DNA of 64,000 bases from the NCBI RefSeq assembly GCF_041429795.1, contig NZ_CP163424.1, forward strand, positions 1,986,001 through 2,050,000, given 5' to 3'. The notes under the pieces were generated by a model that saw only the letters and a program-made list of their open reading frames with translations, was not told where the DNA came from and ran no database searches. Below, in pieces: positions 1 through 64,000 of this stretch (position 1 is its first letter; the number at the start of each line of letters is the position of its first letter). This DNA comes from Algimonas porphyrae. Lineage in GTDB: Bacteria; Pseudomonadota; Alphaproteobacteria; Caulobacterales; Maricaulaceae. The position numbers and the translations under genes were made by a program.

Positions 1-43
1 GCTGTTTTCGGGGCGATGTGTGAATATGGGGGTGGGGCTGTGA
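1..43 (+). CDS. 3' end of an upstream small phage gene (partial)
   Basis: A reading frame open from base 2 ends with TGA at 41-43, and its stop overlaps the GTG start at 40 in the GTGA arrangement seen throughout this prophage. Only 13 codons are visible, so the product cannot be named. Confidence 0.3.
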   Translation, partial: LFSGRCVNMGVGL

Positions 44-297
44 GTGTGCAGCGCCCACCTATCTGCTTGAACGAGCGGCAGCGTGAAGTCCTTCGAGGCC
101 TGCTTTACTTCACCGAGGGCGGCGACTGGGCGCGTCCTATGGACGTAGGCGGATGGGACGCAAGCTATCACGGAAGGACGCTTCGGCAGCTCGCCAGTAA
201 GGGGCTTGCCGAGGTGCGCACCTTCGGCGGCATCCGTCGGACCAATCACTATCGGATTACCGGCGCTGGACGCGCTGCTTTGCAGGACCCCGCCTGA
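40..297 (+). CDS. small phage protein, probable winged-helix fold
   Basis: An 85-residue protein starting at GTG 40, chosen because of the GTGA overlap with the preceding stop and a G-rich Shine-Dalgarno stretch just upstream; an ATG at 16 is the alternative. The middle (RTLRQLASKGLAEVRTFGG) and the end (HYRITGAGRAAL) read like the recognition helix and wing of a small winged-helix protein of the kind that ends in a TxxGRxxL motif. No family is firmly recognised. The stop overlaps the next start (TGATG). Function is unknown; DNA binding is inferred from the pattern only. Confidence 0.6.
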   Translation: MSVQRPPICLNERQREVLRGLLYFTEGGDWARPMDVGGWDASYHGRTLRQLASKGLAEVRTFGGIRRTNHYRITGAGRAALQDPA

Positions 298-752
298 TGC
301 CTGCCAGCATGACCCCGACCCCATCCCGTGCGGAGGCGTGTCGCTGCGACGGCGACGGCTACCGCTATGAAGGGCTTTACCAACTGGACGCGGATTGTCC
401 GGTCCACCCCAACCATCAATGCCCGATCAGCAGCACGAAAAGGGGGCGGATGATGGATAAGAGAATGCTCACACTGGCGGCAATGTTCGTAGCGGCTTGC
501 GGCACGCAGCAACAACAGCTGCATTCCGACCAGCCGATCGCCGCCGAGCCAGTCACGCAAAGTCGGTTCGTTCACATCCTGCAGCATGACGATGACGGGA
601 CGCTCCTGCCCTACAGCGCAAGTTACGATGAAGTCGAAGCTGATCTTCGCGCCCGGACGACAGAGTTTCTGGCGCGCTGCCCCAACCATCAATGCCCGAT
701 AAATCCCGATCCCCGCCCTGACGGCGGACGGACAGACCAGAATGGAGAATGA
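297..752 (+). CDS. phage protein with an internal lipoprotein start
   Basis: A 151-residue frame coupled to its neighbours by TGATG at the start and ATGA at the end. The first 50 residues are cysteine-rich (EACRCDGDGYRYEGLY, then CPVHPNHQCPI). A second start at 450/453 follows a strong AGGGGG Shine-Dalgarno and would give a separate lipoprotein: MMDKRMLTLAAMFVAACG has a basic n-region, a hydrophobic stretch and an AAC lipobox. The C-terminal half repeats the CPNHQCPI motif. This may be two genes fused in frame or one gene with two products. Function unknown. Confidence 0.55.
   Translation: MPASMTPTPSRAEACRCDGDGYRYEGLYQLDADCPVHPNHQCPISSTKRGRMMDKRMLTLAAMFVAACGTQQQQLHSDQPIAAEPVTQSRFVHILQHDDDGTLLPYSASYDEVEADLRARTTEFLARCPNHQCPINPDPRPDGGRTDQNGE
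407..700 (+). repeat. 21-bp direct repeat inside one gene
   Basis: The 21 bases at 407-427 recur exactly at 680-700 in the same reading frame and encode the motif PNHQCPI twice. The copies are 273 bp apart and bracket the internal lipoprotein start. The arrangement suggests a duplication or a recombination join during assembly of the gene. Confidence 0.8.
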
Positions 753-1027
753 AGATGGCTGATAGTCGGTTCACCGATGAGTTTCCTATGCCCGCGCGAA
801 TGAGCGGAGCGATGCTCATCTTGTCGAGCAATCTCCGCGATTGTCCCGTGGGGCAATCTTTCTTCTGGTCGCGCCGTGACGGCAAGGAAGCGCGTGTAGG
901 CATGGTCACGTCCCGCATCCGAGACATGCGCCTATCCGGAGATCTGAATGACACGACAATCTTCACCTGCAAGCGCGCTGCCAAGAGCGACGTGATCGGC
1001 GTCCGCGTGTGGAAAGTGTCTGACTAA
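749..1027 (+). CDS. small phage protein, function unknown
   Basis: A 92-residue protein; the ATGA overlap with the upstream stop supports ATG 749, although ATG 755 has a better spaced Shine-Dalgarno (GGAGAATGAAG). The sequence looks soluble, with a mixed alpha/beta pattern around SFFWSRRDGKEARVGMV and no membrane segment. No family is recognised. It lies in the tightly packed rightward operon. Confidence 0.6.
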   Translation: MKMADSRFTDEFPMPARMSGAMLILSSNLRDCPVGQSFFWSRRDGKEARVGMVTSRIRDMRLSGDLNDTTIFTCKRAAKSDVIGVRVWKVSD

Positions 1028-1092
1028 CCCCACCCCGCGCGTCTTCCCCGGCGCGCACACAACAGCCCGACGCGGGCGGAAGGAGAATAGAG

Positions 1093-1359
1093 ATGAAGCG
1101 AGAAAGAGCGCCGCTGCCTAATGAAATTAGAGGCGGCTGGCATGCGGTCGAGGACATGCCGGAGCCTTGGCAAGATGCCCGGGCATTGGAGGTCTACGTC
1201 CATAGTTGGCCAAGCCGTATTGTCTCTTGCCAGTATGGTTGCGCAATTGATGAAGGTGGCGATGAAATTTGTGGTTTCCACACTATTGGGAAGCCGGGAG
1301 ACTGGATACGCATGGAGGACGAGCCTGCCGTTCTCGTCCGGGAGCCTGTAAAGCAATGA
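1093..1359 (+). CDS. small phage protein, function unknown
   Basis: An 88-residue protein preceded by a clear Shine-Dalgarno (GGAAGGAGAA). It is tryptophan-rich (GGWHAVEDMPEPWQD, VHSWPSR, GDWIRMEDEP), soluble and without a recognised domain. Its stop overlaps the next start (ATGA at 1356-1359), so the two are probably translated together. Confidence 0.6.
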   Translation: MKRERAPLPNEIRGGWHAVEDMPEPWQDARALEVYVHSWPSRIVSCQYGCAIDEGGDEICGFHTIGKPGDWIRMEDEPAVLVREPVKQ

Positions 1360-1871
1360 CCGCCCCGACCGTCCCTCCCATGGACGAGCTGGAGGCGTTG
1401 CTGGCAGAGGCGGCGCCGGGGCCGTGGTTCATAAGAGACGGCTCTTCTTGGCGGCGCATTCGCTCTGACTGGCGGAGTGGGCAAGATGTAGAGGTTATTA
1501 CGCCGACCATACAGAATGACGGCCACCCTGACCTGTCATGCGCGCGAGGCCACGATCGAATGGCAAACTTGGGTCTGGCTGCCGCTGCCCCCGCCCTACT
1601 CGACTACTGCGAACACCTAGAAGCCCGCCTTGCCGATGCGGAGGCGCGGGCAGAAATGTTTCAAGCCGCGCTGGACGAGTTGGTCGGCTCCCCGGACCAT
1701 GAGTTTTCCGGCGTAGGGGCTGACGGGCTGTCTCACCTTCGGGACATGTATCGTGAGAAATGGGATATGCTCGGGCCGTCGTGCCGGACCTCGCTACGCA
1801 ATCACATCGACATGGCGGTAAGGACCGCAGCAGCTCAAGCCCGCCGCGCCCTCAAGGATGGGGAGGGGTAG
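1356..1871 (+). CDS. phage protein with coiled-coil segment (Ead/Ea22-like pattern)
   Basis: A 171-residue protein whose start is fixed by the ATGA overlap. The N-terminal block (ELEALLAEAAPGPWF), the following RIRSDWRSG and the later LLDYCEHLEARLADAEARAE stretch resemble the accessory Ead/Ea22-type proteins found in many temperate phage early regions: a short AxxGPW motif, a central variable part, then a coiled coil over about residues 88-112. The role of that family is unclear. The family resemblance is pattern-based. Confidence 0.55.
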   Translation: MTAPTVPPMDELEALLAEAAPGPWFIRDGSSWRRIRSDWRSGQDVEVITPTIQNDGHPDLSCARGHDRMANLGLAAAAPALLDYCEHLEARLADAEARAEMFQAALDELVGSPDHEFSGVGADGLSHLRDMYREKWDMLGPSCRTSLRNHIDMAVRTAAAQARRALKDGEG

Positions 1872-1874
1872 GAG

Positions 1875-2237
1875 ATGCCGATTTCTGCCAGAAACATGAG
1901 GCGCTATCCCGGCGGATCAACGAACTCCAAAGAGTGGAAGGCAATCAGGGCGGAAATCCTAGAGCGCGCCGATAACGCGTGTGAGGGCTCTCCCGCTTTC
2001 CCTGATTGCCGCGTAAAGAACTACGCCGCGCATCCCGAAACAGGCTCCAAGGTCGTACTCACTATCGCACACTTAGACCATGACCCTAGCAACTCGGACG
2101 ACACGAACCTTCGCGCCTGGTGCCAACGCTGCCACAACGTCTATGACCTCCCGCACCGGAAGATGAACGCAGCGCGCACCCGACGCGATAAGATGGACCA
2201 GATCGACCTAATTGATTATGGCTCCTACTTAGCATGA
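1875..2237 (+). CDS. HNH-type nuclease-like protein
   Basis: A 120-residue protein with a strong Shine-Dalgarno (GGGGAGGGGTAGGAG). It shows an HNH/zinc pattern: an N-terminal C-x8-C pair (NACEGSPAFPDC), a central AHLDHDPSN, and a C-terminal CQRCHNVYD. This corresponds to the DH, N and CxxC-H elements of small phage HNH proteins. The likely activity is metal-dependent DNA nicking or cleavage. It is the last intact gene of the left rightward operon, and its stop overlaps the next small frame (ATGA at 2234). Confidence 0.7.
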   Translation: MPISARNMRRYPGGSTNSKEWKAIRAEILERADNACEGSPAFPDCRVKNYAAHPETGSKVVLTIAHLDHDPSNSDDTNLRAWCQRCHNVYDLPHRKMNAARTRRDKMDQIDLIDYGSYLA

Positions 2238-2438
2238 CCCGCACCCTAATCCCCATCGCCTTCGCCCTGTCCGCCTGCGCCGCGCCTCTGCCGGTCGCGG
2301 GGCAGGACGCGCCTGCCTGAGATCAGTTTGAAGCTGAGCAACCAGTTCAGCATAAAACTCGCTCTGAGACTCGTCGAAATCAGTTTCGGGCGGCTCGTTG
2401 GATACACCGCCGATGTCTTCAGGACGGAATCCGCTCAT
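2229..2438 (-). CDS. 69-aa protein coupled to the Panacea gene
   Basis: Its ATG overlaps the stop of the upstream Panacea gene (ATGA at 2438-2435), so it is probably its operon partner. The first 43 residues are acidic and look natural (EPPETDFDESQSEFYAELV). The last 26 (ARPAPRPAEARRRRTGRRRW) are merely the antisense of the lipoprotein stub on the + strand. The C-terminus therefore appears to have been replaced by a junction. It may be a truncated toxin or partner of the Panacea protein; no toxin family is recognised. Confidence 0.4.
   Translation of the reverse strand: MSGFRPEDIGGVSNEPPETDFDESQSEFYAELVAQLQTDLRQARPAPRPAEARRRRTGRRRWGLGCGSC
2234..2320 (+). pseudogene. truncated lipoprotein remnant
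   Basis: A 28-codon frame coupled by ATGA to the HNH gene. It encodes MTRTLIPIAFALSACAAP and a few more residues: a lipoprotein signal with LSAC lipobox and almost no mature part. I read it as the 5' stub of a small lipoprotein gene cut off where the leftward Panacea module begins. It could instead be a very short intact lipopeptide. Confidence 0.45.
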
Positions 2439-2932
2439 GCCGTGGCTTTAGAACTCCGAAGCAAATCTGTGTAATGTTCTATAATATCAACGTCGCTAAT
2501 GTCTGTGTTGCGACCTTTTTGATACGCACGGTACCATGGTGTGTCCGGCAAGTGGGTCAGTTCGGAAAGTTTGAAGGCACTCAACCTACCGTATCTGCGA
2601 AACACCTGCTCTACGACGGCATTTTCATCAACGCTCAATCTTGCGCGATAAGGCTCGCCAGTCGGCTTATCCTTTTCAAAAAGCCACTGACTTCCACGAT
2701 CGCGCTCGCTGATAAGACGCGGAATGTTTTGCGAGCCCCATCGCGAGATATGATCGCGAAGATACGTCTCGACCGGGCCTAGGTCCCACGCCTTATAGGT
2801 CTCATCGACAAGCCGCTCTCCGTTGATTGCAAGATTGAAGCCGTTGGCAATGAACGCCAGCTTCTGCAACTGCATTTGCGAGAAAGGGCGTCGTTTGAGG
2901 AACTCATTGGCTATCGCTACTGATTGTGCCAT
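2435..2932 (-). CDS. Panacea / SocA-type (DUF4065) domain protein
   Basis: A 165-residue protein starting at MAQSVAIANEF. It has the Panacea signature: helix SVAIANEFLKR, MQLQKLAFIANGF, then YKAWDLGPVETYL, and the C-terminal FKLSELTHLPDTPWY. Known members act as antitoxins, for example SocA of Caulobacter, which delivers the toxin SocB to ClpXP, and the PanA antitoxins of PanAT systems. It lies at the far end of the late operon with its own likely promoter and two inverted repeats upstream, typical of a moron expressed in the lysogen. No full-length toxin is adjacent. Confidence 0.8.
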   Translation of the reverse strand: MAQSVAIANEFLKRRPFSQMQLQKLAFIANGFNLAINGERLVDETYKAWDLGPVETYLRDHISRWGSQNIPRLISERDRGSQWLFEKDKPTGEPYRARLSVDENAVVEQVFRRYGRLSAFKLSELTHLPDTPWYRAYQKGRNTDISDVDIIEHYTDLLRSSKATA

Positions 2933-2954
2933 CGTTTGCTCACATCCACTACGC

Positions 2955-2987
2955 GCAGGACATGAGTCCTGCCCCAACTCGTGTCAA
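2955..2987 (-). promoter_or_regulatory. putative promoter and operator of the Panacea gene
   Basis: On the minus strand a perfect TTGACA -35 box lies at 2987-2982; a convincing -10 is not obvious. Between it and the start is the inverted repeat GCAGGAC-atga-GTCCTGC (2955-2972), placed where a repressor would block transcription. Autoregulation by the encoded locus, as in toxin-antitoxin operons, is inferred. Confidence 0.4.
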
Positions 2988-2993
2988 CTCCAA

Positions 2994-3031
2994 TAGCTAG
3001 CCAATCGCTGCGCCCGGAAGTTGGCTAGCTA
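2994..3031. promoter_or_regulatory. 11-bp perfect inverted repeat upstream of the Panacea promoter
   Basis: TAGCTAGCCAA (2994-3004) and TTGGCTAGCTA (3021-3031) are exact inverted copies separated by 16 bp. They sit just upstream of the TTGACA box. The proximal arm includes AATAGCTA, which resembles the ATAGC motif of the prophage control regions at 31.15 and 32.35 kb. No U-tract follows, so an operator is more likely than a terminator. Confidence 0.5.
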
Positions 3032-3149
3032 GGTATATAGGCCCCGATCAAATGCCTGTTCCATAAGAAACTTGCGCACGGCGATTCTGCGCATCCGTCA
3101 GGTGAGGATAGCACACGTGAGGCACACCTGGGGTGAGGATGGTGAGGCT

Positions 3150-3371
3150 CTAATTTTCCTTCAACCCCTTCGCGGCCAAATCCAGCAACCGCCGTAGCAG
3201 GCGGCGGGATATGAGGACGTTCCCTTCGCCCGTCTTTTCTGATGTCATGTCTTCTGCGCGCTGGCGGCTTTCCGCGTCATTGGTCAGCAAGTCCGGCTTG
3301 GCCTTACCGCGCAGCTGGTCGGCAATGGCTTGTAGCTCGAGAAGGGTCAGTTCGGGTGGAGTTTCGGACAT
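3150..3371 (-). CDS. small phage protein, function unknown
   Basis: A 73-residue protein starting at MSETPPEL, preceded by a GGGGTA ribosome site; a GTG 12 bases upstream is the alternative. It is highly charged and helical (ELQAIADQLRGKAKPDL, SRRLLRRLLDLAAKGLKEN) with no membrane segment. It follows the spanin genes at the end of the late operon. No family is recognised. Confidence 0.55.
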   Translation of the reverse strand: MSETPPELTLLELQAIADQLRGKAKPDLLTNDAESRQRAEDMTSEKTGEGNVLISRRLLRRLLDLAAKGLKEN

Positions 3372-3511
3372 TACCCCATTCACATACGGCGCGGAGCGTG
3401 CTATGGGAATAGGGCTTGGCGGGCCTCTCGTAGGGTCTCAAGGGTTGTAGGCCGGGAATGAACTCCGGCAGTCGCTAGATGGGTAAGGTAGGTGTCTAGC
3501 CCCGCCAAGCA

Positions 3512-3961
3512 TCACAGCCCCAGTCGCCGCCAGAACGGAACCCGGACCTTCACCGTCTCTTTTGACGCCGCCTCTATGATCCGCGCCTGATCCGCTGCGG
3601 ACTTCGCGCACTGTGCATCCAGTACTGCTTGATCTCTCGCGCGCTGGTCATCAGCCGCGACAACCTGCTTCAACTGCCCCCGGTCGCGTCCATGATCAGC
3701 TGAGACGATGACAAGTGCGTCCTCGACCCCGCCTGTTTCCTCAGTCGATGGCGTCGGTGTGATCGGCTGGATCTGTTTCAGTTTCGGGTCCAACTCCAAC
3801 CTCGGACAGTCCCGGTCCACGACGACCGCCTTCACGGGCTGCGAGAGCTGCGTCGAGGCGCAGGCGGGTAGGAACAGGAACAGGAATGCGACGCCAATCG
3901 CGTTCCTCTTGCGTGAATGTCCGGGCCGACATCCCGGCGATCTGATCCGCATGTTGCGCAT
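3512..3961 (-). CDS. o-spanin (Rz1-like outer-membrane lipoprotein)
   Basis: A 149-residue frame overlapping the end of the i-spanin gene by about 220 bp in another frame, the classic Rz/Rz1 layout. Residues 18-34 (KRNAIGVAFLFLFLPAC) form a lipoprotein signal with an LPAC lipobox, followed by a proline-containing mature part. Spanin pairs join the inner and outer membranes and fuse them in the last step of host lysis. It is larger than lambda Rz1. Identification rests on lipobox, overlap and position. Confidence 0.7.
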   Translation of the reverse strand: MRNMRIRSPGCRPGHSRKRNAIGVAFLFLFLPACASTQLSQPVKAVVVDRDCPRLELDPKLKQIQPITPTPSTEETGGVEDALVIVSADHGRDRGQLKQVVAADDQRARDQAVLDAQCAKSAADQARIIEAASKETVKVRVPFWRRLGL

Positions 3962-4280
3962 ATATCGTCTCCAATGTTGTCGTGAATTGCTGCTGTGCGC
4001 GCTGATAACCCGCGGCCTCGCCTGCGATTAGGGCTGCGTCTCGTGCAGCCTGCCGCTCAGCCTCTGTGATGATCTCAACCATCCTGCCGTCCAGTTTCGC
4101 CGTTCCGGCCCGTATGGCGTCGGCATAAGCCTCTTTCCCGTCTGTGAAGGCCTTTTGATAGGTGAGCTGGTAGCTGATGATCGGACCCGCGACTGCGACT
4201 GCGCCCGTGATGAGCGCCGTTGACCATCCCGTCTTCGTCGCCAAGAACGTCACGAGCGGGTTTTTCGTTTGGTCGGTCAT
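3741..4280 (-). CDS. i-spanin (Rz-like inner-membrane subunit)
   Basis: A 179-residue protein starting at MTDQTKNPLV, where an ATGA overlap with the upstream stop fixes the start. A single transmembrane segment spans about residues 18-40 (WSTALITGAVAVAGPIISY). A charged, helical, coiled-coil-like periplasmic part follows, with many Glu/Ala/Arg residues over 55-145. It would pair with the overlapping o-spanin after the endolysin has degraded the wall. Confidence 0.75.
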   Translation of the reverse strand: MTDQTKNPLVTFLATKTGWSTALITGAVAVAGPIISYQLTYQKAFTDGKEAYADAIRAGTAKLDGRMVEIITEAERQAARDAALIAGEAAGYQRAQQQFTTTLETIYAQHADQIAGMSARTFTQEERDWRRIPVPVPTRLRLDAALAAREGGRRGPGLSEVGVGPETETDPADHTDAID

Positions 4281-4360
4281 CGCCCCATCTCCCAGCGCGT
4301 GACGACAAAGGCGAAGACCAGGACGGCAAGAATGGCGATTGCGGCGAAGGCGGTTTTCAT
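4277..4360 (-). CDS. 27-aa single-span membrane peptide in the lysis cassette
   Basis: A very short gene coupled on both sides by ATGA overlaps: its ATG overlaps the endolysin stop and its stop overlaps the i-spanin start. The product is almost entirely one hydrophobic helix (AFAAIAILAVLVFAFVVTRW) with a basic C-terminus. It could be a pinholin- or antiholin-like peptide, or simply a coupling peptide. The tight overlaps are the main evidence that it is real. Confidence 0.6.
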   Translation of the reverse strand: MKTAFAAIAILAVLVFAFVVTRWEMGR

Positions 4361-4797
4361 GGCTCCACCTCGCCTGTCTTAAGCCAGCGCAAGACATCGA
4401 AGGACGGACAGGCGGTAGGCGCAACGTTGCGATGACCCATGACTGTTACACCGGGATAGGTCGTGATCATTTCATCCACGACACGGCGAAGTGTCTTGAA
4501 CTGTGCGCCCGTGAAGTTGGCCTCTGAACCGCCATCGTCTGATAGACCGCCGACCATGACCACGCCGATCGATCCGGTGTTATGGCCACGCGCATGAGCG
4601 CCCGCCGTGTCCACGTCGCGGCCAATTTCGGTGGACCCATCACGGCGGATGACGAGATGGTAGCCGATACCCGACCAGCCGCGCTCGCGATGCCAGCGGT
4701 CGATCTCTTTGCGCCCAATGTCCATCTTCGCTTTTGTGGCGGATGAGTGGATGAATACGCGGTCGATGTGCCTGTTGGCGGGTTCCAGGAATCGCAT
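4357..4797 (-). CDS. endolysin, N-acetylmuramoyl-L-alanine amidase (T7 lysozyme type)
   Basis: Starting at MRFLEPANRHIDR the protein is 146 residues long. The zinc ligands then fall at His17 (FIHSSA), His122 (MGHRN) and Cys130 (CPSFD) and the catalytic Tyr at 46 (GYHLV), the same numbers as in T7 lysozyme, which supports this start. The T7 general-base Lys128 is Thr here. Family: Amidase_2/PGRP, cleaving the amide between MurNAc and L-Ala of peptidoglycan. There is no signal peptide, so release depends on a holin. ATG 4875 is an in-frame alternative. Confidence 0.9.
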   Translation of the reverse strand: MRFLEPANRHIDRVFIHSSATKAKMDIGRKEIDRWHRERGWSGIGYHLVIRRDGSTEIGRDVDTAGAHARGHNTGSIGVVMVGGLSDDGGSEANFTGAQFKTLRRVVDEMITTYPGVTVMGHRNVAPTACPSFDVLRWLKTGEVEP

Positions 4798-4922
4798 AAG
4801 CTGTCTCCGTATCGGTGGCTTGCGGAAGGCGGCGCAGGCGTTTCGGATGGCCTGTCGGTAGGGGATGCCGGTCATAGCGTTGCGGTCCCTCGCTTTGCCG
4901 CGCATGGCCCACACGGGCGCAT

Positions 4923-5156
4923 TCAAATCTCCACACACACCCGGCCCGCGATCCACCATTGCGGATCGGGCAGGATGCGATTGTCAGGGGGCGGGGCGTA
5001 ACGCAGGCACACAGGCACGGTGACAGCCACGCCGTCATGCTCAAGCGGTAGCGCCATCAGCTCGACGCAATCCAGCCGCTCAGGCGGCGTGCAGGACACG
5101 TCAGTGGCTGTGGTTGCGCAGGCCGTGAGAGTGAGGGCCAGCGCGTAGCGGATCAC
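4923..5156 (-). CDS. small phage lipoprotein
   Basis: A 77-residue protein with a short lipoprotein signal (MIRYALALTLTACATT, lipobox LTAC), then a small domain with three further cysteines (VSCTPPERLDCVEL, VPVCLRY). Its start overlaps the stop of the upstream membrane protein (ATGA). It is part of the lysis cassette. A role in the envelope, perhaps controlling lysis timing, is inferred from position only. Confidence 0.65.
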   Translation of the reverse strand: MIRYALALTLTACATTATDVSCTPPERLDCVELMALPLEHDGVAVTVPVCLRYAPPPDNRILPDPQWWIAGRVCVEI

Positions 5157-5596
5157 AGGAGCCCCGGGCCAAACATGACGGCCATTGCCAGCACCCAGCC
5201 GATGCCAAGGGTCTTGGCAAAGAACAGGGTGGCTTGGTGGCCTTTCTGCCCCGGCGCGGCGATCTTGAAGGCGCGGAAGAAACAGTAGGCCCCTGCCAGC
5301 GCTCCGGCGTTACGGAATATGACATTCACCCATACGCCCGCGTCCTGCATCCCTTTTGCAAAGGGCAGCCGAAAATACTCCGCCATCCACCACGCTTGCC
5401 AATAGGCGTTGCCCGCCAGCCATGCCGAAAAGCCGACGACGACACCCAATGTCAGCCATCCGGTGAAGTTACGGGTAGAGGGATGGCCGAAAAACTGGCG
5501 CGCCCGAGGCCAGTAGCTGCGCACCGTTATTAGCAGGGCCAGAACGGACGCAATGCCCAGCCAGAGCGCCAGGAATATCCCGAAGCGGAAAATCAT
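5153..5596 (-). CDS. multi-span membrane protein in the lysis cassette, holin candidate
   Basis: A 147-residue protein with about four hydrophobic segments: residues 5-24, 44-66, 84-108 and 122-145 (FRFGIFLALWLGIASVLAL is the first). A basic loop (AFKIAAPGQKGH) precedes the last span. It lies directly upstream of the lipoprotein and endolysin genes and overlaps both neighbours by ATGA. No holin family is recognised, but this is where a holin is expected. Its length is greater than most holins. Confidence 0.6.
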   Translation of the reverse strand: MIFRFGIFLALWLGIASVLALLITVRSYWPRARQFFGHPSTRNFTGWLTLGVVVGFSAWLAGNAYWQAWWMAEYFRLPFAKGMQDAGVWVNVIFRNAGALAGAYCFFRAFKIAAPGQKGHQATLFFAKTLGIGWVLAMAVMFGPGLL

Positions 5597-5760
5597 GACT
5601 TGGCCTTTCGGTCGGCGGCCTTCAGGAACTCGACCATGGCGATCTCTTGCGCCGCGTCACGACCGAGAAGGTCGAGCGCTCGCATGGCGGCGCGCTGACG
5701 ACGGTCGTCTTTGGGTTCCACACGCTCCTTGTCGACCTTCCGGCGAAATAGCTTAAGCAT
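5593..5760 (-). CDS. 55-aa charged phage protein
   Basis: A short gene overlapping its upstream neighbour by 8 bp and its downstream neighbour by ATGA. The product is highly charged and helical (MLKLFRRKVDKERVEPKDD, RAAMRALDLLGRDAAQEIA) with no membrane span. No family is recognised. Its place between two membrane-protein genes suggests a cytoplasmic part of the lysis or tail-fibre module. Confidence 0.55.
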   Translation of the reverse strand: MLKLFRRKVDKERVEPKDDRRQRAAMRALDLLGRDAAQEIAMVEFLKAADRKAKS

Positions 5761-5947
5761 CGGTGATGCCCGCTTTGGATAGGAGTTTGTCGATCAACTC
5801 GTTGCGCTTTGACCGCTCGGCCGACAACTCAGTCGCAGCGGCGGTCTTCGTTGCTCTATGGTCCTGCTTTTCCTGCCAGTAGAGCCACGCGAACAGCAGC
5901 GTTAGCGGTGACGCCCCGGCTAGGATCGTAGCGAGATCGAGTGTCAC
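5753..5947 (-). CDS. 64-aa single-span membrane protein with coiled coil
   Basis: Residues 5-24 (LATILAGASPLTLLFAWLYW) form one hydrophobic helix. The rest is a charged helix (QEKQDHRATKTAAATELSAE). This N-in or N-out single-span plus coiled-coil plan is common among small holin-like or accessory lysis proteins. It is an alternative holin candidate to the 147-residue protein downstream. Confidence 0.6.
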   Translation of the reverse strand: MTLDLATILAGASPLTLLFAWLYWQEKQDHRATKTAAATELSAERSKRNELIDKLLSKAGITDA

Positions 5948-6207
5948 CCGATCGGCCCCGCATAGGTCCGCAGCGCCAAACCGCGCGCCTTCCGCGCCGC
6001 CTCGGTTTTTTCTCGGGGTATCAGATAGTCATCCTCAGCATCGAAATGGCGCTCCTTTTCATCCGGTGTCGCGTCATGCACGGAGCGCACGAACATGCCG
6101 CCTGATGCACAACGCAGAAGCGCGGCCTCGCCGTCAGGACCGGAATGGACGACATGTTCTGTCGCGCCGCCGCAGCTGCATCCCTGAAAGTCTGTTTTAT
6201 CCGTCAT
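5944..6207 (-). CDS. small phage protein with Cys motif
   Basis: An 87-residue soluble protein starting just inside the end of the tail-spike gene (ATGA at 6207-6204). It opens with FQGCSCGGATEHVVHS, a CxC motif that could bind metal, and has a charged C-terminal half. No family is recognised. Its place directly behind the tail spike suggests a spike accessory or chaperone, but this is inference. Confidence 0.55.
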   Translation of the reverse strand: MTDKTDFQGCSCGGATEHVVHSGPDGEAALLRCASGGMFVRSVHDATPDEKERHFDAEDDYLIPREKTEAARKARGLALRTYAGPIG

Positions 6208-8360
6208 GATGTTGCCGCCGCCGTGCTTTCACGCAGGACAGTCCCTCCAGTTTCTTCGATTTTGAAAGTCGCGTCGCCGCTCACTGTCACGCCCTCGCCG
6301 ATGATGATCTTCGAGTTATCCGCCCGGAACGCCTGCCCCGCCGCGCTGCCAGCCGTGACCACCCGCCCTGTCCCGTCCAGCCGCACGGTGGAGTTGATGG
6401 CGTAGATCGCGGACACAGAGCTGCTGACACTCGCCATTTCGATATCGGTGTCCAGGATGCTCAGATAGACCCGGTAGCCGTTCGATCCCTGACAGAAGAC
6501 GCCGTGGATGCCCGTGCTGTCGATCTGGTCGAAGGCAAGCTGTCCGATCTGCGCATGAATGTCGCCGTTGATCGCCAGAATCGACAGGCCGCGCCCACCT
6601 GCACCGATCAACGCGTCGATGTTCACGTAGAGCGCGGAGTTGGCGTTGGTGTCGGTGTTGGTGATGACCCATTGCGGCTGGCCGAAATTGCTCTGACTGC
6701 CTTCGACCGTGCCGAGCGACAGGACCGTCTTGCGACCGGGATCGGCCCCGCCTTTGTGATCCACGAACAAGACCGAACCGGGGCAGCCCGTGACGCGGAT
6801 GTCCCCGCCGTTGACGTTCGCGGCTTCGTAGGTCACGCCCACATCGCCGCCATTCCCGAGTTTCATGGACCCCGTGACGTTGCCATGCGTCCCGCTGGCC
6901 CCGGCATGCGTGTCCTTCACGCTGTCCCGGCAGCTGTTGCCCGTGACGTTACCCAGCGAATAGTTGAACGTCTCCCAGCCCGCAGACGACCGTCCCGCCG
7001 AATAGGGATGGCGGCAATTGTCTCCGGTGACGTCGCCCGCACGTGGCGAGTGGCAGCCCGAATGCACCAGGCCGTAGCCCAACCCCTCCATGTCGGAATC
7101 AACGAAGTGACCAGACCCCAACTCAGGCTCGTATTCGTGAATGCTCCAAAGCCCTGTATATTCGCAGCCAACGCTTTCAGCACGCTCGATATAAGGCCGG
7201 AAGTGACCGCCGGATTCCATACCAATCTGTGCGTAGCCCTCCCCCGCGCCGATCACGCGCGTCGTGCCAAGCAGCTGATAGGCTTCATCATCGCCCATGC
7301 TCTCGAACACGACGAAATTGCTGACACCATCGACCGTGTATTTCCCACGGATGAAGCCGCGCACGGTGATCAGTCCGGTGTCCGCATTCACGGCTTCGAT
7401 GATGACCTGTTCGGCCTGAACCGTATTGTTTGCGTCCTTGAGATTGGCCGGGCCAGATCCGCGCACCACGCCCCTCTGGCCGGGCGAGAACAGCGCCGCG
7501 ACAGCCGGGAGAAGCGTAAAGCCCGTCGCCGCAGGGCCGCTGAAACTGGCCTGAACCGTATGTTGCGTGATGGGCCGTGCGGCATGGGCGCGGATGCCCG
7601 TCGCGCCAACCTTGTCCGTCGTGTTGCCAAGGCCGCTAATATCCAGATGGAGGTCACGCGCCTTGGCCCCGGCAGGCAGGTTCAAGCCGAACAGGAAGCT
7701 GCCCGACCGGCCCGTGCCTTGAAAGCTCGGCAACTCGCCATAAGCGGTTGTGATGGGGTAGGGTTTGCCGAGGAAATTGACCTCACGGCCCGTCAGTGCG
7801 GACCAGTCCAGAGCGGCTTGCAGAGCGGCCCGATTATCCGCCAAGTCCATGCTGGCCCCGAACATCTCCACGGTGGGCGCGCCGTCGATCGCGCGAAGCC
7901 AAAGCCGACCGGACGCGTCCACCACCACCACCGTGCCGTTGTCCTCGCCCGGCGCATGGCCGGTCGTGCCGTCCGTGGTCCACTGGACTCCGCCGATGGA
8001 CCGCGTGTCCGCGCCAGAGCCAGTGAGGTTGCGCAGGCCTGCGAGGTTTGCTGTCTTGGCGACCGCGCCGTCCACCAGCGACAGACCAGGCGTGTACTGT
8101 GTGCCATTCCAAATGCGCGAGGTCATGCCACCGCCCGCGCCTTCGTCTGCGCGGATGACGACCACTGCGTTAACGGACAGGTTAGCCGTGAAACTGGAAG
8201 CCTGCGCATCGGCCAGCGTAGCCGCATAAGCTGTCGTAGAAGTGGCGGCGGCAATCAACGCTTCATCGCGGGCCGATTGGGCCTCGGACCTCGCGGTCTG
8301 CGCGGACTTCAGCGCAGCCGCACCACCTGTCTTGGTAGCGATTAGGATGGGAGTGGACAC
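6204..8360 (-). CDS. tail spike / tail fibre protein with beta-helix
   Basis: A 718-residue protein. The first 55 residues are Ala/Ser-rich and helical (QTARSEAQSARDEALIAAA), like a trimeric attachment stalk. Near residue 165 comes a pectate-lyase-fold entry motif (VEMFGASMDLADNRAALQAA), followed by a long Gly/Asn/Asp/Val-rich region with many short beta strands, typical of a right-handed beta-helix. Such proteins bind or cut host surface polysaccharide and set host range. No specific catalytic residues can be assigned by eye. Confidence 0.8.
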   Translation of the reverse strand: MSTPILIATKTGGAAALKSAQTARSEAQSARDEALIAAATSTTAYAATLADAQASSFTANLSVNAVVVIRADEGAGGGMTSRIWNGTQYTPGLSLVDGAVAKTANLAGLRNLTGSGADTRSIGGVQWTTDGTTGHAPGEDNGTVVVVDASGRLWLRAIDGAPTVEMFGASMDLADNRAALQAALDWSALTGREVNFLGKPYPITTAYGELPSFQGTGRSGSFLFGLNLPAGAKARDLHLDISGLGNTTDKVGATGIRAHAARPITQHTVQASFSGPAATGFTLLPAVAALFSPGQRGVVRGSGPANLKDANNTVQAEQVIIEAVNADTGLITVRGFIRGKYTVDGVSNFVVFESMGDDEAYQLLGTTRVIGAGEGYAQIGMESGGHFRPYIERAESVGCEYTGLWSIHEYEPELGSGHFVDSDMEGLGYGLVHSGCHSPRAGDVTGDNCRHPYSAGRSSAGWETFNYSLGNVTGNSCRDSVKDTHAGASGTHGNVTGSMKLGNGGDVGVTYEAANVNGGDIRVTGCPGSVLFVDHKGGADPGRKTVLSLGTVEGSQSNFGQPQWVITNTDTNANSALYVNIDALIGAGGRGLSILAINGDIHAQIGQLAFDQIDSTGIHGVFCQGSNGYRVYLSILDTDIEMASVSSSVSAIYAINSTVRLDGTGRVVTAGSAAGQAFRADNSKIIIGEGVTVSGDATFKIEETGGTVLRESTAAATS

Positions 8361-8370
8361 GGGCGAACTC

Positions 8371-8817
8371 CTATGCGGTTTCGATGATGGTCAGGGTCCC
8401 GCCGACGAGCAGCGCGTCGTCAGGTCCGAACGTGATTGCGTAGGCGAGGTCGAGTGGCTCACTTCGGATTGTCGCGCGCGGGAGTGCGTTCATCTGCTCT
8501 GCCGTCACGGAAAGGGTCAGCGAACTGATCGTCTCTGTGTCTGTTAAGGCGGCGCCTTCAGGCAAATGGGCAGGCGTCAGAATTTCGTCCGCGATCCATT
8601 CGGCATAAGTCTGCGTGATGTTGTCGCCGGACAATGATGGCGTCAGCAGGGGCACGCCGGGTGCGTCAGGGTAGAGCCGGATGCGAGCTGCGAAGTCGGT
8701 GTGGTTCACGTCCAGATCGCGAAAGAAGAAGGTCTGATCGAGGCCGTTCGCGCGAACAACGCGCAGGGCTGCAGCCGCAGCCCCGGTGGACGCGAGGCGC
8801 GTGTTGTAGGTGCTCAT
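8371..8817 (-). CDS. phage tail-tip / baseplate-associated protein
   Basis: A 148-residue protein between the large tail-tip protein and the tail spike. It is beta-rich, with a probable N-terminal domain (QTFFFRDLDVNHTDFAARIR) resembling small baseplate or fibre-connector proteins. No membrane span or catalytic motif is seen. By position it may link the spike to the tail tip. Confidence 0.6.
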   Translation of the reverse strand: MSTYNTRLASTGAAAAALRVVRANGLDQTFFFRDLDVNHTDFAARIRLYPDAPGVPLLTPSLSGDNITQTYAEWIADEILTPAHLPEGAALTDTETISSLTLSVTAEQMNALPRATIRSEPLDLAYAITFGPDDALLVGGTLTIIETA

Positions 8818-8833
8818 GGATGCGGGTCCTCAG

Positions 8834-10786
8834 TTAGGGGATCTGGCCAGCGCCATCCCAGTCGTCGCCAGGGTCAGTACCGGGTGGACGGGCGGGTTGG
8901 CCGGTGTCCGGCGTTCCACCTGGCGTCGGTGTCGTAACGGTAGCGATGCGGTGTCGGTGCGGGTGTGTCTGGCTCACCACGGCGTCGACCGGGTTGGCGA
9001 CAGGAAAAATGGTCACTGCCCCGCCTTCCATCCACGGGTCGTCGTAGCAAAGCGCGTAGCGTGTCGAGGCTGCCAGACCTGTAGCGCTCGTGGCATCCAC
9101 CGCCACGCTGGGGAAGGTCAACGGGTTACCGTAGATGCGCGTATGTGCTGGCACAGCCGCCGTCCACGTTCCGTCCGCTTCCTCCGTCAGTGTGATGGAG
9201 GAAGAAAATCCCGACGCATAGCTTAAGCTGATGGCCGAACTACGCAGCGGGCCGACCAGCATCTCGCGGGTGGCTAGGTCATAGTCCGCGCCTGTTGCCA
9301 ATGTAGGTTGCGGCGGGGCCGTCGAGGTCTGGCCTAATGCGAATGCGTGTTTGTCTGTCGTGTCTGTCTTCAGCCCCAGCGTGACTGTTCCGTCCGCAAG
9401 GTTGATCGTCTTCTTCACCACGACCACGACTTGTCCAACAAGACCTTGATCCGGCAAGTCTGTCATGAAGGCATCGCCGACGTTGAAGGGTATGAAACGC
9501 CGACCCACGGTCAGTTGAATCGGGTCGAGCTCCACAGTGTCATAGATGTCCAGTACTGCGAGTTGAGCCGCCTGCGTTGGGTCCGTGACGAGCGTGTACG
9601 TCTTGGACCGGCTTCGGACTTCGCTCTGCGCGGCCACAAGCTCCGGAACCTCCACCGCATCGATTGGCACTTTGGCCCACTCATTCAACTCGGACACGAT
9701 GGTCGGCACGACCGTATTGATGCCCTCCCTCCACTCGCGCATACCCTGAATGGACCAAGGGCCAACAAGGTCGTCGGAACGGATGGTGTCGAGCGTGACG
9801 AGGGGGCGGCGCTGCAGGCACCGCAGGATTCCGCCGTCATTGGTGAACCAAGCGGATGCCGTTTCCAGCATCAGCGCAGCGTTGTTGCCGATCTCCCCAT
9901 CTTCACCATTCTCGAAAACCACGCCGTGACAGGTCCAGCCATTGGCGTCCGCGACATTGGCCGCGGAGACGAAGCTCGGCACATCAATGGAGGACCACGG
10001 CAGGCCCGCCCCTAATACTGCCTTGCCGTTCTGGCGGCGACCAAGAAAATAGGTCAGCGCCTGGATGACACCGTTGACGCTATATCCCCACGTCGACTCG
10101 TCGTCGCGACGCTGTGAACCCAGCCCGCCGGGATAAGTGCTGTCCTGACGTGGGTCGTAATGCCGCGTCCAGCGGCCTACAGCGGCGAACTCCGGCGGAC
10201 CTGACCGGAAATGTGTTTCCTCTGCGTCCAGCAACATCCCGAACTGCATCGCCGCTATACCCGAAAGTCTGTGGCTAGCGCTCCACTGATTGAACGATGG
10301 CGGAGCGCCGCTGTCGAGTGCGGTCCAGTCCAGAACGTCAGACGAGGGCGCGTTGCCGGTCACCGTATCGCCGCGCAGATACTTGCCGTAGTCCCCATCA
10401 GCCCAGCCATCTGTGTCGAATGATACCGGCTCCATGTTGGCGAGGAGCTGGTCAATGGACACGACAGGCCCAGCATTGGTCAGAGCAATGGTATCGGTGC
10501 GCCAAGGATTGGGCACGTCCTCCCGATCTCGGCCATGTGCCTCGCTGTGAACCAGATGGCCGCGCACGAGGCAACGGCCCAGCGCATATGGCATGGGCTG
10601 GTCGGCCCCAAACATGACATCCTCGGCTTGCGCGGGTGGTCGCGGCGGGTCAGCAGTGAACTTTGCGACTGCGCCCCATCCTGCCGATACGGCAGTCAGA
10701 GCGGCGGCGAAAGCCTGCCCCCCGGGAATAAACTGCAAGATGGTAGCACTGACGGCGGCGTAGTCAGACAACCCTTTCGCTATCAT
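8834..10786 (-). CDS. large tail-tip protein (central tail hub / gpJ-like position)
   Basis: About 650 residues if started at MIAKGLSDYAA just after the upstream stop; an ATG at 10804 is in frame. A hydrophobic Gly/Ala-rich N-terminus (AVSATILQFIPGGQAFAAAL) is followed by a long beta-rich body with FNVGDAFMTDLPDQ and a repetitive Pro/Gly/Thr C-terminal tail. In this gene order (tape measure, two tail proteins, NlpC-like, this gene) it holds the place of the gpJ or GTA gp15 hub that contacts the host surface. Confidence 0.7.
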   Translation of the reverse strand: MIAKGLSDYAAVSATILQFIPGGQAFAAALTAVSAGWGAVAKFTADPPRPPAQAEDVMFGADQPMPYALGRCLVRGHLVHSEAHGRDREDVPNPWRTDTIALTNAGPVVSIDQLLANMEPVSFDTDGWADGDYGKYLRGDTVTGNAPSSDVLDWTALDSGAPPSFNQWSASHRLSGIAAMQFGMLLDAEETHFRSGPPEFAAVGRWTRHYDPRQDSTYPGGLGSQRRDDESTWGYSVNGVIQALTYFLGRRQNGKAVLGAGLPWSSIDVPSFVSAANVADANGWTCHGVVFENGEDGEIGNNAALMLETASAWFTNDGGILRCLQRRPLVTLDTIRSDDLVGPWSIQGMREWREGINTVVPTIVSELNEWAKVPIDAVEVPELVAAQSEVRSRSKTYTLVTDPTQAAQLAVLDIYDTVELDPIQLTVGRRFIPFNVGDAFMTDLPDQGLVGQVVVVVKKTINLADGTVTLGLKTDTTDKHAFALGQTSTAPPQPTLATGADYDLATREMLVGPLRSSAISLSYASGFSSSITLTEEADGTWTAAVPAHTRIYGNPLTFPSVAVDATSATGLAASTRYALCYDDPWMEGGAVTIFPVANPVDAVVSQTHPHRHRIATVTTPTPGGTPDTGQPARPPGTDPGDDWDGAGQIP

Positions 10787-10788
10787 GC

Positions 10789-11199
10789 TCACGGCGCGAC
10801 CCATCGGAATAGTTGTTCGGGTCGCAGACCGACGGGAGCGAAAACGGCGGTTTCGGCGGGCCAACCCAGCCACTTCCCACCCGCGCAGACTACGATGGCC
10901 GACAAAGCGCCATCACCTTTGATTGTGCCGAGATCACCTGGCAGCGCCATAGACGGCGGAATCTCGACGCAGTGCTCCGCCAGAAGGTTTTCCAGCGTGT
11001 CGTGGCCTTGCTCCTTAAGACGGCGAATGGCGGTCAACTCGGATCCATAGCGTGGTATGCGCGGCAGGCCCTTGGCTCCAATACCGACCAGAACTGTGCG
11101 GGCGAGGCGCAGGCAATCGTTACGTCCCCACTCGAAGGACGTGTCGCGGTACTTGTCGAGCGCGGACTGAACGGCCTCCGCGCGGAGTGCGGTGCTCAC
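10789..11199 (-). CDS. NlpC/P60-like tail peptidase (DUF6950-like)
   Basis: A 136-residue protein with the FEWGRNDCLRLA motif at about residues 23-34. Cys29 sits at the start of a helix, as in NlpC/P60 papain-like peptidases, and a later SAIVVCAGGKWLGW strand could follow the catalytic His position. In many siphoviruses and gene transfer agents a protein of this type lies at the tail tip and opens peptidoglycan during DNA entry. A clear catalytic His is not visible, so the activity is inferred. Confidence 0.7.
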   Translation of the reverse strand: MSTALRAEAVQSALDKYRDTSFEWGRNDCLRLARTVLVGIGAKGLPRIPRYGSELTAIRRLKEQGHDTLENLLAEHCVEIPPSMALPGDLGTIKGDGALSAIVVCAGGKWLGWPAETAVFAPVGLRPEQLFRWVAP

Positions 11200-11804
11200 A
11201 CGAGGCTCACAAGTCGAGTATTGCCGCTACCACCCCCACCCCCGCCACCGCCACGTGAGCTTCGTGTCGCATCACCCCACGGGACGGGCACGGTGGTCCC
11301 TGTCATCAAGTCCAAGCCCGCCTCGCCCGGCCAGACAGAGCGGTGGAAGGAACGGTTAAGTCGGTTACCCTTATCCGTGTTCAGGAGTCGATCCAGCTCC
11401 GTCGTAAAACCCATCCGCATGGAATACTGGTTCAGGTCGCCGACCAACTCCGTGCTGTCCACCCGACCGATGAATATAGGCTCATCAGCCAGAATGGCAT
11501 TGGTCGCCGTGTCAACAGCGAGAACACGCCACTCGGCATGAGCGTTCTGCGACGCTGGTGTCGACAGAAGGACGGCGGCAGCGATGTCCCGAACACCCCA
11601 TACCAATTCGAAGGCCGGAGCTTCATCGGCTGCGCCGGAGGTCACATCGTCAAATCCCTCCACTATACCCAGCACAGAGTCGATTGGTGTGTAGCGGTCG
11701 CCCTCATAGTCCACTTCTCCGCCTTCGGATAAGCGAACGGCATGGCCGGGCAGGTCAATACGCAACACCGCGCAGAGCTTCACAATGGCTGCGGCGTAAC
11801 TCAC
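11196..11804 (-). CDS. tail-tip assembly protein
   Basis: A 202-residue beta-rich protein. The stretch RLNRSFHRSVWPGEAGLD near residue 150 resembles the end of the small hub proteins that precede the NlpC-type gene in siphoviruses and GTAs (DUF2163 or lambda gpL region). The C-terminus has a run of eight glycines encoded by a C-rich tract on the + strand at 11,229-11,250. Both ends overlap neighbours by ATGA. Confidence 0.6.
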   Translation of the reverse strand: MSYAAAIVKLCAVLRIDLPGHAVRLSEGGEVDYEGDRYTPIDSVLGIVEGFDDVTSGAADEAPAFELVWGVRDIAAAVLLSTPASQNAHAEWRVLAVDTATNAILADEPIFIGRVDSTELVGDLNQYSMRMGFTTELDRLLNTDKGNRLNRSFHRSVWPGEAGLDLMTGTTVPVPWGDATRSSRGGGGGGGGSGNTRLVSLV

Positions 11805-12394
11805 GCCATTTCCACCAGATCGAAGGACATATCCATGAAACGGTCAAGACGCATCGTCCACTCCCACTCCTGAGCATCGATCACACCTTGGAAGCGTGGC
11901 TGGTCGAACTCCAGCGCGTCGCCGTCGCTCAGGATCACCCGAAGCTCCGGCCTTATCTGGATGGTCGCGCGCCCTTCGCTGCTTGCCAGAGTCTCGCTGC
12001 GGCATTCGTGCAGATAGACCTTGCCGCCATGCTCCACGGAAAAGAAAGCGCCCTTGCGGATCACCGTGTTGGGCACCGCGCCACGAAGGCTCAGAGTCGT
12101 GCCCTGTACGTCGGAGCCGTCTACCACGGCGGAGCCGACTGGGGCGGACGCGAAAGCCCCCTGCGGCCAGCGGATTTCCAGCCCTTCCGTCAGGGCGGCG
12201 CGCAGGTCGGATGCCAGAGCAGCGCCTGCCAGGTCGGAGCGCACCGGCGGCAGGTCAACCCGAACGGCATGGCGGTTGCCGGGGCGGTCGGTACGGGAAA
12301 AGCCCCCACCAGACACGCCGCGCACCCATACGCCATAGTCGATCACGCGGGGCGTCGCGAGCGAGGGCGACACGCCCCCCGGCAGCACGATCAT
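11801..12394 (-). CDS. distal tail protein, likely
   Basis: A 197-residue beta-rich protein between the tape measure and the tail-tip assembly gene, where distal tail proteins are found. Visible motifs are RVIDYGVWVRGVSGG near the N-terminus and MDMSFDLVEMA at the end. No exact family is recognised. ATGA overlaps bind it to both neighbours. Confidence 0.55.
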   Translation of the reverse strand: MIVLPGGVSPSLATPRVIDYGVWVRGVSGGGFSRTDRPGNRHAVRVDLPPVRSDLAGAALASDLRAALTEGLEIRWPQGAFASAPVGSAVVDGSDVQGTTLSLRGAVPNTVIRKGAFFSVEHGGKVYLHECRSETLASSEGRATIQIRPELRVILSDGDALEFDQPRFQGVIDAQEWEWTMRLDRFMDMSFDLVEMA

Positions 12395-14688
12395 GGCATG
12401 ACCCTGCGAGCCGCGCGCTTCGCGTTGGAGCGCCTCGCGCTGGAAAGTGTTGCCTGTGCGTGTGCGGGTGCGCGTGCGTCGGTGACTCCTGTCGCATGAC
12501 CGATAACGCGCGCGTCAAAATAGTCGTTGGCCTCGACCGCGATCCTGACTGGCGGCATTGACGACCCCCGCCCCACGCCGGACAGCGCCCGCGCCGTCGC
12601 CTCGCGGCTCGTCACGACAGCCGGGCCGCGAACGAACTCCGGCCCGAACTCTCCTGCGATGCCGAACTTGCCTGAAGGGATGCGGCCACCTTTATCGAAC
12701 ATTCCGGCAAACTTGCCGATAATGTCTGACAGGCCCCCACCATTTTGGCCTCCCGCGGAGCCTTTCTGACGGCCTTTGCCGAACAGCTGGCTAAGGAATT
12801 GAATGCCCTGCGAAAGGATAGATCCGATGTCGCCGGACTCAATAGCCTTAATGAGGCCCGTGAATGCGTTGGCCCCCCGCGTGAAGGCCTCCTCCATGGC
12901 GTCGCCGGAATCCTTTGCGTCCTTGCGCGCCTTGTCCATCGCGTCTGAGGCGATGTCGGACGACTTGACTGTCTGCTCCGCGAGGCGGCGAAGTTCTTCC
13001 GTAGTGTAGCTGGCCTCTGTCGCCTGGATGCGAAGCATTTCGGCAACGATCCGGCCTTCCGTCTCGGAAATCTTGTAGGCGTCCGCCAGCTGGTGGTTGG
13101 CGGCGATCTGGTCGATCACGGAGCGGCGCGCGTCGTTGCGGGCGGACTGTTCGCGCGCGAGGCGGTTCAGCATATCCTCCTCGGCGCGGTCGGCCTCGGT
13201 CTTGGCCTTTAGCTCGGCGCGGATTGCGGCGATGTTTTCCTTGCGGGCAGCAACCTCGGCTTTCTTGGCGTCGGTTGTCGTGGAGCCGGATGTGGACGGG
13301 ACGGAAGTCGTGGTGGGCAAGGTGGTCGCCACGGCAGGCGTCGGCGCAATGCCAAGGCGAACGTCCGCGCTGTTGATCTCGGCTTTGGTCGAGGCGATGG
13401 AGTCGCGCAGGCGGTTGATCGTCTGCGATTGCTCGGCGGCATCGATGATGAACTTGCGATGTAGGGCTTGCATCGCAGGACTGACGCCGCCCAGCAGCTT
13501 AGCGGTCTTCGCCGCTGTCCTTGCCCGCTCGCGTTGCGCATCAGCGGCTTTCAGCGATGCCTCGGCTTCTGTGATAGCCGCCCGTGCAGCCGCTTTTGCC
13601 CCCTCCACATTGTCCAGCGTCGCAGCCTGCAGCTCCCGGCGGGCGTTGACGCCTTGATTAAGGACCGCGTTTAGCGCTTCGTGGGAGAGGCGAGCGTTTT
13701 GCCAAAACGGTGCGATGAGATCGAAGGCAGCCTTCAGGGCGAGAACGCCGCCTGTTAGAATTGCTAAAGGACCAGCTACAGCCATGAGGGTCGTGAACGC
13801 AGCGGTCAACGCGCCTAGTGCAATCAGGATCGGCCCGATAGCGGCCGCGAGGCCACCCAATACTAGCACCGTTTTCTGCGTCGCCGGTGTCATCTCGTTG
13901 AACTTGTCGATCATCCTAGCGAGCGCATCTGTGATGGGCGGAAGGTATTGCAGGACAATTTCGCCAAGTATCAGTTTAAACCTGTTCCAGGCGTCCTGGA
14001 TCTCGTCGCCCGGCGCGGCGTCCTGAGCGGCTTGCGCTGATCCGGCATACTGCTTTTCAAGCTCACTCAGTATCATAGCCTGTGCGCCAGCCGTGTTCCC
14101 GGCTTCCACCATGGACTTGATCATGTCGCGCTGCTGGTCGGTGAATTGCACCCCGACGCGACTAAGTGCTGTCACGCCCCGAATGGGATCGTTCAAAGCC
14201 TTGCCGATCTGTATCGTGGAGCTTTTCAGGTCTTGTCCAAGGCGCTGGGACAGGTCGAGGGCGGATTGTTGCGCACGGTCGAATGCTTCCCCGCTAATAT
14301 TGCCGAAGGTCAGCATATTCGCGGTGACGGTCTGCAAGATGTCCTGCTGAGTGAATAACGACGTGTTTTCCAGCGCTACAGCGTCGGCTTTCAGCCCCGC
14401 CAGCGTCTTCCCGGACGCATCACCCATCGTCTTCAAGCCTTGCTCCACCTGCGCGGCGGCTTCTCGGTATTGAATAGCCGTGTTTGTGGCAGATACGCCG
14501 ATAGCTGCCATCGGTGCCGTGATCCCGATGCTCATGGCGCGGCCAGCGCTTTGCAGGCGACGCCCGACCCGCTTCATCGTGCGGTCAAGGGCGCGAATGC
14601 GCTTTTGGGCCTCCGTCACGCCCTTCTCGAAGGCGGCTGTTCGAAGGGCTAAATCGACACGGAGCGCGCCGATTAGGGCTTGGGCCAT
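12391..14688 (-). CDS. tail tape measure protein
   Basis: A 765-residue protein, the longest in the late operon. It starts with helical, Ala-rich sequence (KRIRALDRTMKRVGRRLQSA) containing a typical TMP pattern (ALENTSLFTQQDILQTVT, then LTFGNISGEAFDRAQQ). About residues 270-330 are hydrophobic (VLVLGGLAAAIGPILIALGA), and a long Ala/Glu/Arg coiled coil follows. Tape measure proteins set tail length and pass into the host envelope during DNA delivery. Confidence 0.88.
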   Translation of the reverse strand: MAQALIGALRVDLALRTAAFEKGVTEAQKRIRALDRTMKRVGRRLQSAGRAMSIGITAPMAAIGVSATNTAIQYREAAAQVEQGLKTMGDASGKTLAGLKADAVALENTSLFTQQDILQTVTANMLTFGNISGEAFDRAQQSALDLSQRLGQDLKSSTIQIGKALNDPIRGVTALSRVGVQFTDQQRDMIKSMVEAGNTAGAQAMILSELEKQYAGSAQAAQDAAPGDEIQDAWNRFKLILGEIVLQYLPPITDALARMIDKFNEMTPATQKTVLVLGGLAAAIGPILIALGALTAAFTTLMAVAGPLAILTGGVLALKAAFDLIAPFWQNARLSHEALNAVLNQGVNARRELQAATLDNVEGAKAAARAAITEAEASLKAADAQRERARTAAKTAKLLGGVSPAMQALHRKFIIDAAEQSQTINRLRDSIASTKAEINSADVRLGIAPTPAVATTLPTTTSVPSTSGSTTTDAKKAEVAARKENIAAIRAELKAKTEADRAEEDMLNRLAREQSARNDARRSVIDQIAANHQLADAYKISETEGRIVAEMLRIQATEASYTTEELRRLAEQTVKSSDIASDAMDKARKDAKDSGDAMEEAFTRGANAFTGLIKAIESGDIGSILSQGIQFLSQLFGKGRQKGSAGGQNGGGLSDIIGKFAGMFDKGGRIPSGKFGIAGEFGPEFVRGPAVVTSREATARALSGVGRGSSMPPVRIAVEANDYFDARVIGHATGVTDARAPAHAQATLSSARRSNAKRAARRVMP

Positions 14689-14715
14689 ACTCTCCTCCCG
14701 ATAACTTCGATGATC

Positions 14716-14744
14716 TTGATTAAATCAGTTGAATGCCGTTAAGC
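14716..14744 (+). promoter_or_regulatory. putative promoter of the + strand lipoprotein moron
   Basis: TTGATT (14716-14721), a 17-bp spacer, then TTAAGC (14739-14744), ending 24 bp before the start. The downstream gene faces against the late operon and therefore needs its own promoter. The match to the sigma70 consensus is moderate. Confidence 0.4.
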
Positions 14745-14768
14745 AGATGCCTCAATCAGGAGGACACT

Positions 14769-15227
14769 ATGAAAACTGCTCTTATGCTTGCGGCGGCCGC
14801 ACTGGTCGTGGCTGGGTGCGCGACGACACCCCAGACCTACAACTTCGATAATAGCCGATCCGTAGACGCCACGTTCGACCGAACCTGGGAGTCAGTCATT
14901 TCCTATTTCGCGGAGAACAACATCCCGATCGCCACGCTTGAGAAGGATTCCGGAATTATTGTCGCGAAAAATGAGCGATATACGCCGGGCGCGATGAAAA
15001 CATTCGCTGACTGCGCATCCGCCTTCATGATGACGAACGACGTTGGGCAGATCGACGTGAATGTGTTCGTGCGGCCTGTCGATGACAACACGACAAGCGT
15101 TCAGGTCAACACGTCCTACTCCATGCGGCAGAGCGGGGCTTATGGCTCGTCTGCCGTCGAAACTTGCAACTCCAACGGCACGTTGGAAGAGGCGCTTCTC
15201 GACCGCATCGAGCGGGACGCGGTATAG
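14769..15227 (+). CDS. lipoprotein moron within the tail operon
   Basis: A 152-residue protein on the strand opposite to the flanking tail genes, preceded by a strong Shine-Dalgarno (AGGAGGACACT). MKTALMLAAAALVVAGCATT is a clear lipoprotein signal with lipobox AGC. The mature part (SVDATFDRTWESVISYFAEN...GIIVAKNERY) resembles BamC-like/DUF4810-style small envelope domains. Opposite orientation, its own promoter and an export signal suggest a lysogenic-conversion gene, perhaps masking receptors or excluding other phages. That role is inferred. Confidence 0.75.
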   Translation: MKTALMLAAAALVVAGCATTPQTYNFDNSRSVDATFDRTWESVISYFAENNIPIATLEKDSGIIVAKNERYTPGAMKTFADCASAFMMTNDVGQIDVNVFVRPVDDNTTSVQVNTSYSMRQSGAYGSSAVETCNSNGTLEEALLDRIERDAV

Positions 15228-15245
15228 CTTAGGCGGGGCGCTCAC

Positions 15246-15530
15246 CTAACGCCCCAGCCCTTCCAGCACCGCAGCCCACGCCGCCAAGCCTTCCCCGGCT
15301 GGAACCTGGTCGGACCGCGCCTTACCTGCCTCCCCGATCAGATAATCATCGACAGGGCCGATCTTCTCCGTCCGGCCCAGCACCGCCGTGGTGTGCGCCT
15401 GCCGGATCGCCATATTGAAGTCGTCGCGCCTGCGCTGGACGAAGCCGCCGATGCAGGCATGGTATTCACGCGGGCTGAGCGCCCAAAACGCATCGACCGG
15501 CTGGCCCGCATAGGTCCAGTCGGCCAGCAT
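15246..15530 (-). CDS. tail assembly chaperone, downstream (T-like) part
   Basis: A 94-codon segment whose own ATG lies just after the stop of the upstream chaperone gene. The sequence WTYAGQPVDAFWALSPREYH resembles the small GTA/siphovirus chaperone with a W-x-L-x-P-x-E-F/Y core. Its frame is open upstream past that ATG to a GGGAAAC heptamer, so it is probably made as a -1 frameshift extension of the upstream protein, as lambda gpGT is. Confidence 0.75.
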   Translation of the reverse strand: MLADWTYAGQPVDAFWALSPREYHACIGGFVQRRRDDFNMAIRQAHTTAVLGRTEKIGPVDDYLIGEAGKARSDQVPAGEGLAAWAAVLEGLGR

Positions 15531-15544
15531 TCGGTAGTAGCGAC

Positions 15545-15955
15545 TCAGTCCGCTTGGGCGTTTCCCTCCGTCTCCTTGTCAGCCTCACCCCTCTCCACGT
15601 CACCGGACTGAGGCGCGTTGGACATGAGCGCGTTAAACAGGCCGACAATCCACTCCGTAGGCAGGCCTTCGGATAGCGGGCCGTCCAGTGCCTTCTTCTC
15701 GGTCATGTTGTGGACCGGGCGAAGGAACTCCGTCAGCACCGTCACCATGACGGGGACGGACACCACGCGCAGCGCCGATGCGACGCCTGCCATGGTCAAG
15801 CCGCCGTCTTGATCCTGCAGCGCTTCGATCACGTCGGCGAAGATGGACAGGACGCCGGGACGATCCGCCTTCTCCAGAGCGCGGTCCGCTCCGTAGAGCG
15901 TCGCCATGCTGACGGTCAGCGTGTAGTCGCCGACCTTGACCTGATTAGGGCGCAT
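15545..15955 (-). CDS. tail assembly chaperone, upstream (G-like) part
   Basis: A 136-residue protein directly after the tail-tube gene. It begins MRPNQVKVGDYTLTVSMATL, like the small pre-tape-measure proteins of Rhodobacter-type gene transfer agents, and ends with an acidic, polar tail (GEADKETEGNAQAD). It would coat the tape measure during tail assembly. The slippery site lies 14 bases before its stop. Confidence 0.75.
   Translation of the reverse strand: MRPNQVKVGDYTLTVSMATLYGADRALEKADRPGVLSIFADVIEALQDQDGGLTMAGVASALRVVSVPVMVTVLTEFLRPVHNMTEKKALDGPLSEGLPTEWIVGLFNALMSNAPQSGDVERGEADKETEGNAQAD
15560..15566 (-). other. -1 ribosomal frameshift heptamer GGGAAAC
   Basis: Read on the minus strand in the frame of the chaperone gene, the site is G GGA AAC, a classic X XXY YYZ slippery heptamer. 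A -1 slip leads into a frame open through GLSRYYRMLADW into the downstream 94-codon segment. Lambda uses GGGAAAG at the equivalent place. Confidence 0.75.
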
Positions 15956-15959
15956 CAGC

Positions 15960-16388
15960 TTACGCCGGGTCCGCGATGGTTTCGCGCGTTGTCGGCTTCA
16001 GCGTGAAGCTGACCTGGACATTCGCGCCCGGCTCGGACGCATCGCCGTAGGACAACTCTGTCACGAAGGCGTTGAACGACACTTCCTTGCGCCCGCCCGT
16101 CTCGCCGTAAACGATCTTGCAGCCACGGATAGCCTTGCTTGTCGCCATTTCGGCCAGCAGTGTCGAAGCAGGACCGCCAGCAACTTCCTCGATCGTGCCG
16201 CTGATGTCGCCCAGCGACATGAGGCCGGGCCGGGTGTTTTCAACGCAGCCATCGTCGTGAGTGGTCACATCGACCGTGGCGACGCTGATGGATGGCTTGT
16301 TGACGGATTTAAGGCCCGCGAGTTTTGTGAGAGCGGCAGAGGCGTTCTCGATATGCAGCTCTTCGGAGCACGCGATGTTTGAAGCCAT
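15960..16388 (-). CDS. major tail tube protein
   Basis: A 142-residue beta-rich protein in the canonical place before the chaperone pair. The sequence SISVATVDVTTHDDGCVEN and the later VSFNAFVTELSYGDASEPG match the tail-tube pattern of many lambda-like and GTA tails. It forms stacked hexameric rings around the tape measure. Length fits the family (about 130-150). Confidence 0.8.
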   Translation of the reverse strand: MASNIACSEELHIENASAALTKLAGLKSVNKPSISVATVDVTTHDDGCVENTRPGLMSLGDISGTIEEVAGGPASTLLAEMATSKAIRGCKIVYGETGGRKEVSFNAFVTELSYGDASEPGANVQVSFTLKPTTRETIADPA

Positions 16389-16397
16389 GATAATCTC

Positions 16398-16814
16398 CTA
16401 AGCTGGCTTGTGGGTAAAAGTGATGTCGGCGGTGCGGCGGTGAACGCGCATTCCCCCCGGAATGTCCTCGGCACGCATGGAGCGCGGACCGGATGTGACG
16501 AAGCCACGGAAGAAGAAGGTCGATCCATGCTCGGCTTCGGTTTCCAAGACAGCGACGACGCGATCCAGCGCAGCGATGGTTGCCAGTGGCGTGGTCGCCC
16601 ATACGTCCAGCTGGACCGTGGCCTCTGTGCTGGCGAGGCGTCCTCCCTGAATGTAGGTCGGCGCGCTCGACACCTCGGAGAGCGTCACGCTCGGCAGGGA
16701 CGCCTTGGACGGGCGCTCCAGCCAGTTGATGGCAGGGTTGCCCCCGCTTGTGCCAAGCTGGCTTGTCAGCGTCGCGTCGGCCCGCAGGCGCGCGACCAGA
16801 TCGGCTTGGAACAT
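16398..16814 (-). CDS. tail completion / DUF3168 protein
   Basis: A 138-residue protein with the DUF3168 outline: an N-terminal helix (LVARLRADATLTSQLG), a central VTLSEVSSAP strand, then VQLDVWATTPLATIAALD. This family lies between the gp10-like and tube proteins and is thought to close the tail end that docks to the head. Confidence 0.8.
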   Translation of the reverse strand: MFQADLVARLRADATLTSQLGTSGGNPAINWLERPSKASLPSVTLSEVSSAPTYIQGGRLASTEATVQLDVWATTPLATIAALDRVVAVLETEAEHGSTFFFRGFVTSGPRSMRAEDIPGGMRVHRRTADITFTHKPA

Positions 16815-16815
16815 C

Positions 16816-17241
16816 CTACCGCTTCGCAGCCCGTTTGGCGGCGCGACGGGCGGACTTCTCGACTTCTTCCATCATCCGCCCTCCAAAAACGTCCAGCACT
16901 TGGTAGCGCATGGGATTCCACGCGGGCCGCATGAAGGGCTGCGCGGCATGGTTCACGTTCCCGAACTCCTGGTTGGAGCCGACCTGCCCCTGTCCCGTTT
17001 CCACGCCCATGTAGATTTCGACCGTGCCGGGTGGGGCGCGACGCTTCCTAGCCTTGGACGAGATGGATACAGCAATCGCCAGATCGCCCGTGTCGGTCGG
17101 CGCAAGCTGTTCAGCCTTCGCCCGTACCGGCTCCATCGCTTCCTTCATGACCTTTCGCGTCACCCGCTTTGCCGTCGCCGTCTTGAGGCCGAGCAGCGCC
17201 TTTTCCAGATCCCTTGCGCCTTCGAGTTTCACGCTCAGCAT
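16816..17241 (-). CDS. HK97 gp10-like head-tail protein
   Basis: A 141-residue protein from MLSVKLEGARDLEKALLGL. It shows the gp10 family pattern: a short strand-helix start, then PVRAKAEQLAPTDTGDLA, and a later GNVNHAAQPFMRPAWN motif. The C-terminus is basic (EKSARRAAKRAAKR). Members take part in head-tail joining or tail-tube capping. The longer upstream frame overlaps the preceding gene and is not used. Confidence 0.82.
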   Translation of the reverse strand: MLSVKLEGARDLEKALLGLKTATAKRVTRKVMKEAMEPVRAKAEQLAPTDTGDLAIAVSISSKARKRRAPPGTVEIYMGVETGQGQVGSNQEFGNVNHAAQPFMRPAWNPMRYQVLDVFGGRMMEEVEKSARRAAKRAAKR

Positions 17242-17365
17242 AAGGCTCCACCACTTTCTGCCGGATGAGGCTTTCGGGCGCGGGATGGACGTAGATCGAC
17301 CCCTTGCGCTTGTTGAACGGATGGCCGTAGCCATTGGCGTGTGGGCGAAGCGTTTTGACCTTCAC
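17111..17365 (-). CDS. possible small head-tail region protein, overlapping gp10
   Basis: A GTG at 17365 overlaps the stop of the upstream adaptor gene (GTGA). The first 45 residues look like a natural small domain (VKTLRPHANGYGHPFNKRKG, then IYVHPAPESLIRQKVVEP). The last 40 codons overlap the gp10-like gene and are low-complexity, so the original stop may have been lost. Similar small VK-x-L-x-P-H proteins occur in other head-tail modules. Confidence 0.5.
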   Translation of the reverse strand: MKVKTLRPHANGYGHPFNKRKGSIYVHPAPESLIRQKVVEPYAERETRRRKGSGKGAARPQDGDGKAGDAKGHEGSDGAGTGEG

Positions 17366-17694
17366 GATGTCCTCGCAATTGCGGTCAGGGCGATCCACGT
17401 CCGGCGCTCAATGCCCGGCGCGATGCCCTCCACGTCATAGGTGAGGCCGTCCAGAACCAGACGGCAGTTGCCGGGCGTCAGCCCACGGGTGAATGTGCTG
17501 GACCGGACCGTGAACGTCGCGGGCAGCGCGCTTTGCTCCTGCGCAGCCGCACGGCGCTCAGAGGCTGTGCCGTAGGACACGGCGGCGGATAGGGTCTGCG
17601 CGTCGCTCCACGTCTCCACAGGCGTGCCTAACGCGTCCTCCGTGGCCGTCAGTGTCTGGATCGTCACGCGGCGGTCTAGCGCTCCGATGTCCAT
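17362..17694 (-). CDS. head-tail adaptor (head closure) protein
   Basis: A 110-residue protein starting MDIGALDRRVTIQT. The LDRRVTIQ opening, the DALGTPVETWSD segment and the C-terminal LVLDGLTYDVEGIAP are the hallmarks of the phage head-tail joining family (H_T_join/SPP1 gp16-like). It forms the ring under the connector that stops DNA leaking from the filled head. Confidence 0.85.
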   Translation of the reverse strand: MDIGALDRRVTIQTLTATEDALGTPVETWSDAQTLSAAVSYGTASERRAAAQEQSALPATFTVRSSTFTRGLTPGNCRLVLDGLTYDVEGIAPGIERRTWIALTAIARTS

Positions 17695-17695
17695 G

Positions 17696-17980
17696 TTAGA
17701 CCAGCTGGGCGCGATGGGGTGCGCAGAGCGCCTCGACCCCGAGAGGCAGGATGGACGGCACCTTTCCGGAAGTCGCCGCTTCACGGTTTTCATACAAATG
17801 GCCGAGCATGAGCAGAGTTGCGGAGAACAACGCCGGAGGAACTTCATCAAAATCCGCAAAGGCCGTAGAAACGTGCGCCTCCACGTGGCCTTGGGCGGCG
17901 GACAGGTATGTCCCGATCAGCGCGTCGTCATCATCGTGATCGACGCGAAGGTGCGCCTTTGCTTCGGCGAGGGAAGGCAC
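17696..17980 (-). CDS. head-tail connector (gp6-like)
   Basis: A 94-residue mostly helical protein. SLAEAKAHLRVDHDDDDALI near the N-terminus is the typical start of gp6/gp15-type connectors, followed by YLSAAQGHVEAH and a C-terminal LLMLGHLYENREA helix. It attaches to the portal. A second, unrelated member of the same fold is encoded at 36,579-37,079. Confidence 0.85.
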   Translation of the reverse strand: MPSLAEAKAHLRVDHDDDDALIGTYLSAAQGHVEAHVSTAFADFDEVPPALFSATLLMLGHLYENREAATSGKVPSILPLGVEALCAPHRAQLV

Positions 17981-17981
17981 C

Positions 17982-18164
17982 TTATGAGGCCTTGTTCTTC
18001 GCCGCCTTTGCGGCCTTGTTCTTGGGCTTCGCCGCCCGCTTCAGCACCAGCGTCTGCGGCACTAGATGCGAGACTTCCGCCGGGTTCGCGCTGCGCTCTT
18101 CACCAGCGGCGTATGCCCTATCGCCGATGTGCGCGCGCTTCACTTCAAATGTCTGGTTTGCCAT
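17982..18164 (-). CDS. small capsid-region protein
   Basis: A 60-residue protein (MANQTFEVKRAHIGDRAYA) with a Lys/Ala-rich tail (KPKNKAAKAAKNKA). Small proteins with this N-terminal pattern often sit between capsid and connector genes. It might be a minor head component; no function can be assigned from the sequence. Confidence 0.55.
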   Translation of the reverse strand: MANQTFEVKRAHIGDRAYAAGEERSANPAEVSHLVPQTLVLKRAAKPKNKAAKAAKNKAS

Positions 18165-18225
18165 TTTCATCCTCCAATAGGTGCGGCGGGGCCGGAACCC
18201 CGCCGCAAGTGTTCTGGGTTGCCGA

Positions 18226-19440
18226 CTAGGCCACGTTGCCGAAGTCGCCGTAGACGAAGGCCTCGGGACGATAGACCGTCATGGCGAGGCGCTCCTCGGC
18301 GAGGATCGTCACCATGTTTTTGCGGAAGTTGTCGCCATCTTCCGTCGAAACCATGATCGTCGCGTCCATGCGGTCGAACACCTGAGCGCCTTGAGCGAAT
18401 GCGCCCACCAGGAACTTGTCCACGCTGATGGCTTGCGTCGCCACAACCGGCAGGCTCCAGAGCGTCGGCGTCGCCGTGCCCTGCGGATTGCCGATGATGT
18501 AGCGGCCGTCCGTGTCCTTGGTGGTTTCGATCCGCGCCCAGTCGATGGGGTTCATCACCGTTCCGCTGGCCGGATACTCCGCGAGGGCGGCCTGCAGCAT
18601 TGCGAGACGAACATCATCGATCTGCGTCTTGGCAGCGGGCGCGAACTCCGGGGCGAACGCCGTGGCCTGCGGGATCAGGCCGAGCAGGTTCTGCCCGGTG
18701 CCGTCTCCGTTCAGCAGCTGCGCCTCCTCGACATACTCCAAGCCGTAGCGAAGGCGGTAGTCGATCATGGAGCGGAGGCCAGCCGCATCAGCCAGCACCT
18801 CAGAGGACGCCAGCATCCAGTGCGCAATCTTGCGAACCGGTGCGGTCTTCAGGTCGAACTTGATGGACGACTCGGGCTTCAACGTGCCCTCTGCGACCAT
18901 GCCCGCATTGTTGGTAAAACCCGTCTCCTGGACATACTCGATGCCGTTGGAGTTGGTCTGACCCGGTGCGAGCAGATCGCGAATGGTCATCCGGCGATCC
19001 GGCAGGGTCGGCATACGCGACTGGACGCGCTGCGTGCGGATCAGGTCGCCAGCGGAGCCGTCCTCGTCGGTCGTCAGCGAGGTGATCGCTTTCAGACCGA
19101 AGGAGGCGTTACGGCCTTGCTGGACGTTGCCGCCGAAGGCGCTCTTGAACGCGTCGGACTTGACGAACTGTTCGCCGGGGCTAAGCGCGGCGTCTTCGTC
19201 ATCGCTGCCCTTGCGAGCCATCCGTTGGCTGTGCTCCTTCACCTGCGCCGAAAGCTCGTTTAGCTTCGTAAGGGCTTCGTCGGCGGCTTGTTTCTGACCC
19301 GCCGTCAGCGCCTCGCTGGCCTTGGCTTTACCCAAAGCATCTTCCGCGATGGCTTTGACCTCGTTCAGGCTTTTGTCGAACGCGGCCTTAGTGTCGGCAG
19401 CGAGCTGCTCGACGGTTTTATCGTCGGTTTTCGAGGTCAT
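18226..19440 (-). CDS. major capsid protein, HK97 fold
   Basis: A 404-residue protein. Residues 1-about 105 are a charged coiled-coil delta domain (KTVEQLAADTKAAFDKSLNE) acting as a built-in scaffold, probably removed by the adjacent protease. The rest matches the HK97-fold capsid family: PDRRMTIRDLLAPGQT, IAHWMLASSEVLADA, IDYRLRYGLEYVEEAQLLNG and the C-terminal ILAEERLAMTVYRPEAFVYG. Gene order protease-capsid-connector agrees. Confidence 0.93.
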   Translation of the reverse strand: MTSKTDDKTVEQLAADTKAAFDKSLNEVKAIAEDALGKAKASEALTAGQKQAADEALTKLNELSAQVKEHSQRMARKGSDDEDAALSPGEQFVKSDAFKSAFGGNVQQGRNASFGLKAITSLTTDEDGSAGDLIRTQRVQSRMPTLPDRRMTIRDLLAPGQTNSNGIEYVQETGFTNNAGMVAEGTLKPESSIKFDLKTAPVRKIAHWMLASSEVLADAAGLRSMIDYRLRYGLEYVEEAQLLNGDGTGQNLLGLIPQATAFAPEFAPAAKTQIDDVRLAMLQAALAEYPASGTVMNPIDWARIETTKDTDGRYIIGNPQGTATPTLWSLPVVATQAISVDKFLVGAFAQGAQVFDRMDATIMVSTEDGDNFRKNMVTILAEERLAMTVYRPEAFVYGDFGNVA

Positions 19441-19477
19441 GATAGACTCCTGTGTCGATGGGGACGAACCCGTGGGA

Positions 19478-20146
19478 TCAGCGCGTCAGGGCTTCCCAAA
19501 ACGCGCGCTTGGTGGAGTCCGGGTCCCCCGGACGGATGCCGACGATGCCGCGCACAACGGCCTCTGCCTCGGACTTGGAGAGCGACGCTGCATCCCGCAG
19601 AAATCGCTCGGCTTCGCGAATGGACGGCTGGTCCCCAGCCTTCACCCGCGCAATAAAATTGGTCTTGGCCTCCTCAGCCTTCACTGCGGACACCAGCGCC
19701 TTGTCGTTCGCGCCAATGGACACAACGGACACCTCGACAAGATCCAGCTCCGTGAGCTTCAACGTGTTTCCATCATCGTCCCGCTCGGTCTCGATCTCCC
19801 AGTACCCGATAGACATGCCGTCAATGTCACCGGCCTTCAGAAGTGCGTAGGCTTCCGCGCCGCGTTGCACATCCATGTTCAGCTTGCCGGACATCAGGAG
19901 TCCGGTCTCGTCCTCCTCAAAGCTGGTCCATGAACCGATGGGCTGGCCCGGGTCATGTTGCCAGAACATCTTCGGCCGTGTGCCGGCCTCCTTGTGGCGT
20001 GCGATGGACTTGGTAAACGCGCCTGGCATGACGACATCGCGGTAGCTGTCCACGTTGCCGAAGATAGAGCCGTAGCCGGAAAACTCGCCAGGCTCGCCAT
20101 TCGCTTTGACGCGAAGAACCGCGCGGCCGTGCTTTGTCTGTGTCAT
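19478..20146 (-). CDS. prohead protease (HK97 gp4 / U35 type)
   Basis: A 222-residue protein. GEFSGYGSIFGNVDSYRDVV and PGAFTKSIARH are the family N-terminus. The probable catalytic His is at 64 (FWQHDPGQPIG) and Ser at 112 (DGMSIGYW). It cleaves the delta domain of the capsid protein during maturation. It overlaps the portal gene by ATGA. Confidence 0.92.
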   Translation of the reverse strand: MTQTKHGRAVLRVKANGEPGEFSGYGSIFGNVDSYRDVVMPGAFTKSIARHKEAGTRPKMFWQHDPGQPIGSWTSFEEDETGLLMSGKLNMDVQRGAEAYALLKAGDIDGMSIGYWEIETERDDDGNTLKLTELDLVEVSVVSIGANDKALVSAVKAEEAKTNFIARVKAGDQPSIREAERFLRDAASLSKSEAEAVVRGIVGIRPGDPDSTKRAFWEALTR

Positions 20147-21357
20147 GGTTGATCCTCAGCACCCGCTTCGATCAGCGGCACGTTCTGCATCTGCACGCGG
20201 TTGACGTTTCCACCCTCGACGGGCGGGAGATTCTCCAGAGTGCGGACCTCGTTAACGGACATCCAGCCGTTAGTCAGAGCTTCACGGTAGAAGTCAGCGC
20301 GCGCCTTGCTGTCGCCTCGCAGGAGGCCTTCAATGTTGAACTCTATGGTAATCCCTGCGGCGCGATCCGCGGGGCTAAGCAGCTGCTTCTCGCAGGCCTG
20401 TTCGATGCGTTTCAGACGGCGGCGAAGGGTGAACTTCTGGAACCTGAGCGTTTGAGCCTCGATGCCAGTGCCGAAGCTTGTGGATTTGGCCGTCTGTCCC
20501 ACCATGTGAGGCGGAACGCCGAACACGCGGCAGATTTCTTCGACGCCGAACTGACGGGTTTCCAGCATTTGCGCGTCTTCTGGATTGAGCGTGATCTGCT
20601 GCCAGTTGAGAGCGTTATCGAGGAGCATCGGTCGCCCGGCGTTCTGCGCGCCGACAAACTTCTCTTGAAGCAGCGCCTCCAAGGTCTTTCGTTGTTCTGC
20701 TGTCAGCGGTTTGTCGGTGGACAGGACGCCGGACGGCAGCGCGCCCTTGGCAAACATCTGCGACGATGCCTCATCCGTCGCGATGGCCGCGCCGAACACA
20801 TTCCGGCAGACCGCCAGAGTGGAAGCTCCGCCCAGAGGACCGCCAAAAGGCCCCCGGATATGCAAAACGTTATCCTGCGTCTCGACACGCTGCCGACCAT
20901 CATGGGTCCACCGATACTCGATGTCGCCATTGTCGAGGCGGCGCTTCCCCATTGTGTCGGGTCGGAGCGGCTCCAGCGCAACGATTGCGCCCTCTGCGCC
21001 GCGCACCTTCTCAGCGTATCCGTCGCCGTGCAGCTCTATGGACGCCGACATGAACTCCCAATAATCCACGGCTGTCTGGTCGAAATTTGGCGAGTTGTGC
21101 ATGAGCGAATAAAGCCAGTGGTCTTTCGCCACGGTGCGAACCCCTGTCTTGTCCGTGCGGTAGACCATGCAGGGTAGCGAGCCGATCGTGCCCGCAATAA
21201 GGTTTACGCATGCCCAGGTTGCCGACAGGCCAAGCGATGCCGATGGGGTAGCGTCCATCCCTGCGCGCGTCGGTGTTTGCGGATCGCGCCAACCGTCAGG
21301 GTCAACGACCGAAAGCTCCCGCGTGAAATAGGACGCGGCCTTCTTGAGAATATTCAT
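20143..21357 (-). CDS. portal protein (HK97 gp3 type)
   Basis: A 404-residue protein starting MNILKKAASYF, where an ATGA overlap with the terminase stop fixes the start. Family motifs: SATWACVNLIAGTIGSLPCM, YWEFMSASIELHGDGYAEK, VLHIRGPFGGPLGGAS and the C-terminal FNIEGLLRGDSKARADFY. It forms the dodecameric ring through which DNA enters and leaves the head. Confidence 0.93.
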   Translation of the reverse strand: MNILKKAASYFTRELSVVDPDGWRDPQTPTRAGMDATPSASLGLSATWACVNLIAGTIGSLPCMVYRTDKTGVRTVAKDHWLYSLMHNSPNFDQTAVDYWEFMSASIELHGDGYAEKVRGAEGAIVALEPLRPDTMGKRRLDNGDIEYRWTHDGRQRVETQDNVLHIRGPFGGPLGGASTLAVCRNVFGAAIATDEASSQMFAKGALPSGVLSTDKPLTAEQRKTLEALLQEKFVGAQNAGRPMLLDNALNWQQITLNPEDAQMLETRQFGVEEICRVFGVPPHMVGQTAKSTSFGTGIEAQTLRFQKFTLRRRLKRIEQACEKQLLSPADRAAGITIEFNIEGLLRGDSKARADFYREALTNGWMSVNEVRTLENLPPVEGGNVNRVQMQNVPLIEAGAEDQP

Positions 21358-22874
21358 CCGGCGAGCGCCGTGATCCAATCGTCGGCGTTGAAGTGTGTTT
21401 CCATACCCTTCGCCTCCATTCCGCGCGCAATTGTCAAAGCCACCATGCCGTCGATGCGACCGCTGCTTTTCGCCTTGTCCAACTTGCGGTTGCCTGCCGG
21501 GTCCATCGTCACGACCGCGTTGAAGGCGCACATGTTCAGCACGGGATTGTCACCGTGCGCCAGTGTGCCGCCGATCAGGTCTGTCTCCAGCGCGTTGAGC
21601 GCGGGCGCCATTGACGCGAAGCCCTGCCCGAACTCTTCGAAAGGCAACTCCACCCCGACGCGCTCAAACTCCGGCATCAGCGTTTTCATCTGCCAGCGAT
21701 CATAGCCAAGCGCCGCGACATCCAGCCCGGCGCAAATCTCCGCAATGTCGCGGGCGAGGAACCCGTAATCCAACACAGCGCCCGGCGTCGTGCGAATGAA
21801 ACCCTGCTCTGCCCAAAGTGAATATGGCGCGCGGTCCTCGTTCGTCCTGTCTTCAATCGTGTCGCCCGGCATCCAGAAGTGAGCGTGCGCCCGAAGCTTC
21901 CCGTCCGCCCGCCATGCCAGCACCAGCGCCGTCAGGTCGGTCGTGCGGGCTAGGTCAAGTCCAGCGTAGACAGTATGTCCTTCCGGACTACCGGGATCGC
22001 CAGCGGCGGCTTTCCACGCCTTAGGCGAGGCGAATGGATCGTTTCTGTTGATCCGCTGATTAAGGTAGAGCGACCGGAAGCTGTTCTCAAATGACGGGCT
22101 GCGCGCCGCACGCCGCATCGCGGACTTGTATTCAACTTCGGAGCGAAAATAACCGAGGCCGGGATTGGCAGCCTTTGCCGCCTTCATACACTCCAGATCA
22201 GCGTCCGCGTCCGCCTCATAGACATGGCAGACCGTCTCGTTGTCGTTCGCCGCCCGCGCCTCGTCTATCCACATGGACAGCATGTCCGCGTCGGACCGCG
22301 CCTGCGTGCTGATCGTGATCTGCAGCGCGTCGTCATAAGCGCCCGATGCCGTCTCGATGGCCTCCACGAAGTCGTCATTGGGGCCGCGCACCTGCCCCAG
22401 CTCGTCGAAGATGGCGAGGACCGGCGAAAGCCCGTGGTTGGTAGCCGCGTCAGCCGACAAGGCGCGATACTCCACATTCATTGCCAGACCTATGAGCCGC
22501 TTGCTGGACGGCACCACGCCGATCCGCGCGGAAAGCTCCGGCGACATATCGATCATCTTGCGCGCCAGGTTGAACACTAGCGCAGCCTGGTCGCGGCTGC
22601 GCGCACCGGAAACGATCTGCGAATTACGAACCGCCTCCGGCCCGACGAGGTGGACGAGGATCAGGCAGGCGATCAGCGCCGACTTGCCGTTCTTGCGCGC
22701 GATGGAAAGGATGGCGCGACGGGCGCGGCGTTTCGATCCGTAAATTTCGCCGATGAACTTCTTTTGGAAGGGGGCAAGCCTGATCGGCTTGCCGACGTGC
22801 TTACCCTCAGGCGTGACGCAAAATCGCTCGACGAACTCAATGACCCGCTTCGCGCGAGCCGAGAGACGCGCCAC
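21354..22874 (-). CDS. terminase large subunit
   Basis: A 506-residue packaging motor of the Terminase_1/HK97 gp2 type. The N-terminal ATPase has a Walker A variant at 57-66 (SIARKNGKSA) and Walker B at 153-158 (AIFDEL). The C-terminal RNase-H-like nuclease begins at GLDLARTTDLTALVL, with Asp307 a probable metal ligand. It cuts and pumps phage DNA into the prohead through the portal. The stop overlaps the portal start. Confidence 0.94.
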   Translation of the reverse strand: MARLSARAKRVIEFVERFCVTPEGKHVGKPIRLAPFQKKFIGEIYGSKRRARRAILSIARKNGKSALIACLILVHLVGPEAVRNSQIVSGARSRDQAALVFNLARKMIDMSPELSARIGVVPSSKRLIGLAMNVEYRALSADAATNHGLSPVLAIFDELGQVRGPNDDFVEAIETASGAYDDALQITISTQARSDADMLSMWIDEARAANDNETVCHVYEADADADLECMKAAKAANPGLGYFRSEVEYKSAMRRAARSPSFENSFRSLYLNQRINRNDPFASPKAWKAAAGDPGSPEGHTVYAGLDLARTTDLTALVLAWRADGKLRAHAHFWMPGDTIEDRTNEDRAPYSLWAEQGFIRTTPGAVLDYGFLARDIAEICAGLDVAALGYDRWQMKTLMPEFERVGVELPFEEFGQGFASMAPALNALETDLIGGTLAHGDNPVLNMCAFNAVVTMDPAGNRKLDKAKSSGRIDGMVALTIARGMEAKGMETHFNADDWITALAG

Positions 22875-23335
22875 TAGTCGCTTTCACCCGCGAAAAGAGC
22901 GCCGCCGGACTTGGCCGCGTCTTGTGTCTTGCGGCGCTGGCCTCGACGCTTCCCCGCGTCGCGCGCCTCGCCGTTTTTGCCGCGCCCGTGGATCTGAAGG
23001 TCTTGCCGAATCGCCTTGATGGTGGATATATGCGTGTGACAGATCGCGACGAGCGGATTCGGCGCAGGGTTGTCGCCCTTCATGATCGTGGAACCTTGGT
23101 CGAACAGCGCGGTCTGGTCGCGCTTGTGTAGCAACATCGTGTTGGCGAGCTTGGCGGCCATGGTCAGGTCTTCAGCCGGCCAATCCGTGTTGGCGCGGGC
23201 TTTCAGGATTTCGGCCCAATACATCTCCGCGCCGTCGAACAGCGGCTCGTGCGTTGGGACAGCGATGTCTTCCAGTGCGGCCGCCATGACCTGCTGCGCG
23301 CTGGTCAGGCTGTCGGATGCGGTGCGTCGTGCCAT
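22874..23335 (-). CDS. terminase small subunit-like protein
   Basis: A 153-residue protein immediately before the large subunit, overlapping it by one base. It is helical, with a central MYWAEILKARANTDWPAEDL and LAKLANTMLLHK-like helix pair and a basic C-terminus (RGKNGEARDAGKRRGQRRKT). This fits small terminases, which bind the packaging site. Assignment rests mostly on position. Confidence 0.7.
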   Translation of the reverse strand: MARRTASDSLTSAQQVMAAALEDIAVPTHEPLFDGAEMYWAEILKARANTDWPAEDLTMAAKLANTMLLHKRDQTALFDQGSTIMKGDNPAPNPLVAICHTHISTIKAIRQDLQIHGRGKNGEARDAGKRRGQRRKTQDAAKSGGALFAGESD

Positions 23336-23429
23336 CGGACCTCCTCGCGCGCGGGGAAACTGTATTCAGGTTAGCGTTTGACACTGCCGCCGGTGTACGC
23401 TCGGATGACACCAGCCTTTTTGCCGCCCC

Positions 23430-23912
23430 CTACCCTATCAGGAGCAGTTGCCCGCCTGCGACCCCACTGCCCTTTGCGTGATTGCAGGAGCGACATGAGC
23501 AAGCGGTATTTCTTCTCGTGTGCTCACCGCCTTTCGACAGTGGCATGACGTGGTCCAATTCGGGCGCGCGTGGATGTATTGTTCCACGCTTCGACTTGAG
23601 CGTCTTCTTACCGCATATATGGCATCGCCACCCGTCGCGGTGAAACACCTCGAACGGGTCAAACCGCTCTGCCTCGCCCACCTTCTTCAATGCCCTTCTC
23701 CGAGCCTTAGCAGCGCGCCTGGCCTTGATAGTGCTTGGGCGCTGCCTTTGCTGCCGTGACTGGCATTTGTTGCTACCGCATGTCTTCGCCGGGTAGATGC
23801 GGGTCCGCTCCACACCAACCGGTCTTCCACAAACAAGGCATGGCGATCGCGCCCTTTCTGCCCAGTTCTTGTATTTTGCGGGGCGTGGGACGTGAATGAT
23901 CTTCGCGACCAT
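23430..23912 (-). CDS. HNH endonuclease with zinc finger
   Basis: A 160-residue protein. A first Cys pair set (CLVCGRPV ... CGSNKC) precedes a basic region, then the HNH domain: FHRDGWRCHICGKKT, RAPELDHVMPLSKGGEHTRRN and a final CSCRSCNHAKG. Such HNH proteins lie beside the terminase genes in HK97-like phages and assist cos cleavage. The frame upstream of its ATG seems to continue another zinc-finger segment in a different frame (see next entry). Confidence 0.82.
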   Translation of the reverse strand: MVAKIIHVPRPAKYKNWAERARSPCLVCGRPVGVERTRIYPAKTCGSNKCQSRQQRQRPSTIKARRAAKARRRALKKVGEAERFDPFEVFHRDGWRCHICGKKTLKSKRGTIHPRAPELDHVMPLSKGGEHTRRNTACSCRSCNHAKGSGVAGGQLLLIG

Positions 23913-24106
23913 CGTCGGTAAGTTGCCCTTTCCTGCTCTAGGGCTTGGTCTATTGGGGCAGGGTTACGGCACTCTCTCGTGCAATAATGCGTCTTAGCGT
24001 GGCGCTTCCGCCCCCGCGCCGAGTACTCGCAACCACATCTATCGCATGTCATCGTGGTAACGGGTTTGCGCCGTGCGCGCGTTGGGTCTAATTGGCCTTC
24101 AGCCAT
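23687..24106 (-). pseudogene. zinc-finger N-terminal part of the HNH gene, out of frame
   Basis: A frame from ATG 24106 encodes CDRCGCEYSARG and YCTRECRN, a zinc finger of the type that normally precedes HNH domains in the same polypeptide. About 60 codons in, it runs over the HNH gene in the wrong frame. A -1 shift near 23,920-23,935 would join both parts into one HNH protein with two fingers. It may be a natural frameshift mutation, a sequencing error or programmed. Confidence 0.5.
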
Positions 24107-24174
24107 ATCGAACGCTCCATGTTCGTTATCGGTTAGGGCTGTCTGGGATTGCCGTCCCATTCAGCCCGTTTTCT

Positions 24175-24456
24175 TTACAATTCAACGGGGTATCCGTCCG
24201 CCCCGAAGGTCGGTTTTTCCTGTTGCCCCATGTCCTTTCGCGTTTTCTGCTTATGGCAGGACTCGCATAATCCGGAGGTGTTCCCATCCGTGTCCGGCCC
24301 GCCCTTGGATAGTGGGATGATGTGATCGATGTGCTCGGTCGGCGTCACCCGCCCTAGCGCTTCGCACATGCAGCACAGCGGATGGAGCCTGCGCCTACGC
24401 TCCCTGTCCCTGCAGCCTGCGCGGCCTCGCTTTCTTGGAGTGCCATTCTTGTTCAC
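24175..24456 (-). CDS. small HNH endonuclease
   Basis: A 93-residue HNH protein: LHPLCCMCEALGRVTP (CxxC), EHIDHIIPLSKGGPDTDGN (the HNH core) and LCESCHKQKT (second CxxC). This is the commonest phage HNH type, found next to terminase genes and needed for cos cutting in phages such as HK97. It is the third HNH reading frame of this prophage. Confidence 0.88.
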   Translation of the reverse strand: MNKNGTPRKRGRAGCRDRERRRRLHPLCCMCEALGRVTPTEHIDHIIPLSKGGPDTDGNTSGLCESCHKQKTRKDMGQQEKPTFGADGYPVEL

Positions 24457-24562
24457 TGTTCTACCACTGTATCAACAATGATCGACTAACCCGTCTTCAC
24501 GCCAACAACGAGCGCAGCCGGACTGACCAGATTGACGCGCTTCTGTGCGCTTTGCCAGTCAG

Positions 24563-24613
24563 ACGCCTTTAAGCGTCACGCGCCCTATGCGGGCCGGACT
24601 AGGCGTTAAAGGC
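24563..24613. other. inverted-repeat region, possible cos/packaging site
   Basis: A non-coding stretch between the HNH gene and the next gene contains GACGC-ctttaa-GCGTC and a larger inverted repeat GCCTTTAA (24565-24572) / TTAAAGGC (24606-24613). No U-tract follows. In HK97-like phages cos lies close to the HNH and small terminase genes, so this is a candidate packaging site. It could also be a terminator. Confidence 0.3.
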
Positions 24614-24616
24614 ATG

Positions 24617-24910
24617 TCAGATGCCGATGCCGAATGTCGTTGATACGACAGCGATGTTCTCCTGCGTGCGATCCAGAAGATATTCAGCCCGGTCGACCAA
24701 ACAGAGAGCTTCCCCAAAATAACCATCTCCAGATGTAGCTAATCCGTCGTCGCCTCGCGTAGAGTAAGGGTCGATGACTTCAGCAATGTCTTTCGTGCGC
24801 TCACCGATGTCACTAAGGCGCCGGCAAAGTTGATCCAGCCTGTCCATTAATTCCTTTGCAGGTGCCGGACAGGTCGTTGGTTGGCACGATGTTGCTGTGT
24901 CTAATGTCAT
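24617..24910 (-). CDS. small helical phage protein
   Basis: A 97-residue protein starting MTLDTATSCQ, preceded by GGAGAC. The middle is a long helix (ELMDRLDQLCRRLSDIGERT) with heptad-like Leu spacing. No family is recognised. It is the first gene of the late block. The 263 bases upstream of it (24,911-25,172) hold no gene; they contain a small hairpin (GAAGA-tttcac-TCTTC) and an AT-rich stretch near 25,130-25,170 that may hold the late promoter. Confidence 0.5.
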   Translation of the reverse strand: MTLDTATSCQPTTCPAPAKELMDRLDQLCRRLSDIGERTKDIAEVIDPYSTRGDDGLATSGDGYFGEALCLVDRAEYLLDRTQENIAVVSTTFGIGI

Positions 24911-25172
24911 ACATGTCTCCATACGAAAAAGCCCACGCATAGAAGCGCAGGGGCCATCAGTGGCGATGATTAGGAAGCGGGCCAGCGTCCAGATGCTAGG
25001 ATTGGCGGGGCCTTGCGATTGGGTGCCGCAACGGTACTTGGTAATCAAGCAAGCCCGGTGAAGATTTCACTCTTCGCCCTACTGCCCCGTGAATCAATAA
25101 GGCGGGTCCTGTGATCGGGCGCACCTTCGTATTATGCCCTGCTTATACCAAAAGCGTGAATCCTGCAAGGGT

Positions 25173-25742
25173 TTATGGCTTTAGCCCGTATTCCTGCGCT
25201 AACCAGTCTAGTCCGTCGCGGATTCTGTACCTGGCAGCGTTGCGTTGCGCGCGATTCGGCCACAGGCGGGATAGCGATTGATTCCGGTGCTCCAAGACCA
25301 GTCGAACTGACCTGTTCTGATCCGGGCACATGCGATTACCGATTCGAGCGACGCGGTTGAGACAGTCAATCTGATAGCATTGTGCCATATCCGGGGAACC
25401 CGACATGTGCACCCGCTCCACGATCTCATGGCTCTGCCCTCCATGACAGGCATCCAAGTCCCCTTGATAGATGCTTGCTGCTTGCGCATGGACAGGATCC
25501 AGAAACGGTGCTGACGCTTTATGCTGTTTGACGACAAGGCCCTCTAGGGCGCGCGCGCAGGCGACCCTGCGCATTCTGGCCCCATCCATAGTCCCTTGCT
25601 CCAAATCGCGCTCGGCGAAGCGCTCGGAGCGAAATTTGAAATGTTCGCGCGCCTCTGCGGTCAGTGACGCCTCGGCAGCGATCATAATCGGACTTAGCAC
25701 AGGCTTTGTGAGCCGTTGTCTGCGTTTTCGTTTAGCCATCAT
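25173..25742 (-). CDS. phage protein at the late-regulator position
   Basis: A 189-residue basic protein (MMAKRKRRQRLTKPVL start, ATGA overlap with the upstream gene). It has a helical body and a C-terminal helix-turn-helix-like end (NAARYRIRDGLDWLAQEYGL). It is the last gene of the leftward early block, just before the late genes, where lambda-like phages carry their late activator or antiterminator. That role is inferred from place and charge only. Confidence 0.55.
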   Translation of the reverse strand: MMAKRKRRQRLTKPVLSPIMIAAEASLTAEAREHFKFRSERFAERDLEQGTMDGARMRRVACARALEGLVVKQHKASAPFLDPVHAQAASIYQGDLDACHGGQSHEIVERVHMSGSPDMAQCYQIDCLNRVARIGNRMCPDQNRSVRLVLEHRNQSLSRLWPNRAQRNAARYRIRDGLDWLAQEYGLKP

Positions 25743-26002
25743 CCCTCACCGATGTCATCATAGTAAGTCCCTTGGATGCGATCCAATTCAGAGCGCGCTT
25801 CATCAAGTGAGAAGCGTCGGTATCTGCTCCCTGCCGTGAAAGATGTCATCAGGAATATGATCGCACCGACCCACTCGAAGGCTGCGAGATCAAGACGCCA
25901 TGACAATGCTATGATTATGAGCGCGATTAGAAGGGTTACAGCGTCCTTTACGATGCTCTCACCCACCCTCTCGTGAATGACGATGAAGTGTTGTTTTTGC
26001 AT
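25739..26002 (-). CDS. small two-span membrane protein
   Basis: An 87-residue protein with hydrophobic segments at about 22-37 (AVTLLIALIIIALSWRL) and 43-57 (FEWVGAIIFLMTSFTAG), and an acidic C-terminus (LDEARSELDRIQGTYYDDIG). No family is recognised. It is coupled by ATGA to the next gene of the early operon. Confidence 0.55.
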   Translation of the reverse strand: MQKQHFIVIHERVGESIVKDAVTLLIALIIIALSWRLDLAAFEWVGAIIFLMTSFTAGSRYRRFSLDEARSELDRIQGTYYDDIGEG

Positions 26003-26018
26003 TTTCTATCCTACTCTC

Positions 26019-26300
26019 TCACCCATATTTTCGTGGTCGCTCGTTCATCATGTCGGACGCAGATAATTTCCGTCGCGACAGCGCCTCAATCTCTGCCGCA
26101 ATCCTTAGTCCGTCCCGTGGCGTGAATGACGCTTGATGTTGTTGTTCTGCGCCCAAGCAGATTCGAACAAAGCGACCGTTTTCCTCCACGGCCAGACCGC
26201 CGCCGTCATGAATTGTCGCACCTTGGACAAAGAAGGGCTCGTCCTCATCGCGCGCCGCCGTGTTGGTCAGGCCCGTCTGGTGCTTGTCGTAGATGCTCAT
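26019..26300 (-). CDS. small phage protein, function unknown
   Basis: A 93-residue soluble protein (MSIYDKHQTGLTNTAARDED start), fixed by an ATGA overlap with the HTH gene upstream. It has a beta-rich middle (EEPFFVQGATIHDGG-like, ENGRFVRICLG) and a helical end (RIAAEIEALSRRKLSASDMM). No family is recognised. Confidence 0.55.
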   Translation of the reverse strand: MSIYDKHQTGLTNTAARDEDEPFFVQGATIHDGGGLAVEENGRFVRICLGAEQQHQASFTPRDGLRIAAEIEALSRRKLSASDMMNERPRKYG

Positions 26301-26497
26301 GATTGCGGCTCCTGATTGATGCGCTGCCAGTGGCCTTCGAAGACCTCGCGGCGAAGATCTCCAAACGAGATGCCCCATGTTGCCTGAACCCCGGACCGGA
26401 CGGCGTTGCTGGATATGTTCAGCATTCGTCCGACATCGCTTGACGTCATCAGCGGGTTTTCGATCAGCACCATTTGGACCTGTTGCGCCCGGTTCAT
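26297..26497 (-). CDS. small helix-turn-helix protein
   Basis: A 66-residue protein. LIENPLMTSSDVGRMLNISS followed by NAVRSGVQATWGISFGDLR is a compact helix-turn-helix in which the second helix follows SSDVGRML. It probably binds DNA as a small regulator. Both ends overlap their neighbours by four bases. Confidence 0.6.
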   Translation of the reverse strand: MNRAQQVQMVLIENPLMTSSDVGRMLNISSNAVRSGVQATWGISFGDLRREVFEGHWQRINQEPQS

Positions 26498-27090
26498 GCA
26501 GCCACTCTCCGGTTTTCGCGCATCTGAGCCGCCCGCCTCTTGCGGTCCCCACCCACAAGGCCGACCAGCTCCGGCAGATAATGCCGCATGAAGGCTGTGA
26601 CCGTCCTGTCCGTGAACCCGTACGGCTCCAACGCCTCGAAGGGCGTTCCCCCATCTGCGATCCAATCCAGAACAAAGCCCACCCGGTGCGCGTTCGAATC
26701 CAGCAGGCTTTGGCGTTTATTCCCGGTGCGCCGGATTGGCGTGACATGGGACGGTACAGCCCGCAATGGCGTGTCAACCTTCGCTTCGCTTGCCAGCTTG
26801 GCATAGGCCCGAAAAACATGATTGAGCGGCTTGTCGTAATCCTGGCCGCGCAGGGGCAGCCCATTCAGCACCGCATGATGACGTCCGACCGAGTTGATGG
26901 CGGTCGTGTGATCCCGATCGCCAATGAAACGGCCAATGCGCGGGTAGGACCAGCCCAACTCCGTCCGTAGCCGGTAAGCCAGCGCATGACGCGGCGCGCA
27001 CTGATAGGTGTAGGTTTCCGATCCGCATATTTCCCGCGCAGACACACCATAGGCCGATACGATTTCGTTCAGGATAGCGGCGGCGGTCAT
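26494..27090 (-). CDS. stand-alone DnaA domain IV-like DNA-binding protein
   Basis: A 198-residue protein whose first 70 residues match the C-terminal DNA-binding domain of DnaA: PRHALAYRLRTELGWSYPRI, then GRFIGDRDHTTAINSV at about 53-68, which is the DnaA signature (DHTTV-type). The AAA+ ATPase part is absent. The rest is helical with a basic end (GGDRKRRAAQMRENRR). Domain IV alone recognises DnaA boxes, so this protein may recruit or compete with host DnaA at the phage or host origin. It sits next to a LexA-type domain protein and a DUF1376 replication gene. Confidence 0.82.
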   Translation of the reverse strand: MTAAAILNEIVSAYGVSAREICGSETYTYQCAPRHALAYRLRTELGWSYPRIGRFIGDRDHTTAINSVGRHHAVLNGLPLRGQDYDKPLNHVFRAYAKLASEAKVDTPLRAVPSHVTPIRRTGNKRQSLLDSNAHRVGFVLDWIADGGTPFEALEPYGFTDRTVTAFMRHYLPELVGLVGGDRKRRAAQMRENRRVAA

Positions 27091-27434
27091 GCGGCCTCGC
27101 TTTCCATTGTGGACACTTGGGGGGCGATGGACCGCAGGCGCGCGATTTCCTCATGGGCAATGATCAGCTCAGCAGCCAATCTATCTAACTCTTGATGAAG
27201 CTGGGTTCTAGACAAGCCGCCCGGCAGCGGTTTTTCGGTTCTCTCAAGACCACGGGCATGTGCTGGAATGCGCCTGATAAAACCCCGATTGATCAGACTA
27301 TCCAGACGGTAGTGAATTAACGATTTGCACGAAACCTCGGTCGCTCGCATCATCTCCAGGTAAGTCGGGGCGCGACCGTTACTCTCGATATAGCGCTCGA
27401 TGAAATCCAGAAGTTCGCGTTGTTTTTGGGTCAT
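27087..27434 (-). CDS. LexA-type DNA-binding domain protein without protease
   Basis: A 115-residue protein. Residues 1-68 (MTQKQRELLDFIERYIESNG, PTYLEMMRATEVSCKSLIHY, LINRGFIRRIP) are a LexA-like winged helix. The S24 autoprotease domain is missing; instead a coiled coil follows (LHQELDRLAAELIIAHEEIA). It could bind SOS or phage operators constitutively, without RecA-triggered self-cleavage. ATGA overlaps join it to both neighbours. Confidence 0.8.
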   Translation of the reverse strand: MTQKQRELLDFIERYIESNGRAPTYLEMMRATEVSCKSLIHYRLDSLINRGFIRRIPAHARGLERTEKPLPGGLSRTQLHQELDRLAAELIIAHEEIARLRSIAPQVSTMESEAA

Positions 27435-28426
27435 GCTGCGTCTTTCTCGGATTCGTTGGCGGGTATGGGCCGGATCGGGCCTATTGATATGTCCATCGCT
27501 GAAAGCATCGGTCCATATCGGCGTCTGATTTCTCGGTCGAAGAACGGCGTTGGCGGATGAACGACACGGCCTTCGTAAGTGACATTTCCGGGCGAAAGCC
27601 ATGCGATCCAAGGCCCAATTAACCCCGCGTCGATCATGTCGTCGTAAACTTCGGCGGCCACCGGGTCAGTCGGTCTGACATTGCTGGGATAGCGTTGGGA
27701 CTCATGAGGTTTTGCCGATAGCCATTCGCGCTGCGCCAACCATGTCCAAGCGAACATGTTGCGCGGCGGGGCATCCATGCCGTCAAGCGCGGCCATCACG
27801 GCTTGGCGGTCGGGGTCGTCCAGCCCATCCCACTCGTGTTTCGCCTTGTCCTTGCGGGACGGCTGGACGTGCGGGAACGCTTTCCAGAAATCATCAAACA
27901 AAAGGTCGGTCGGTCGGTCGGTCGATTGCGGCGGCTTGTCGGACTGACTGACTGACTTAGATAGAGAGGAGTCAGGGTTACTCTGGCTATTATCTAAGTC
28001 AGCACCAGCACCAGCACCAGCTTCCGCGCGCGTGTAGGGATTTTGACCTTCATTGTTTTCATTGGTTTTTTTCGGCGTTTCCCCCTGCCCTGCGGGCAAC
28101 CCATTTTTTCTGTTTCGGTCTGCCTTGCGGGAAGATAGACGCTGCGCCTTCTCCCATTCGGCCGTCAGCCGTTTATGCTTCCATCGCCCGTTTTCGACGG
28201 TGAAAAAGGGTTCGAGATGTGGCCTCAAAGCCTTCCATTTCTTCTGCGTGATTGAGAGCGTATTGCGCAGGAACATGTCGTCATCAGGCAGGTCTGCGCT
28301 ACCCATTCGCCACGCTTTCATGAGCAGCAGGAAATAGGCCCCGTGATGTTCCAGTTCCAAATGGGTTGTGTCGGCTAGATAGGCGTCCGTCCAAACTGGA
28401 AGCATATCCGTGCGTCTATCGGTCAT
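27431..28426 (-). CDS. DUF1376 replication-associated protein
   Basis: A 331-residue protein starting MTDRRTDMLPVWTDAYLADT. The N-terminal 95 residues match DUF1376, a winged-helix-like domain of phage replication proteins (HHGAYFLLLMKAWRMGSADL). A low-complexity linker (about 105-160, rich in Ser/Gly/Ala) contains an origin-like repeat, then a C-terminal FWKAFPHVQPSRKDKAKHEW domain resembling helicase-loader or primase-associated ends. Probable role: phage DNA replication initiation. Confidence 0.78.
   Translation of the reverse strand: MTDRRTDMLPVWTDAYLADTTHLELEHHGAYFLLLMKAWRMGSADLPDDDMFLRNTLSITQKKWKALRPHLEPFFTVENGRWKHKRLTAEWEKAQRLSSRKADRNRKNGLPAGQGETPKKTNENNEGQNPYTRAEAGAGAGADLDNSQSNPDSSLSKSVSQSDKPPQSTDRPTDLLFDDFWKAFPHVQPSRKDKAKHEWDGLDDPDRQAVMAALDGMDAPPRNMFAWTWLAQREWLSAKPHESQRYPSNVRPTDPVAAEVYDDMIDAGLIGPWIAWLSPGNVTYEGRVVHPPTPFFDREIRRRYGPMLSAMDISIGPIRPIPANESEKDAA
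27901..28018. repeat. simple repeats and 12-bp inverted repeat, possible phage origin
   Basis: Inside the linker of the DUF1376 gene lie tandem GTCG copies (27,904-27,924), ACTG copies (27,943-27,955), CAGCAC copies (28,001-28,018), and a perfect 12-bp inverted repeat, CTGACTTAGATA (27,952-27,963) / TATCTAAGTCAG (27,991-28,002), with an AT-richer loop. Iterated and palindromic DNA within an initiator gene is how lambda-type origins are built. Confidence 0.55.
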
Positions 28427-28824
28427 GCCGCCGCCCTCCCTGTCCATTGGACCGGGGCCTTGATCGGCAAGTCCATCAGGCCTTCTGCTTTCAGAACGAT
28501 CAGAACGGCCTCTAGCGATGCACAGACTGAAACAGGCGCGCCCATGGCGATCAGTTCGGCATGAACCTGCTTTTGCAACTTGGACAGCGATCCCGTTCCA
28601 GCCTTCAATTCAATGAACAGCACCCGACCGCCAGGCATCATGATCTGAAAATCCGGCCATCCGGGTTTCAGCCCCATGCGCTTCAACTTGGATCCCACAT
28701 GCAGCTTTCGGTTCTCACCTGCAGGGAAATGCGTCCACGGAATACCGCGTCGATCCAGATGAAGGGCAAAGGCCCCTGCAACCGTTTTCGTTAGAAGATA
28801 TTCGGGGTTCTGACGCCAACTCAT
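28423..28824 (-). CDS. VRR-NUC domain nuclease
   Basis: A 133-residue protein starting MSWRQNPEYLLTKTVAGAF. The VRR-NUC (PD-(D/E)XK) catalytic pattern is plain: LKPGWPDFQIMMPGGRVLFI gives the PD, FIELKAGTGSLSKLQ gives E-x-K, followed by the conserved QxxxHxxL helix (QKQVHAELIAMG). Phage members cut branched or flap DNA during replication or recombination. It is coupled to DUF1376 by ATGA. Confidence 0.9.
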   Translation of the reverse strand: MSWRQNPEYLLTKTVAGAFALHLDRRGIPWTHFPAGENRKLHVGSKLKRMGLKPGWPDFQIMMPGGRVLFIELKAGTGSLSKLQKQVHAELIAMGAPVSVCASLEAVLIVLKAEGLMDLPIKAPVQWTGRAAA

Positions 28825-29060
28825 GACGCACCTCGCCTCATAACCGCCCGCCACGCAGCTTCCGCTCTAATCAGGTCCGCCGTAGCTCTGATGTTGCACC
28901 GGTAGGACTGACCCTTCGCCTTGTCGTCATTGCGCATGACGGCATCGTGATAATCCCGGCAGGCCGCATTCCGTCGCTTCCTGGCCTCTCGTACTGGCGC
29001 CCATGCGCGAAACAATGGACCATAGGGGTGGTCGTCTCGGATGCGTTCAACGGCGCTCAC
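28821..29060 (-). CDS. small basic phage protein
   Basis: A 79-residue, Arg/Ala-rich helical protein (FRAWAPVREARKRRNAACRD, AEAAWRAVMRRG). No family is recognised. It lies in the replication operon and overlaps both neighbours by ATGA; nucleic-acid binding is possible from charge alone. Confidence 0.55.
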   Translation of the reverse strand: MSAVERIRDDHPYGPLFRAWAPVREARKRRNAACRDYHDAVMRNDDKAKGQSYRCNIRATADLIRAEAAWRAVMRRGAS

Positions 29061-29236
29061 GCGGCGTCTCCGTCCATTCTCTGGATCAGAGCCTCACGCT
29101 CGCCTGTCAGGCGGTTAATCAAGCCCTCAAGCTTGAGGATGGCGTGATGACGCCCCTTTGCTCTGTGCTTGATGATCGAAGCCCGGTGCAGGGCAAGGTC
29201 AAAGTCGATCTGTGCGATGCGGTCGGCGGGGGTCAT
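29057..29236 (-). CDS. small helical phage protein
   Basis: A 59-residue protein starting MTPADRIAQIDFDLALHRAS, fixed by the ATGA overlap with the upstream 40-residue gene. It is one or two long helices (HHAILKLEGLINRLTGEREA), like small dimeric coiled-coil proteins. Function unknown. Confidence 0.55.
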   Translation of the reverse strand: MTPADRIAQIDFDLALHRASIIKHRAKGRHHAILKLEGLINRLTGEREALIQRMDGDAA

Positions 29237-29355
29237 CGGCGCATCCAATCATCAAGCTCTTCGCCATCCTTCGGGCGCACGACATCGGCCAGCCAAATCA
29301 GTCCGTCCGACGTTCGCAGGAGAAAGCGCGCCAAGCGGCGACGTAAGCGTTTCAC
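29233..29355 (-). CDS. 40-aa basic phage protein
   Basis: A GTG at 29355 overlaps the upstream stop (GTGA), and the stop overlaps the next ATG (ATGA). The product begins KRLRRRLARFLLRTSDGLIW and ends with an acidic tail (KDGEELDDWMRR). The coupling at both ends supports expression. No family is recognised. Confidence 0.5.
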   Translation of the reverse strand: MKRLRRRLARFLLRTSDGLIWLADVVRPKDGEELDDWMRR

Positions 29356-29645
29356 AACATGGCTCTCAATTGTGCGGACCGTGCGCGATTGCGCGCAATC
29401 CGGTCGGCTAGGTCATCATCCATCGCCTGCACGATCTTCCTGCCAAGACTGAAACTCGGCTCAGTCTCACCAGAACGATAGGACGCGCATGTGCGCTCCC
29501 CTATGGCAATGCCATGGACGGAGAGCCCGTCCGCCATGGCTCTGGCACTAGGCCAATGGTCTCGACATTGCGCGGAAAAGTCCGCCGGTGCGGAAGTCCG
29601 CAGATATTGCGCGGAATGTTGCGTGGTCATCGTCAGTGCATCCAT
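29352..29645 (-). CDS. helix-turn-helix phage regulator
   Basis: A 97-residue protein (start MDALTMTTQHSAQ; MTTQHS at 29630 is the alternative). After AQCRDHWPSARAMADGLSVH comes a helix-turn-helix-like GERTCASYRSGETEPSFSLG, ending in a charged helix (DLADRIARNRARSAQLRAM). The pattern resembles CII/Cro-type activators of temperate phages but is not diagnostic. Confidence 0.6.
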   Translation of the reverse strand: MDALTMTTQHSAQYLRTSAPADFSAQCRDHWPSARAMADGLSVHGIAIGERTCASYRSGETEPSFSLGRKIVQAMDDDLADRIARNRARSAQLRAML

Positions 29646-29705
29646 GTCAGTAATCCAGACATGGCGAGTGAGACAGGAAAGACGACCGCGCCCCGGCGGG
29701 TGAGA

Positions 29706-29849
29706 ATGCAAGGGCAAGTCGTAGAGCTCTCGGACCATAGAAAGCGTCCGCTGACATGGACGCAGAGAAACAGGGTCGATGCGCAGAGCATCCGGCTCTA
29801 CCACGAACGCTGGCCGGGCGGGCAAAAGCCGTCCGGCGGCGGCGCTTGA
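29706..29849 (+). CDS. possible 47-aa divergent gene
   Basis: A + strand frame between two minus-strand early genes, preceded by GGGTGAGA as ribosome site. The product (VVELSDHRKRPLTWTQRNRV, LYHERWPGGQKPSG) reads like a natural basic peptide. The minus strand has no convincing gene over the same 200 bases. It could be a small regulator divergent from the HTH gene, or chance. Confidence 0.35.
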   Translation: MQGQVVELSDHRKRPLTWTQRNRVDAQSIRLYHERWPGGQKPSGGGA

Positions 29850-29864
29850 TATGAAGGCAATGCG

Positions 29865-30641
29865 TCATGAGCGGGCAACAAGTCCGATCTTCGACCTCGC
29901 TCCGAGCAAGTGTCCCGCGCCGCATTCCTTAAGGATTTGCCGAACGCGCTCGCTAGAAAGTTCCCACGGCATGCCGCACTCGGCAAGCGTCAGCCCGCTT
30001 TCGCGTAGCGCCACAATATCGCTCTCGCGGTCAAGAGAACATCTATCGCAAATAGCTGACGCTGGCGAATGCAATCTGTTTTCCCCGCATTCCGTGCAGG
30101 CCTTGTTAACGCCTTCGGCATTGAGCTTCCGCATCCGCTCGGCGGCGCGCTCGGCGTGTGCCTTCTTGAACTCCGGGTCGGTATGGAGCTTCCGCATCCG
30201 CTCGGCGTTGGCCTTCTTGAACTCCGGGTCGGTATGGAGCTTCCGCATCCGCTCGGCGGCGCGCTCGGCGTGTGCCTTCTTGAACTCCGGGTCGGCATTG
30301 AGCTTCCGCATCCGCTCGGCGTTGGCCTTCTTGAACTCCGGGTCGGTATGGAGCTTCCGCATCCGCTCGGCGTTGGCCTTCTTGAACTCCGGGTCGGTAT
30401 GGAGCTTCCGCATCCGCTCGGCGTTGGCCTTCTTGAACTCCGGGTCGGTATGGAGCTTCCGCATCCGCTCGGCGGCGCGCTCGGCGTGTGCCTTCTTGAA
30501 CTCCGGGTCGGCATTGAGCTTCCGCATCCGCTCGGCGTGTGCCGACAGGTCGGAGCAATGCCGACATGGACCTCGCTGCCCGAGCGTCAAGCACGGTGAA
30601 CCCTCAGGCTGCTTGCAAATCTTTCGTCGCTGCACACCCAC
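29865..30641 (-). CDS. helical-repeat protein with zinc ribbon and sigma4-like HTH
   Basis: A 258-residue protein starting at GTG 30641 one base after the upstream stop, behind a G-rich ribosome site. N-terminus: CKQPEGSPC ... CRHC, a possible zinc finger. Middle: eight copies of an RMRKL helix unit, seven of them complete as AERMRKLxxDPEFKKA(H/N), 17 residues each, or 21 when followed by AERA. C-terminus: a CTECGE ... CDRC zinc ribbon, then LTLAECGMPWELSSERVRQI, which fits the helix-turn-helix of sigma70 region 4. It looks like a modular DNA- or RNA-polymerase-binding protein. No characterised homologue is known to me. Confidence 0.75.
   Translation of the reverse strand: MGVQRRKICKQPEGSPCLTLGQRGPCRHCSDLSAHAERMRKLNADPEFKKAHAERAAERMRKLHTDPEFKKANAERMRKLHTDPEFKKANAERMRKLHTDPEFKKANAERMRKLNADPEFKKAHAERAAERMRKLHTDPEFKKANAERMRKLHTDPEFKKAHAERAAERMRKLNAEGVNKACTECGENRLHSPASAICDRCSLDRESDIVALRESGLTLAECGMPWELSSERVRQILKECGAGHLLGARSKIGLVARS
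30119..30540. repeat. 51/63-bp tandem coding repeats
   Basis: Near-identical tandem units of 51 bp (17 codons) and 63 bp (21 codons) encode the helical repeats. Two unit types alternate: HTD-PEFKKAN and NAD-PEFKKAH plus AERA. The near-perfect identity of copies implies recent expansion or conversion, and copy number may vary between isolates. Confidence 0.85.
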
Positions 30642-30642
30642 G

Positions 30643-30882
30643 TCAGCGACCCCCGCCAAACGCACGGGCATGACGCGCATTCTGCACCATCCTGACGCAC
30701 CACAGCACCTGTACGCAGAACAGCGCCCACAGCAGCGACATGACGCCGGAATAGACCAGGCCATGCGCGAGCAACCAGACGCCGCCATAGACGCTTGCGC
30801 CAGCCGACAGGGCCAGCGCGGCCTTGAAGGCGCGGAGCCAATAGGCGCATATGAAGCGGGCGAGGGTCACGAAGCGGCACAC
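30643..30882 (-). CDS. small two-span membrane protein
   Basis: About 79 residues from GTG 30882 (GTG 30870, MTLARFICAYW, is the alternative). Two hydrophobic segments (AFKAALALSAGASVYGGVWL and VYSGVMSLLWALFCVQVLWC) are followed by a basic tail. It lies between the Cro-like and repeat-protein genes in the early operon. No family is recognised. Confidence 0.55.
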   Translation of the reverse strand: MCRFVTLARFICAYWLRAFKAALALSAGASVYGGVWLLAHGLVYSGVMSLLWALFCVQVLWCVRMVQNARHARAFGGGR

Positions 30883-30922
30883 ATCGCTGCCCGGATGACC
30901 AGCGGCTTACCAAGCGCCGCGC

Positions 30923-31135
30923 TCACGCCGTAGCCCCATCGGTGGCGGCGGGGGCGTGATGCCGCATGTAGTCGCGAAGGCGCTCCAAGGACTGCACAGT
31001 GACGTTCTCGCCACGCTGCACTTTGTGAACGAAGTTCGGATTGCGCATTGCGCGCTTTCCAAGCTCCGTTGCATTCAATCCGGTCGCCTCAAGGTAGCTG
31101 GCAACTTCGTCCTGCACGATCTGAAACAAGGTCAT
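30923..31135 (-). CDS. Cro-like XRE-family repressor
   Basis: A 70-residue protein, first gene leftward from the switch region and divergent from CI. LNATELGKRAMRNPNFVHKV at about residues 20-39 is an XRE-type helix-turn-helix, followed by RGENVTVQSLERLRDYM. Size, place and direction fit a Cro repressor that would shut down CI synthesis on induction. Confidence 0.8.
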   Translation of the reverse strand: MTLFQIVQDEVASYLEATGLNATELGKRAMRNPNFVHKVQRGENVTVQSLERLRDYMRHHAPAATDGATA

Positions 31136-31144
31136 GCAAGGGTG

Positions 31145-31174
31145 ATAATAGCAAAAGCACTATTATGCAATAGC
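31145..31174. promoter_or_regulatory. operator region between Cro-like and CI genes
   Basis: An inverted repeat ATAATAG (31145-31151) / CTATTAT (31160-31166) and ATAGC motifs at 31148-31152 and 31170-31174. TATTAT on either strand can serve as a -10 box. For CI, TTCGAC (31185-31190) and GATAAC (31209-31214) would start the transcript at about the GTG at 31220, making it leaderless like lambda PRM. Confidence 0.55.
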
Positions 31175-31219
31175 ACAATTCCTTTTCGACTGCCTTGCGC
31201 GATCGGCCGATAACGGGGC

Positions 31220-31882
31220 GTGCGTAGAATCAAGACAGATGGGTTGGAGGGTGAGCGGCTTGCGTTGGTCGAGGCAGCCAACGCGCGCGGTAAAAACCTC
31301 AAAGAGCTTTCACTGAAGCTGGGTAGAAATCACTCGTATCTCTACCAGTTCGTCAAGCGCCACGCGCCGGCCCACCTTACAGCTGAAGATGCCAGCGCCC
31401 TGGGCAAGTGGCTAATGGTGGATCCATCCAGCCTGTCTGCCAACTACGTATCTAGCCTGCTATTGGCGGAAAGCGCTCCTGCAAAGAAGCCCATCCCCAT
31501 CGTCGGCTACATCGGCGCGGGTGATGAGGTGCAGTTCGTGGACAGCTACGCCAAGGGCGACGGCATGGACGAGGTGACGGTGGAGGGCTACTATTCCCCG
31601 TCCGCTGTGGGAGCCGTGATACGCGGTCATTCCATGCGAGACCGCAACCTGTTCGACGAGGATCTCTTGATCTGGGACGACACGCGGCCCGACATTGAAG
31701 CTTTCGTCGGTAAGCGCGCCTGCGTGGTCAAGCTGGCCGACGAGCGCATTATGGTGAAGCAGGTCGTGCATGGCGCGGAACCGGGCCTCTACACCCTGCT
31801 ATCGTCCAACTATCCGCCTATCGAGGACGTGGCGCTACTCTGGTGCGCCAAGATCAAACTGGTTTTGCAGCGGGGGGATTGA
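31220..31882 (+). CDS. CI-type repressor with S24 autoprotease domain
   Basis: A 220-residue prophage repressor. Residues 10-70 hold a helix-turn-helix (GKNLKELSLKLGRNHSYLYQ). Residues about 92-215 are the LexA/CI S24 domain, with a cleavage-site-like VGYIGAGDE, catalytic Ser138 (IRGHSMRDRN) and Lys171 (ACVVKLADE). RecA-stimulated self-cleavage would induce the prophage. The GTG start may be leaderless. The 3-TM gene follows 2 bases later. Confidence 0.9.
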   Translation: MRRIKTDGLEGERLALVEAANARGKNLKELSLKLGRNHSYLYQFVKRHAPAHLTAEDASALGKWLMVDPSSLSANYVSSLLLAESAPAKKPIPIVGYIGAGDEVQFVDSYAKGDGMDEVTVEGYYSPSAVGAVIRGHSMRDRNLFDEDLLIWDDTRPDIEAFVGKRACVVKLADERIMVKQVVHGAEPGLYTLLSSNYPPIEDVALLWCAKIKLVLQRGD

Positions 31883-31884
31883 GG

Positions 31885-32274
31885 ATGGAGCCAGTCGCGT
31901 TCGGATTGGCGCTGGGTGGATATGGGACAATATCAGCCCTACTCTTTCGTAGTGCCGACGAGCATCCGGCTCATACGCAATCTCTATGTTTATTCATCGC
32001 GCTCTTTGCTACAGTAGCGACGTTAATATGCACGATAAACACGGGGATTGATGCGTATCATCGCAACAACCTTCGGCCAGAATGGTACTCCCCACTTAAA
32101 GCAAGCGAAGCCGATCAGGTGAAGATAGATAGACTTACTGAACAGGTACGTTTTCAGGGATCACTCCTACTCATTTTTCTCACAATCACTCTTACAGCTC
32201 TTTTCGCCATGTGGCGCGCGGAGCTTGCTATGCGAGATGATTCCGCCAGCCCCACAACCGCAGATGAAACCTAG
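31885..32274 (+). CDS. three-span membrane protein co-transcribed with CI
   Basis: A 129-residue protein starting 2 bases after CI. Hydrophobic segments at about 3-20 (VAFGLALGGYGTISALLF), 29-49 (LCLFIALFATVATLIC) and 97-117 (LLLIFLTITLTALFAMW); a charged loop (SEADQVKIDRLTEQVRF) lies between the last two. Expression with the repressor in the lysogen suggests a superinfection-exclusion role. No family is recognised. Confidence 0.65.
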   Translation: MEPVAFGLALGGYGTISALLFRSADEHPAHTQSLCLFIALFATVATLICTINTGIDAYHRNNLRPEWYSPLKASEADQVKIDRLTEQVRFQGSLLLIFLTITLTALFAMWRAELAMRDDSASPTTADET

Positions 32275-32314
32275 CGTGTAAAAGGCCAGTATCGCCGTCA
32301 ATTCATCGCCTCCC

Positions 32315-32337
32315 AGCCCGCCACGTGCGGGCTTTTT
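32315..32337 (+). terminator. rho-independent terminator after the CI operon
   Basis: AGCCCGC (32315-32321), loop CACGT, GCGGGCT (32327-32333), then a T tract to 32337. It closes the CI/3-TM transcript just before the second control region. Confidence 0.85.
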
Positions 32338-32343
32338 CATAGG

Positions 32344-32409
32344 ATAGCAGAAAGAATAGCATCACGATAGCAAAATAGCTATTGACCATAATAGGACATA
32401 TGCTATCTA
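32344..32409 (+). promoter_or_regulatory. second control region: ATAGC array with promoter
   Basis: ATAGC occurs at 32344, 32356, 32367 and 32375 (the last within ATAGCTAT), and inverted at 32402-32406 (GCTAT). The promoter TTGACC (32382-32387), 16 bp, TATCTA (32404-32409) is embedded in it. The motif is shared with the CI-Cro operator region, so the same repressor probably silences this rightward operon. Confidence 0.6.
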
Positions 32410-32444
32410 CATCCTCATAGCCAATGACGGCAATGGAGGATGGC

Positions 32445-32738
32445 ATGGATTTCAAATTCGAAAATATCGCGATGCCCGCAATTAAGTCGGGCAGAAAAGA
32501 AGCTCCCGAAACGACGAAGTTTAAAGAGGCTATCTCAAGTCTATCGGTTGGCGGTCCAGCCATCACTGCTTCGCCTGACCCCAAGTCCCCTTTGAAGAAT
32601 CTGCGAACTTCCGCCTTGCTGCGAAAGCGCATGGCCGCTTGTGCCCTTGGCGTCGGTGGCAAGGGCGCTTTCGCAATCCGCACGCTCGATGACGGTCGCG
32701 TTGGTGTGTGGCGCGTCAAAGAAGACCCGTCCGCATGA
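32445..32738 (+). CDS. first gene of the rightward phage operon, small protein
   Basis: A 97-residue protein starting MDFKFENIAMPAIKSGRKE after GGAGGA. The central part (NLRTSALLRKRMAACALGVG) and RVGVWRVK end suggest a small DNA-binding or regulatory domain. It is the first gene after the ATAGC-controlled promoter. No family is recognised. Confidence 0.6.
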   Translation: MDFKFENIAMPAIKSGRKEAPETTKFKEAISSLSVGGPAITASPDPKSPLKNLRTSALLRKRMAACALGVGGKGAFAIRTLDDGRVGVWRVKEDPSA

Positions 32739-33169
32739 CCGGCCTCACACATGACCTTTACCTGATCCAGTTCGAAGCGGACGGGTCTTACACGAAGCCG
32801 TGGCAGGCAGAGTGCGAAACGCCCACGTCGCTGGATGACGTGGCTCGCGAGCTGTCCGAGTGCGATGGAATGCGCCTTCTGCGCGTCACCCAAATCTGCC
32901 CGGATCACACGAACCGTGACGTGACCGAGGAAGCGCTTGAGGCTTTCGTTCAGCGCTTCCGCGACTGGACGGCGAGCGAGATCATAAAGAGATGCGCGCA
33001 AATCGACGGGCGCTCCACCACAGGCGAATGGACATACGGTCCCGGCTATATCGGTCTGATGGCCGAGGCGCTTGAGGCCTATGCCGACGCACTCCCTCTG
33101 TCCGCGGATGACCGCGCCGCTGCGAAGGCTGATGCTTGGCGCGATGAAGCCAAGATGGAGGTCGCGTGA
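32735..33169 (+). CDS. small phage protein, function unknown
   Basis: A 144-residue soluble protein (ATGA start). LTHDLYLIQFEADGSYTKPW and the C-terminal LPLSADDRAAAKADAWRDEA show mixed strand and helix. No family is recognised. Confidence 0.55.
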   Translation: MTGLTHDLYLIQFEADGSYTKPWQAECETPTSLDDVARELSECDGMRLLRVTQICPDHTNRDVTEEALEAFVQRFRDWTASEIIKRCAQIDGRSTTGEWTYGPGYIGLMAEALEAYADALPLSADDRAAAKADAWRDEAKMEVA

Positions 33170-33390
33170 TGACGGCCTTTGACGCCGCCATACACGAGCC
33201 TCGCGGTGATCTGATGGATGATCTGTTCGAGGCGCTAGTCAAGCATGAAGACGCGGCAAGGGCCACAGGGCAATCCTGTGAGGACGGCGAGGGTTGCTGC
33301 GACCTCTACCTGCGGGACGATCCACACCTGCACGCCCTGCGCCGGATCGCCAATGAGCTTCATGATGAATTTAAGGCGAGGGCTGCGTGA
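33169..33390 (+). CDS. small acidic phage protein
   Basis: A 73-residue acidic protein with CEDGEGCCDLY, a Cys cluster that might bind metal. TGATG overlaps at both ends couple it to its neighbours. No family is recognised. Confidence 0.5.
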   Translation: MTAFDAAIHEPRGDLMDDLFEALVKHEDAARATGQSCEDGEGCCDLYLRDDPHLHALRRIANELHDEFKARAA

Positions 33391-34625
33391 TGGCTGATAC
33401 CTTACACATCACTAAATCAGATTTAGACGAGAACGGCTTCTACAAAGAAGACTCAATCGACTTCGACGGACACATTCGCATCGCCGCGAACCTTGGCTAT
33501 GTCCGGTTTAAGTTCTCCATTCGAGCAAATCTCAGCATTCAAGCTGACGCTGGATCGGGCATCAAGGCTGGAGGGGGCATCGAGGCTGGATGGGGCATCA
33601 AGGCTGGATGGGGCATCGAGGCTGGAGAGGGCATCGAGGCTGGATGGGGCATCGAGGCTGGATGGGGCATCGAGGCTGGATGGGGCATCAAGGCTGGATC
33701 GGGCATCAAGGCTGGAGAGGGCATCGAGGCTGGAGAGGGCATCGAGGCTGGATGGGGCATCGAGGCTGGATGGGGCATCGAGGCTGGATGGGGCATCAAG
33801 GCTGGATCGGGCATCGAGGCTGGATGGGGCATCAAGGCTGGATGGGGCATCAAGGCTGGATGGGGCATCGAGGCTGGATGGGGCATCAAGGCTGGATCGG
33901 GCATCGAGGCTGGATGGGGCATCGAGGCTGGATGGGGCATCAAGGCTGGATCGGGCATCAAGGCTGGAGAGGGCATCGAGGCTGGATCGGGCATCAAGGC
34001 TGGAGAGGGCATCGAGGCTGGAGAGGGCATCTTCGCGAAAACCGTCACGGCTGCATACAACATCTTTGCTGGGGTATCGACTTACATCGACGCGCGCGGT
34101 GCTAATAAGCTTGTTGCCGCCCAAGTCCTGAGCGGAAATCTTGCCTACGGCCTACATGAGCCGTCCGCTCAGCTTATCGATGGCATTCCAACAATTCTTG
34201 GTAAATGGCGGAAGAAAGGTGACATTGAGTACTGCAAGGGGTTTCGCTGTCCTGACGATAGCGACGATCTGAGAGCAAAAGGCAATGCCTGCTTTGTGGC
34301 ACGAAGGGGCGATGTTTATTCGCATGGCCGCAAGTTACGCGAGGCCGTCAATGATCTTGAATATAAGCTTCTGTGCAACGCTAACGTCCCTGAAGTTGCG
34401 GCGCTCATCATTCAGGAAGGTGTGGTCACTCTCCAGCAGTGGCGCGCTATAACGCGGGCGTGTGCATACGGAACCGCGTTGCACTTGGGCCTGTCTGTCG
34501 ATGACCTCCCTGAGAGCATGTCTATTCAAGACAGTTTTGAAAAGTGCGCCGGAACAGGCTTCGGAAATACGTACCGAAGGGCGCTTCTGGATGCTGGCTA
34601 TGTCCCGGCTGAGGTGGCCGCATGA
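33390..34625 (+). CDS. hexapeptide-repeat (beta-solenoid) phage protein
   Basis: A 411-residue protein. Residues 1-54 are a small beta domain; 55-216 are 27 hexapeptides of the form G-[WSEG]-G-I-[EK]-A, varying at two positions only; 217-411 form a globular domain with CKGFRCPDDSDD and FVARRGDVYSHGRKLREA. A strict six-residue period with Gly/Ile/Ala suggests a parallel beta-solenoid whose exposed faces carry the variable residues. Function unknown; binding or scaffold roles are inferred. TGATG couples it to the upstream gene. Confidence 0.75.
   Translation: MADTLHITKSDLDENGFYKEDSIDFDGHIRIAANLGYVRFKFSIRANLSIQADAGSGIKAGGGIEAGWGIKAGWGIEAGEGIEAGWGIEAGWGIEAGWGIKAGSGIKAGEGIEAGEGIEAGWGIEAGWGIEAGWGIKAGSGIEAGWGIKAGWGIKAGWGIEAGWGIKAGSGIEAGWGIEAGWGIKAGSGIKAGEGIEAGSGIKAGEGIEAGEGIFAKTVTAAYNIFAGVSTYIDARGANKLVAAQVLSGNLAYGLHEPSAQLIDGIPTILGKWRKKGDIEYCKGFRCPDDSDDLRAKGNACFVARRGDVYSHGRKLREAVNDLEYKLLCNANVPEVAALIIQEGVVTLQQWRAITRACAYGTALHLGLSVDDLPESMSIQDSFEKCAGTGFGNTYRRALLDAGYVPAEVAA
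33552..34037. repeat. 18-bp tandem repeat array, 27 units, two variable codons
   Basis: Units of GGA-NNN-GGC-ATC-NAG-GCT in perfect phase. Codon 2 is TGG, TCG, GAG or GGG; codon 5 is GAG or AAG; the last unit is degenerate (GGCATCTTCGCG end). Units 5-8 and 11-14 have the same order of variants, so blocks have been duplicated. All frames are open across the array, which creates spurious frames on both strands. Confidence 0.95.
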
Positions 34626-34810
34626 CCTCCCCATACCCTTCCCCGATTGGCGCCGCGCCTTCCTCTGCGCGCGCCACAGACCAGGACGTGTCTTCCCGTG
34701 CGTCCGGGTCTGACCGGGTGGCCGCGATGCTCGGTTCCGTCGATTACCACAAGCGCACACGGCCCCGCATGTCACGCGCGTTTCTGTGTGTGCGGAGGAC
34801 GACGCTGTGA
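34622..34810 (+). CDS. 62-aa phage protein between repeat protein and exonuclease
   Basis: ATGA at the start and GTGA at the end couple it to both neighbours. The product is Ser/Arg-rich (SSARATDQDVSSRASGSDRV, YHKRTRPRMSRAFL). No family is recognised; the double coupling is the main support. Confidence 0.45.
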   Translation: MTSPYPSPIGAAPSSARATDQDVSSRASGSDRVAAMLGSVDYHKRTRPRMSRAFLCVRRTTL

Positions 34811-35736
34811 GTGCGCCTGTGATCGATAAACCCGGCGTCTATGACATTGATATGGGTACCTATCATTCGGACTGTGCGTGGCTTCCCAGCCTGTCCAGTG
34901 GCGATCTCGTTGCTATCAGCAAGAACCCAGCGAAATGGTACGCCTATCACTGGTCGAACCCTAAGCGGTTCAAGAGGCCGGAAACCGACGCGCTCCGCAT
35001 TGGGAAAGCCGCCCATGCTCTTGTAACAGGGGGCGAAGACTTCAAAGAACATTACGCGATCCGCCCAGCCCGTTTCACAGACTGGAAAACGAAAGCTTCA
35101 AAAGCTTGGCGCGATAAACGCGAGGGCGATGGGATAACAGTTATAACCATCGAGCAAATGCGCCTGATAAAAGGGATGGCGCGCGCACTCAAATCGTCCC
35201 CTGAGGCGATGCAGATCTTCGAGGTCGGCAGACCAGAGCAGAGCCTGTTCTGGGAAAGCCAAGGGGTTGTCTTAAAGGCCCGTCCTGACGTGATCCCAAT
35301 CCAAGATGCACGGATCATCTGCGACTACAAAACCGTGGCCAGCGTCGAACCTCGAAAGCTGATGCGTGCCATTCTGGATTTCGGATGGGCGCAAAAGCTG
35401 GCCAATGTCACGGCAGGTATGATTGCGACGGTTCCGACAGGTGCAGCTGGGTTTGAGGACTTCGATTTTGTTCTGATCTGTCAGGAGAAGTCGCCTCCGT
35501 TCGAGGTCGTCTGTGTGACGATTCCGCACACGCATATTGCTGACCTTATGCGGCTGAACGAAGCCGCCGTAGCTGAGTTCATCAAGTCGCGCGAAGATGG
35601 TTTCTGGCGCGGCGCAAACGACGGCTTTGTCGAATACCATGATGAAGAATGGAAGCTGGCCAGCATGGCGAGCCGATATGGCGGGCTGAACGGACTGCCA
35701 GGATATAAAGATCATTTCAGAAAGGATGCGGCATGA
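34807..35736 (+). CDS. PD-(D/E)XK exonuclease, RecE/DUF3799-like
   Basis: A 309-residue protein starting at GTG 34807. YHSDCAWLPSLSSGDLVAIS and RIGKAAHALVTG are the family N-terminal motifs. VLKARPDVIPI supplies the metal-binding Asp and IICDYKTVAS the D-x-K. It resects double-stranded ends 5' to 3' for the RecT partner encoded next (ATGA overlap). Confidence 0.9.
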   Translation: MSAPVIDKPGVYDIDMGTYHSDCAWLPSLSSGDLVAISKNPAKWYAYHWSNPKRFKRPETDALRIGKAAHALVTGGEDFKEHYAIRPARFTDWKTKASKAWRDKREGDGITVITIEQMRLIKGMARALKSSPEAMQIFEVGRPEQSLFWESQGVVLKARPDVIPIQDARIICDYKTVASVEPRKLMRAILDFGWAQKLANVTAGMIATVPTGAAGFEDFDFVLICQEKSPPFEVVCVTIPHTHIADLMRLNEAAVAEFIKSREDGFWRGANDGFVEYHDEEWKLASMASRYGGLNGLPGYKDHFRKDAA

Positions 35737-36569
35737 CCGAGATTATTGAGACGAAGACCGAACTGCCTGCAAAGGCTGACATCGCCACAGGCGGCAAGAT
35801 GGGCGCGCTTATTCCGCAAGGTGTGGATGAGACTTTCCGGTTGGCAGAAGGCCTTGTGATGGGCGGCGGAGCGCCAAAGGGCATGAACAAGATGCAGGCC
35901 TTCACGGCTATTGCGAAAGGCTTAGAGGTTGGCTTTGCGCCGATGCAGGCGCTTGCGACTATTGCGAGCATCAACGGGCGCCTGTCCATCTATGGCGATG
36001 GCCTTATCGCGATTGCCCGGCGCGGCGGAAATCGGGTCAAGGAGACCCTTGAAGGTAATGCCGACGCGCGTATCGCGACCTGCACCATTACGCGTGCCGA
36101 TACGGGCGAGGTCATCACACGCTCATTCTCTGTTCAAGACGCCAAGCGAGCGAAGCTTTGGCAGAAGCCGGGTCCATGGTCGCAATATCCAGATCGGATG
36201 CTTGCCGCCCGCGCCCGTGCCTTTGCAATCCGCGACGGCCTCGCTGACAAGCTGTTCGGACTGCACGTCGCAGAAGAAGTCCAGGATATTCCGCAAGAAG
36301 CTGCCGTATCGCCGTCAGACCCGCCAGAGAGCGTGTCACGCTTGCAGCGCCGCCTTGGCACGGCAGGAGCGCCTGACGACGCCAGCGGCGCGCATGACGA
36401 CAAGCAGGATCGTCTATCCGAGGCTATGGCGCTGATGGAAGACGCGATGACGCCTGACGGAGTTGCTCAGCATGTCGATCATGCCGTGGAGGACGACGAC
36501 CCGTCCGGCGACTTTGACGACGACTTCAACCCGCGCGACCCCGCGGATCAACAAGGGCGAGCCGCATAG
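35733..36569 (+). CDS. RecT/Bet-like single-strand annealing protein
   Basis: A 278-residue protein. Core motifs: FRLAEGLVMGGGAPKG, MNKMQAFTAIAKGLEVGFAP, GLIAIARRGGN and MLAARARAFAIRDGLADKLF. The C-terminus is acidic (DDDPSGDFDDDFNPRDPAD), like the SSB-type tips of many annealing proteins. With the exonuclease it forms the phage recombination system. Confidence 0.9.
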   Translation: MTEIIETKTELPAKADIATGGKMGALIPQGVDETFRLAEGLVMGGGAPKGMNKMQAFTAIAKGLEVGFAPMQALATIASINGRLSIYGDGLIAIARRGGNRVKETLEGNADARIATCTITRADTGEVITRSFSVQDAKRAKLWQKPGPWSQYPDRMLAARARAFAIRDGLADKLFGLHVAEEVQDIPQEAAVSPSDPPESVSRLQRRLGTAGAPDDASGAHDDKQDRLSEAMALMEDAMTPDGVAQHVDHAVEDDDPSGDFDDDFNPRDPADQQGRAA

Positions 36570-36578
36570 GAGAGATTG

Positions 36579-37079
36579 ATGGAAACCTTCACGATAAGCG
36601 ATCCAGTCTGTGAGCCAATCCTTCTGGCCGATACCAAGACGTTTCTGCGTCTCGACACAGATGACCATGACAGCTTTCTTAAATACGCAATCGCTGAACA
36701 TCGAGACGCTTTAGAAAAGCATCTTGGTATTGTGATGGGCAACCGTCATTGCGGTGTTGAGGGCTACGTTGACGGAGAGGCGAGGCTTCCACACTGGCCG
36801 ATTTCACAGGTGGAAAGTGTCAAGGTTGATCTTGAACCCGATACTGCGGCCACGATCGACATGGGAGCACGGCCCTGCACTATTAGCGTGAAGGGGACCG
36901 GAGTGGTAACTGTGAGATATACCGCTGGCTACGGAACGTGTCCAAGCGACATCCCGGCGCCTCTTAGGCAGGCCATGCTGTTGCTAGTCGCGCGAGCGTA
37001 TGAACGTCGTTGCTCTGCCCCGGCGGTCATGCCGCTAATGGTCGACGCATTGACAATGCCTTACCGCGTGGTGTCCTGA
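36579..37079 (+). CDS. head-tail connector-like protein in the recombination operon
   Basis: A 166-residue protein (GGAGAG ribosome site). TKTFLRLDTDDHDSFLKYAI and HRDALEKHLGI are the gp6/connector signature; the C-terminal APLRQAMLLLVARAYERR helix also fits. A complete connector already exists in the late operon at 17,696-17,980, so this copy is out of place. It may be captured from another phage or re-used as a DNA-end or portal-interfering protein. Confidence 0.75.
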   Translation: METFTISDPVCEPILLADTKTFLRLDTDDHDSFLKYAIAEHRDALEKHLGIVMGNRHCGVEGYVDGEARLPHWPISQVESVKVDLEPDTAATIDMGARPCTISVKGTGVVTVRYTAGYGTCPSDIPAPLRQAMLLLVARAYERRCSAPAVMPLMVDALTMPYRVVS

Positions 37080-37231
37080 TGACCCGCCTCTGCACAGACT
37101 GCGGCAAGCGTGACGGTCGTCTGATCGTCCACACCGCCAAGCCAGCACCGGGGCGCTGTTCGCGCTGCGCCGAAGAAACAGAGGTCCGGCCCTCGGACTG
37201 TTACCGTGAAGAGATGGGAGACGTGGGATGA
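37079..37231 (+). CDS. small zinc-ribbon protein
   Basis: A 50-residue protein starting by TGATG overlap. CTDCGKRDGRLI and GRCSRCAEE form a CxxC-x(n)-CxxC zinc ribbon. Such mini-proteins are frequent in phage early operons; partner unknown. Confidence 0.65.
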   Translation: MTRLCTDCGKRDGRLIVHTAKPAPGRCSRCAEETEVRPSDCYREEMGDVG

Positions 37232-37425
37232 GTGACGTAACCTATGAAATCATTGCGACGGTTCACAATGGCAACTTCAGCGCTTTCACCGTCACGGAGA
37301 GTGGCGATGATGATGGCTCAATTGTGCTGCGATGCGGCGACGTTGAGATTTACGTGTCAGATGGAAGCATTGCCGACCTGAAGGCAGCAATCGACCGCAT
37401 TCTGGCGGAAAGAGAGGCGGCGTGA
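37228..37425 (+). CDS. small beta-rich phage protein
   Basis: A 65-residue acidic protein. Three predicted strands (VTYEIIATVHNG, FSAFTVTES, IVLRCGDVEIYVSDG) are followed by a helix (DLKAAIDRILAEREA). ATGA and GTGA overlaps link it to its neighbours. No family is recognised. Confidence 0.55.
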   Translation: MSDVTYEIIATVHNGNFSAFTVTESGDDDGSIVLRCGDVEIYVSDGSIADLKAAIDRILAEREAA

Positions 37426-37565
37426 AATCCCGCCACCGCAAAGCCATGCGCGCCAAAAGGCGGGGCCGCGACGACATGACCCGCGCATACGGGTCAGACA
37501 CGCGCACAATGGAGCTTGCCCGCACGCTGGACGCGCTGCGGGCTGAGCGGAAGGAGGGTGGGTAG
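37422..37565 (+). CDS. 47-aa basic phage protein
   Basis: Starts at a GTGA overlap. The N-terminus is very basic (KSRHRKAMRAKRRGRDDMTR) and the rest helical (MELARTLDALRAERKEGG). It ends one base before the HerA-like gene. Nucleic-acid binding is suggested by charge only. Confidence 0.5.
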   Translation: MKSRHRKAMRAKRRGRDDMTRAYGSDTRTMELARTLDALRAERKEGG

Positions 37566-39197
37566 ATGGATAGCTTCCCGATACCAGAAGCCGCATTCGA
37601 TGAGGACGCGATCATTCTGGCCAAAAAGGGCGCGGGCAAGACTGTCCTTGCCAAAGATTTGGTCGAGCGATCCTTGGATGCTGGCGAACGCACGCTCATC
37701 ATCGACCCCAAAGGGGACTGGTGGGGCCTGAAATCCAGCGCAGACGGCAAGTCGGACGGCTATCCCGTCGCGGTTTTTGGTGGGCAGCATGGTGACATGG
37801 AGTTCACTCCGTCCAATGCGGAGCCGTTGGCGAGGATGTTGGCCAATGACAATCTCCCATCCATCATCGACACGTCTTCGCTGACACTTAAAGAGCGTGG
37901 CGCGGCACTAACGTCATTCTACCGCGCGCTTTACCGCCACAATCGGCAGTCCCTCTTTCTTGTCCAAGATGAGGTTCACCAGCTAGCCCCGCAAACGCCG
38001 TCGGGAACGGAGGCGTATGAGTTGAAGGAAATCATCAGCACGATCGTCACTCTTGGACGGCAGCGCGGTTTCCGCCTCCTGTCCATCTGCCAGCGCGTGC
38101 AATTGGTGGACAAGACGCTGGTGACGCAGGCGGACACGCTGATCGCCATGCGCTTGGTCCACAAACGCGACAAAGCTCCTGCGCTCGACTGGTTTTCCGG
38201 TAATGCACCTGACGAGTTCGTCGCGTTGGCTAAGGAGAAGATGGGAAGGCTGGACGTTGGGCAAGCCTTAGTCGGTTGCGCAAACCTAGAACTTTTCGAC
38301 TTGGTTCGCGTCCCGATGAACCGGACATTCGACAGCAGCGCGACACCGAAGCGAGGCGAGGTCCAGATAGAGCCGAGCACGCTTGCGACGGCTGACCTCT
38401 CCGCTGTGCGCGAAGCGCTGCAGGCGAATGATGCGGAGCCGGAGGTCGCGCTATCGCCAGACTTCAGTAAAGACATTGCCCGCCAGATCTCAGATGCCCG
38501 AAAGGAGGGGTACGCGAAAGGGTTTGCCGAGGCTGAGCGCGGCAAGGACAAGGCACACACAGATGGAATTGCTCTAGGGTGGCGCCAAGCGCGAGATGCC
38601 ATGCACGGCGCTCTGGATAGGCTTAAGCCGGAAAAGGCTCCCGCCTTGCCTCCATCAAAGAAAGGGCCCGCCCCCGCCGTAACCGAAAACAGGCCCCGCG
38701 CTGCGTCGAAGAACGCGCTGCCGGGCATTACCTTCACAGGCCCGCAACGACGCGTCGTAGACGCCATTTCGTTCTGGCGAGGGTTTGGTTTCGACACTCC
38801 ATCCCGGGCGCAAGTGGCCTTCGTGGCGCGCTACACATACGGCGGCAGCAGCCTCAAAGCTGCGCTGAGCAGTCTTAGAAAGATCGATGTCGTCAACTAC
38901 CCTCAACCTGACCATGTTTCCCTGGGGCTTGATTGGCCAGTTCCGCAAGCCAGTTTCGATAGGCTTACGAGTGAGTTAAGTGGACCCCAATCCAAGGCCC
39001 TAAAACCCCTCCTGTCAGGCGACACCCTGTCCCGCGCAGAGCTGGCTGAGGCTACAGGCTATGAAAATGGCGGCAGCAGCTTAAAGGCCGCACTGTCTTC
39101 GCTCCGCACACTTGGCCTTATAGACTACCCATCCCCAGGATGCGTCACGGCTGAGCCGTGGCTTGTCGCGCTCCACCAAGCAGAGACAGCGCCATGA
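37566..39197 (+). CDS. HerA/FtsK-like ATPase with tandem winged-helix ends
   Basis: A 543-residue protein. Walker A at 19-26 (AKKGAGKT), Walker B at 130-137 (LFLVQDEV), and a GRQRGFRLLSICQR arginine-finger-like segment at 164-177 show a HerA/VirB4-type motor. After a coiled, charged linker (about 320-390) come two related winged-helix repeats, YGGSSLKAALSSLRKIDVVN and NGGSSLKAALSSLRTLGLID. It probably translocates DNA, bound through the C-terminal domains. It lies just before xis/int. Confidence 0.8.
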   Translation: MDSFPIPEAAFDEDAIILAKKGAGKTVLAKDLVERSLDAGERTLIIDPKGDWWGLKSSADGKSDGYPVAVFGGQHGDMEFTPSNAEPLARMLANDNLPSIIDTSSLTLKERGAALTSFYRALYRHNRQSLFLVQDEVHQLAPQTPSGTEAYELKEIISTIVTLGRQRGFRLLSICQRVQLVDKTLVTQADTLIAMRLVHKRDKAPALDWFSGNAPDEFVALAKEKMGRLDVGQALVGCANLELFDLVRVPMNRTFDSSATPKRGEVQIEPSTLATADLSAVREALQANDAEPEVALSPDFSKDIARQISDARKEGYAKGFAEAERGKDKAHTDGIALGWRQARDAMHGALDRLKPEKAPALPPSKKGPAPAVTENRPRAASKNALPGITFTGPQRRVVDAISFWRGFGFDTPSRAQVAFVARYTYGGSSLKAALSSLRKIDVVNYPQPDHVSLGLDWPVPQASFDRLTSELSGPQSKALKPLLSGDTLSRAELAEATGYENGGSSLKAALSSLRTLGLIDYPSPGCVTAEPWLVALHQAETAP

Positions 39198-39231
39198 CAG
39201 CCAACGCACAGTCACTGACGGGGGTGCGATA

Positions 39232-39648
39232 ATGCCCGCCGTCCAGCCATCGCCAGACTTCCTCTACGACACGGAGGTCGCCACCAAATACGGCTTGCCG
39301 ATCCGGGACTTGCGGGCCGTGCTTGACAAGCACCGCCTGGCCTACCGGATCGGTCGCGGACGAAGGCGCGTTCTCAAGTCTGATCTTCGTTCCCTTATCA
39401 ACATCCTCAAGGCGGAATCGCCATGCCTCTCAAAATCTCAAAACGACAAGGGTCCGGTATCTACCGCATCAGGGGAACCGTCTACGGAGAACGTGTCGAT
39501 CAAAGCGCTCGAACTCGCTCGAAAGTCGAGGCAAAGCGTGAAGCAAAACGCATCGAAACCGAAATCACGGCCCGCCACTTCGCGCCACCAGAGCCAGACC
39601 CGGAACCCGAAGGTTATACCTTTGCGGATGCCGTCGTCAGCTACCTAG
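39232..39648 (+). CDS. excisionase-like HTH protein, 3' end overlapping integrase
   Basis: Starts by TAATG overlap with a 12-codon frame (39194-39232) that itself follows the HerA gene by ATGA. FLYDTEVATKYGLPIRDLRA and AYRIGRGRRRVLKSDLRSL form an HTH_17/excisionase domain of about 65 residues. The frame then runs 226 bp into the integrase in a different frame, with low-complexity sequence, so the true end may be uncertain or the overlap may couple int to xis. Confidence 0.65.
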   Translation: MPAVQPSPDFLYDTEVATKYGLPIRDLRAVLDKHRLAYRIGRGRRRVLKSDLRSLINILKAESPCLSKSQNDKGPVSTASGEPSTENVSIKALELARKSRQSVKQNASKPKSRPATSRHQSQTRNPKVIPLRMPSSAT

Positions 39649-40466
39649 AGAGCGGCAGGGGCGCACCCTATGACCTTGAGCCTGTCATCATGCTCCTAGC
39701 GGACGAGCCATTGGACGCGATCACGCAGGGCACGATCGATAAGAAGGCCATCGAGGGATGGCCGGACGCGAAGATATCGACACGGCTGCGCAGCTTCTAC
39801 GCGCCTGTCAGCGCGATCCTGACTTATGCGCAGGGTGAGCGGATGATGGCTGACTATCGCATCAAAATGCCTAAGCCTGAAAAGTCCGCGGTTAATTGGC
39901 GTACGCCTGCGGAGGCGGAGGCGATAATCGAAGCGATGGGGCCACTAGGGCCGTTCACCACTTTTCTTTTTGGAACCGGTTGCCGGGTTGGCGAAGCCTG
40001 TGAGCTGCGCTGGCGTGACGTGTCGCCAGACGGCCAGCGGGTCACGTTTTGGGTCACGAAGTCCGTTTCTCGATCCTTCGATCTATGCCGTCGGACGCGC
40101 GCTGCCCTTCCCGCGCGCCGCGACCGCGATCATCACGTCTGGCTTAACAGTCGCGGACAGCCATGGTCACAGACAGGAACGCCGCCCGCCTATTCCGGCC
40201 CGCGCAACGCGATGTTGCGCGCCTGTCAGCGTCATGACCTGCCCCGCACGACACCGCACACGTCCCGCCACAGCTGGGCAAGCTGGCACTATGCGACTGT
40301 CGGCAAGACTATGGCGCTCATGGAGGATGGCGGCTGGGGTTCCTTGGCCCTCGTCCAGCGCTACACGCACCTTGGATCGGAGGATTTGAAGGATGAGGTG
40401 AAGCGGTTCGGGTGGCGCGATTTTGGGCAATCCTTGGGCAATGAAGACAAGCGAAAAGTCAGGTGA
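39423..40466 (+). CDS. tyrosine-family integrase
   Basis: A 347-residue tyrosine recombinase. N-terminal arm-binding domain (KISKRQGSGIYRIRG), SAM-like core (about 65-150) and catalytic domain with Arg188 (GTGCRVGEACELRWRDV), His279 and Arg282 (TPHTSRHSW), Trp305 at the second His position, and nucleophile Tyr314 (LVQRYTHLG). It lies 28 bp from the tRNA-Thr fragment and catalyses integration and excision there. Confidence 0.93.
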   Translation: MPLKISKRQGSGIYRIRGTVYGERVDQSARTRSKVEAKREAKRIETEITARHFAPPEPDPEPEGYTFADAVVSYLESGRGAPYDLEPVIMLLADEPLDAITQGTIDKKAIEGWPDAKISTRLRSFYAPVSAILTYAQGERMMADYRIKMPKPEKSAVNWRTPAEAEAIIEAMGPLGPFTTFLFGTGCRVGEACELRWRDVSPDGQRVTFWVTKSVSRSFDLCRRTRAALPARRDRDHHVWLNSRGQPWSQTGTPPAYSGPRNAMLRACQRHDLPRTTPHTSRHSWASWHYATVGKTMALMEDGGWGSLALVQRYTHLGSEDLKDEVKRFGWRDFGQSLGNEDKRKVR

Positions 40467-40494
40467 TTGATATGAAACTGTTTATTTCCCAGAT

Positions 40495-40547
40495 GCGCAT
40501 CATTGGTAATGATGAGGTCGAGAGTTCAATTCTCTCTCGCGGCACCA
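40495..40547 (+). other. attachment site: 3' part of tRNA-Thr(GGT)
   Basis: From the anticodon arm (stem CATCA/TGATG, loop TTGGTAA, anticodon GGT) through variable loop AGGTC, T arm (GAGAG-TTCAATT-CTCTC), acceptor strand TCGCGGC, A73 and CCA. The 5' half (acceptor, D arm) is absent, so this is not a functional tRNA but the host remnant at the right prophage end. The intact gene should lie at the left end, before this window. Confidence 0.88.
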
Positions 40548-40628
40548 GGTCTCCCTCAACGCTCGTTGATTTCTTAACTCCCTCTTACGGTTTGTCTGCA
40601 AAGGCTGATTTACGCAGATTGGCTGCTT

Positions 40629-42686
40629 TTGAGGACGCGAATGCTGTCTCTTGGACTCGATGACGGTGCGAATGCGCCAAGAACGGACCGTCGTGTCAGT
40701 GTGCGCCGTCGCGAAGATTTCTACTGGCTGCAACGCATGGCGGATGTGACGGGTGATGCCTGCATCGTCGTCGGTCGGAACGGCTACATCGACTACATCG
40801 ACCCGAAAATCCTCGATGTGCTGGAAATCGAAGCCTCTGTCGTAACGGAGTGGGCCGAATTCTCAGACATGATCAGGCACATGTCCTTAAAAGGCTATTT
40901 CGGCCCCGGCGAACCGGAAATGTTCGAAGCCCTGATCAACGATATGCTTGCCAATCAGCGCTTGAAGCAGAACGAATCGACACAGCTCCTCAACGCGTTC
41001 ACCCCGAACGGTCGCTTCGTCGACATCCGTATCAGCTATGGACGCGATGATGGCTATGTCATTCTGATGCGCGACAGCACGGAAATACAGCTCAGAGACA
41101 GGGCGCTGGATACGGCCCTTAAGGTCGGTCGTAGCGGCTACTGGTCGTACAATCTTGTCTCCGGCGAATTTCATGTCCGGGCAGATTCGCTCGCAACCCA
41201 TTATGACCCAAAGACATTCGCAGCCATGCAGACGAAAGGGTTCATGGACGTCATTCATCCGGAAGATACCAAACGGGTTAGCGAGGCGATGGAACAATGC
41301 GTCGTTACACGCCAGTCCCATGGGATCGTCGTTCGGATCGTCGGTGACGATAAATCCATCATCTGGCTCAATGCTGACTTGATGCCCAATATGGATGAAG
41401 GTGGGCAGGTGCGTTCCCTGTCCTGCTTCTTTACAAATATTTCCGAACAGATTGAAACAGAAGAAGAATTGCGCGTTACGAAAGAAGACGCTGAAACCGC
41501 ATTGAAGGCCAAGAATGCCTTTCTAGGCCGCCTCTCCCACGAAGTCCGAACGCCGATGAACGCCGTGATCGGCATGGCTGATGCGCTAGTGCACAATTAT
41601 GACGATCCTGAACTCGCCCCGAAACTCTCCCTGATCCAGAATTCGGCTGAAAAGGTCATCCGGCTCGTCGATCGGACGCTGGAGCATGCCAAACTGGAAG
41701 ATCAGGCGGTCGAAATCACACCTGTCCCGACGTCTGTCGCAGCGCTTTGCAAGTCCGCTTGCGCATCCTGGAACATGAAAGCGGCCGAAGGCGGAACGAC
41801 ACTGAACTGCGCACTTCATCCAAATGTGCCGGACCATATCATGCTCGACCCTCTCCGCTTCGAGCAATGTCTCAACAACCTCGTTTCGAACGCGCTGAAA
41901 TTCGCGCAAGGTGGAACCGTCCAGGTCGCCATCACCGTGACAGGTGAACCGACACGTCAAAAGCTGATCCTTGCCGTGAAAGACACGGGCATCGGCATGG
42001 ACGAAGCGGCTCTGAGCCGTATTTTCCTGCCCTTCAAACAGGCCGACAACACTATCACGGGGCGTTTCGGAGGCACGGGGCTAGGCTTGACGATCACCAA
42101 GGATCTCGTTGAGTTGATGGGCGGCAAGATCAGCGTATCGTCGAAGCCGTCGCAAGGAACGATGTTTGTCATCTCGCTGCCGCTCGTCCTGCCGAAGATG
42201 GCCACACCGCCCGCGCAACTTGAGAGCCGACCGGTCGCGCCAAGCCCTGCAAAAGTCGAGCCGCCCATTTCGCCTTTTGCACATCTACGGGTTCTGATTG
42301 TCGACGATAATGCCACCAACCACATGGTTGTCAGTTCCCTGCTCAGCAATGTCGTCGGTCATATCGATACCGCCCTGAATGGACAGGATGCGATCGATAC
42401 GCTGGAGAAAAATGTCTACGACCTCGTCCTGATGGATATTCATATGCCTGTGATGGACGGCATCGAGGCAACGTTGGCCATTCGTAGCTCGGATACGCCT
42501 TATAAATCCGTCCCGATCATCGCCCTCACTGCCGACCCACAATATCAGCAATCCCGACTATGCCGGAATATCGGCATGAATTCTTCACTGGCAAAACCTA
42601 TCAAATTGAGTGGGTTGCTTGAAGCTTTTGAGGAAGTTCTGTCATCAACGGCAAACGAGTCAGCAGCTGATCAGCACGCTGCGTGA
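40629..42686 (+). CDS. hybrid sensor histidine kinase
   Basis: A 685-residue cytoplasmic kinase. Two PAS-like domains (about 40-150 and 160-275), coiled linker, HisKA with phospho-His304 (LSHEVRTPMNAVIGM), HATPase with LNNLVSNALKF, DTGIGMDE and GGTGLGLTI, and a receiver (about 553-670) with acceptor Asp603 (LVLMDIHMPVMDG) and Lys in SLAKPI. No membrane span, so it senses an internal signal. ATG 40641 is the alternative start. First host gene after the prophage. Confidence 0.92.
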   Translation: MRTRMLSLGLDDGANAPRTDRRVSVRRREDFYWLQRMADVTGDACIVVGRNGYIDYIDPKILDVLEIEASVVTEWAEFSDMIRHMSLKGYFGPGEPEMFEALINDMLANQRLKQNESTQLLNAFTPNGRFVDIRISYGRDDGYVILMRDSTEIQLRDRALDTALKVGRSGYWSYNLVSGEFHVRADSLATHYDPKTFAAMQTKGFMDVIHPEDTKRVSEAMEQCVVTRQSHGIVVRIVGDDKSIIWLNADLMPNMDEGGQVRSLSCFFTNISEQIETEEELRVTKEDAETALKAKNAFLGRLSHEVRTPMNAVIGMADALVHNYDDPELAPKLSLIQNSAEKVIRLVDRTLEHAKLEDQAVEITPVPTSVAALCKSACASWNMKAAEGGTTLNCALHPNVPDHIMLDPLRFEQCLNNLVSNALKFAQGGTVQVAITVTGEPTRQKLILAVKDTGIGMDEAALSRIFLPFKQADNTITGRFGGTGLGLTITKDLVELMGGKISVSSKPSQGTMFVISLPLVLPKMATPPAQLESRPVAPSPAKVEPPISPFAHLRVLIVDDNATNHMVVSSLLSNVVGHIDTALNGQDAIDTLEKNVYDLVLMDIHMPVMDGIEATLAIRSSDTPYKSVPIIALTADPQYQQSRLCRNIGMNSSLAKPIKLSGLLEAFEEVLSSTANESAADQHAA

Positions 42687-42756
42687 CGACGAAGGGCTCC
42701 CCAAACCCCTTTGGTTTACGGCTGACAATCCCGCATCATCAGGATAGGGTGCCGGT

Positions 42757-44451
42757 ATGATCCGCTCCGCTCTCCTTGTCTCATCAATACTTACTCTTGG
42801 CGCATGTGGCCAAGCCATCGAACCCGCCTCTCCGTCGATCGCATCCGTCGACGGGTGGTGCTTTCATGGCGGGACGATCCATACGGCTGATGATCGTCAG
42901 CCTCAGGTCGAAGCTGTCGCCGTCATGGCTGGTGAGATTGTCCATGCAGGCCCTGCAACGGATGGCTGGTGCCCGGACGGTGCGTCTGATTACGATCTTA
43001 ACGGATACGCGCTCTACCCAGGTCTGACCGATGCGCATGCTCACCTGATCGGAATTGGTCAGCGCGAGATGGAGCTCGACCTCAGCGCCGTCACTTCCAT
43101 ACGTGAACTTCAGGACGCTGTGAGAGGTGCAGCGGACACGCTTCCGGCAGGCGAGACGATCTATGGTCGGGGCTGGATCGAAACCCATTGGCCCGAAGGC
43201 CGCTTCCCGAACCGGGGTGATCTGGACGCTGTGACGGACCGTCATCCGGTCGTTCTGATCCGGTCCGATGGTCATGCCGCCGTGGTCAATAGCCTGGCCC
43301 TGAGTCGGTCATCCATCGTTGGGTCCACCGAAGCTCCCTTCGGCGGGGCGATCAATCTTGATGCCGATGGCAATCCGACAGGCATGCTGATCGATACGGC
43401 AATGGGACTGACGGATGATCTGGTTCCCGATGCAACGGCGGAAAACAAGGCCGAAGCTTACCGGCTCGGTTCCGATGTCTATGTCAGCCGGGGCTGGACC
43501 AATATCCACAATATGAGCGTGCCGCAGGATGATGTGGAACTGATCAACCGGCTCGCCAATGACGGCGACATCAAGCTGCGTGTTTACAATGCTGTCGGCC
43601 TGCCTGACCGCCAGGCCAGCGAGCGGGTTAACCGGATGCGCGGTGGCATGTCGACAGAATCACCCTTCGTCACGACGCGTGCGGTCAAACTCTATGCTGA
43701 CGGCGCGCTCGGATCCCGAGGTGCGGCACTGTTGGCACCCTACTCCGACGATCCGTCCAATACGGGCCTTATGACACTGGATCGGGACCGCGCAATGGCG
43801 ACGTTCCAGGCCGCGCTTCGCAACGGCATTCAGATCAATACTCACGCGATTGGTGACAAGGGCAACAAGGCCGTGCTCGACTGGTATGAGGAGGTCTTTA
43901 ATTCCGTTCCACGCGGCGACTGGGCCGTGCCCAATCCGCGCTGGCGTATCGAACATAGTCAGATACTGGATGTTTCGGATATTGAACGGTTCAACGCACT
44001 GGGCGTCATACCGTCCATGCAACCCAGCCACGCCATCGGCGACTTGCATTTCGCAGTCGATCGGTTGGGGCCGGACCGGCTGGGCGGGGCCTATGCCTGG
44101 CGCGCTCTGATCGATAGCGGGACGGTGATTGCGGGCGGGTCCGATGCACCTGTTGAAGTCGGCGATCCGCGGATAGAACTGCACGCGGCCATGAACCGGA
44201 CGGATCTATCGGGCTATTCCAATGAAGACTGGAACGTCGATCAGCGCGTCACGCCACAGGAAGCCCTGAAGATGTTCACGCTCTGGCCGGCCTATGCCGC
44301 CTTTCAGGAAGACCGGCTTGGATCGATTACGGTTGGCAAACGGGCTGATTTATCCGTCTTCAACAAGGATATGCTGGATCCGGAGATCGCCCCGATGGAT
44401 GCCGAACCGGTCATGACCATGGTGGACGGAAAGGTCGTCTGGGCGCGTTAG
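42757..44451 (+). CDS. lipoprotein amidohydrolase, YtcJ-like
   Basis: A 564-residue exported amidohydrolase (Amidohydro_3). MIRSALLVSSILTLGACG is a lipoprotein signal. Metal and core motifs: GLTDAHAHLIGIG, the carboxylated-lysine region VKLYADGALGSRGA, INTHAIGDKGN, WRIEHSQILD and AGGSDAPVE. Homologues hydrolyse amide or N-acyl substrates of unknown nature. It stands alone between the kinase and YajQ. Confidence 0.9.
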   Translation: MIRSALLVSSILTLGACGQAIEPASPSIASVDGWCFHGGTIHTADDRQPQVEAVAVMAGEIVHAGPATDGWCPDGASDYDLNGYALYPGLTDAHAHLIGIGQREMELDLSAVTSIRELQDAVRGAADTLPAGETIYGRGWIETHWPEGRFPNRGDLDAVTDRHPVVLIRSDGHAAVVNSLALSRSSIVGSTEAPFGGAINLDADGNPTGMLIDTAMGLTDDLVPDATAENKAEAYRLGSDVYVSRGWTNIHNMSVPQDDVELINRLANDGDIKLRVYNAVGLPDRQASERVNRMRGGMSTESPFVTTRAVKLYADGALGSRGAALLAPYSDDPSNTGLMTLDRDRAMATFQAALRNGIQINTHAIGDKGNKAVLDWYEEVFNSVPRGDWAVPNPRWRIEHSQILDVSDIERFNALGVIPSMQPSHAIGDLHFAVDRLGPDRLGGAYAWRALIDSGTVIAGGSDAPVEVGDPRIELHAAMNRTDLSGYSNEDWNVDQRVTPQEALKMFTLWPAYAAFQEDRLGSITVGKRADLSVFNKDMLDPEIAPMDAEPVMTMVDGKVVWAR

Positions 44452-44461
44452 GGCCGAGGCG

Positions 44462-44947
44462 TCAGTCCCTGAAATTCTTGAATTGGACAGGTTGTTCAAG
44501 CCCCATATCTTTTACGAATTGAATGGCGGCCTGAAGGTCGTCGCGTTTTTTACCCGTGACCCTGAGTTCATCCCCCTGAATCGCGACTTGGACCTTCATC
44601 TTTGAGCCCTTGATCGCTTTGACGATCTGGCGCGCCATGTCGCGGTCGATCCCTTCTTTCACGGCGATCACCTGCCTGACACTCGCGCCCGCAGCCGGAT
44701 CGACTTTCTGGTAGTCCAACTGCCCGGGCTCGATACCGCGCTTATGCAGGTGGCCGCGGATCAGCTCATGCATCTGTTTGAGCTTCAGATCATCATCCGC
44801 GAACACTTTGATGCCTTCATCCAAGGCCTCGACCGTGCTCTTGCTGCCCTTGAAATCGTAGCGTGTCCCGATTTCCCGGGTCACGTTTTGAACCGCATTG
44901 GCGATTTCGGCGCGATCGACTTCGCTGACAATATCGAATGAAGGCAT
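44462..44947 (-). CDS. yajQ: YajQ-family nucleotide-binding protein
   Basis: A 161-residue protein, the usual family length, with a duplicated RNP-like fold: MPSFDIVSEVDRAEIANAVQ start, IGTRYDFKGSKSTVEAL, and IKGSKMKVQVAIQGDELRVT in the second half. YajQ proteins bind c-di-GMP in Xanthomonas, and bind RNA or act in other ways elsewhere. Converges with the amidohydrolase 10 bp away. Confidence 0.95.
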   Translation of the reverse strand: MPSFDIVSEVDRAEIANAVQNVTREIGTRYDFKGSKSTVEALDEGIKVFADDDLKLKQMHELIRGHLHKRGIEPGQLDYQKVDPAAGASVRQVIAVKEGIDRDMARQIVKAIKGSKMKVQVAIQGDELRVTGKKRDDLQAAIQFVKDMGLEQPVQFKNFRD

Positions 44948-44961
44948 GGCAGGTCTCCGGA

Positions 44962-47235
44962 TCAGTCCGTCGACCTGATAGGTTCGGACCGGCCATTGCG
45001 CAACATCTTGGCGCGGATGGCGCTGATGATTGCACTATAGTCATCCGTCCAGACGCCGACGGTTTCACTGGGAATCCAGCGCGTCCATTCCCGATCTCCA
45101 GCGGTTGCGCGCTGCAACACGCTATCAGGACCGATCAGCAAACCGTTCGATTCTGTAGAATAGCTCGCGGCCTGTCCGGAAAATTCCGTCTCGATGAAAC
45201 GGCTTGCCAGACCGGCATCCTCGGCCACCCGCACGACGACGGATGTGACATCCATCATCCGGTTTGAGGTATGAAAGAAAATCAAACCGTCATTGCTCAG
45301 TTTGGAGCGGTAAAGCGTCATCGCCTCCCGCGTAACGAGATGTGCTGGAATGGAGCCTGAGCTGAAGGCATCGATAATGATCATGTCCTGGGATCCATTG
45401 GCGAGACTGGCCAATGTCTGTCGGGCGTCGCCGACCCGGATATCGGCGCTAGGCGCGCAATCATCCAAAAAGCTGAACAGGTCCGGATTGCGCGCCATGG
45501 AAATGACGGCAGGATCGATCTCGAAATAGGTCCATCGATCACCTGATTGCTCATAACAGCTCAGTGCGCCCGCACCGAGACCGATCAACGCGACGGACAT
45601 CCCCTCACCGGGTTTGCGGACCGCCGAAATGGCGCGGTCGAATGACCCGCCGGGAGCGTAATATGAGGCCGGACGCGTCCGGAACTCAGGAGCTCGAAGC
45701 TGGAAATTATGAACCGTATCACCGTGGATGAAGCTGTGCATTGGTCCGAGCGGCGTCATCTTCGCTTCTACGGACATGGTCGCGTAGAAACTACGATCAC
45801 GATGGATAGTATCCTCATCAGCGCCCGGTTGGAACACTGCGGTGATGACAAGTGTCGCCAAGATAAGAATTGACTGAGCGCGCCGGATATTCAGCGGCAA
45901 CGTTGCCGCGAATACGATCAGGGCGATGACGATCCCGCTCATGCGCGGCAGCCAGCCCAATGCGGGCAGAACGAATGCGGCGATTATCGCGACAAGCAGG
46001 AGACCCAGACTTTTGAAAACACCCCCCTGTGCTGGCCGCATCAGGCCGATATGAGCCGGGAGAATGAAGGCCGCCAGAAACAGGACGAGCGGATATTCAA
46101 ATGTCGTCACAAATAGAAGCGGGGCGGCCAGTGCGTTGAATACGCCGCCCATGACACCGCCGAGCGACATCACGATATAGAACAGAGTCAGGCGTGACGT
46201 ATCGGGACGGCTCTCGACCAGACAGGCATGGCAGTAAAGCGCGATAATCAAGAAGGAAGTCAGACAGATCGCGATAATCGTCAAAGCGCTCAGCACGGGT
46301 AAAAACATCACAAAAAGAGTTATTAGAACGACCCAGGGAATAAGCGGGCGAAGCTGAGCCGCGCGCAGCATCGGACGACGTGCAAAGACGATGACGAATG
46401 TCAGCAGATAGAGAGCAAGAGGCACGATCCAGAGCATTGGCACAGACGCGATATTGCTTGTCATGTGACTGGTAACGCCCAGCATCAGACTGGACGGGAT
46501 GAAGCTGACCATCAGCCAGAAGAGGATACGCCGAAAGCTTAAGGTCTGTAATGACGCGGCCTTGATGTTAGCTGTGTCGAGGTTCGGCTTCAGCCTGGTC
46601 AAGGTCAGCAAGCCCGTGGCACCGATCAGAATGATCAATCCGACATATCCGAAGGTCCAAACAGACGTCTGCTCGCCCAACCGCAAGGCCGGTTCGATCA
46701 AGATCGGGTAGGCACACAGGATCAACAGGCTGGCAGCATTGGACGCGCTATAAAGAAAATACGGGTCTTTCGCATCAGCATGGTCCGTCAGGCTGAACCA
46801 TTTCTGCAAGAGCGGTGCATTGGCTGACAATGCGAAAAACGGTGCGCCGACCGTGGCAGCAAACAATCCCAGCAACCAGAGCGTCGGCGTCCCGCTTTCC
46901 GGAACAGCGACCGATCCGATAGCGAGTGGCAGGAATGTCAGGCCGATCACGGTAATTGCGACATGCAAACCAATCTGCACTCGCAAGGACAGATAACGTG
47001 AACTCAAATGCGCATAAACATAGCCGCCCAGCAACATGGCCTGAAAGAAGACCATAGCGGTATTCCAGACATTCGACGCTCCACCCAGTAAAGGCAGGAT
47101 CAGCTTGGTGAACATGGGCTGGACTGAAAACAGCAGGGTCGCCGACAGGAAGATTGTCGTCGTGAACATGATCGCCAGCAGGCTGGACGGAATACGCTTC
47201 ACCGCTGTTACGGGCTGCGTCAGAATTTCGGCCAT
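44962..47235 (-). CDS. multi-span membrane protein fused to spermidine-synthase-like domain
   Basis: About 757 residues. At least 12 transmembrane helices over residues 20-480 (SLLAIMFTTTIFLSATLLFS is the first), then a periplasmic or cytosolic Rossmann methyltransferase-like domain with VALIGLGAGALSCYEQ, TYFEIDPAVISMA and IRVGDARQTLAS plus MIIIDAFSSGSIPAHL. This is the fused MFS/spermidine synthase architecture. Whether it makes polyamines is unclear in the family. ATG 47235 follows GGGAGA. Confidence 0.88.
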   Translation of the reverse strand: MAEILTQPVTAVKRIPSSLLAIMFTTTIFLSATLLFSVQPMFTKLILPLLGGASNVWNTAMVFFQAMLLGGYVYAHLSSRYLSLRVQIGLHVAITVIGLTFLPLAIGSVAVPESGTPTLWLLGLFAATVGAPFFALSANAPLLQKWFSLTDHADAKDPYFLYSASNAASLLILCAYPILIEPALRLGEQTSVWTFGYVGLIILIGATGLLTLTRLKPNLDTANIKAASLQTLSFRRILFWLMVSFIPSSLMLGVTSHMTSNIASVPMLWIVPLALYLLTFVIVFARRPMLRAAQLRPLIPWVVLITLFVMFLPVLSALTIIAICLTSFLIIALYCHACLVESRPDTSRLTLFYIVMSLGGVMGGVFNALAAPLLFVTTFEYPLVLFLAAFILPAHIGLMRPAQGGVFKSLGLLLVAIIAAFVLPALGWLPRMSGIVIALIVFAATLPLNIRRAQSILILATLVITAVFQPGADEDTIHRDRSFYATMSVEAKMTPLGPMHSFIHGDTVHNFQLRAPEFRTRPASYYAPGGSFDRAISAVRKPGEGMSVALIGLGAGALSCYEQSGDRWTYFEIDPAVISMARNPDLFSFLDDCAPSADIRVGDARQTLASLANGSQDMIIIDAFSSGSIPAHLVTREAMTLYRSKLSNDGLIFFHTSNRMMDVTSVVVRVAEDAGLASRFIETEFSGQAASYSTESNGLLIGPDSVLQRATAGDREWTRWIPSETVGVWTDDYSAIISAIRAKMLRNGRSEPIRSTD

Positions 47236-47313
47236 CAAGGTCTCCCGGTTTCGTTCCGGGAAATTTCATTAGGACTCTTGAAGGGTGCGCTAAGGTCTAT
47301 GCTTACTCAAAAC

Positions 47314-47871
47314 TTAGTGTCGTGACGCGAAGTATCGCTGAATATCGTTCCAGTCGGTTACACGGCGATACTCACTAACCGCTTGATTATGGGGCGCGTC
47401 GTAAAGAAGAGGTATACCCTGAAAGCCGTTGAAATGTTTAGGACTATCGTCGACGAGATAGTGGGTCCCCAGCACCTGCTTATAGCCGCAGAAGATGAAG
47501 AGTTGGCGCTCCAGAAAAGGGAAATGCCTGTCCAGCCAGTCGATTTTAGGCGCAATCGTATTCGGAAACTCCATGGCAGCTGTACAAATCGTAATCGCAA
47601 ACCGTTCATTCAAATCTTCCAGGACCTCCCGGCAACCTTCCATGAGCGGCAGATCACGCATCAGCGACCCTTCCGCGACATGGGCGACCATCGCCTGTTT
47701 CTGATCGTCCGGAAGACAGCTCAGCAGGGACACGAAGCTCTCATTGTCATGGCTCGTGTCATAACGTTCATTGAGCCAGTCACAGAGATAGCTCCCTGTG
47801 TCAGCCATAACATGATCCATATCGACGGCGATCATGGGCCGTGACAGCAGATTTCTCTTGTCGTCGGACAT
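47314..47871 (-). CDS. 5'(3')-deoxyribonucleotidase (NT5C-like HAD)
   Basis: A 185-residue HAD phosphatase of the NT5C type. Motif I is IAVDMDHVMAD (Asp17, Asp19; family usually DMDGVLAD, so His replaces Gly), then DLPLMEGCREVLEDLNERF, ITICTAAMEFPN (motif II) and THYLVDDSPKHF (motif IV). It hydrolyses dNMPs or related nucleotides. Stands alone. Confidence 0.85.
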   Translation of the reverse strand: MSDDKRNLLSRPMIAVDMDHVMADTGSYLCDWLNERYDTSHDNESFVSLLSCLPDDQKQAMVAHVAEGSLMRDLPLMEGCREVLEDLNERFAITICTAAMEFPNTIAPKIDWLDRHFPFLERQLFIFCGYKQVLGTHYLVDDSPKHFNGFQGIPLLYDAPHNQAVSEYRRVTDWNDIQRYFASRH

Positions 47872-47887
47872 GCAATCTCCAAAGAAA

Positions 47888-47910
47888 ACGCCGCCCAGAA
47901 GAGGCGGCGT
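47888..47910 (-). terminator. terminator after the acyl-CoA dehydrogenase operon
   Basis: On the minus strand: ACGCCGCC, a 7-base loop, GGCGGCGT, then TTTTCTTT. It follows the acyl-CoA dehydrogenase stop (47931) by about 20 bases and ends the leftward operon before the nucleotidase gene. Confidence 0.8.
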
Positions 47911-47930
47911 CCAATCATTCTGTCGGCTGT

Positions 47931-49202
47931 CTAGACCGTCTGGTTGGTATAGCCGCGCAGCTCTTTGCGCGCGACCTGCATCCGGTGAACCGCGTCAGGG
48001 CCGTCTGCATATCGCAAGGTACGCATCTGGATGAACATGCCCGCCAACGGTGTATCCTGACTGATGCCGACACCTCCATGCATTTGCATGGCCTCATCGA
48101 TACATTTCAGGGCCACCTGAGGCGCCGCGACCTTGATCATCGAAATATAAGGTGCTGCCGCACGGTGATCACCCGTGTCCATCATGGAGGCCGCTTTCAG
48201 GCAAAGAAGGCGCGCCTGTTCGATACCGATCCGGCAATCGGCGATGATGTCGTAGTTTGCACCTAGCTTGGCAAGTGGCCGACCAAAGGCTTCGCGTGAG
48301 GTCGATCGCTTGCAGAGCAGTTCCAGCGCGCGCTCAGCCTGACCGATGGCACGCATGCAGTGGTGAATCCGGCCTGGGCCGAGACGGCCCTGACTAACTT
48401 CGAAGCCGCGCCCCTCACCGATGAGCAGCGCATCGGCTGGAATGCGGACATTTTCAAACTTCATATGAAGATGGCCGTGAGGGGCATCATCCTGACCGAA
48501 GATCGTCATGGCGCGCAGCTTGGTGATGCCCGGCAGGTTGGCTGGAACCACGAACATGGAATGCTGCTTGTGGCGGCGGGACCGATCGCCCCCCTTGGCT
48601 TCGGTGCGGGCCATCAGAATATAGACTTCGCAGCGCGGATCACCAGCACCGGACGACCAGTATTTCTCGCCATTCAAAACCCACTCGTTTCCGTCCTTGA
48701 CGGCACTGAATTCCAGATTGGTCGCGTCGGAGCTGGCAACATCAGGCTCAGTCATCAGATAGGCCGAACGGACCTTCCCTTCCAGCATGGGCTTGAGCCA
48801 GCGTTCCTTATGTTCTTCCGTGCCATATTTTTCGAACACTTCCATATTGCCTGTGTCAGGCGCGGAGCAGTTGAAAACTTCCGGCGCGAGGTGACACCAG
48901 CCCATCTGTTCCGCCAGATGCGCATACTCCACAGTCGTCAGACCGAAGCCCTTATCAGATGCCGTCAAACCGGTCTTGGTTAGCCAGAAATTCCACAGAC
49001 CCTTTGATTTCGCCTTGGCTTTCAGCGCCTCGAGCGTCTCAAGCTGCCATGGTGTGTGAGCCCAGCGATCCGCCGCGTTCTCCGTCTCATTATGCCATTT
49101 CTGCTCGATCGGCAGTATGTCATTCTGGACCATATCCCGGACTTCGTCCAAAATCGGTTTTAGGCGCTCGGTCACGCCGAGACACATCGCATCGCTCATC
49201 AT
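47931..49202 (-). CDS. acyl-CoA dehydrogenase (ACAD11-like)
   Basis: A 423-residue flavoprotein. VFNCSAPDTGNMEVFEKYGT, YLMTEPDVASSDATN (FAD/substrate region), GRLGPGRIHHCMRAIGQAER and the C-terminal MHGGVGISQDTPLAG are characteristic. The Asp/Arg-rich pattern and kinase-like neighbour fit ACAD10/11-type enzymes acting on 4-hydroxy or branched acyl-CoA. Last gene of the operon 51834-47931. Confidence 0.9.
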   Translation of the reverse strand: MMSDAMCLGVTERLKPILDEVRDMVQNDILPIEQKWHNETENAADRWAHTPWQLETLEALKAKAKSKGLWNFWLTKTGLTASDKGFGLTTVEYAHLAEQMGWCHLAPEVFNCSAPDTGNMEVFEKYGTEEHKERWLKPMLEGKVRSAYLMTEPDVASSDATNLEFSAVKDGNEWVLNGEKYWSSGAGDPRCEVYILMARTEAKGGDRSRRHKQHSMFVVPANLPGITKLRAMTIFGQDDAPHGHLHMKFENVRIPADALLIGEGRGFEVSQGRLGPGRIHHCMRAIGQAERALELLCKRSTSREAFGRPLAKLGANYDIIADCRIGIEQARLLCLKAASMMDTGDHRAAAPYISMIKVAAPQVALKCIDEAMQMHGGVGISQDTPLAGMFIQMRTLRYADGPDAVHRMQVARKELRGYTNQTV

Positions 49203-49208
49203 TTTCTC

Positions 49209-50276
49209 CTAAAGTGTTCCTGTGTCGATCTTGTGCCGCGCCAGCGCGCCAAGGGCTTCGACTGACTTGTCCATGACTGCAAAGCGTTCGTCTTGCGTTT
49301 GACCGCGGACATATCTCGCATGAATTTGCTGAATGATTACAGCTAACCGCCAGATGCCGTAGACAAAATGGTAATGGATGTCGGACACGTCATAACCCGT
49401 CTTATCGCCGTAGCGGTCTGCGAATTCGCGGCGCGTCGGCATGCCGGACGCGGCCGAAGGCTGACGGATCATCATGTGCATGGGCGCGGGGTCGTCGGCC
49501 TGGATCCAGTAGGACAGCGTATTGCCCAAATCCATCAGCGGATCACCGATAGCGCAAATCTCCCAGTCCAGAAGCGCGGCAATCTTGCGCGGATCATCGG
49601 CCTTCAGGATCGCATTATCGACACGGTAGTCGCCATGGAGTACGCCAACATTGCCGCTCTCGGCAGGCATCTGGTCTTCGAGCCAGGCCTGAACATCTTC
49701 AAACCGCGTTATGCCGTCTGTCCACGCCTTGTCCCAGCGCTTGTTCCAACCCGTGATCTGGCGCTTCACATAGCCATCCGGCTTACCAAAATCATCAAGG
49801 CCGAGCGCTTTCCAATCAAGCGTATGGAGACGCGCCAGCGTATCGATAAAATTCTCACCCAGTTCCGCCGTATCGTCTTCTGACCAGTTCCAGTTGGGCG
49901 GTATAGTCTTGTGAATCAGCGGTCCATCGACCCGATCCATAACGTAGAACTCCTTGCCGATAATGCTCTCATCATCCGTATAGAAAACTGTGTTCGGAAC
50001 CTGGTCGAATGCGGGCTTCAGATCTCGCATGATCCGGTATTCACGGAACATGTTATGCCCGGCTTTTGGGAGGGGGCCGAAAGGCGGTCGGCGCAGAACA
50101 AGGCGGCGGTCAGGGTAATCGATGGCGTAGGTCAGGTTGGAATTTCCGGAGGGGTATTGTGTGACCTGTGGCGATCCGGACAGGCCGTCCACATGGTCTT
50201 TCAGAACGGCATCAACAGCACCGATATCGAGGCCTTCGCCCTTCCGGACGGCAATCGTGGCATTTTCACCTGCCAT
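49209..50276 (-). CDS. phosphotransferase-fold protein (ACAD10/11 kinase domain type)
   Basis: A 355-residue protein from MAGENATIA. Kinase-fold motifs: LVLRRPPFGPL (ATP-lysine strand), FYVMDRVDG hinge, NVGVLHGDYRVDNAIL (catalytic HGDxxxxN) and IAALLDWEICAIGDPLMDLG (Mg-binding D). It resembles the APH-like domain joined to acyl-CoA dehydrogenase in ACAD10/11, which phosphorylates 4-hydroxyacyl-CoA before elimination. Here it is a separate subunit. ATGA overlap with the SDR. Confidence 0.88.
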   Translation of the reverse strand: MAGENATIAVRKGEGLDIGAVDAVLKDHVDGLSGSPQVTQYPSGNSNLTYAIDYPDRRLVLRRPPFGPLPKAGHNMFREYRIMRDLKPAFDQVPNTVFYTDDESIIGKEFYVMDRVDGPLIHKTIPPNWNWSEDDTAELGENFIDTLARLHTLDWKALGLDDFGKPDGYVKRQITGWNKRWDKAWTDGITRFEDVQAWLEDQMPAESGNVGVLHGDYRVDNAILKADDPRKIAALLDWEICAIGDPLMDLGNTLSYWIQADDPAPMHMMIRQPSAASGMPTRREFADRYGDKTGYDVSDIHYHFVYGIWRLAVIIQQIHARYVRGQTQDERFAVMDKSVEALGALARHKIDTGTL

Positions 50277-51046
50277 TATAAAGTCGCTCCACCGTCGACG
50301 ATCGTGCATTGCCCAGTATAGAAGCTGGCTTCGTCAGAAACCATGAACAGCACGGCGCCAACCATTTCATCCGGTTGCGCGAAACGTTTGATCGCCATCG
50401 TCATGTCGAGATATTTATCGACGCCAGGAGCGTTTTTCAGCGCAGACGCGAGCTTTGTATCGACAGGTCCCGGCAGTAGGGCATTGACGCGAACGCCCTG
50501 CCCCTTGCGATCATCGGAATATTCCTTAGCCATACCTTGCGTCATTGCGATCAGGGCAGCCTTGGTCATGCCGTAGACGACCCGTGCTTCCGTTGGCTGC
50601 AACCCATCGATCGACGCCACATTGACAACCGAACCGCCGCCATCACGTTTCAACATCGGATAAGCCTTACTGGTCAGGAAATAAGGACCACGCGTATTGA
50701 CCTCAAAGGTCTTGTCATAAGCGGCTTCAGTACAGCTGTGAGCAGGACCGAAATGCGGATTGGTCGCACCGTTATTGATCAGAATGTCGAGTCGGCCATG
50801 ATCTTTCTCGATCTCTGCGAGCACGCGGTCATGATGATCAAGTTCGCCCAGATGCAGTTCGGCAAAGCTGGCGGATCCGCCCTTGGCTTTGATATCGTCG
50901 GCAACCTTGGCGCAGTCTACCGGCTTACGCGATGTACAGATGACATGCGCACCCTGTTCGGCCAGGCCATGCGCAATAGCTTCGCCAATGCCGCGTGAAG
51001 CCCCGGCCACGAGCGCAACTTTTCCTGTCAGATCGAAACGGGCCAT
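50276..51046 (-). CDS. short-chain dehydrogenase/reductase
   Basis: A 256-residue SDR starting MARFDLTGKVALVAG. NAD(P) motif GASRGIGEAIAHGL, NNG at ILINNGATNP, catalytic Ser in VASIDG and Tyr/Lys in VVYGMTKAALIA (YxxxK), and a C-terminal GQCTIVDGGATL. Probable hydroxyacyl-CoA or alcohol oxidation in the same pathway as its operon neighbours. Confidence 0.9.
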   Translation of the reverse strand: MARFDLTGKVALVAGASRGIGEAIAHGLAEQGAHVICTSRKPVDCAKVADDIKAKGGSASFAELHLGELDHHDRVLAEIEKDHGRLDILINNGATNPHFGPAHSCTEAAYDKTFEVNTRGPYFLTSKAYPMLKRDGGGSVVNVASIDGLQPTEARVVYGMTKAALIAMTQGMAKEYSDDRKGQGVRVNALLPGPVDTKLASALKNAPGVDKYLDMTMAIKRFAQPDEMVGAVLFMVSDEASFYTGQCTIVDGGATL

Positions 51047-51048
51047 AA

Positions 51049-51834
51049 TCAGCTGTCCTTGAAAATGTAGCTTTTGGTCTCTTTGAGTTTGGCGAGCATC
51101 TTGCGCATACCGTCGAGCCATCCATCCGGATTGGCCGCACGGTAGGCGTAATACTCGCCTGCAACCGGGTGCGGAAGAACCAAGAACTTTTCGTCCCTGA
51201 TCGCCTGACGCAGCGTTTCGGCGACGTCTTCGGGTTCTAATAGTTTTTCTCTCTGGCCAGAAAAGTCGACGCCAGCCGTCATATTGGTCCGGACATATTG
51301 CGGGCAGATACAATGGCTCTTGATACCCTGATCACCATGCTCAATCGCAATGCTCTCGGCGAAGGAAACGGCCGCGTGCTTGGTGGCGCTGTAGCTGGCC
51401 GAACCGACCTGGTTGAGAAGACCAGCTGCCGATGCCGTCACAACGAAGCGGCCACTGCCGCGTTCCAGCCATCCTGGCATAAGGGCTCGTGCCGCATAGA
51501 CGCTCCCCATGACATTGACCTGCCAGCTTGTTTCCCAGCTCTCATTCGACCCGCCGGCAACATGAGGGCCGTTCCCGGCCCCGACACCGGCATTGGAAAT
51601 GAAAACATCGATTGGCCCAAGATCACCTTCAACTTGCTCGATAAAAGCCTTGACGGAGAGCTCCGACGAGACATCGCACGCATAGGCCTTGGCATTGATG
51701 CCAGCAGCGGCTTCGACGGGGGGGGATAGATCAGAGAGCGCGACCTTCCCGCCATTCTGAGCGAACATGGCCCCGATAGCCCGCCCTATTCCACCGGATG
51801 CGCCTGTCACGGCAACGACTTGGTTATCAAACAT
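51049..51834 (-). CDS. short-chain dehydrogenase/reductase, first gene of operon
   Basis: A 261-residue SDR. Cofactor motif VTGASGGIGRAIGAMF, ISNAGVGAG (NAG), TASAAGLLNQVGSASYSATK with YxxxK catalytic pair, then an unusual C-terminus (HPVAGEYYAYRAANPDGWLD). Divergent from DUF3667 across an 83-bp promoter gap. It shares the acyl-CoA operon. Confidence 0.88.
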   Translation of the reverse strand: MFDNQVVAVTGASGGIGRAIGAMFAQNGGKVALSDLSPPVEAAAGINAKAYACDVSSELSVKAFIEQVEGDLGPIDVFISNAGVGAGNGPHVAGGSNESWETSWQVNVMGSVYAARALMPGWLERGSGRFVVTASAAGLLNQVGSASYSATKHAAVSFAESIAIEHGDQGIKSHCICPQYVRTNMTAGVDFSGQREKLLEPEDVAETLRQAIRDEKFLVLPHPVAGEYYAYRAANPDGWLDGMRKMLAKLKETKSYIFKDS

Positions 51835-51917
51835 GCGCGTGTCTTAACGGTCAGGGCTTTGCACGCAAGCCGAACTGACCCGCTTCACATGAACGATGGA
51901 TGTGTCATAGTGAATGG

Positions 51918-53270
51918 ATGGGGACCGAAGACGAAATTCTACTTGCGCTTGACGAAGGGCGCGGCCTGCTGGACCAGGATGACGTTCCCAACCAGAATCA
52001 GTCACTCAACTGTTTCGCCTGCGATGCCCCCATGGTTGGGCTTTATTGCCACAAATGCGGTAACAAGAACGACAATTATCGCCGCTCGGTCTGGTCGCTT
52101 GGAATCGAACTGTTTCAGAATCTGACAGCCTTCGATGGCAGAATGCTCCGCAGCCTGAAGTCACTCATTCTCAAACCCGGACAGATGTCGCGCGATTACT
52201 CAAATGGCGCGCGGCAACGTTGGACCTCACCTATCCGGTTCTACATTGCCACATCACTGCTACTGTTTGGCTACATTGCCATATCCCAAACTCAAATTCT
52301 GGCCGTCGGAACGATTGAGGAGGCTAATCCGCGAAGTATCGTCAAAGTTAGCACGGGCGCAGACACGCTGAGCCCTCGGTTGCTGTTCTTCGTGCGAAAA
52401 GACCGTATGATCCAGCTTCAGGATCAGGACGAATTGGATCGTAACGCCGAAAACTTCCTCAGGGGGTTTCGCGATGCGACGGAAGATGTCGATTCAACTG
52501 ATGGGCTGGCAGAAGCGATCGCCGAACTGGATTCGCAAATCGAAGACAGCGTGATCGAGGCCGAACGTCGTATGCTGATCCAGACACGCGATTCGCTGCA
52601 AGCGCGGTTGGACCGCAAGGAAGCTGAGCAAGCTCAGGATAGTTCGCCTGGGTCTCAAAATTCCAACGCTGATGCTAATGACAGTCAACTCAGCTTTACC
52701 GGGATCAACGGGCAAGAGATTTCGCTCAACCGCGAGGGCATGAACGCGCTCTATCGCATGGTCCTGCAGCACCCCGAGACGATCAACACGCGGGTCAATA
52801 ACGACTTGAAACTCGCCATGTTCTTCATGATGCCCTTCGCCATGCTGATGGGGGCCATCTTCATACGCGGGCGCGAAACAGCCATGTTGTATGACCATCT
52901 GGTCCACGCGGCCTATATTCACAGCTTCTCGTTTATTCTGCTGTTCGTGTTTATTCTGCTGAACCAGTATACGGCTGCCCCGGCACTGTTGCTGATATAT
53001 ACGATCATTCTGCTGATCTATCTGCCTATATCGGCGAAACGCATGTTCAAGCGCGGCTGGTTCAAATCGTTTCTGACCGCCTATGGCGTCGGTGCGGTCT
53101 ACACGCTTGTAATGCTTCTGGTCTTCTTCCTGATCGTCGTTCTGGCATTACAGGAACTGGCCTTTGACCTTAGCGAACAACAGGCCCGTTTTGGCAATAG
53201 TTCTACCCCCACTTCAGTACCATTCGAAACGCCGGCTACGCCAGACGTTGTGCCGCCGACCGACCCCTAG
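51918..53270 (+). CDS. DUF3667 zinc-ribbon membrane protein
   Basis: A 450-residue protein from MGTEDEILLALDEG. The N-terminal zinc ribbon (NCFACDAPMVGLYCHKCGN) and following FQNLTAFDGRMLRSLKSLIL with KPGQMSRDYSNGARQRW are typical of DUF3667. A first span (FYIATSLLLFGYIAI), a charged coiled-coil loop (about 170-270) and about four C-terminal spans follow. Function of the family is unknown. Confidence 0.85.
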   Translation: MGTEDEILLALDEGRGLLDQDDVPNQNQSLNCFACDAPMVGLYCHKCGNKNDNYRRSVWSLGIELFQNLTAFDGRMLRSLKSLILKPGQMSRDYSNGARQRWTSPIRFYIATSLLLFGYIAISQTQILAVGTIEEANPRSIVKVSTGADTLSPRLLFFVRKDRMIQLQDQDELDRNAENFLRGFRDATEDVDSTDGLAEAIAELDSQIEDSVIEAERRMLIQTRDSLQARLDRKEAEQAQDSSPGSQNSNADANDSQLSFTGINGQEISLNREGMNALYRMVLQHPETINTRVNNDLKLAMFFMMPFAMLMGAIFIRGRETAMLYDHLVHAAYIHSFSFILLFVFILLNQYTAAPALLLIYTIILLIYLPISAKRMFKRGWFKSFLTAYGVGAVYTLVMLLVFFLIVVLALQELAFDLSEQQARFGNSSTPTSVPFETPATPDVVPPTDP

Positions 53271-53709
53271 GGGCCCGGTCTCCGAACCACCACAATGTCG
53301 CAGCCGTCGCCGCAAAGACTGCGGCTTCGACAATGCTGCCATCCTGCGTGCGCGCGAAAATCCAGCCTGTGATCAGCCATAGCAACATCGTCAATGTGGG
53401 CCTTACAAGGCGAAGCGTATTGATCACCCACCGGCTTGCCTCGCCAATCGCGGCATCCGCCATGATGGAGGCTTCCAGTCCGGACCAGCTTCCGCTTTGC
53501 GCAATTAGGGCCAGCTCCGCTTCCGTTTCCTGACCGCGAGCCTGCATGGTCAGTTCATGGAGCTTCAACTCATGCTGCCAGCGCGCCTGTTCCTGCGCAA
53601 AGGCCTGACGACGCTCAAAGATGCCAGTCACGCGTCCAAGCGCTGTACCGATCAATCCGAACAGACCGCCAGCGGCAGCATCCATCGTCAATCCAGCCAG
53701 TTGTGCCAT
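53236..53709 (-). CDS. membrane-associated protein paired with M15 peptidase, holin/spanin-like candidate
   Basis: A 157-residue protein. Gly/Ala-rich N-terminus (GLTMDAAAGGLFGLIGTALG), a coiled coil (FAQEQARWQHELKLHELTMQ), then two membrane segments near 99-145 (LVRPTLTMLLWLITGWIFA, VEAAVFAATAATLWWFGD). The same plan occurs in phage and GTA-linked holin-like proteins. It overlaps the 3' end of DUF3667 by 35 bp and the peptidase gene by 22 bp. Confidence 0.6.
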   Translation of the reverse strand: MAQLAGLTMDAAAGGLFGLIGTALGRVTGIFERRQAFAQEQARWQHELKLHELTMQARGQETEAELALIAQSGSWSGLEASIMADAAIGEASRWVINTLRLVRPTLTMLLWLITGWIFARTQDGSIVEAAVFAATAATLWWFGDRAPRGRSAAQRLA

Positions 53710-54110
53710 TCTTTCCTCGCAGAGTTGTTGCCAAACCAGCGGCGCAGCGGGCCAAGGTCGGCATGTATAAATGTGTTGTAGAAACCGAAACCGGTGAAAC
53801 CGGTCTGTCGCAGCGCTCGGTAAAGCGACCGCGCATCATGTCCGTGTAGAGCGATGTCCACTGCCAGCCTGAGATGCTGGGACCGCGGTGCTCCGCCAAT
53901 GCGGGCATTATGCAGACTGCACCGATGCGCGGATAGCACGCGAAATGGCCGCCCGACCTGGTCGCGTGCGGCTTGCAGCCTATCCATGAAATCCGGCCAG
54001 TAATAAGTTTCGCCGCAATGGCGGCAGGCCATTTCCTGCGGCATGAAATTCGGCCAGCGCCAGCCGGGGGGCGGCGTCATTGTCATGAGTTCGATACTGC
54101 CAGCGCTCAT
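53688..54110 (-). CDS. M15A-type peptidoglycan peptidase
   Basis: About 140 residues from MSAGSIELMTMTPP. A Cys motif (EMACRHCGETYYW) precedes a Peptidase_M15_3 domain: FRVLSAHRCSLHNARIGGAP, SQHLRLAVDIALHG (H and D zinc ligands) and GFYNTFIHADLGP (third ligand His). No signal peptide is seen, as in phage endolysins. It cleaves peptide cross-links. The pair with the membrane protein looks like a lysis cassette of phage or GTA origin. Confidence 0.82.
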   Translation of the reverse strand: MSAGSIELMTMTPPPGWRWPNFMPQEMACRHCGETYYWPDFMDRLQAARDQVGRPFRVLSAHRCSLHNARIGGAPRSQHLRLAVDIALHGHDARSLYRALRQTGFTGFGFYNTFIHADLGPLRRWFGNNSARKEWHNWLD

Positions 54111-54162
54111 TTCCAAAACATGGCATACCCCCAATCAGGGGGGATCATTTCAGTGGCAGACA

Positions 54163-54190
54163 AGAAAAAAGCCCGCCATATGGCGGGCTT
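54163..54190 (-). terminator. terminator after the DUF2853 gene
   Basis: A perfect palindrome GCCCGCCATATGGCGGGC (54171-54188), followed on the minus strand by TTTTTT (54170-54165). It ends the OmpA/DUF2853 operon. Confidence 0.88.
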
Positions 54191-54224
54191 CAGTCAATTC
54201 TTTCATGCGCTTTTCAGCGGATCA

Positions 54225-55238
54225 TTACTTGAACACACTCAGTTTCTTGGCCTTCTTGGCCGCGAGGTAGTAAAAGACCACGCGGGATTTCATGCGGTCG
54301 CCTTTCATCTCTTCGCAGACGGATTTGACCAGGTCCATTTGCCCGGTCGTCATGCCGAGCTTCTTGGTCACGAAACCATCGGCCACAGTCCGTAGCTCTT
54401 CTTCGTCGGAACAGGCGACGAGACGACCATCCCGTGAGCGCAAGGCGATGCCGCAATATTTGACGATTGCATCGACGGATTTGCGGGTTGCGCGCGCATC
54501 ATATTTCCGCACTTTCTCGAGATAACCATCGAGCGCAGCGTCTGATTTGGACTTAGCAGATGTGGTTTTCTTCGCCGCGGGTTTTGCCTTCGTCGTCTTG
54601 GCAGGAGCCGCTTTTGTCGGAGCGGCCTTTTTAGGGGTGGCTTTGGCCTTCATTGCCGGCTTGGAAGGGCTTGCCTTTTTTGCCGCAGATTTCTTTGCAG
54701 CGGGTTTGGCTTTTGCAGCTGTCGGTTTCGCCTTGGTGACAGCTGTTGTCTTAGCCTTCGCTACAGCCTCGGTTTTAGCCCTAGGTGCAGCTTTCTTCGC
54801 AGGGGCCGTCTTTTTCTTGGCAGGGGCCGATTTCGCAGCCGCTTTGCCGTCACCATCAAGCTCAGCCAGACGACTATCCAGATATTTGACACGCGCAGCC
54901 AGATAGCGGTTCTGCCATTCAAGCGCATATGTATCATCGGCTTCGGTCGTTTTGGCGGTGACGTCCGAAGCCATGTCAGAGGCTACAGGCGCAACCGACA
55001 GTTTGGCATTCGCGTCCGACAGATCGTTAGTACACGTCGAGAGTTGACCTTCCAGATCCAGAACGCGGGCGCGCAGACTGTCAGCTTCGGCCTTTAGCGC
55101 ACCCTCCCCTTCGATCGACAGATCACCCGCCTGTTTTTTAGACGGCTTGAGGAACCAGCCCAGCAGAAAGCCGATCATACCGATGATCAGAGATGGGATC
55201 AGATAATAGGCCCCAAGAAATCCGAAAAAATTGTCCAT
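54225..55238 (-). CDS. membrane-anchored histone H1-like protein with DUF2853 end
   Basis: A 337-residue protein from MDNFFGFLGAYYL. One N-terminal span (LIPSLIIGMIGFLLGWFLKP), a coiled coil (about 40-140), a Lys/Ala/Pro-rich repeat region (about 145-240; KKKTAPAKKAAPRAKTEA) like histone H1 tails, then DUF2853 (YDARATRKSVDAIVKYCGIA to LGMTTGQMDLVKSV). It may tether DNA or polyanions to the membrane. The fusion is unusual. Follows the OmpA gene in one operon. Confidence 0.8.
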   Translation of the reverse strand: MDNFFGFLGAYYLIPSLIIGMIGFLLGWFLKPSKKQAGDLSIEGEGALKAEADSLRARVLDLEGQLSTCTNDLSDANAKLSVAPVASDMASDVTAKTTEADDTYALEWQNRYLAARVKYLDSRLAELDGDGKAAAKSAPAKKKTAPAKKAAPRAKTEAVAKAKTTAVTKAKPTAAKAKPAAKKSAAKKASPSKPAMKAKATPKKAAPTKAAPAKTTKAKPAAKKTTSAKSKSDAALDGYLEKVRKYDARATRKSVDAIVKYCGIALRSRDGRLVACSDEEELRTVADGFVTKKLGMTTGQMDLVKSVCEEMKGDRMKSRVVFYYLAAKKAKKLSVFK

Positions 55239-55248
55239 GGTGCGTGTC

Positions 55249-56340
55249 CTATTCAGCTCGGGTGAGAATGAATTCGATGCGGCGATTCTGTTCGCGCCCA
55301 TCTTCTGTAGCATTACTGGCGACCGGATTGTCAGCGCCGAAACCGCGCGCTGAGAGACGGGACAGGTCGATGCCGCCATCATTGCTCAAATAATTCATGA
55401 CCGCCATAGCCCGAGCTTCGGACAAGGTCTGGTTCATGGCAGGATCACCTTCGCTCGATGTGTAACCGTGAACAGCGATCTGAAAGCCCGGGCACTGATT
55501 GGCGGCGCTGGCAAGATCATTCAGAAGCGCGATGTTCGGCGCCCCCTGGATCACGGCATCACCGGCTTCGAACTGAACCTTGCGCCCGCGGCGCAGGTCA
55601 TTCATGAGCCCCTGACAGATAGATTGCGACTGTGAGCGCCCGAACACAGAAACAGGGGCACCCTGCACGCGGACATTGCCAACAAAATTGTATCCGTCGA
55701 TCATCGTCGTGCCCATGGCATCATAGAGCGAAGTCTGAACGCCCCCGTCAGATGCCGCACCGATCAGAGAGCCCTCATAACCCTCAAGCGATAAACGTCC
55801 GGAATCAAGCTGCGCCAGTCTGCGGAAATAAAGTTTTATCACGTCCGCCCAGCGTCCGTCGGGGGCGCCGTCAGCGAGCTGCAAGTCGTCTGTCACGCGG
55901 TCATTGCCGAATACGTCAACTGCATCCTGCAAGACGTCGCCGCGAACTGCCTCAGACGGAACGAATCCATCCAGTGTGACATTACCATCGACCGATTTCC
56001 GGGCCGAGAATACATAAGGCGATTGTGTGGGCAGGGCCGCAATGGGGACGATCTGCGTGCCGTCCCTGACCGAGTGCCATTTATGCTTGAGTTTACACCC
56101 CGTGCAACGTGTCGCCTCGGCAACAGACAGTGCCGACTGCTGCGCGGCCACGCTGGGTGCCGTCCCGGAAATGTGCGCTTGGTTGCCGCTCATTTCAACA
56201 CTGGCCCAGTCATAGCCAGCCTCTGTCAGCGCCCCTCTAATGTTGGTTTCGACATCATCGATCCGTGCTTCTCCGGTCATCAGCCCGTAGACCAATCCAA
56301 CGCAGAGCATGATGATGGCACCCAATAGCCAACGGATCAT
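55249..56340 (-). CDS. BON-OmpA envelope protein
   Basis: A 363-residue protein. N-terminal span/signal (WLLGAIIMLCVGLVYGLMTG), two BON-like repeats (ISGTAPSVAAQQSALSVAEA and VTLDGFVPSEAVRGDVLQDA), and a C-terminal OmpA domain (FQIAVHGYTSSEGDPAMNQT, LSARGFGADNPVASNATEDG, NRRIEFIL) that binds peptidoglycan. Like ArfA-type proteins of other bacteria. It lies directly upstream of the H1-like gene. Confidence 0.88.
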   Translation of the reverse strand: MIRWLLGAIIMLCVGLVYGLMTGEARIDDVETNIRGALTEAGYDWASVEMSGNQAHISGTAPSVAAQQSALSVAEATRCTGCKLKHKWHSVRDGTQIVPIAALPTQSPYVFSARKSVDGNVTLDGFVPSEAVRGDVLQDAVDVFGNDRVTDDLQLADGAPDGRWADVIKLYFRRLAQLDSGRLSLEGYEGSLIGAASDGGVQTSLYDAMGTTMIDGYNFVGNVRVQGAPVSVFGRSQSQSICQGLMNDLRRGRKVQFEAGDAVIQGAPNIALLNDLASAANQCPGFQIAVHGYTSSEGDPAMNQTLSEARAMAVMNYLSNDGGIDLSRLSARGFGADNPVASNATEDGREQNRRIEFILTRAE

Positions 56341-56471
56341 GGCTTCCTCCCAATTCAGTCACATGTTGCGCCCCGGTATGTGACAGCAAATGACCCCCAG
56401 ATGAACGGTTAACCGATGGCAGGCTGACTCGTAAAGGGCTAGCTTACCGCCAAGGGACCTGTGCGGTTCCT

Positions 56472-57437
56472 TCAGGCGTGTTTTGCCAAGCGACCCAGAG
56501 CCTGTTGAAACTCTGTTTCCAGCTGATCCACTACGTCACCAACGGGCGGAGCGCTATCGACCTGACCGACGCCCTGCCCTGCGCCCCAGATGTCCTTCCA
56601 GGCCTTCTTATCCGTATTGCCGCCCGACCCGAAGTTCATCGCGCTCTTGTCCGCTTCAGGCAGATTGTCGGGATCCATGCCCGCTTTCACAATCGAGCCA
56701 CGTAGATAATTCCCGTGAACCCCAGTGAAAAGCGATGAGTAGACGATGTCCTCTCCCGTACTGTCGACGATTTCCTGCTTATAGGCCTGATCAGCGTTGG
56801 CTTCTTCCGTGGCGATGAAGCGCGTTCCGATATAGGCCATATCCGCACCGATGCCGATGGCACCGGCAACGGATGCACCCGTGCTGATCGACCCCGACGC
56901 AAGGATCGGACCGTCGAAGAACGACCGGATTTCCGGGATCAGTGCAAAAGGCGACAATGTGCCTGCATGTCCGCCTGCGCCGGCACAAACGGCAATAATG
57001 CCATCGGCTCCCATGGACAGCGCCTTTTTCGTGTGTCGGATATTGGTGACGTCATGCAAGACGATGCCGCCATAGGAGTGCGCAGCGTCATAGACTTGCT
57101 GACTGGCTTGCAGGGACGTGATGATGATCGGTACCTCATGCTTCACGCAGATTTCCATATCGTGCTGTAAACGATTGTTGGATGGATGGCAGATCTGATT
57201 AACGGCGAAAGGCGCGACGATCTTGTCAGGATTCGCTTTCTGATATGCGTCCAGCTCCAGTTTGATCCGCACAATCCATTGTTCCAGAACTTCGGCGGGA
57301 CGGGCATTCAGCGCTGGAAAGCTGCCGACGATGCCCGCTTTGCACTGCGCAATGACAAGTTCCGGGCCGGACACAATGAACAGAGGCGCGCCGACGACAG
57401 GCATGCGAAGGTTTTGCAGGATAGGAGGCAGAGCCAT
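56472..57437 (-). CDS. nitronate monooxygenase-like flavoprotein
   Basis: A 321-residue TIM-barrel FMN protein. MPVVGAPLFIVSGPELVIAQ start, VCAGAGGHAGTLSPFALIPE (phosphate-binding and catalytic region), ILASGSISTGASVAGAIGIG and GADMAYIGTRFIATEEA are the family motifs of NMO/2-nitropropane dioxygenase. Likely detoxifies nitronates such as propionate 3-nitronate. Stands alone. Confidence 0.9.
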   Translation of the reverse strand: MALPPILQNLRMPVVGAPLFIVSGPELVIAQCKAGIVGSFPALNARPAEVLEQWIVRIKLELDAYQKANPDKIVAPFAVNQICHPSNNRLQHDMEICVKHEVPIIITSLQASQQVYDAAHSYGGIVLHDVTNIRHTKKALSMGADGIIAVCAGAGGHAGTLSPFALIPEIRSFFDGPILASGSISTGASVAGAIGIGADMAYIGTRFIATEEANADQAYKQEIVDSTGEDIVYSSLFTGVHGNYLRGSIVKAGMDPDNLPEADKSAMNFGSGGNTDKKAWKDIWGAGQGVGQVDSAPPVGDVVDQLETEFQQALGRLAKHA

Positions 57438-57475
57438 AGATCAGGATCCAGTTCGAACGTGAATGTAGGTTGCGT

Positions 57476-58885
57476 TTACTTATCTGTGTCAGGCGTATCG
57501 GCCCGGAAGTCCGTCTCGGCATTGGCCGCACGCCAGGCCATCAGGGCAAAGGCCGCAACATTCTCAGCGATGTCGTCAGGATCGATCTTGTCGAGCGTGT
57601 CGTCTGGCGTGTGATGCAGATCGAAATAGTCTGTCCCGTCTTGCTGGAACCGCATTGTCGGAACGCCGCGTCTGGCCATAGGGCCGATATCGGGGCCGCC
57701 ATTGGTGCCGCGCGTGCCGATCGGGAGGTTCAGCGCCGCTGCAACCTCACGGATCACTGCGTCGCCTTCTGTGACACCCAGCAACACTTCATAAGGCGGT
57801 TCTGCCCCAAAATCGGATTCGGTTGCCAGAACGTGCTTGTCCAGATCATCCGCATGCCGATCGCGGTAAGCGAAGCCACCTAGAAGACCGACTTCCTCGG
57901 CACCGAAAGCGACGACCCGGATGGTCCGCTTCGGACGCAATCCCTGTTCGATCAGAATTTGTGCTGCGCCGGCCGTAATACCGACGCCTGCACCGTCGTC
58001 GATCGCTCCCGTGCCAAGATCCCAGCTGTCCAGATGTGCGCCGATAAGGACGATTTCTTCCGGCCGCTCACTACCGACAATTTCGCCAATGACGTTTCCT
58101 GAGGGCATATCGCCAGTTGCGCGCGGCTGAATGTTCAGCGCCATGCGAACGGTTTCGCCTCGTTCCAGAATACGCTCGAGTTGGTCGGCATCCGGTGCGG
58201 ATAGAGCGGCGATGGGAATTGGCGCGACATCATCGGCGTACCGCATTTGACCTGTATGCGGGAAACGATGCGAATCCGTGCCCACCGAGCGGATAACGAC
58301 AGCGGTAGCCCCGCGTTTCCCAGCTTCGGTCGCGCCGCTCTGGCGTTTGCGATTAGCCGGTCCGTAACCAGCACCATCAGGAGCTTTTTCCATCCGGCCT
58401 GAAATAAAGACGATCTTGCCGTCCAGACCACCCATCGGTGCTGCCTCCAGATCTTCGAATGTTGGAAAGTAGACGATGTCAGACGTAATCCCGCCCGCAG
58501 GTGTAGCAACGGACCCACCCAAAGCGGTCAACAACATCTCCTGCGGAAAGGGGCTGATGATTGCTGCGGTCTCGACACCGCGTTCCCAGCCCGGGATCGT
58601 AAAAGGCTCGACCCGAACATTTTCCAAACCTATCTCTTTGAACTTGGCGACGGTCCAGTCGCGTGCACGGGCTTCTGCTTCCGTTCCGGCCAGACGCTCG
58701 CCGACTTCCGTCGTCAATCCCTCAACGATATCGTATCCCTGCGTACCTGATCTTGACTGTTCCAGGATCTGAAAATCCACGGCATCCATTCCGTCTGAGC
58801 CGTCCATACCGACCTGACCGACCGATACTGATGCGCAAGTCGTCAGAACAAACGCAGCGGCGCCCAAAAACAATCCGTATCGCAT
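57476..58885 (-). CDS. M28 family lipoprotein metallopeptidase
   Basis: About 469 residues from MRYGLFLGAAAFVLTTCA (lipobox LTTC); ATG 58906 is another start. An inserted PA-like domain lies in the middle. Zinc ligands: His in LIGAHLDSWD, Asp in GAIDDGAGVG, Glu pair in AFGAEEVGLLG, Asp in VLATESDFG region and His in FDLHHTPDDT. An exported aminopeptidase or carboxypeptidase. Divergent from a second M28 gene. Confidence 0.88.
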   Translation of the reverse strand: MRYGLFLGAAAFVLTTCASVSVGQVGMDGSDGMDAVDFQILEQSRSGTQGYDIVEGLTTEVGERLAGTEAEARARDWTVAKFKEIGLENVRVEPFTIPGWERGVETAAIISPFPQEMLLTALGGSVATPAGGITSDIVYFPTFEDLEAAPMGGLDGKIVFISGRMEKAPDGAGYGPANRKRQSGATEAGKRGATAVVIRSVGTDSHRFPHTGQMRYADDVAPIPIAALSAPDADQLERILERGETVRMALNIQPRATGDMPSGNVIGEIVGSERPEEIVLIGAHLDSWDLGTGAIDDGAGVGITAGAAQILIEQGLRPKRTIRVVAFGAEEVGLLGGFAYRDRHADDLDKHVLATESDFGAEPPYEVLLGVTEGDAVIREVAAALNLPIGTRGTNGGPDIGPMARRGVPTMRFQQDGTDYFDLHHTPDDTLDKIDPDDIAENVAAFALMAWRAANAETDFRADTPDTDK

Positions 58886-58989
58886 GATCAATATCCCTGT
58901 TTTCATTTGTAAGGTCACTTATGGATTTGCGGCTTGATAATCGTTCCGACGTCGTTAGCAACTGCCTGAGATTGATTAGGAGTTCTGCA

Positions 58990-60675
58990 ATGAAGAAAAT
59001 CGCCCTGCTAAGTACCGTTTCCGCTGCCCTTTTGCTGGCGGCCTGCGCTGTGGAGGACACGGAAACTTCGACAGACACGGTTGACGCAACATTGAACGTC
59101 GATGCGCTGATTTCCGAAGCCGATTTGCAACGCCGGATCGAGACGCTCTCCTCAGACGATTTCATGGGTCGCGCGCCCGGGACTGAAGGTGGACAGATGA
59201 CGCTCGATTATCTGGCCGCGGAGATGGAAGCCGCCGGCCTGGAACCAATGGGCGATAACGGCACCTACTTCCAGACGGTCACGCTCGCAGAAGCAACCTT
59301 GTCGCCTGATAGTTCAATGACCATCACACATGATGGCGAAACCATCGTCGAAGGCGATCAGGCTGAGAATGCAGTGTTCTGGACCAAGAAAACCGACGCA
59401 GAACTGTCCCTGAACGGCAGCGAGCTGGTCTTTGTCGGATACGGCGTCGTTGCCCCGGAATTCGGCTGGAACGATTATGAAGGGCTTGATGTCGAGGGAA
59501 AGACCGTCGTCATGCTGGTCAATGATCCGGGTTTCGCCACCAAGGACGAGTCGCTCTTCAACGGTGACGCCATGACCTACTATGGCCGTTGGACATACAA
59601 ATATGAAGAAGCCGGACGCCAGGGTGCGGACGCCGCGATCATCATTCACCAGACGGCGCCGGCTTCATATCCATGGGAGGTCGTCAGCGGTAGCTGGACG
59701 GGACCACAGCTTGATGTCGTTCGCGCCGATGGCGGCGCTGACCGGACCGTTCTGGAAGGCTGGGTCACTGAAGACATGGCCAAGGCGATGTTCACGTCCG
59801 CCAGACTGGATTTCGACATGTTGACATCGCAGGCGGCGACGCCCGGATTTATGCCGGTCGATATGGGCGGCCTGGAACTGGACGCATCCCTCTCGCAATC
59901 CGTGACGACCGTGCAGTCGGCCAATGTCGCAGGGGGTGTGCGCGGGACGGAACGTCCGGATGAATATGTCCTCTACATGGCGCATTGGGACCATCTCGGG
60001 AATAATGGCGTCGGCGAAGACCATATCTACAACGGCGCTGTCGACAATGCGACCGGGACAGCCGCGATCGTGGAAATCGGCGAAGCGTTTGTCGAAGCGG
60101 GCGCACCTGACCGTTCCGCAATCTTTGTCGCAGTGACAGCCGAAGAATCCGGTCTGCTCGGCTCCGCTTTTTATGCCAGTCAGCCGCTGGTCCCCCTCGC
60201 CCAGACAGTCGGCGGCATCAATATCGACGCCATCCAACCCGTCGGCGAAACGCGGGATATGCTGGTGATTGGGCACGGGTCGTCCGAACTGGAAGACCGT
60301 CTTGACACTGTGCTCGCGCCGCGTGGCATGCGGATTGAACCCGATAAGAACCCATCGGCAGGCTACTTTTACCGCTCGGATCACATCAGCCTCGCCAAGC
60401 GCGGCGTCCCGATGCTGTATGCCGATGGCGGCGTCGATCATGTCACCAAAGGGACCGCCTATGGCGAGGCCTTTGGCAAGGAATATACCGAACTGCGCTA
60501 TCACAAACCGGCTGACGAATATGACAATAGCTGGGACCTGTCCGGCATCAAACAGGCATCAGAGATTCTGTTCGAACTCGGTTACAACCTCGCCGACAGC
60601 AATGACTGGCCGAACTGGTACGAAGGCAATGAATTCCGGGCTCTTCGCGACGAACAGCGCGCCGGTCTCGACTGA
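58990..60675 (+). CDS. M28 family lipoprotein metallopeptidase, second copy
   Basis: A 561-residue protein from MKKIALLSTVSAALLLAACA (lipobox LAAC, AGGAG ribosome site). PA-like domain around 130-280 (GYGVVAPEFGWNDYEGLDVE). Zinc ligands: His in YMAHWDHLG, Asp in NGAVDNATGTA, Glu pair in VTAEESGLLG, Asp in INIDAIQP, His in LRYHKPADEY. It shares a 105-bp divergent promoter region with the other M28 gene. Confidence 0.9.
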   Translation: MKKIALLSTVSAALLLAACAVEDTETSTDTVDATLNVDALISEADLQRRIETLSSDDFMGRAPGTEGGQMTLDYLAAEMEAAGLEPMGDNGTYFQTVTLAEATLSPDSSMTITHDGETIVEGDQAENAVFWTKKTDAELSLNGSELVFVGYGVVAPEFGWNDYEGLDVEGKTVVMLVNDPGFATKDESLFNGDAMTYYGRWTYKYEEAGRQGADAAIIIHQTAPASYPWEVVSGSWTGPQLDVVRADGGADRTVLEGWVTEDMAKAMFTSARLDFDMLTSQAATPGFMPVDMGGLELDASLSQSVTTVQSANVAGGVRGTERPDEYVLYMAHWDHLGNNGVGEDHIYNGAVDNATGTAAIVEIGEAFVEAGAPDRSAIFVAVTAEESGLLGSAFYASQPLVPLAQTVGGINIDAIQPVGETRDMLVIGHGSSELEDRLDTVLAPRGMRIEPDKNPSAGYFYRSDHISLAKRGVPMLYADGGVDHVTKGTAYGEAFGKEYTELRYHKPADEYDNSWDLSGIKQASEILFELGYNLADSNDWPNWYEGNEFRALRDEQRAGLD

Positions 60676-60683
60676 TCGCACCC

Positions 60684-61412
60684 ATGCAGACCGTCATCTG
60701 CATGAAGTGGGGCACCCGATATGGCCCCGAATTCGTCAACCGCATGTGGGCCGCCGTGAAACGCAATACGGCGCGCCCCACGCGGCTCGTTTGTCTGACG
60801 GATGATGAGACGGGTATCGATCCTGATGTTCAGTGCTTTCCAATCCCTGATATCAATCTCCCGCCCAATCTGATCAACACACCTTGGCGAAAGCTGGTTT
60901 TGTGGAAATCCCCGTTGGCGGACCTATCCGGCGATGTGCTTTTTCTGGATCTCGATCTGGTTATCACGGGTTCACTCGATGTCATGTTCCATTTTGAACC
61001 GGGCCGTTACTGCGTCATCGAAAACTGGACGCAGATGGGTCAGGGCAATGGCAACACATCGGCCTTCAGGTTTCCGGTCGGGAAACATGCCGACATCTTC
61101 GATAACTTCCAGGCAGACCCGGATCGCGTGCTATCAAGCTACCGGATCGAACAACTCTATATCTCACGCGAAGTCAGCGACATGGTGTTCTGGCCGGACC
61201 TCTGGTGCGCATCGTTCAAGCATACATTGCTGCCTCCCTGGCCTATGAATTTTTTCAAGGCACCGGGCTTGCCTGAAGAGACACGGATCGTCGCTTTTAC
61301 AGGAAAGCCCGATCAGGACGAGGCCATGCGCGGCGAATGGCCAGTCAAGGCTGGTTGGAAAAAGCTCTACAAGCATGTGCGTCCAACACCCTGGATTGCC
61401 GAACATTGGTGA
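60684..61412 (+). CDS. glycosyltransferase-like protein (GT-A fold)
   Basis: A 242-residue protein. MQTVICMKWGTRYGPEFVNR start, RLVCLTDDETGI, and VLFLDLDLVITGSLDVMF, which has the D-x-D metal/sugar-nucleotide motif. C-terminal IVAFTGKPDQDEAM and a basic end. It begins 8 bp after the M28 gene and overlaps the GT10 gene by GTGA. Sugar specificity is unknown. Confidence 0.8.
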   Translation: MQTVICMKWGTRYGPEFVNRMWAAVKRNTARPTRLVCLTDDETGIDPDVQCFPIPDINLPPNLINTPWRKLVLWKSPLADLSGDVLFLDLDLVITGSLDVMFHFEPGRYCVIENWTQMGQGNGNTSAFRFPVGKHADIFDNFQADPDRVLSSYRIEQLYISREVSDMVFWPDLWCASFKHTLLPPWPMNFFKAPGLPEETRIVAFTGKPDQDEAMRGEWPVKAGWKKLYKHVRPTPWIAEHW

Positions 61413-62464
61413 GTCCGATCCGCGTCAAATTCGTCGCCAAAATGCCGCCTGACGAGATCGATTCTCTGTGGCGACCCTTGCTGCCGACGGGGTCAGACGA
61501 GGTTGGAGAATGCCAGTTCACCTTCAATCCTGAGGCGACGGATTACGACTTCCTCGTCGTTTATGAAGACTTGCCTCCCTTGCTCAGAGACAAGAAGATC
61601 AACCGTCGTGAAACGCTGGCCTGCGCGCCGCAGAATACGATGCTTCTGACAACAGAGCCCTCCTCTATCCGTATCGACGGACCGCATTATCTACGGCAGT
61701 ACGGACATGTCTGGACAGCCAAGCATCCATCGCTCGTCCGACACGACAACCAAATCCGGGAAACCCCGCCTCTGCGATTTTTCTATGGCCGGAACATGGC
61801 GGATGGGCCGCACTTGCCTCTGACAGACAGTCCGCCGCCCAAATCAAAAAATCTGTCGGCCATGTCCTCGACCAAGGCCATGGCGCATACGGTTCATGCC
61901 AAACGGCTCGCTTTCATGCTGGCTCTTCGCGACAGAATGGCAGAGCTGGATCTATACGGGCGCGGCATCCTGCCTGTGGACGACAAGGCCGAAGCGATGG
62001 CGGATTACCGCTATCATGTCGCCGTTGAGAATCATGTCGAACCCGGTCACTTCACCGAAAAGCTGACGGACTGTTTCGTTGCAGGCTGTCTACCCTTCTA
62101 TTTCGGCGATCCGGATTATGCCCGAATTTTCCCGGCGGACGCTGTGATCCCCATCGACATTGAAGACATTGAAGGAACGATAGACGTCATCCGGATGGCC
62201 ATCGTTCAGGACGCTTACGAGGCGCGTCAGTCGGTCCTGATGAAGGCGCGTGAGATTACATTGGACCGGTTCAACACTTTGCGCGCCGTCGCGAACAAGG
62301 TCGAAACACTTTTCGATGCAACTGCGCCGCGAGGGGGCACCATTGCAGGTCGGCATGCCTTTCGGCGTGATCACCCCATTCAGGCTTTACGAGATGCCTT
62401 GTTCATACGGCGCGCCCGGCAAAGCTCCTTTTCCTCGCCCCTGCAACGGCGATCAACGGATTAG
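61409..62464 (+). CDS. GT10 (alpha-1,3-fucosyltransferase family) protein
   Basis: A 351-residue protein starting at GTG 61409 (GTGA overlap). The C-terminal GT10 signature is clear: LDLYGRGIL, YRYHVAVENHVEPGHFTEKL, TDCFVAGCLPFYFGDPDYAR and ADAVIPIDIEDIEG. Family members move fucose from GDP-fucose to glycans. The N-terminal acceptor-binding half is divergent. It probably decorates a surface glycan with the preceding transferase. Confidence 0.88.
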   Translation: MSPIRVKFVAKMPPDEIDSLWRPLLPTGSDEVGECQFTFNPEATDYDFLVVYEDLPPLLRDKKINRRETLACAPQNTMLLTTEPSSIRIDGPHYLRQYGHVWTAKHPSLVRHDNQIRETPPLRFFYGRNMADGPHLPLTDSPPPKSKNLSAMSSTKAMAHTVHAKRLAFMLALRDRMAELDLYGRGILPVDDKAEAMADYRYHVAVENHVEPGHFTEKLTDCFVAGCLPFYFGDPDYARIFPADAVIPIDIEDIEGTIDVIRMAIVQDAYEARQSVLMKAREITLDRFNTLRAVANKVETLFDATAPRGGTIAGRHAFRRDHPIQALRDALFIRRARQSSFSSPLQRRSTD

Positions 62465-62518
62465 TCCTTGCCGCACCGCATCGAAATGGTGATATTATAA
62501 CCCATAGAAGGCGTTGGG

Positions 62519-64000
62519 ATGCGCTGGATGAAGGAACATTTCATGTTTGGATATACGATCCGTGCCGTAGCCGCCTCGGCTGCACTTGTGCTCATGTCAG
62601 CGACGTCGGCCATGGCAACCGATGGTCCCGCACGCGGAGTTGCAGGTAGCGAGATGGATGCCGTCGCTAAGTTCCGTCAGATGGGAACAGAGTTCCGCGC
62701 GCCGAATATCTATCGGTCTGCGTCCGGTGCACCCGGTCCGGGCTACTGGCAGCAACGCGCCAATGTCGACATTGACGCAACGCTGGACGAAAACACGCAG
62801 CGCATTTCCGCCGAGATGGACATAGACTATGTCAACAACTCGCCCGACACACTGACCTATATCTGGTTGGCTCTTGATCAGAACCGCTTCAAGGACGGGA
62901 GCCTGGCGCGCGAAAGTGCAACAGCCGCCGCGTCCGGGACCAGCCGTGGCGATGCCAGCGGATCTTCGGATCGGATCAGCTTCGGACAGCTCCGCTATAA
63001 TCAGGCCATGAAGGATCGGACCTACGGGTTCGAATTTCGACAAATCGCGACGATGAATGGCGAAGCCTTGCCAACATTTCTCAACAACTCGATGCTGCGG
63101 ATCGACTTGCCTGAACCCCTTGCCCCCGGCGAAACGTTCAGCTTTCAGGTCGATTGGGACCATAATATCATCGACGAGGTCGCTGTTGGCGGTCGTGGCG
63201 GGTTCGAATATTTCGAGGATGACGACAACCATATCTTCGCTCTCGCGCAATGGTTCCCTCGTCTCGCCGCCTACACCGACTATACCGGCTGGCAGAATAA
63301 GCAGTTCCTAGGCCGCGGAGAATTCACGCTAGAATTTGGTGACTATTCGGTCGACCTGACGGTTCCAAGCGATCACATTGTTTCTGCCACGGGTGTTTTG
63401 CAGAATCCGCGCGACGTGTTGACGCCGACACAACGCCGTCGTCTGGACGAAGCGGGAACGAAAGAGCCGATCTATATCGTCACACCCGAAGAAGCGGTCG
63501 AGAATGAGAAGATCAAAGAAAGCGGGACAAAAACATGGCGTTTTCAAGCTGATAATGTGCGGGACTTCGCCTGGTCATCATCGCGCAAATATATCTGGGA
63601 CGCGATGATCTTCGAGCAGGACGATGCCGACAACCCCGAAGTCCTCGCTATGAGTTTCTTCCCTAAGGAGGCGGATCCGATCTGGTCCCGCTTTTCGACC
63701 CAAGCCGTCGTACATACCATGGATGTCTATAACCGTTTCGCGTTCAATTACCCCTATCCGACATCGCAAAGTGTCAATGCCTGGGAACGCGGCGGGATGG
63801 AATATCCCATGATCACCTTTAATGGCTACCGTCCCTATGAAGACGAAAAGTCAGGCGAAGTCGTTTACTCACGCGACACCAAATATGGCCTGATCGGCGT
63901 CATCATCCACGAAATCGGACATATCTACTTCCCGATGACCGTCAATTCGGATGAACGTCGCTGGACCTGGATGGATGAAGGGATCAACACCTTTCTCGAA
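62519..64000 (+). CDS. M1 family metallopeptidase (partial, runs off the window)
   Basis: 494 codons are visible. A long signal peptide (FGYTIRAVAASAALVLMSAT, then SAMA) leads into an N-terminal beta domain. The zinc site is HEIGH at 464-468, and Glu487 in WMDEG lies exactly 18 residues after the second His, the M1 gluzincin spacing (HExxH-x18-E). The usual GxMEN motif appears as GGMEYP. The rest lies beyond base 64,000. ATG 62519 follows GAAGG. Confidence 0.9.
   Translation, partial: MRWMKEHFMFGYTIRAVAASAALVLMSATSAMATDGPARGVAGSEMDAVAKFRQMGTEFRAPNIYRSASGAPGPGYWQQRANVDIDATLDENTQRISAEMDIDYVNNSPDTLTYIWLALDQNRFKDGSLARESATAAASGTSRGDASGSSDRISFGQLRYNQAMKDRTYGFEFRQIATMNGEALPTFLNNSMLRIDLPEPLAPGETFSFQVDWDHNIIDEVAVGGRGGFEYFEDDDNHIFALAQWFPRLAAYTDYTGWQNKQFLGRGEFTLEFGDYSVDLTVPSDHIVSATGVLQNPRDVLTPTQRRRLDEAGTKEPIYIVTPEEAVENEKIKESGTKTWRFQADNVRDFAWSSSRKYIWDAMIFEQDDADNPEVLAMSFFPKEADPIWSRFSTQAVVHTMDVYNRFAFNYPYPTSQSVNAWERGGMEYPMITFNGYRPYEDEKSGEVVYSRDTKYGLIGVIIHEIGHIYFPMTVNSDERRWTWMDEGINTFLE

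Follow-up and report, generated by a model that had tools for sequence, protein, structure and literature searches.

An array of short repeated units that is common to the tails of phage GIY-YIG homing endonucleases is present, with no nuclease domain detected, in a protein encoded by a prophage of Algimonas porphyrae, within the 64,000-nucleotide stretch of DNA analyzed here (the window). Nuclease-free relatives of this protein cluster downstream of cro in other phages. The protein is neither a sigma factor nor a homing endonuclease. We think it reasonably probable that it is a nuclease-free early-operon protein of a temperate phage, built on a homing-endonuclease-type array, that binds DNA and represses or modulates early transcription. 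Read from the sequence, its binding, its target and its role are probably those of an early-operon DNA-binding protein with a regulatory function.

Results

The array gene is located on the reverse strand at 29865..30641 and encodes 258 amino acids from a GTG start codon. In the open-reading-frame list the mechanical frame shares the stop at 29865 and begins at 30788 (307 aa). The start at 30641 is likely, because its GTG sits one base past the TGA at 30643-30645 that closes the preceding small ORF. Tandem Repeats Finder reports a repeat at 30148-30538 with a period of 216, 98% matches and a score of 768, which is far beyond chance. Because this period is divisible by three, openness of the frame says little by itself about coding; array proteins with the same reading recur in other phages.

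The ERMRKL motif occurs eight times in the protein, with seven copies reading ERMRKL(NA/HT)DPEFKKA and the eighth ERMRKLNAEGVNK. Together these eight units (seven with DPEFKKA) form an array at 30102..30536 on the reverse strand, with 17 or 21 residues between successive DPEF motifs and a positively biased composition (K+R 42, D+E 26 across 146 aa). Four cysteines precede the array and four follow it, with finger-type spacing that suggests putative zinc binding: an N-terminal cluster C-x7-C-x8-C-x2-C (aa 9-29, 30555..30617, reverse strand), a putative zinc finger whose ending G-x-C-R-[SH]-C is common to the related loci L017, L058 and L059, and a second cluster C-x2-C-x12-C-x2-C (aa 182-201, 30039..30098, reverse strand), a putative zinc ribbon. 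An HTH-like stretch (aa 204-239, 29925..30032, reverse strand) scored below the Sigma70_r4 cut-off in the Pfam scan, and the C-terminus contains GLTLAECGMPWELSSERVRQI. The earlier note had described eight RMRKL units (seven complete), Cys-rich flanks, an HTH-like C-terminus and near-identical DNA repeats, a description that holds.

Family searches placed the protein in no named regulator family. The GIY-YIG family (PF01541) gave zero Pfam matches at E≤10 in the 307-aa ORF, and no nuclease domain was detected. PHROG matches were at E=3.3e-4 or weaker, the better ones being families of unknown function and the sole transcription-labelled one reaching E=0.087. DUF7623 (PF24610) scored 36.8 bits against a cut-off of 27, through six partial repeat matches of which the best covered positions 15-44 of the 64 in the profile; we read this match as repeat composition and set the kinship aside. 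Pfam matches of the GBP_repeat, GerD, NUC153 and STI1-HOP_DP type, some of them above cut-off, were partial hits to short repeats and were left unused.

The earlier note had placed the C-terminus close to sigma70 region 4 and had raised RNA polymerase binding. Sigma70_r4 (PF04545) scored 16.2, 18.7 and 19.8 bits on three cuts of the protein against a Pfam cut-off of 24.1, so membership among the sigma factors was rejected. On the last 60 aa the family is nevertheless the best Pfam match (19.8 bits, E=5.8e-4) and sigma-factor models account for eight of 11 weak NCBIfam matches, as would be expected if the array protein bound RNA polymerase through a C-terminus that mimics sigma region 4, redirecting or blocking the host enzyme. 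However, the same model reaches 12.9-15.2 bits on the HTHs of other array proteins: 14.0 bits on the HTH-like end of the Burkholderia phage Maja protein described below, 15.2 bits on a plasmid-borne array protein, in its HTH_3 region, and, for N-terminal HTHs, 12.9 bits on L027 and 13.2 bits on L083. The C-terminus of the window protein thus appears to resemble region 4 somewhat more than the generic HTHs of this group do, yet below the cut-off. PDB sequence matches are at chance level (the best, an HNH protein, at E=0.036 and SigA at 0.17), the tails of relatives do not align with this C-terminus, and the C-terminus modelled alone is not confident (pLDDT 45). Searches with the C-terminal 81 aa found no significant relative among phages (two rows only, E=4 and 5), a match solely in the window's own genome among 60 genomes, and 24 candidate stretches in viral contigs with zero confirmed. 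We consider polymerase binding very unlikely, and this part of the earlier note unsupported.

The array itself is better modelled. AlphaFold2 with six relatives predicted that each unit forms one helix, interrupted at Asp-Pro; block means were 91-95 for residues 41-170, both ends were low, and the pTM for the whole was 0.37. A PDB fold search gave zero matches at E≤0.001. Comparison with 11 PDB chains returned one row (Z 2.0), chain N of a 30S ribosome structure, which is the sole and very weak fold match for the second Cys cluster. In the BFVD fold search the only match at E≤0.001 was the Maja GIY-YIG enzyme (E=4.4e-6).

The same enzyme was the best sequence match. A tblastn search of 50,697 phage records returned seven records at E≤1, led by Burkholderia phage Maja (E=3e-21, query 115-268), where the matching protein is annotated as a GIY-YIG homing endonuclease. 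BLASTP aligned the window protein with the Maja array at 47% identity over 104 aa. The Maja protein, gp110 (QOV06330.1), resembles the window protein in its DPEF units, which are spaced 17/21 aa apart, and in the HTH-like end that comes after them. Unlike the window protein, it carries an N-terminal GIY-YIG domain (45.6 bits), its array is by eye without flanking Cys clusters, and no HTH_3 repressor is encoded in the 1.7 kb of upstream DNA present in the record. The 17/21-aa motif spacing is also found in nuclease-bearing L006 and L022, and in L020 and L042 it occurs together with longer gaps, given the motif used.

A viral search with the repeat profile yielded 37 loci, many encoding GIY-YIG-type enzymes with array tails and others encoding array proteins without a visible nuclease, the nuclease calls being family matches for some loci and made by eye for others. 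By its sequence, the window protein belongs with the nuclease-free sort. Close relatives are rare: a match at E≤0.001, mostly weak, was found in 4 of 398 genomes of the order and 3 of 385 genomes of the class, the window itself excluded from both counts. Scanning genome contigs with the whole protein gave 16 candidate stretches, none confirmed, and scanning them with repeat profile A3 gave at least 595, of which at least five were confirmed. This profile scan of genome contigs and three more viral scans enlarged the nuclease-free group. L016 and L018 are two ends of one contig, and the contigs of L016/L018, L019, L026, L030, L057, L093 and L099 start or stop within the array; contigs ending inside arrays suggest that assemblies probably break at the repeats and that surveys undercount such genes. 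The plasmid search returned one record, a Massilia plasmid (E=3e-3). At L012 2578-3435, on the Massilia sp. H6 plasmid, lies a gene for an HTH_3 protein with array-like repeats, beside a HipA-domain gene and near dptF.

The nuclease-free proteins vary in what surrounds the array. A cluster of four or five cysteines lies right before the array in the window protein, L017, L058, L059, L092 and L095, is partial in L018 and L089, and is absent from L014, L027, L060 and L083. The finger-array-finger protein of L059 is closest to the window's plan. An HTH-like N-terminal region, below Pfam cut-offs, is present in L027 and L083, and the L009 N-terminus matches GcrA at 27.6 bits (Pfam cut-off 26.9) and falls far short of the NCBIfam GcrA equivalog cut-off (21.8 of 280). 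This GcrA domain and the HTH_3 region of L012 are N-terminal partners of a DNA-binding type, in keeping with an array that binds DNA. The window's finger-HTH C-terminus was found in none of the aligned nuclease-free relatives, whose tails and unit numbers differ. Repeat number, which the earlier note suggested might set the regulator's reach, does vary, from 1 to 7 DP[EV]-type units across the complete proteins counted. At L089 3944-4177 a protein starts with Cys-rich sequence, continues with two DPVF units and ends in a tail that is hydrophobic and may span the membrane. At L015, a GIY-YIG match lies in a separate ORF (~3853-4059) about 0.6 kb downstream of the nuclease-free array gene, so a split enzyme is possible there; alternatively this ORF is a neighboring homing gene.

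Net positive helical units, an early-operon place and the hydrophobic tail that ends L089 would also suit a protein that binds an RNA or protein partner via its basic helical array, in the manner of an antiterminator or anti-repressor. The partner domains that score above cut-off, repeat-type matches within arrays aside, are nuclease, HTH (such as the HTH_3 of L012, 44.5 bits) or GcrA, which argues against this alternative, and we judge it quite improbable.

NUMOD3 motifs are short repeated modules of nuclease tails that correspond to the minor-groove helix of I-TevI. The L086 and L027 proteins are alike at both ends (37% over 122 aa, E=1e-12), and at the position of L027's DPEF array L086 has three NUMOD3 motifs (60.7 bits) with a 17-aa period. 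This swap indicates that the array occupies the place of a known nuclease-associated module. The L086 gene itself (3761-4183 of a viral contig) encodes an HTH-like region, the three NUMOD3 motifs and a tail, with no nuclease domain matched. In the window protein NUMOD3 (PF07460) had zero matches at E≤10, and in L009, L038, L041 and L035 it was sub-threshold (13.9-16.9 bits vs 20.4). Sequence homology between DPEF units and NUMOD3 was not significant (hhalign probability 0.5): the pooled best register shift was 0 of 17, a fit that 188 of 1000 column-shuffled sets reached as well, and for the units of the window protein alone the best shift is 15.

In the prophage, the array gene lies next to the predicted genetic switch of the phage. 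A CI-like repressor with an S24-like C-terminal half (31220..31882, forward strand), assigned from weak similarity and arrangement, diverges from the early operon. It matched LexA and UmuD-type models at E=0.086 and 0.014, none above cut-off, shared 34% over 122 aa with the S24 part of the L058 repressor, and had no PDB sequence match at E≤1. On the reverse strand there follow a Cro-like small protein (30923..31135) with no Pfam or PHROG family at E≤0.01, a small hydrophobic protein (30643..30882) with no family match at E≤0.01, and the array gene. Over 54 aa the Cro-like protein shares 30% identity with the L083 ORF that occupies the Cro position and likewise precedes an array gene. This predicted order, with CI and Cro called by arrangement and weak similarity, places the array gene in the early operon, downstream of cro and divergent from the repressor. 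On the repressor side of the prophage, a gene at 33387-34625 (forward strand) encodes a 412-aa protein with hexapeptide repeats of the GIEAGW type, the 18-nt unit recurring about 27 times (91% matches), and no Pfam or PHROG match at E≤0.01.

Further early genes assigned by family matches continue on the reverse strand downstream of the array gene (26494..29825): a gene without an assigned family (29352-29825), a VRR-NUC gene (28423-28854), a DUF1376/primosomal gene (27431-28447), a short protein matching the LexA DNA-binding domain only (27087-27518) and, adjoining it, a short protein matching the DnaA C-terminal domain only (26494-27090). The VRR-NUC, primosomal DUF1376 and DnaA-type genes suggest the main rival, in which the protein is a DNA-binding replication or partition accessory rather than a transcription regulator and its array holds the origin or recruits the primosome. 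Compatible with this are primase/helicase-like ORFs after the array gene in L014 and L019 (by eye), the ParB-like gene before and the transposase-like ORF after it in L060 (by eye), and a Paracoccus phage NUMOD1-HTH protein that a passage in PMC6536676 guesses to act in replication. In L017, L027, L058 and L059, however, the array gene abuts the Cro-like gene and not replication genes, and we regard the replication role as unlikely, if less so than the other alternatives.

The position beside cro recurs among the nuclease-free genes. Like the window gene, those of L017, L058, L059, L027, L083, L016/L018, L014, L009 and L060 lie downstream of a cro- or ner-like gene, and several of them have an N-terminal finger or HTH; several of the Cro and CI calls at relatives rest on sub-threshold matches and arrangement. 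Array gene and Cro-like gene overlap by 1-4 bases in L017, L027, L058 and L059, the start of the former lying inside the end of the latter, and the Cro-like gene diverges from a CI-like repressor. The gap between the two genes is 28 bases in L016/L018 and 79 bases in L083. In L060 a ParB-like gene separates the ner-like HTH_35 gene from the array gene that follows it. At L014, two ORFs lie between the Cro-like and array genes, one of them CII-like (PHROG 101); with a CII-like gene present there as well, the array protein is not just a substitute for CII.

We counted the loci at which the 3 kb upstream of the array gene contain, on the opposite strand, an HTH_3 match (E≤0.01). Such a match was present for 11 of the 15 loci without a nuclease and for 0 of the 20 with one (Fisher P=3.3e-6), in a count that excludes the window itself and uses classes assigned by hand after the pattern had been noticed. 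Limiting the nuclease-bearing loci to those with a family match gave 11 of 15 versus 0 of 10 (P=5.5e-4). A first count on fewer loci (9/11 vs 0/18) was replaced by the present one, and a binomial test built on an arbitrary chance of 0.15 is given no weight. The nuclease-free loci with the match are L009, L014, L016/L018, L017, L027, L049, L058, L059, L060, L083 and L095, and those without it are L015, L032, L089 and L092; in L092, HTH_3 did not pick up an S24 repressor encoded about 2 kb upstream. In 17 of the 20 nuclease-bearing records there is no HTH_3 match anywhere, so the contrast may partly be one of temperate versus virulent phages.

Recurrence of the place after cro bears on whether the protein might be a homing endonuclease remnant that has lost its nuclease and is decaying or neutral. 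Besides sharing its array with GIY-YIG enzymes, the protein has near-identical units that could be a product of slippage, and several arrays show no deficit of nonsynonymous relative to synonymous changes (pN/pS 0.89-1.12 in L057, L058 and L009, and 3.87 in L016, all from few changes). Against decay, the frame is intact, the N-terminal finger is common to other nuclease-free members, the place recurs, and the window array has a pN of 0.027 against a pS of 0.061 (few changes). We find a remnant improbable.

Variation among units recurrently falls on an Asn/His position two residues before DPEF. In the window protein (plus an adjacent Ala/Thr), L014, L018 and L059, the 15-aa units compared differ in no other amino acid; the position varies along with other residues in L017, L057 and L058 and is invariant in L013, L016 and L027. 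In nuclease-bearing L006, L020 and L022 it varies among many other variable places. Shared ancestry of two unit types explains this pattern as well as function does.

Methods

Classes for the upstream count were assigned as follows. Nuclease-bearing loci with a family match at E≤0.001 were L003, L006, L007, L036, L039, L045 and L048 (above cut-off) and L020, L022 and L035 (below cut-off). L001, L025, L031, L033, L038, L040, L041, L042, L046 and L072 were classed as nuclease-bearing by eye; L040 is cut off and doubtful as such, and in L033 the PF01541 match sits in an ORF upstream of the array ORF. Upstream DNA was shorter than 3 kb in nuclease-bearing L006 and L046 and in L049 and L083, both with an HTH_3 match. 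The contigs of L058, L059 and L060 were recognized by coordinates among those scanned for HTH_3.

We left out duplicates or near-duplicates (L002, L013, L021, L023, L024, L028, L043, L044 and the repeated contigs L062-L071, L073-L075, L077, L078, L081, L082, L084, L087, L088, L090, L091, L094, L096-L098); loci in which a contig end cuts the array gene or the DNA upstream of it is too short (L019, L026, L029, L030, L037, L047, L057, L093, L099); weak matches (L008, L010, L011, L051-L053, of which L051 and L053 are GIY-YIG-like by eye); L085 and L086, which have no DPEF array; and L061, L076, L079 and L080, in which no array protein was made out. Also left out were L034, whose gene model is doubtful even though an HTH_3 pair lies upstream, and L012, a plasmid locus with HTH_3 inside the same protein.

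Discussion

We propose that the two putative fingers would bind zinc and, jointly with the HTH, fix the protein to a site, and that the positively charged one-helix units would run along the DNA and extend the footprint. By binding within or close to the early control region, the protein could then repress or modulate early transcription soon after Cro is made. The model's precedent is I-TevI of phage T4 repressing its own promoter: a passage in PMC2988022 describes a DNA-binding part of zinc finger, helix and HTH, and a DNA-binding domain that binds an operator and represses the promoter. A putative zinc finger, helical units and an HTH-like stretch recur in the window protein, a likeness of plan. 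In contrast to the window protein, I-TevI has a single helix and not an array, retains its nuclease and belongs to a virulent phage.

The earlier note had suggested an array-type DNA-binding regulator, and kinship with GIY-YIG tails together with the place beside cro lends that suggestion indirect support. It had also known of no characterized protein with this plan; we likewise found none, the DNA-binding part of I-TevI, as presented in that same passage of PMC2988022, being a precedent in function.

Homing-endonuclease arrays and nuclease-derived regulators are already known. WhiA is a transcription regulator related to homing endonucleases with lost catalytic residues, according to a passage in PMC3781837. 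It differs from the window protein in its LAGLIDADG-type ancestry, its bacterial gene, the degenerate nuclease domain that it keeps and its use of an added HTH to bind DNA. What is new, as far as our searches of an open-access library show, is that an array gene free of nuclease recurs behind cro in temperate phages: none of the papers listed deals, by title or abstract, with nuclease-free array proteins, which does not prove that no such paper exists.

A more speculative extension, to which we give little credence, is that temperate phages recurrently carry a class of post-cro regulators in which modular helix units of 17 aa, interchangeable with those of NUMOD3, are set between exchangeable fingers and HTHs. 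The number of units would set the footprint and the Asn/His before DPEF would tune base preference, making the array a TALE-like modular DNA reader derived from homing-endonuclease tails.

If the early-operon regulator reading is true, it would link the DNA-binding tails of homing endonucleases with the early regulators of temperate phages, two groups that are usually told apart, and would provide a phage counterpart of the nuclease domestication seen in WhiA. The short basic array with one helix per unit might represent a modular DNA-binding scaffold. Moreover, the reading would give a testable role to early genes that are now without a family.
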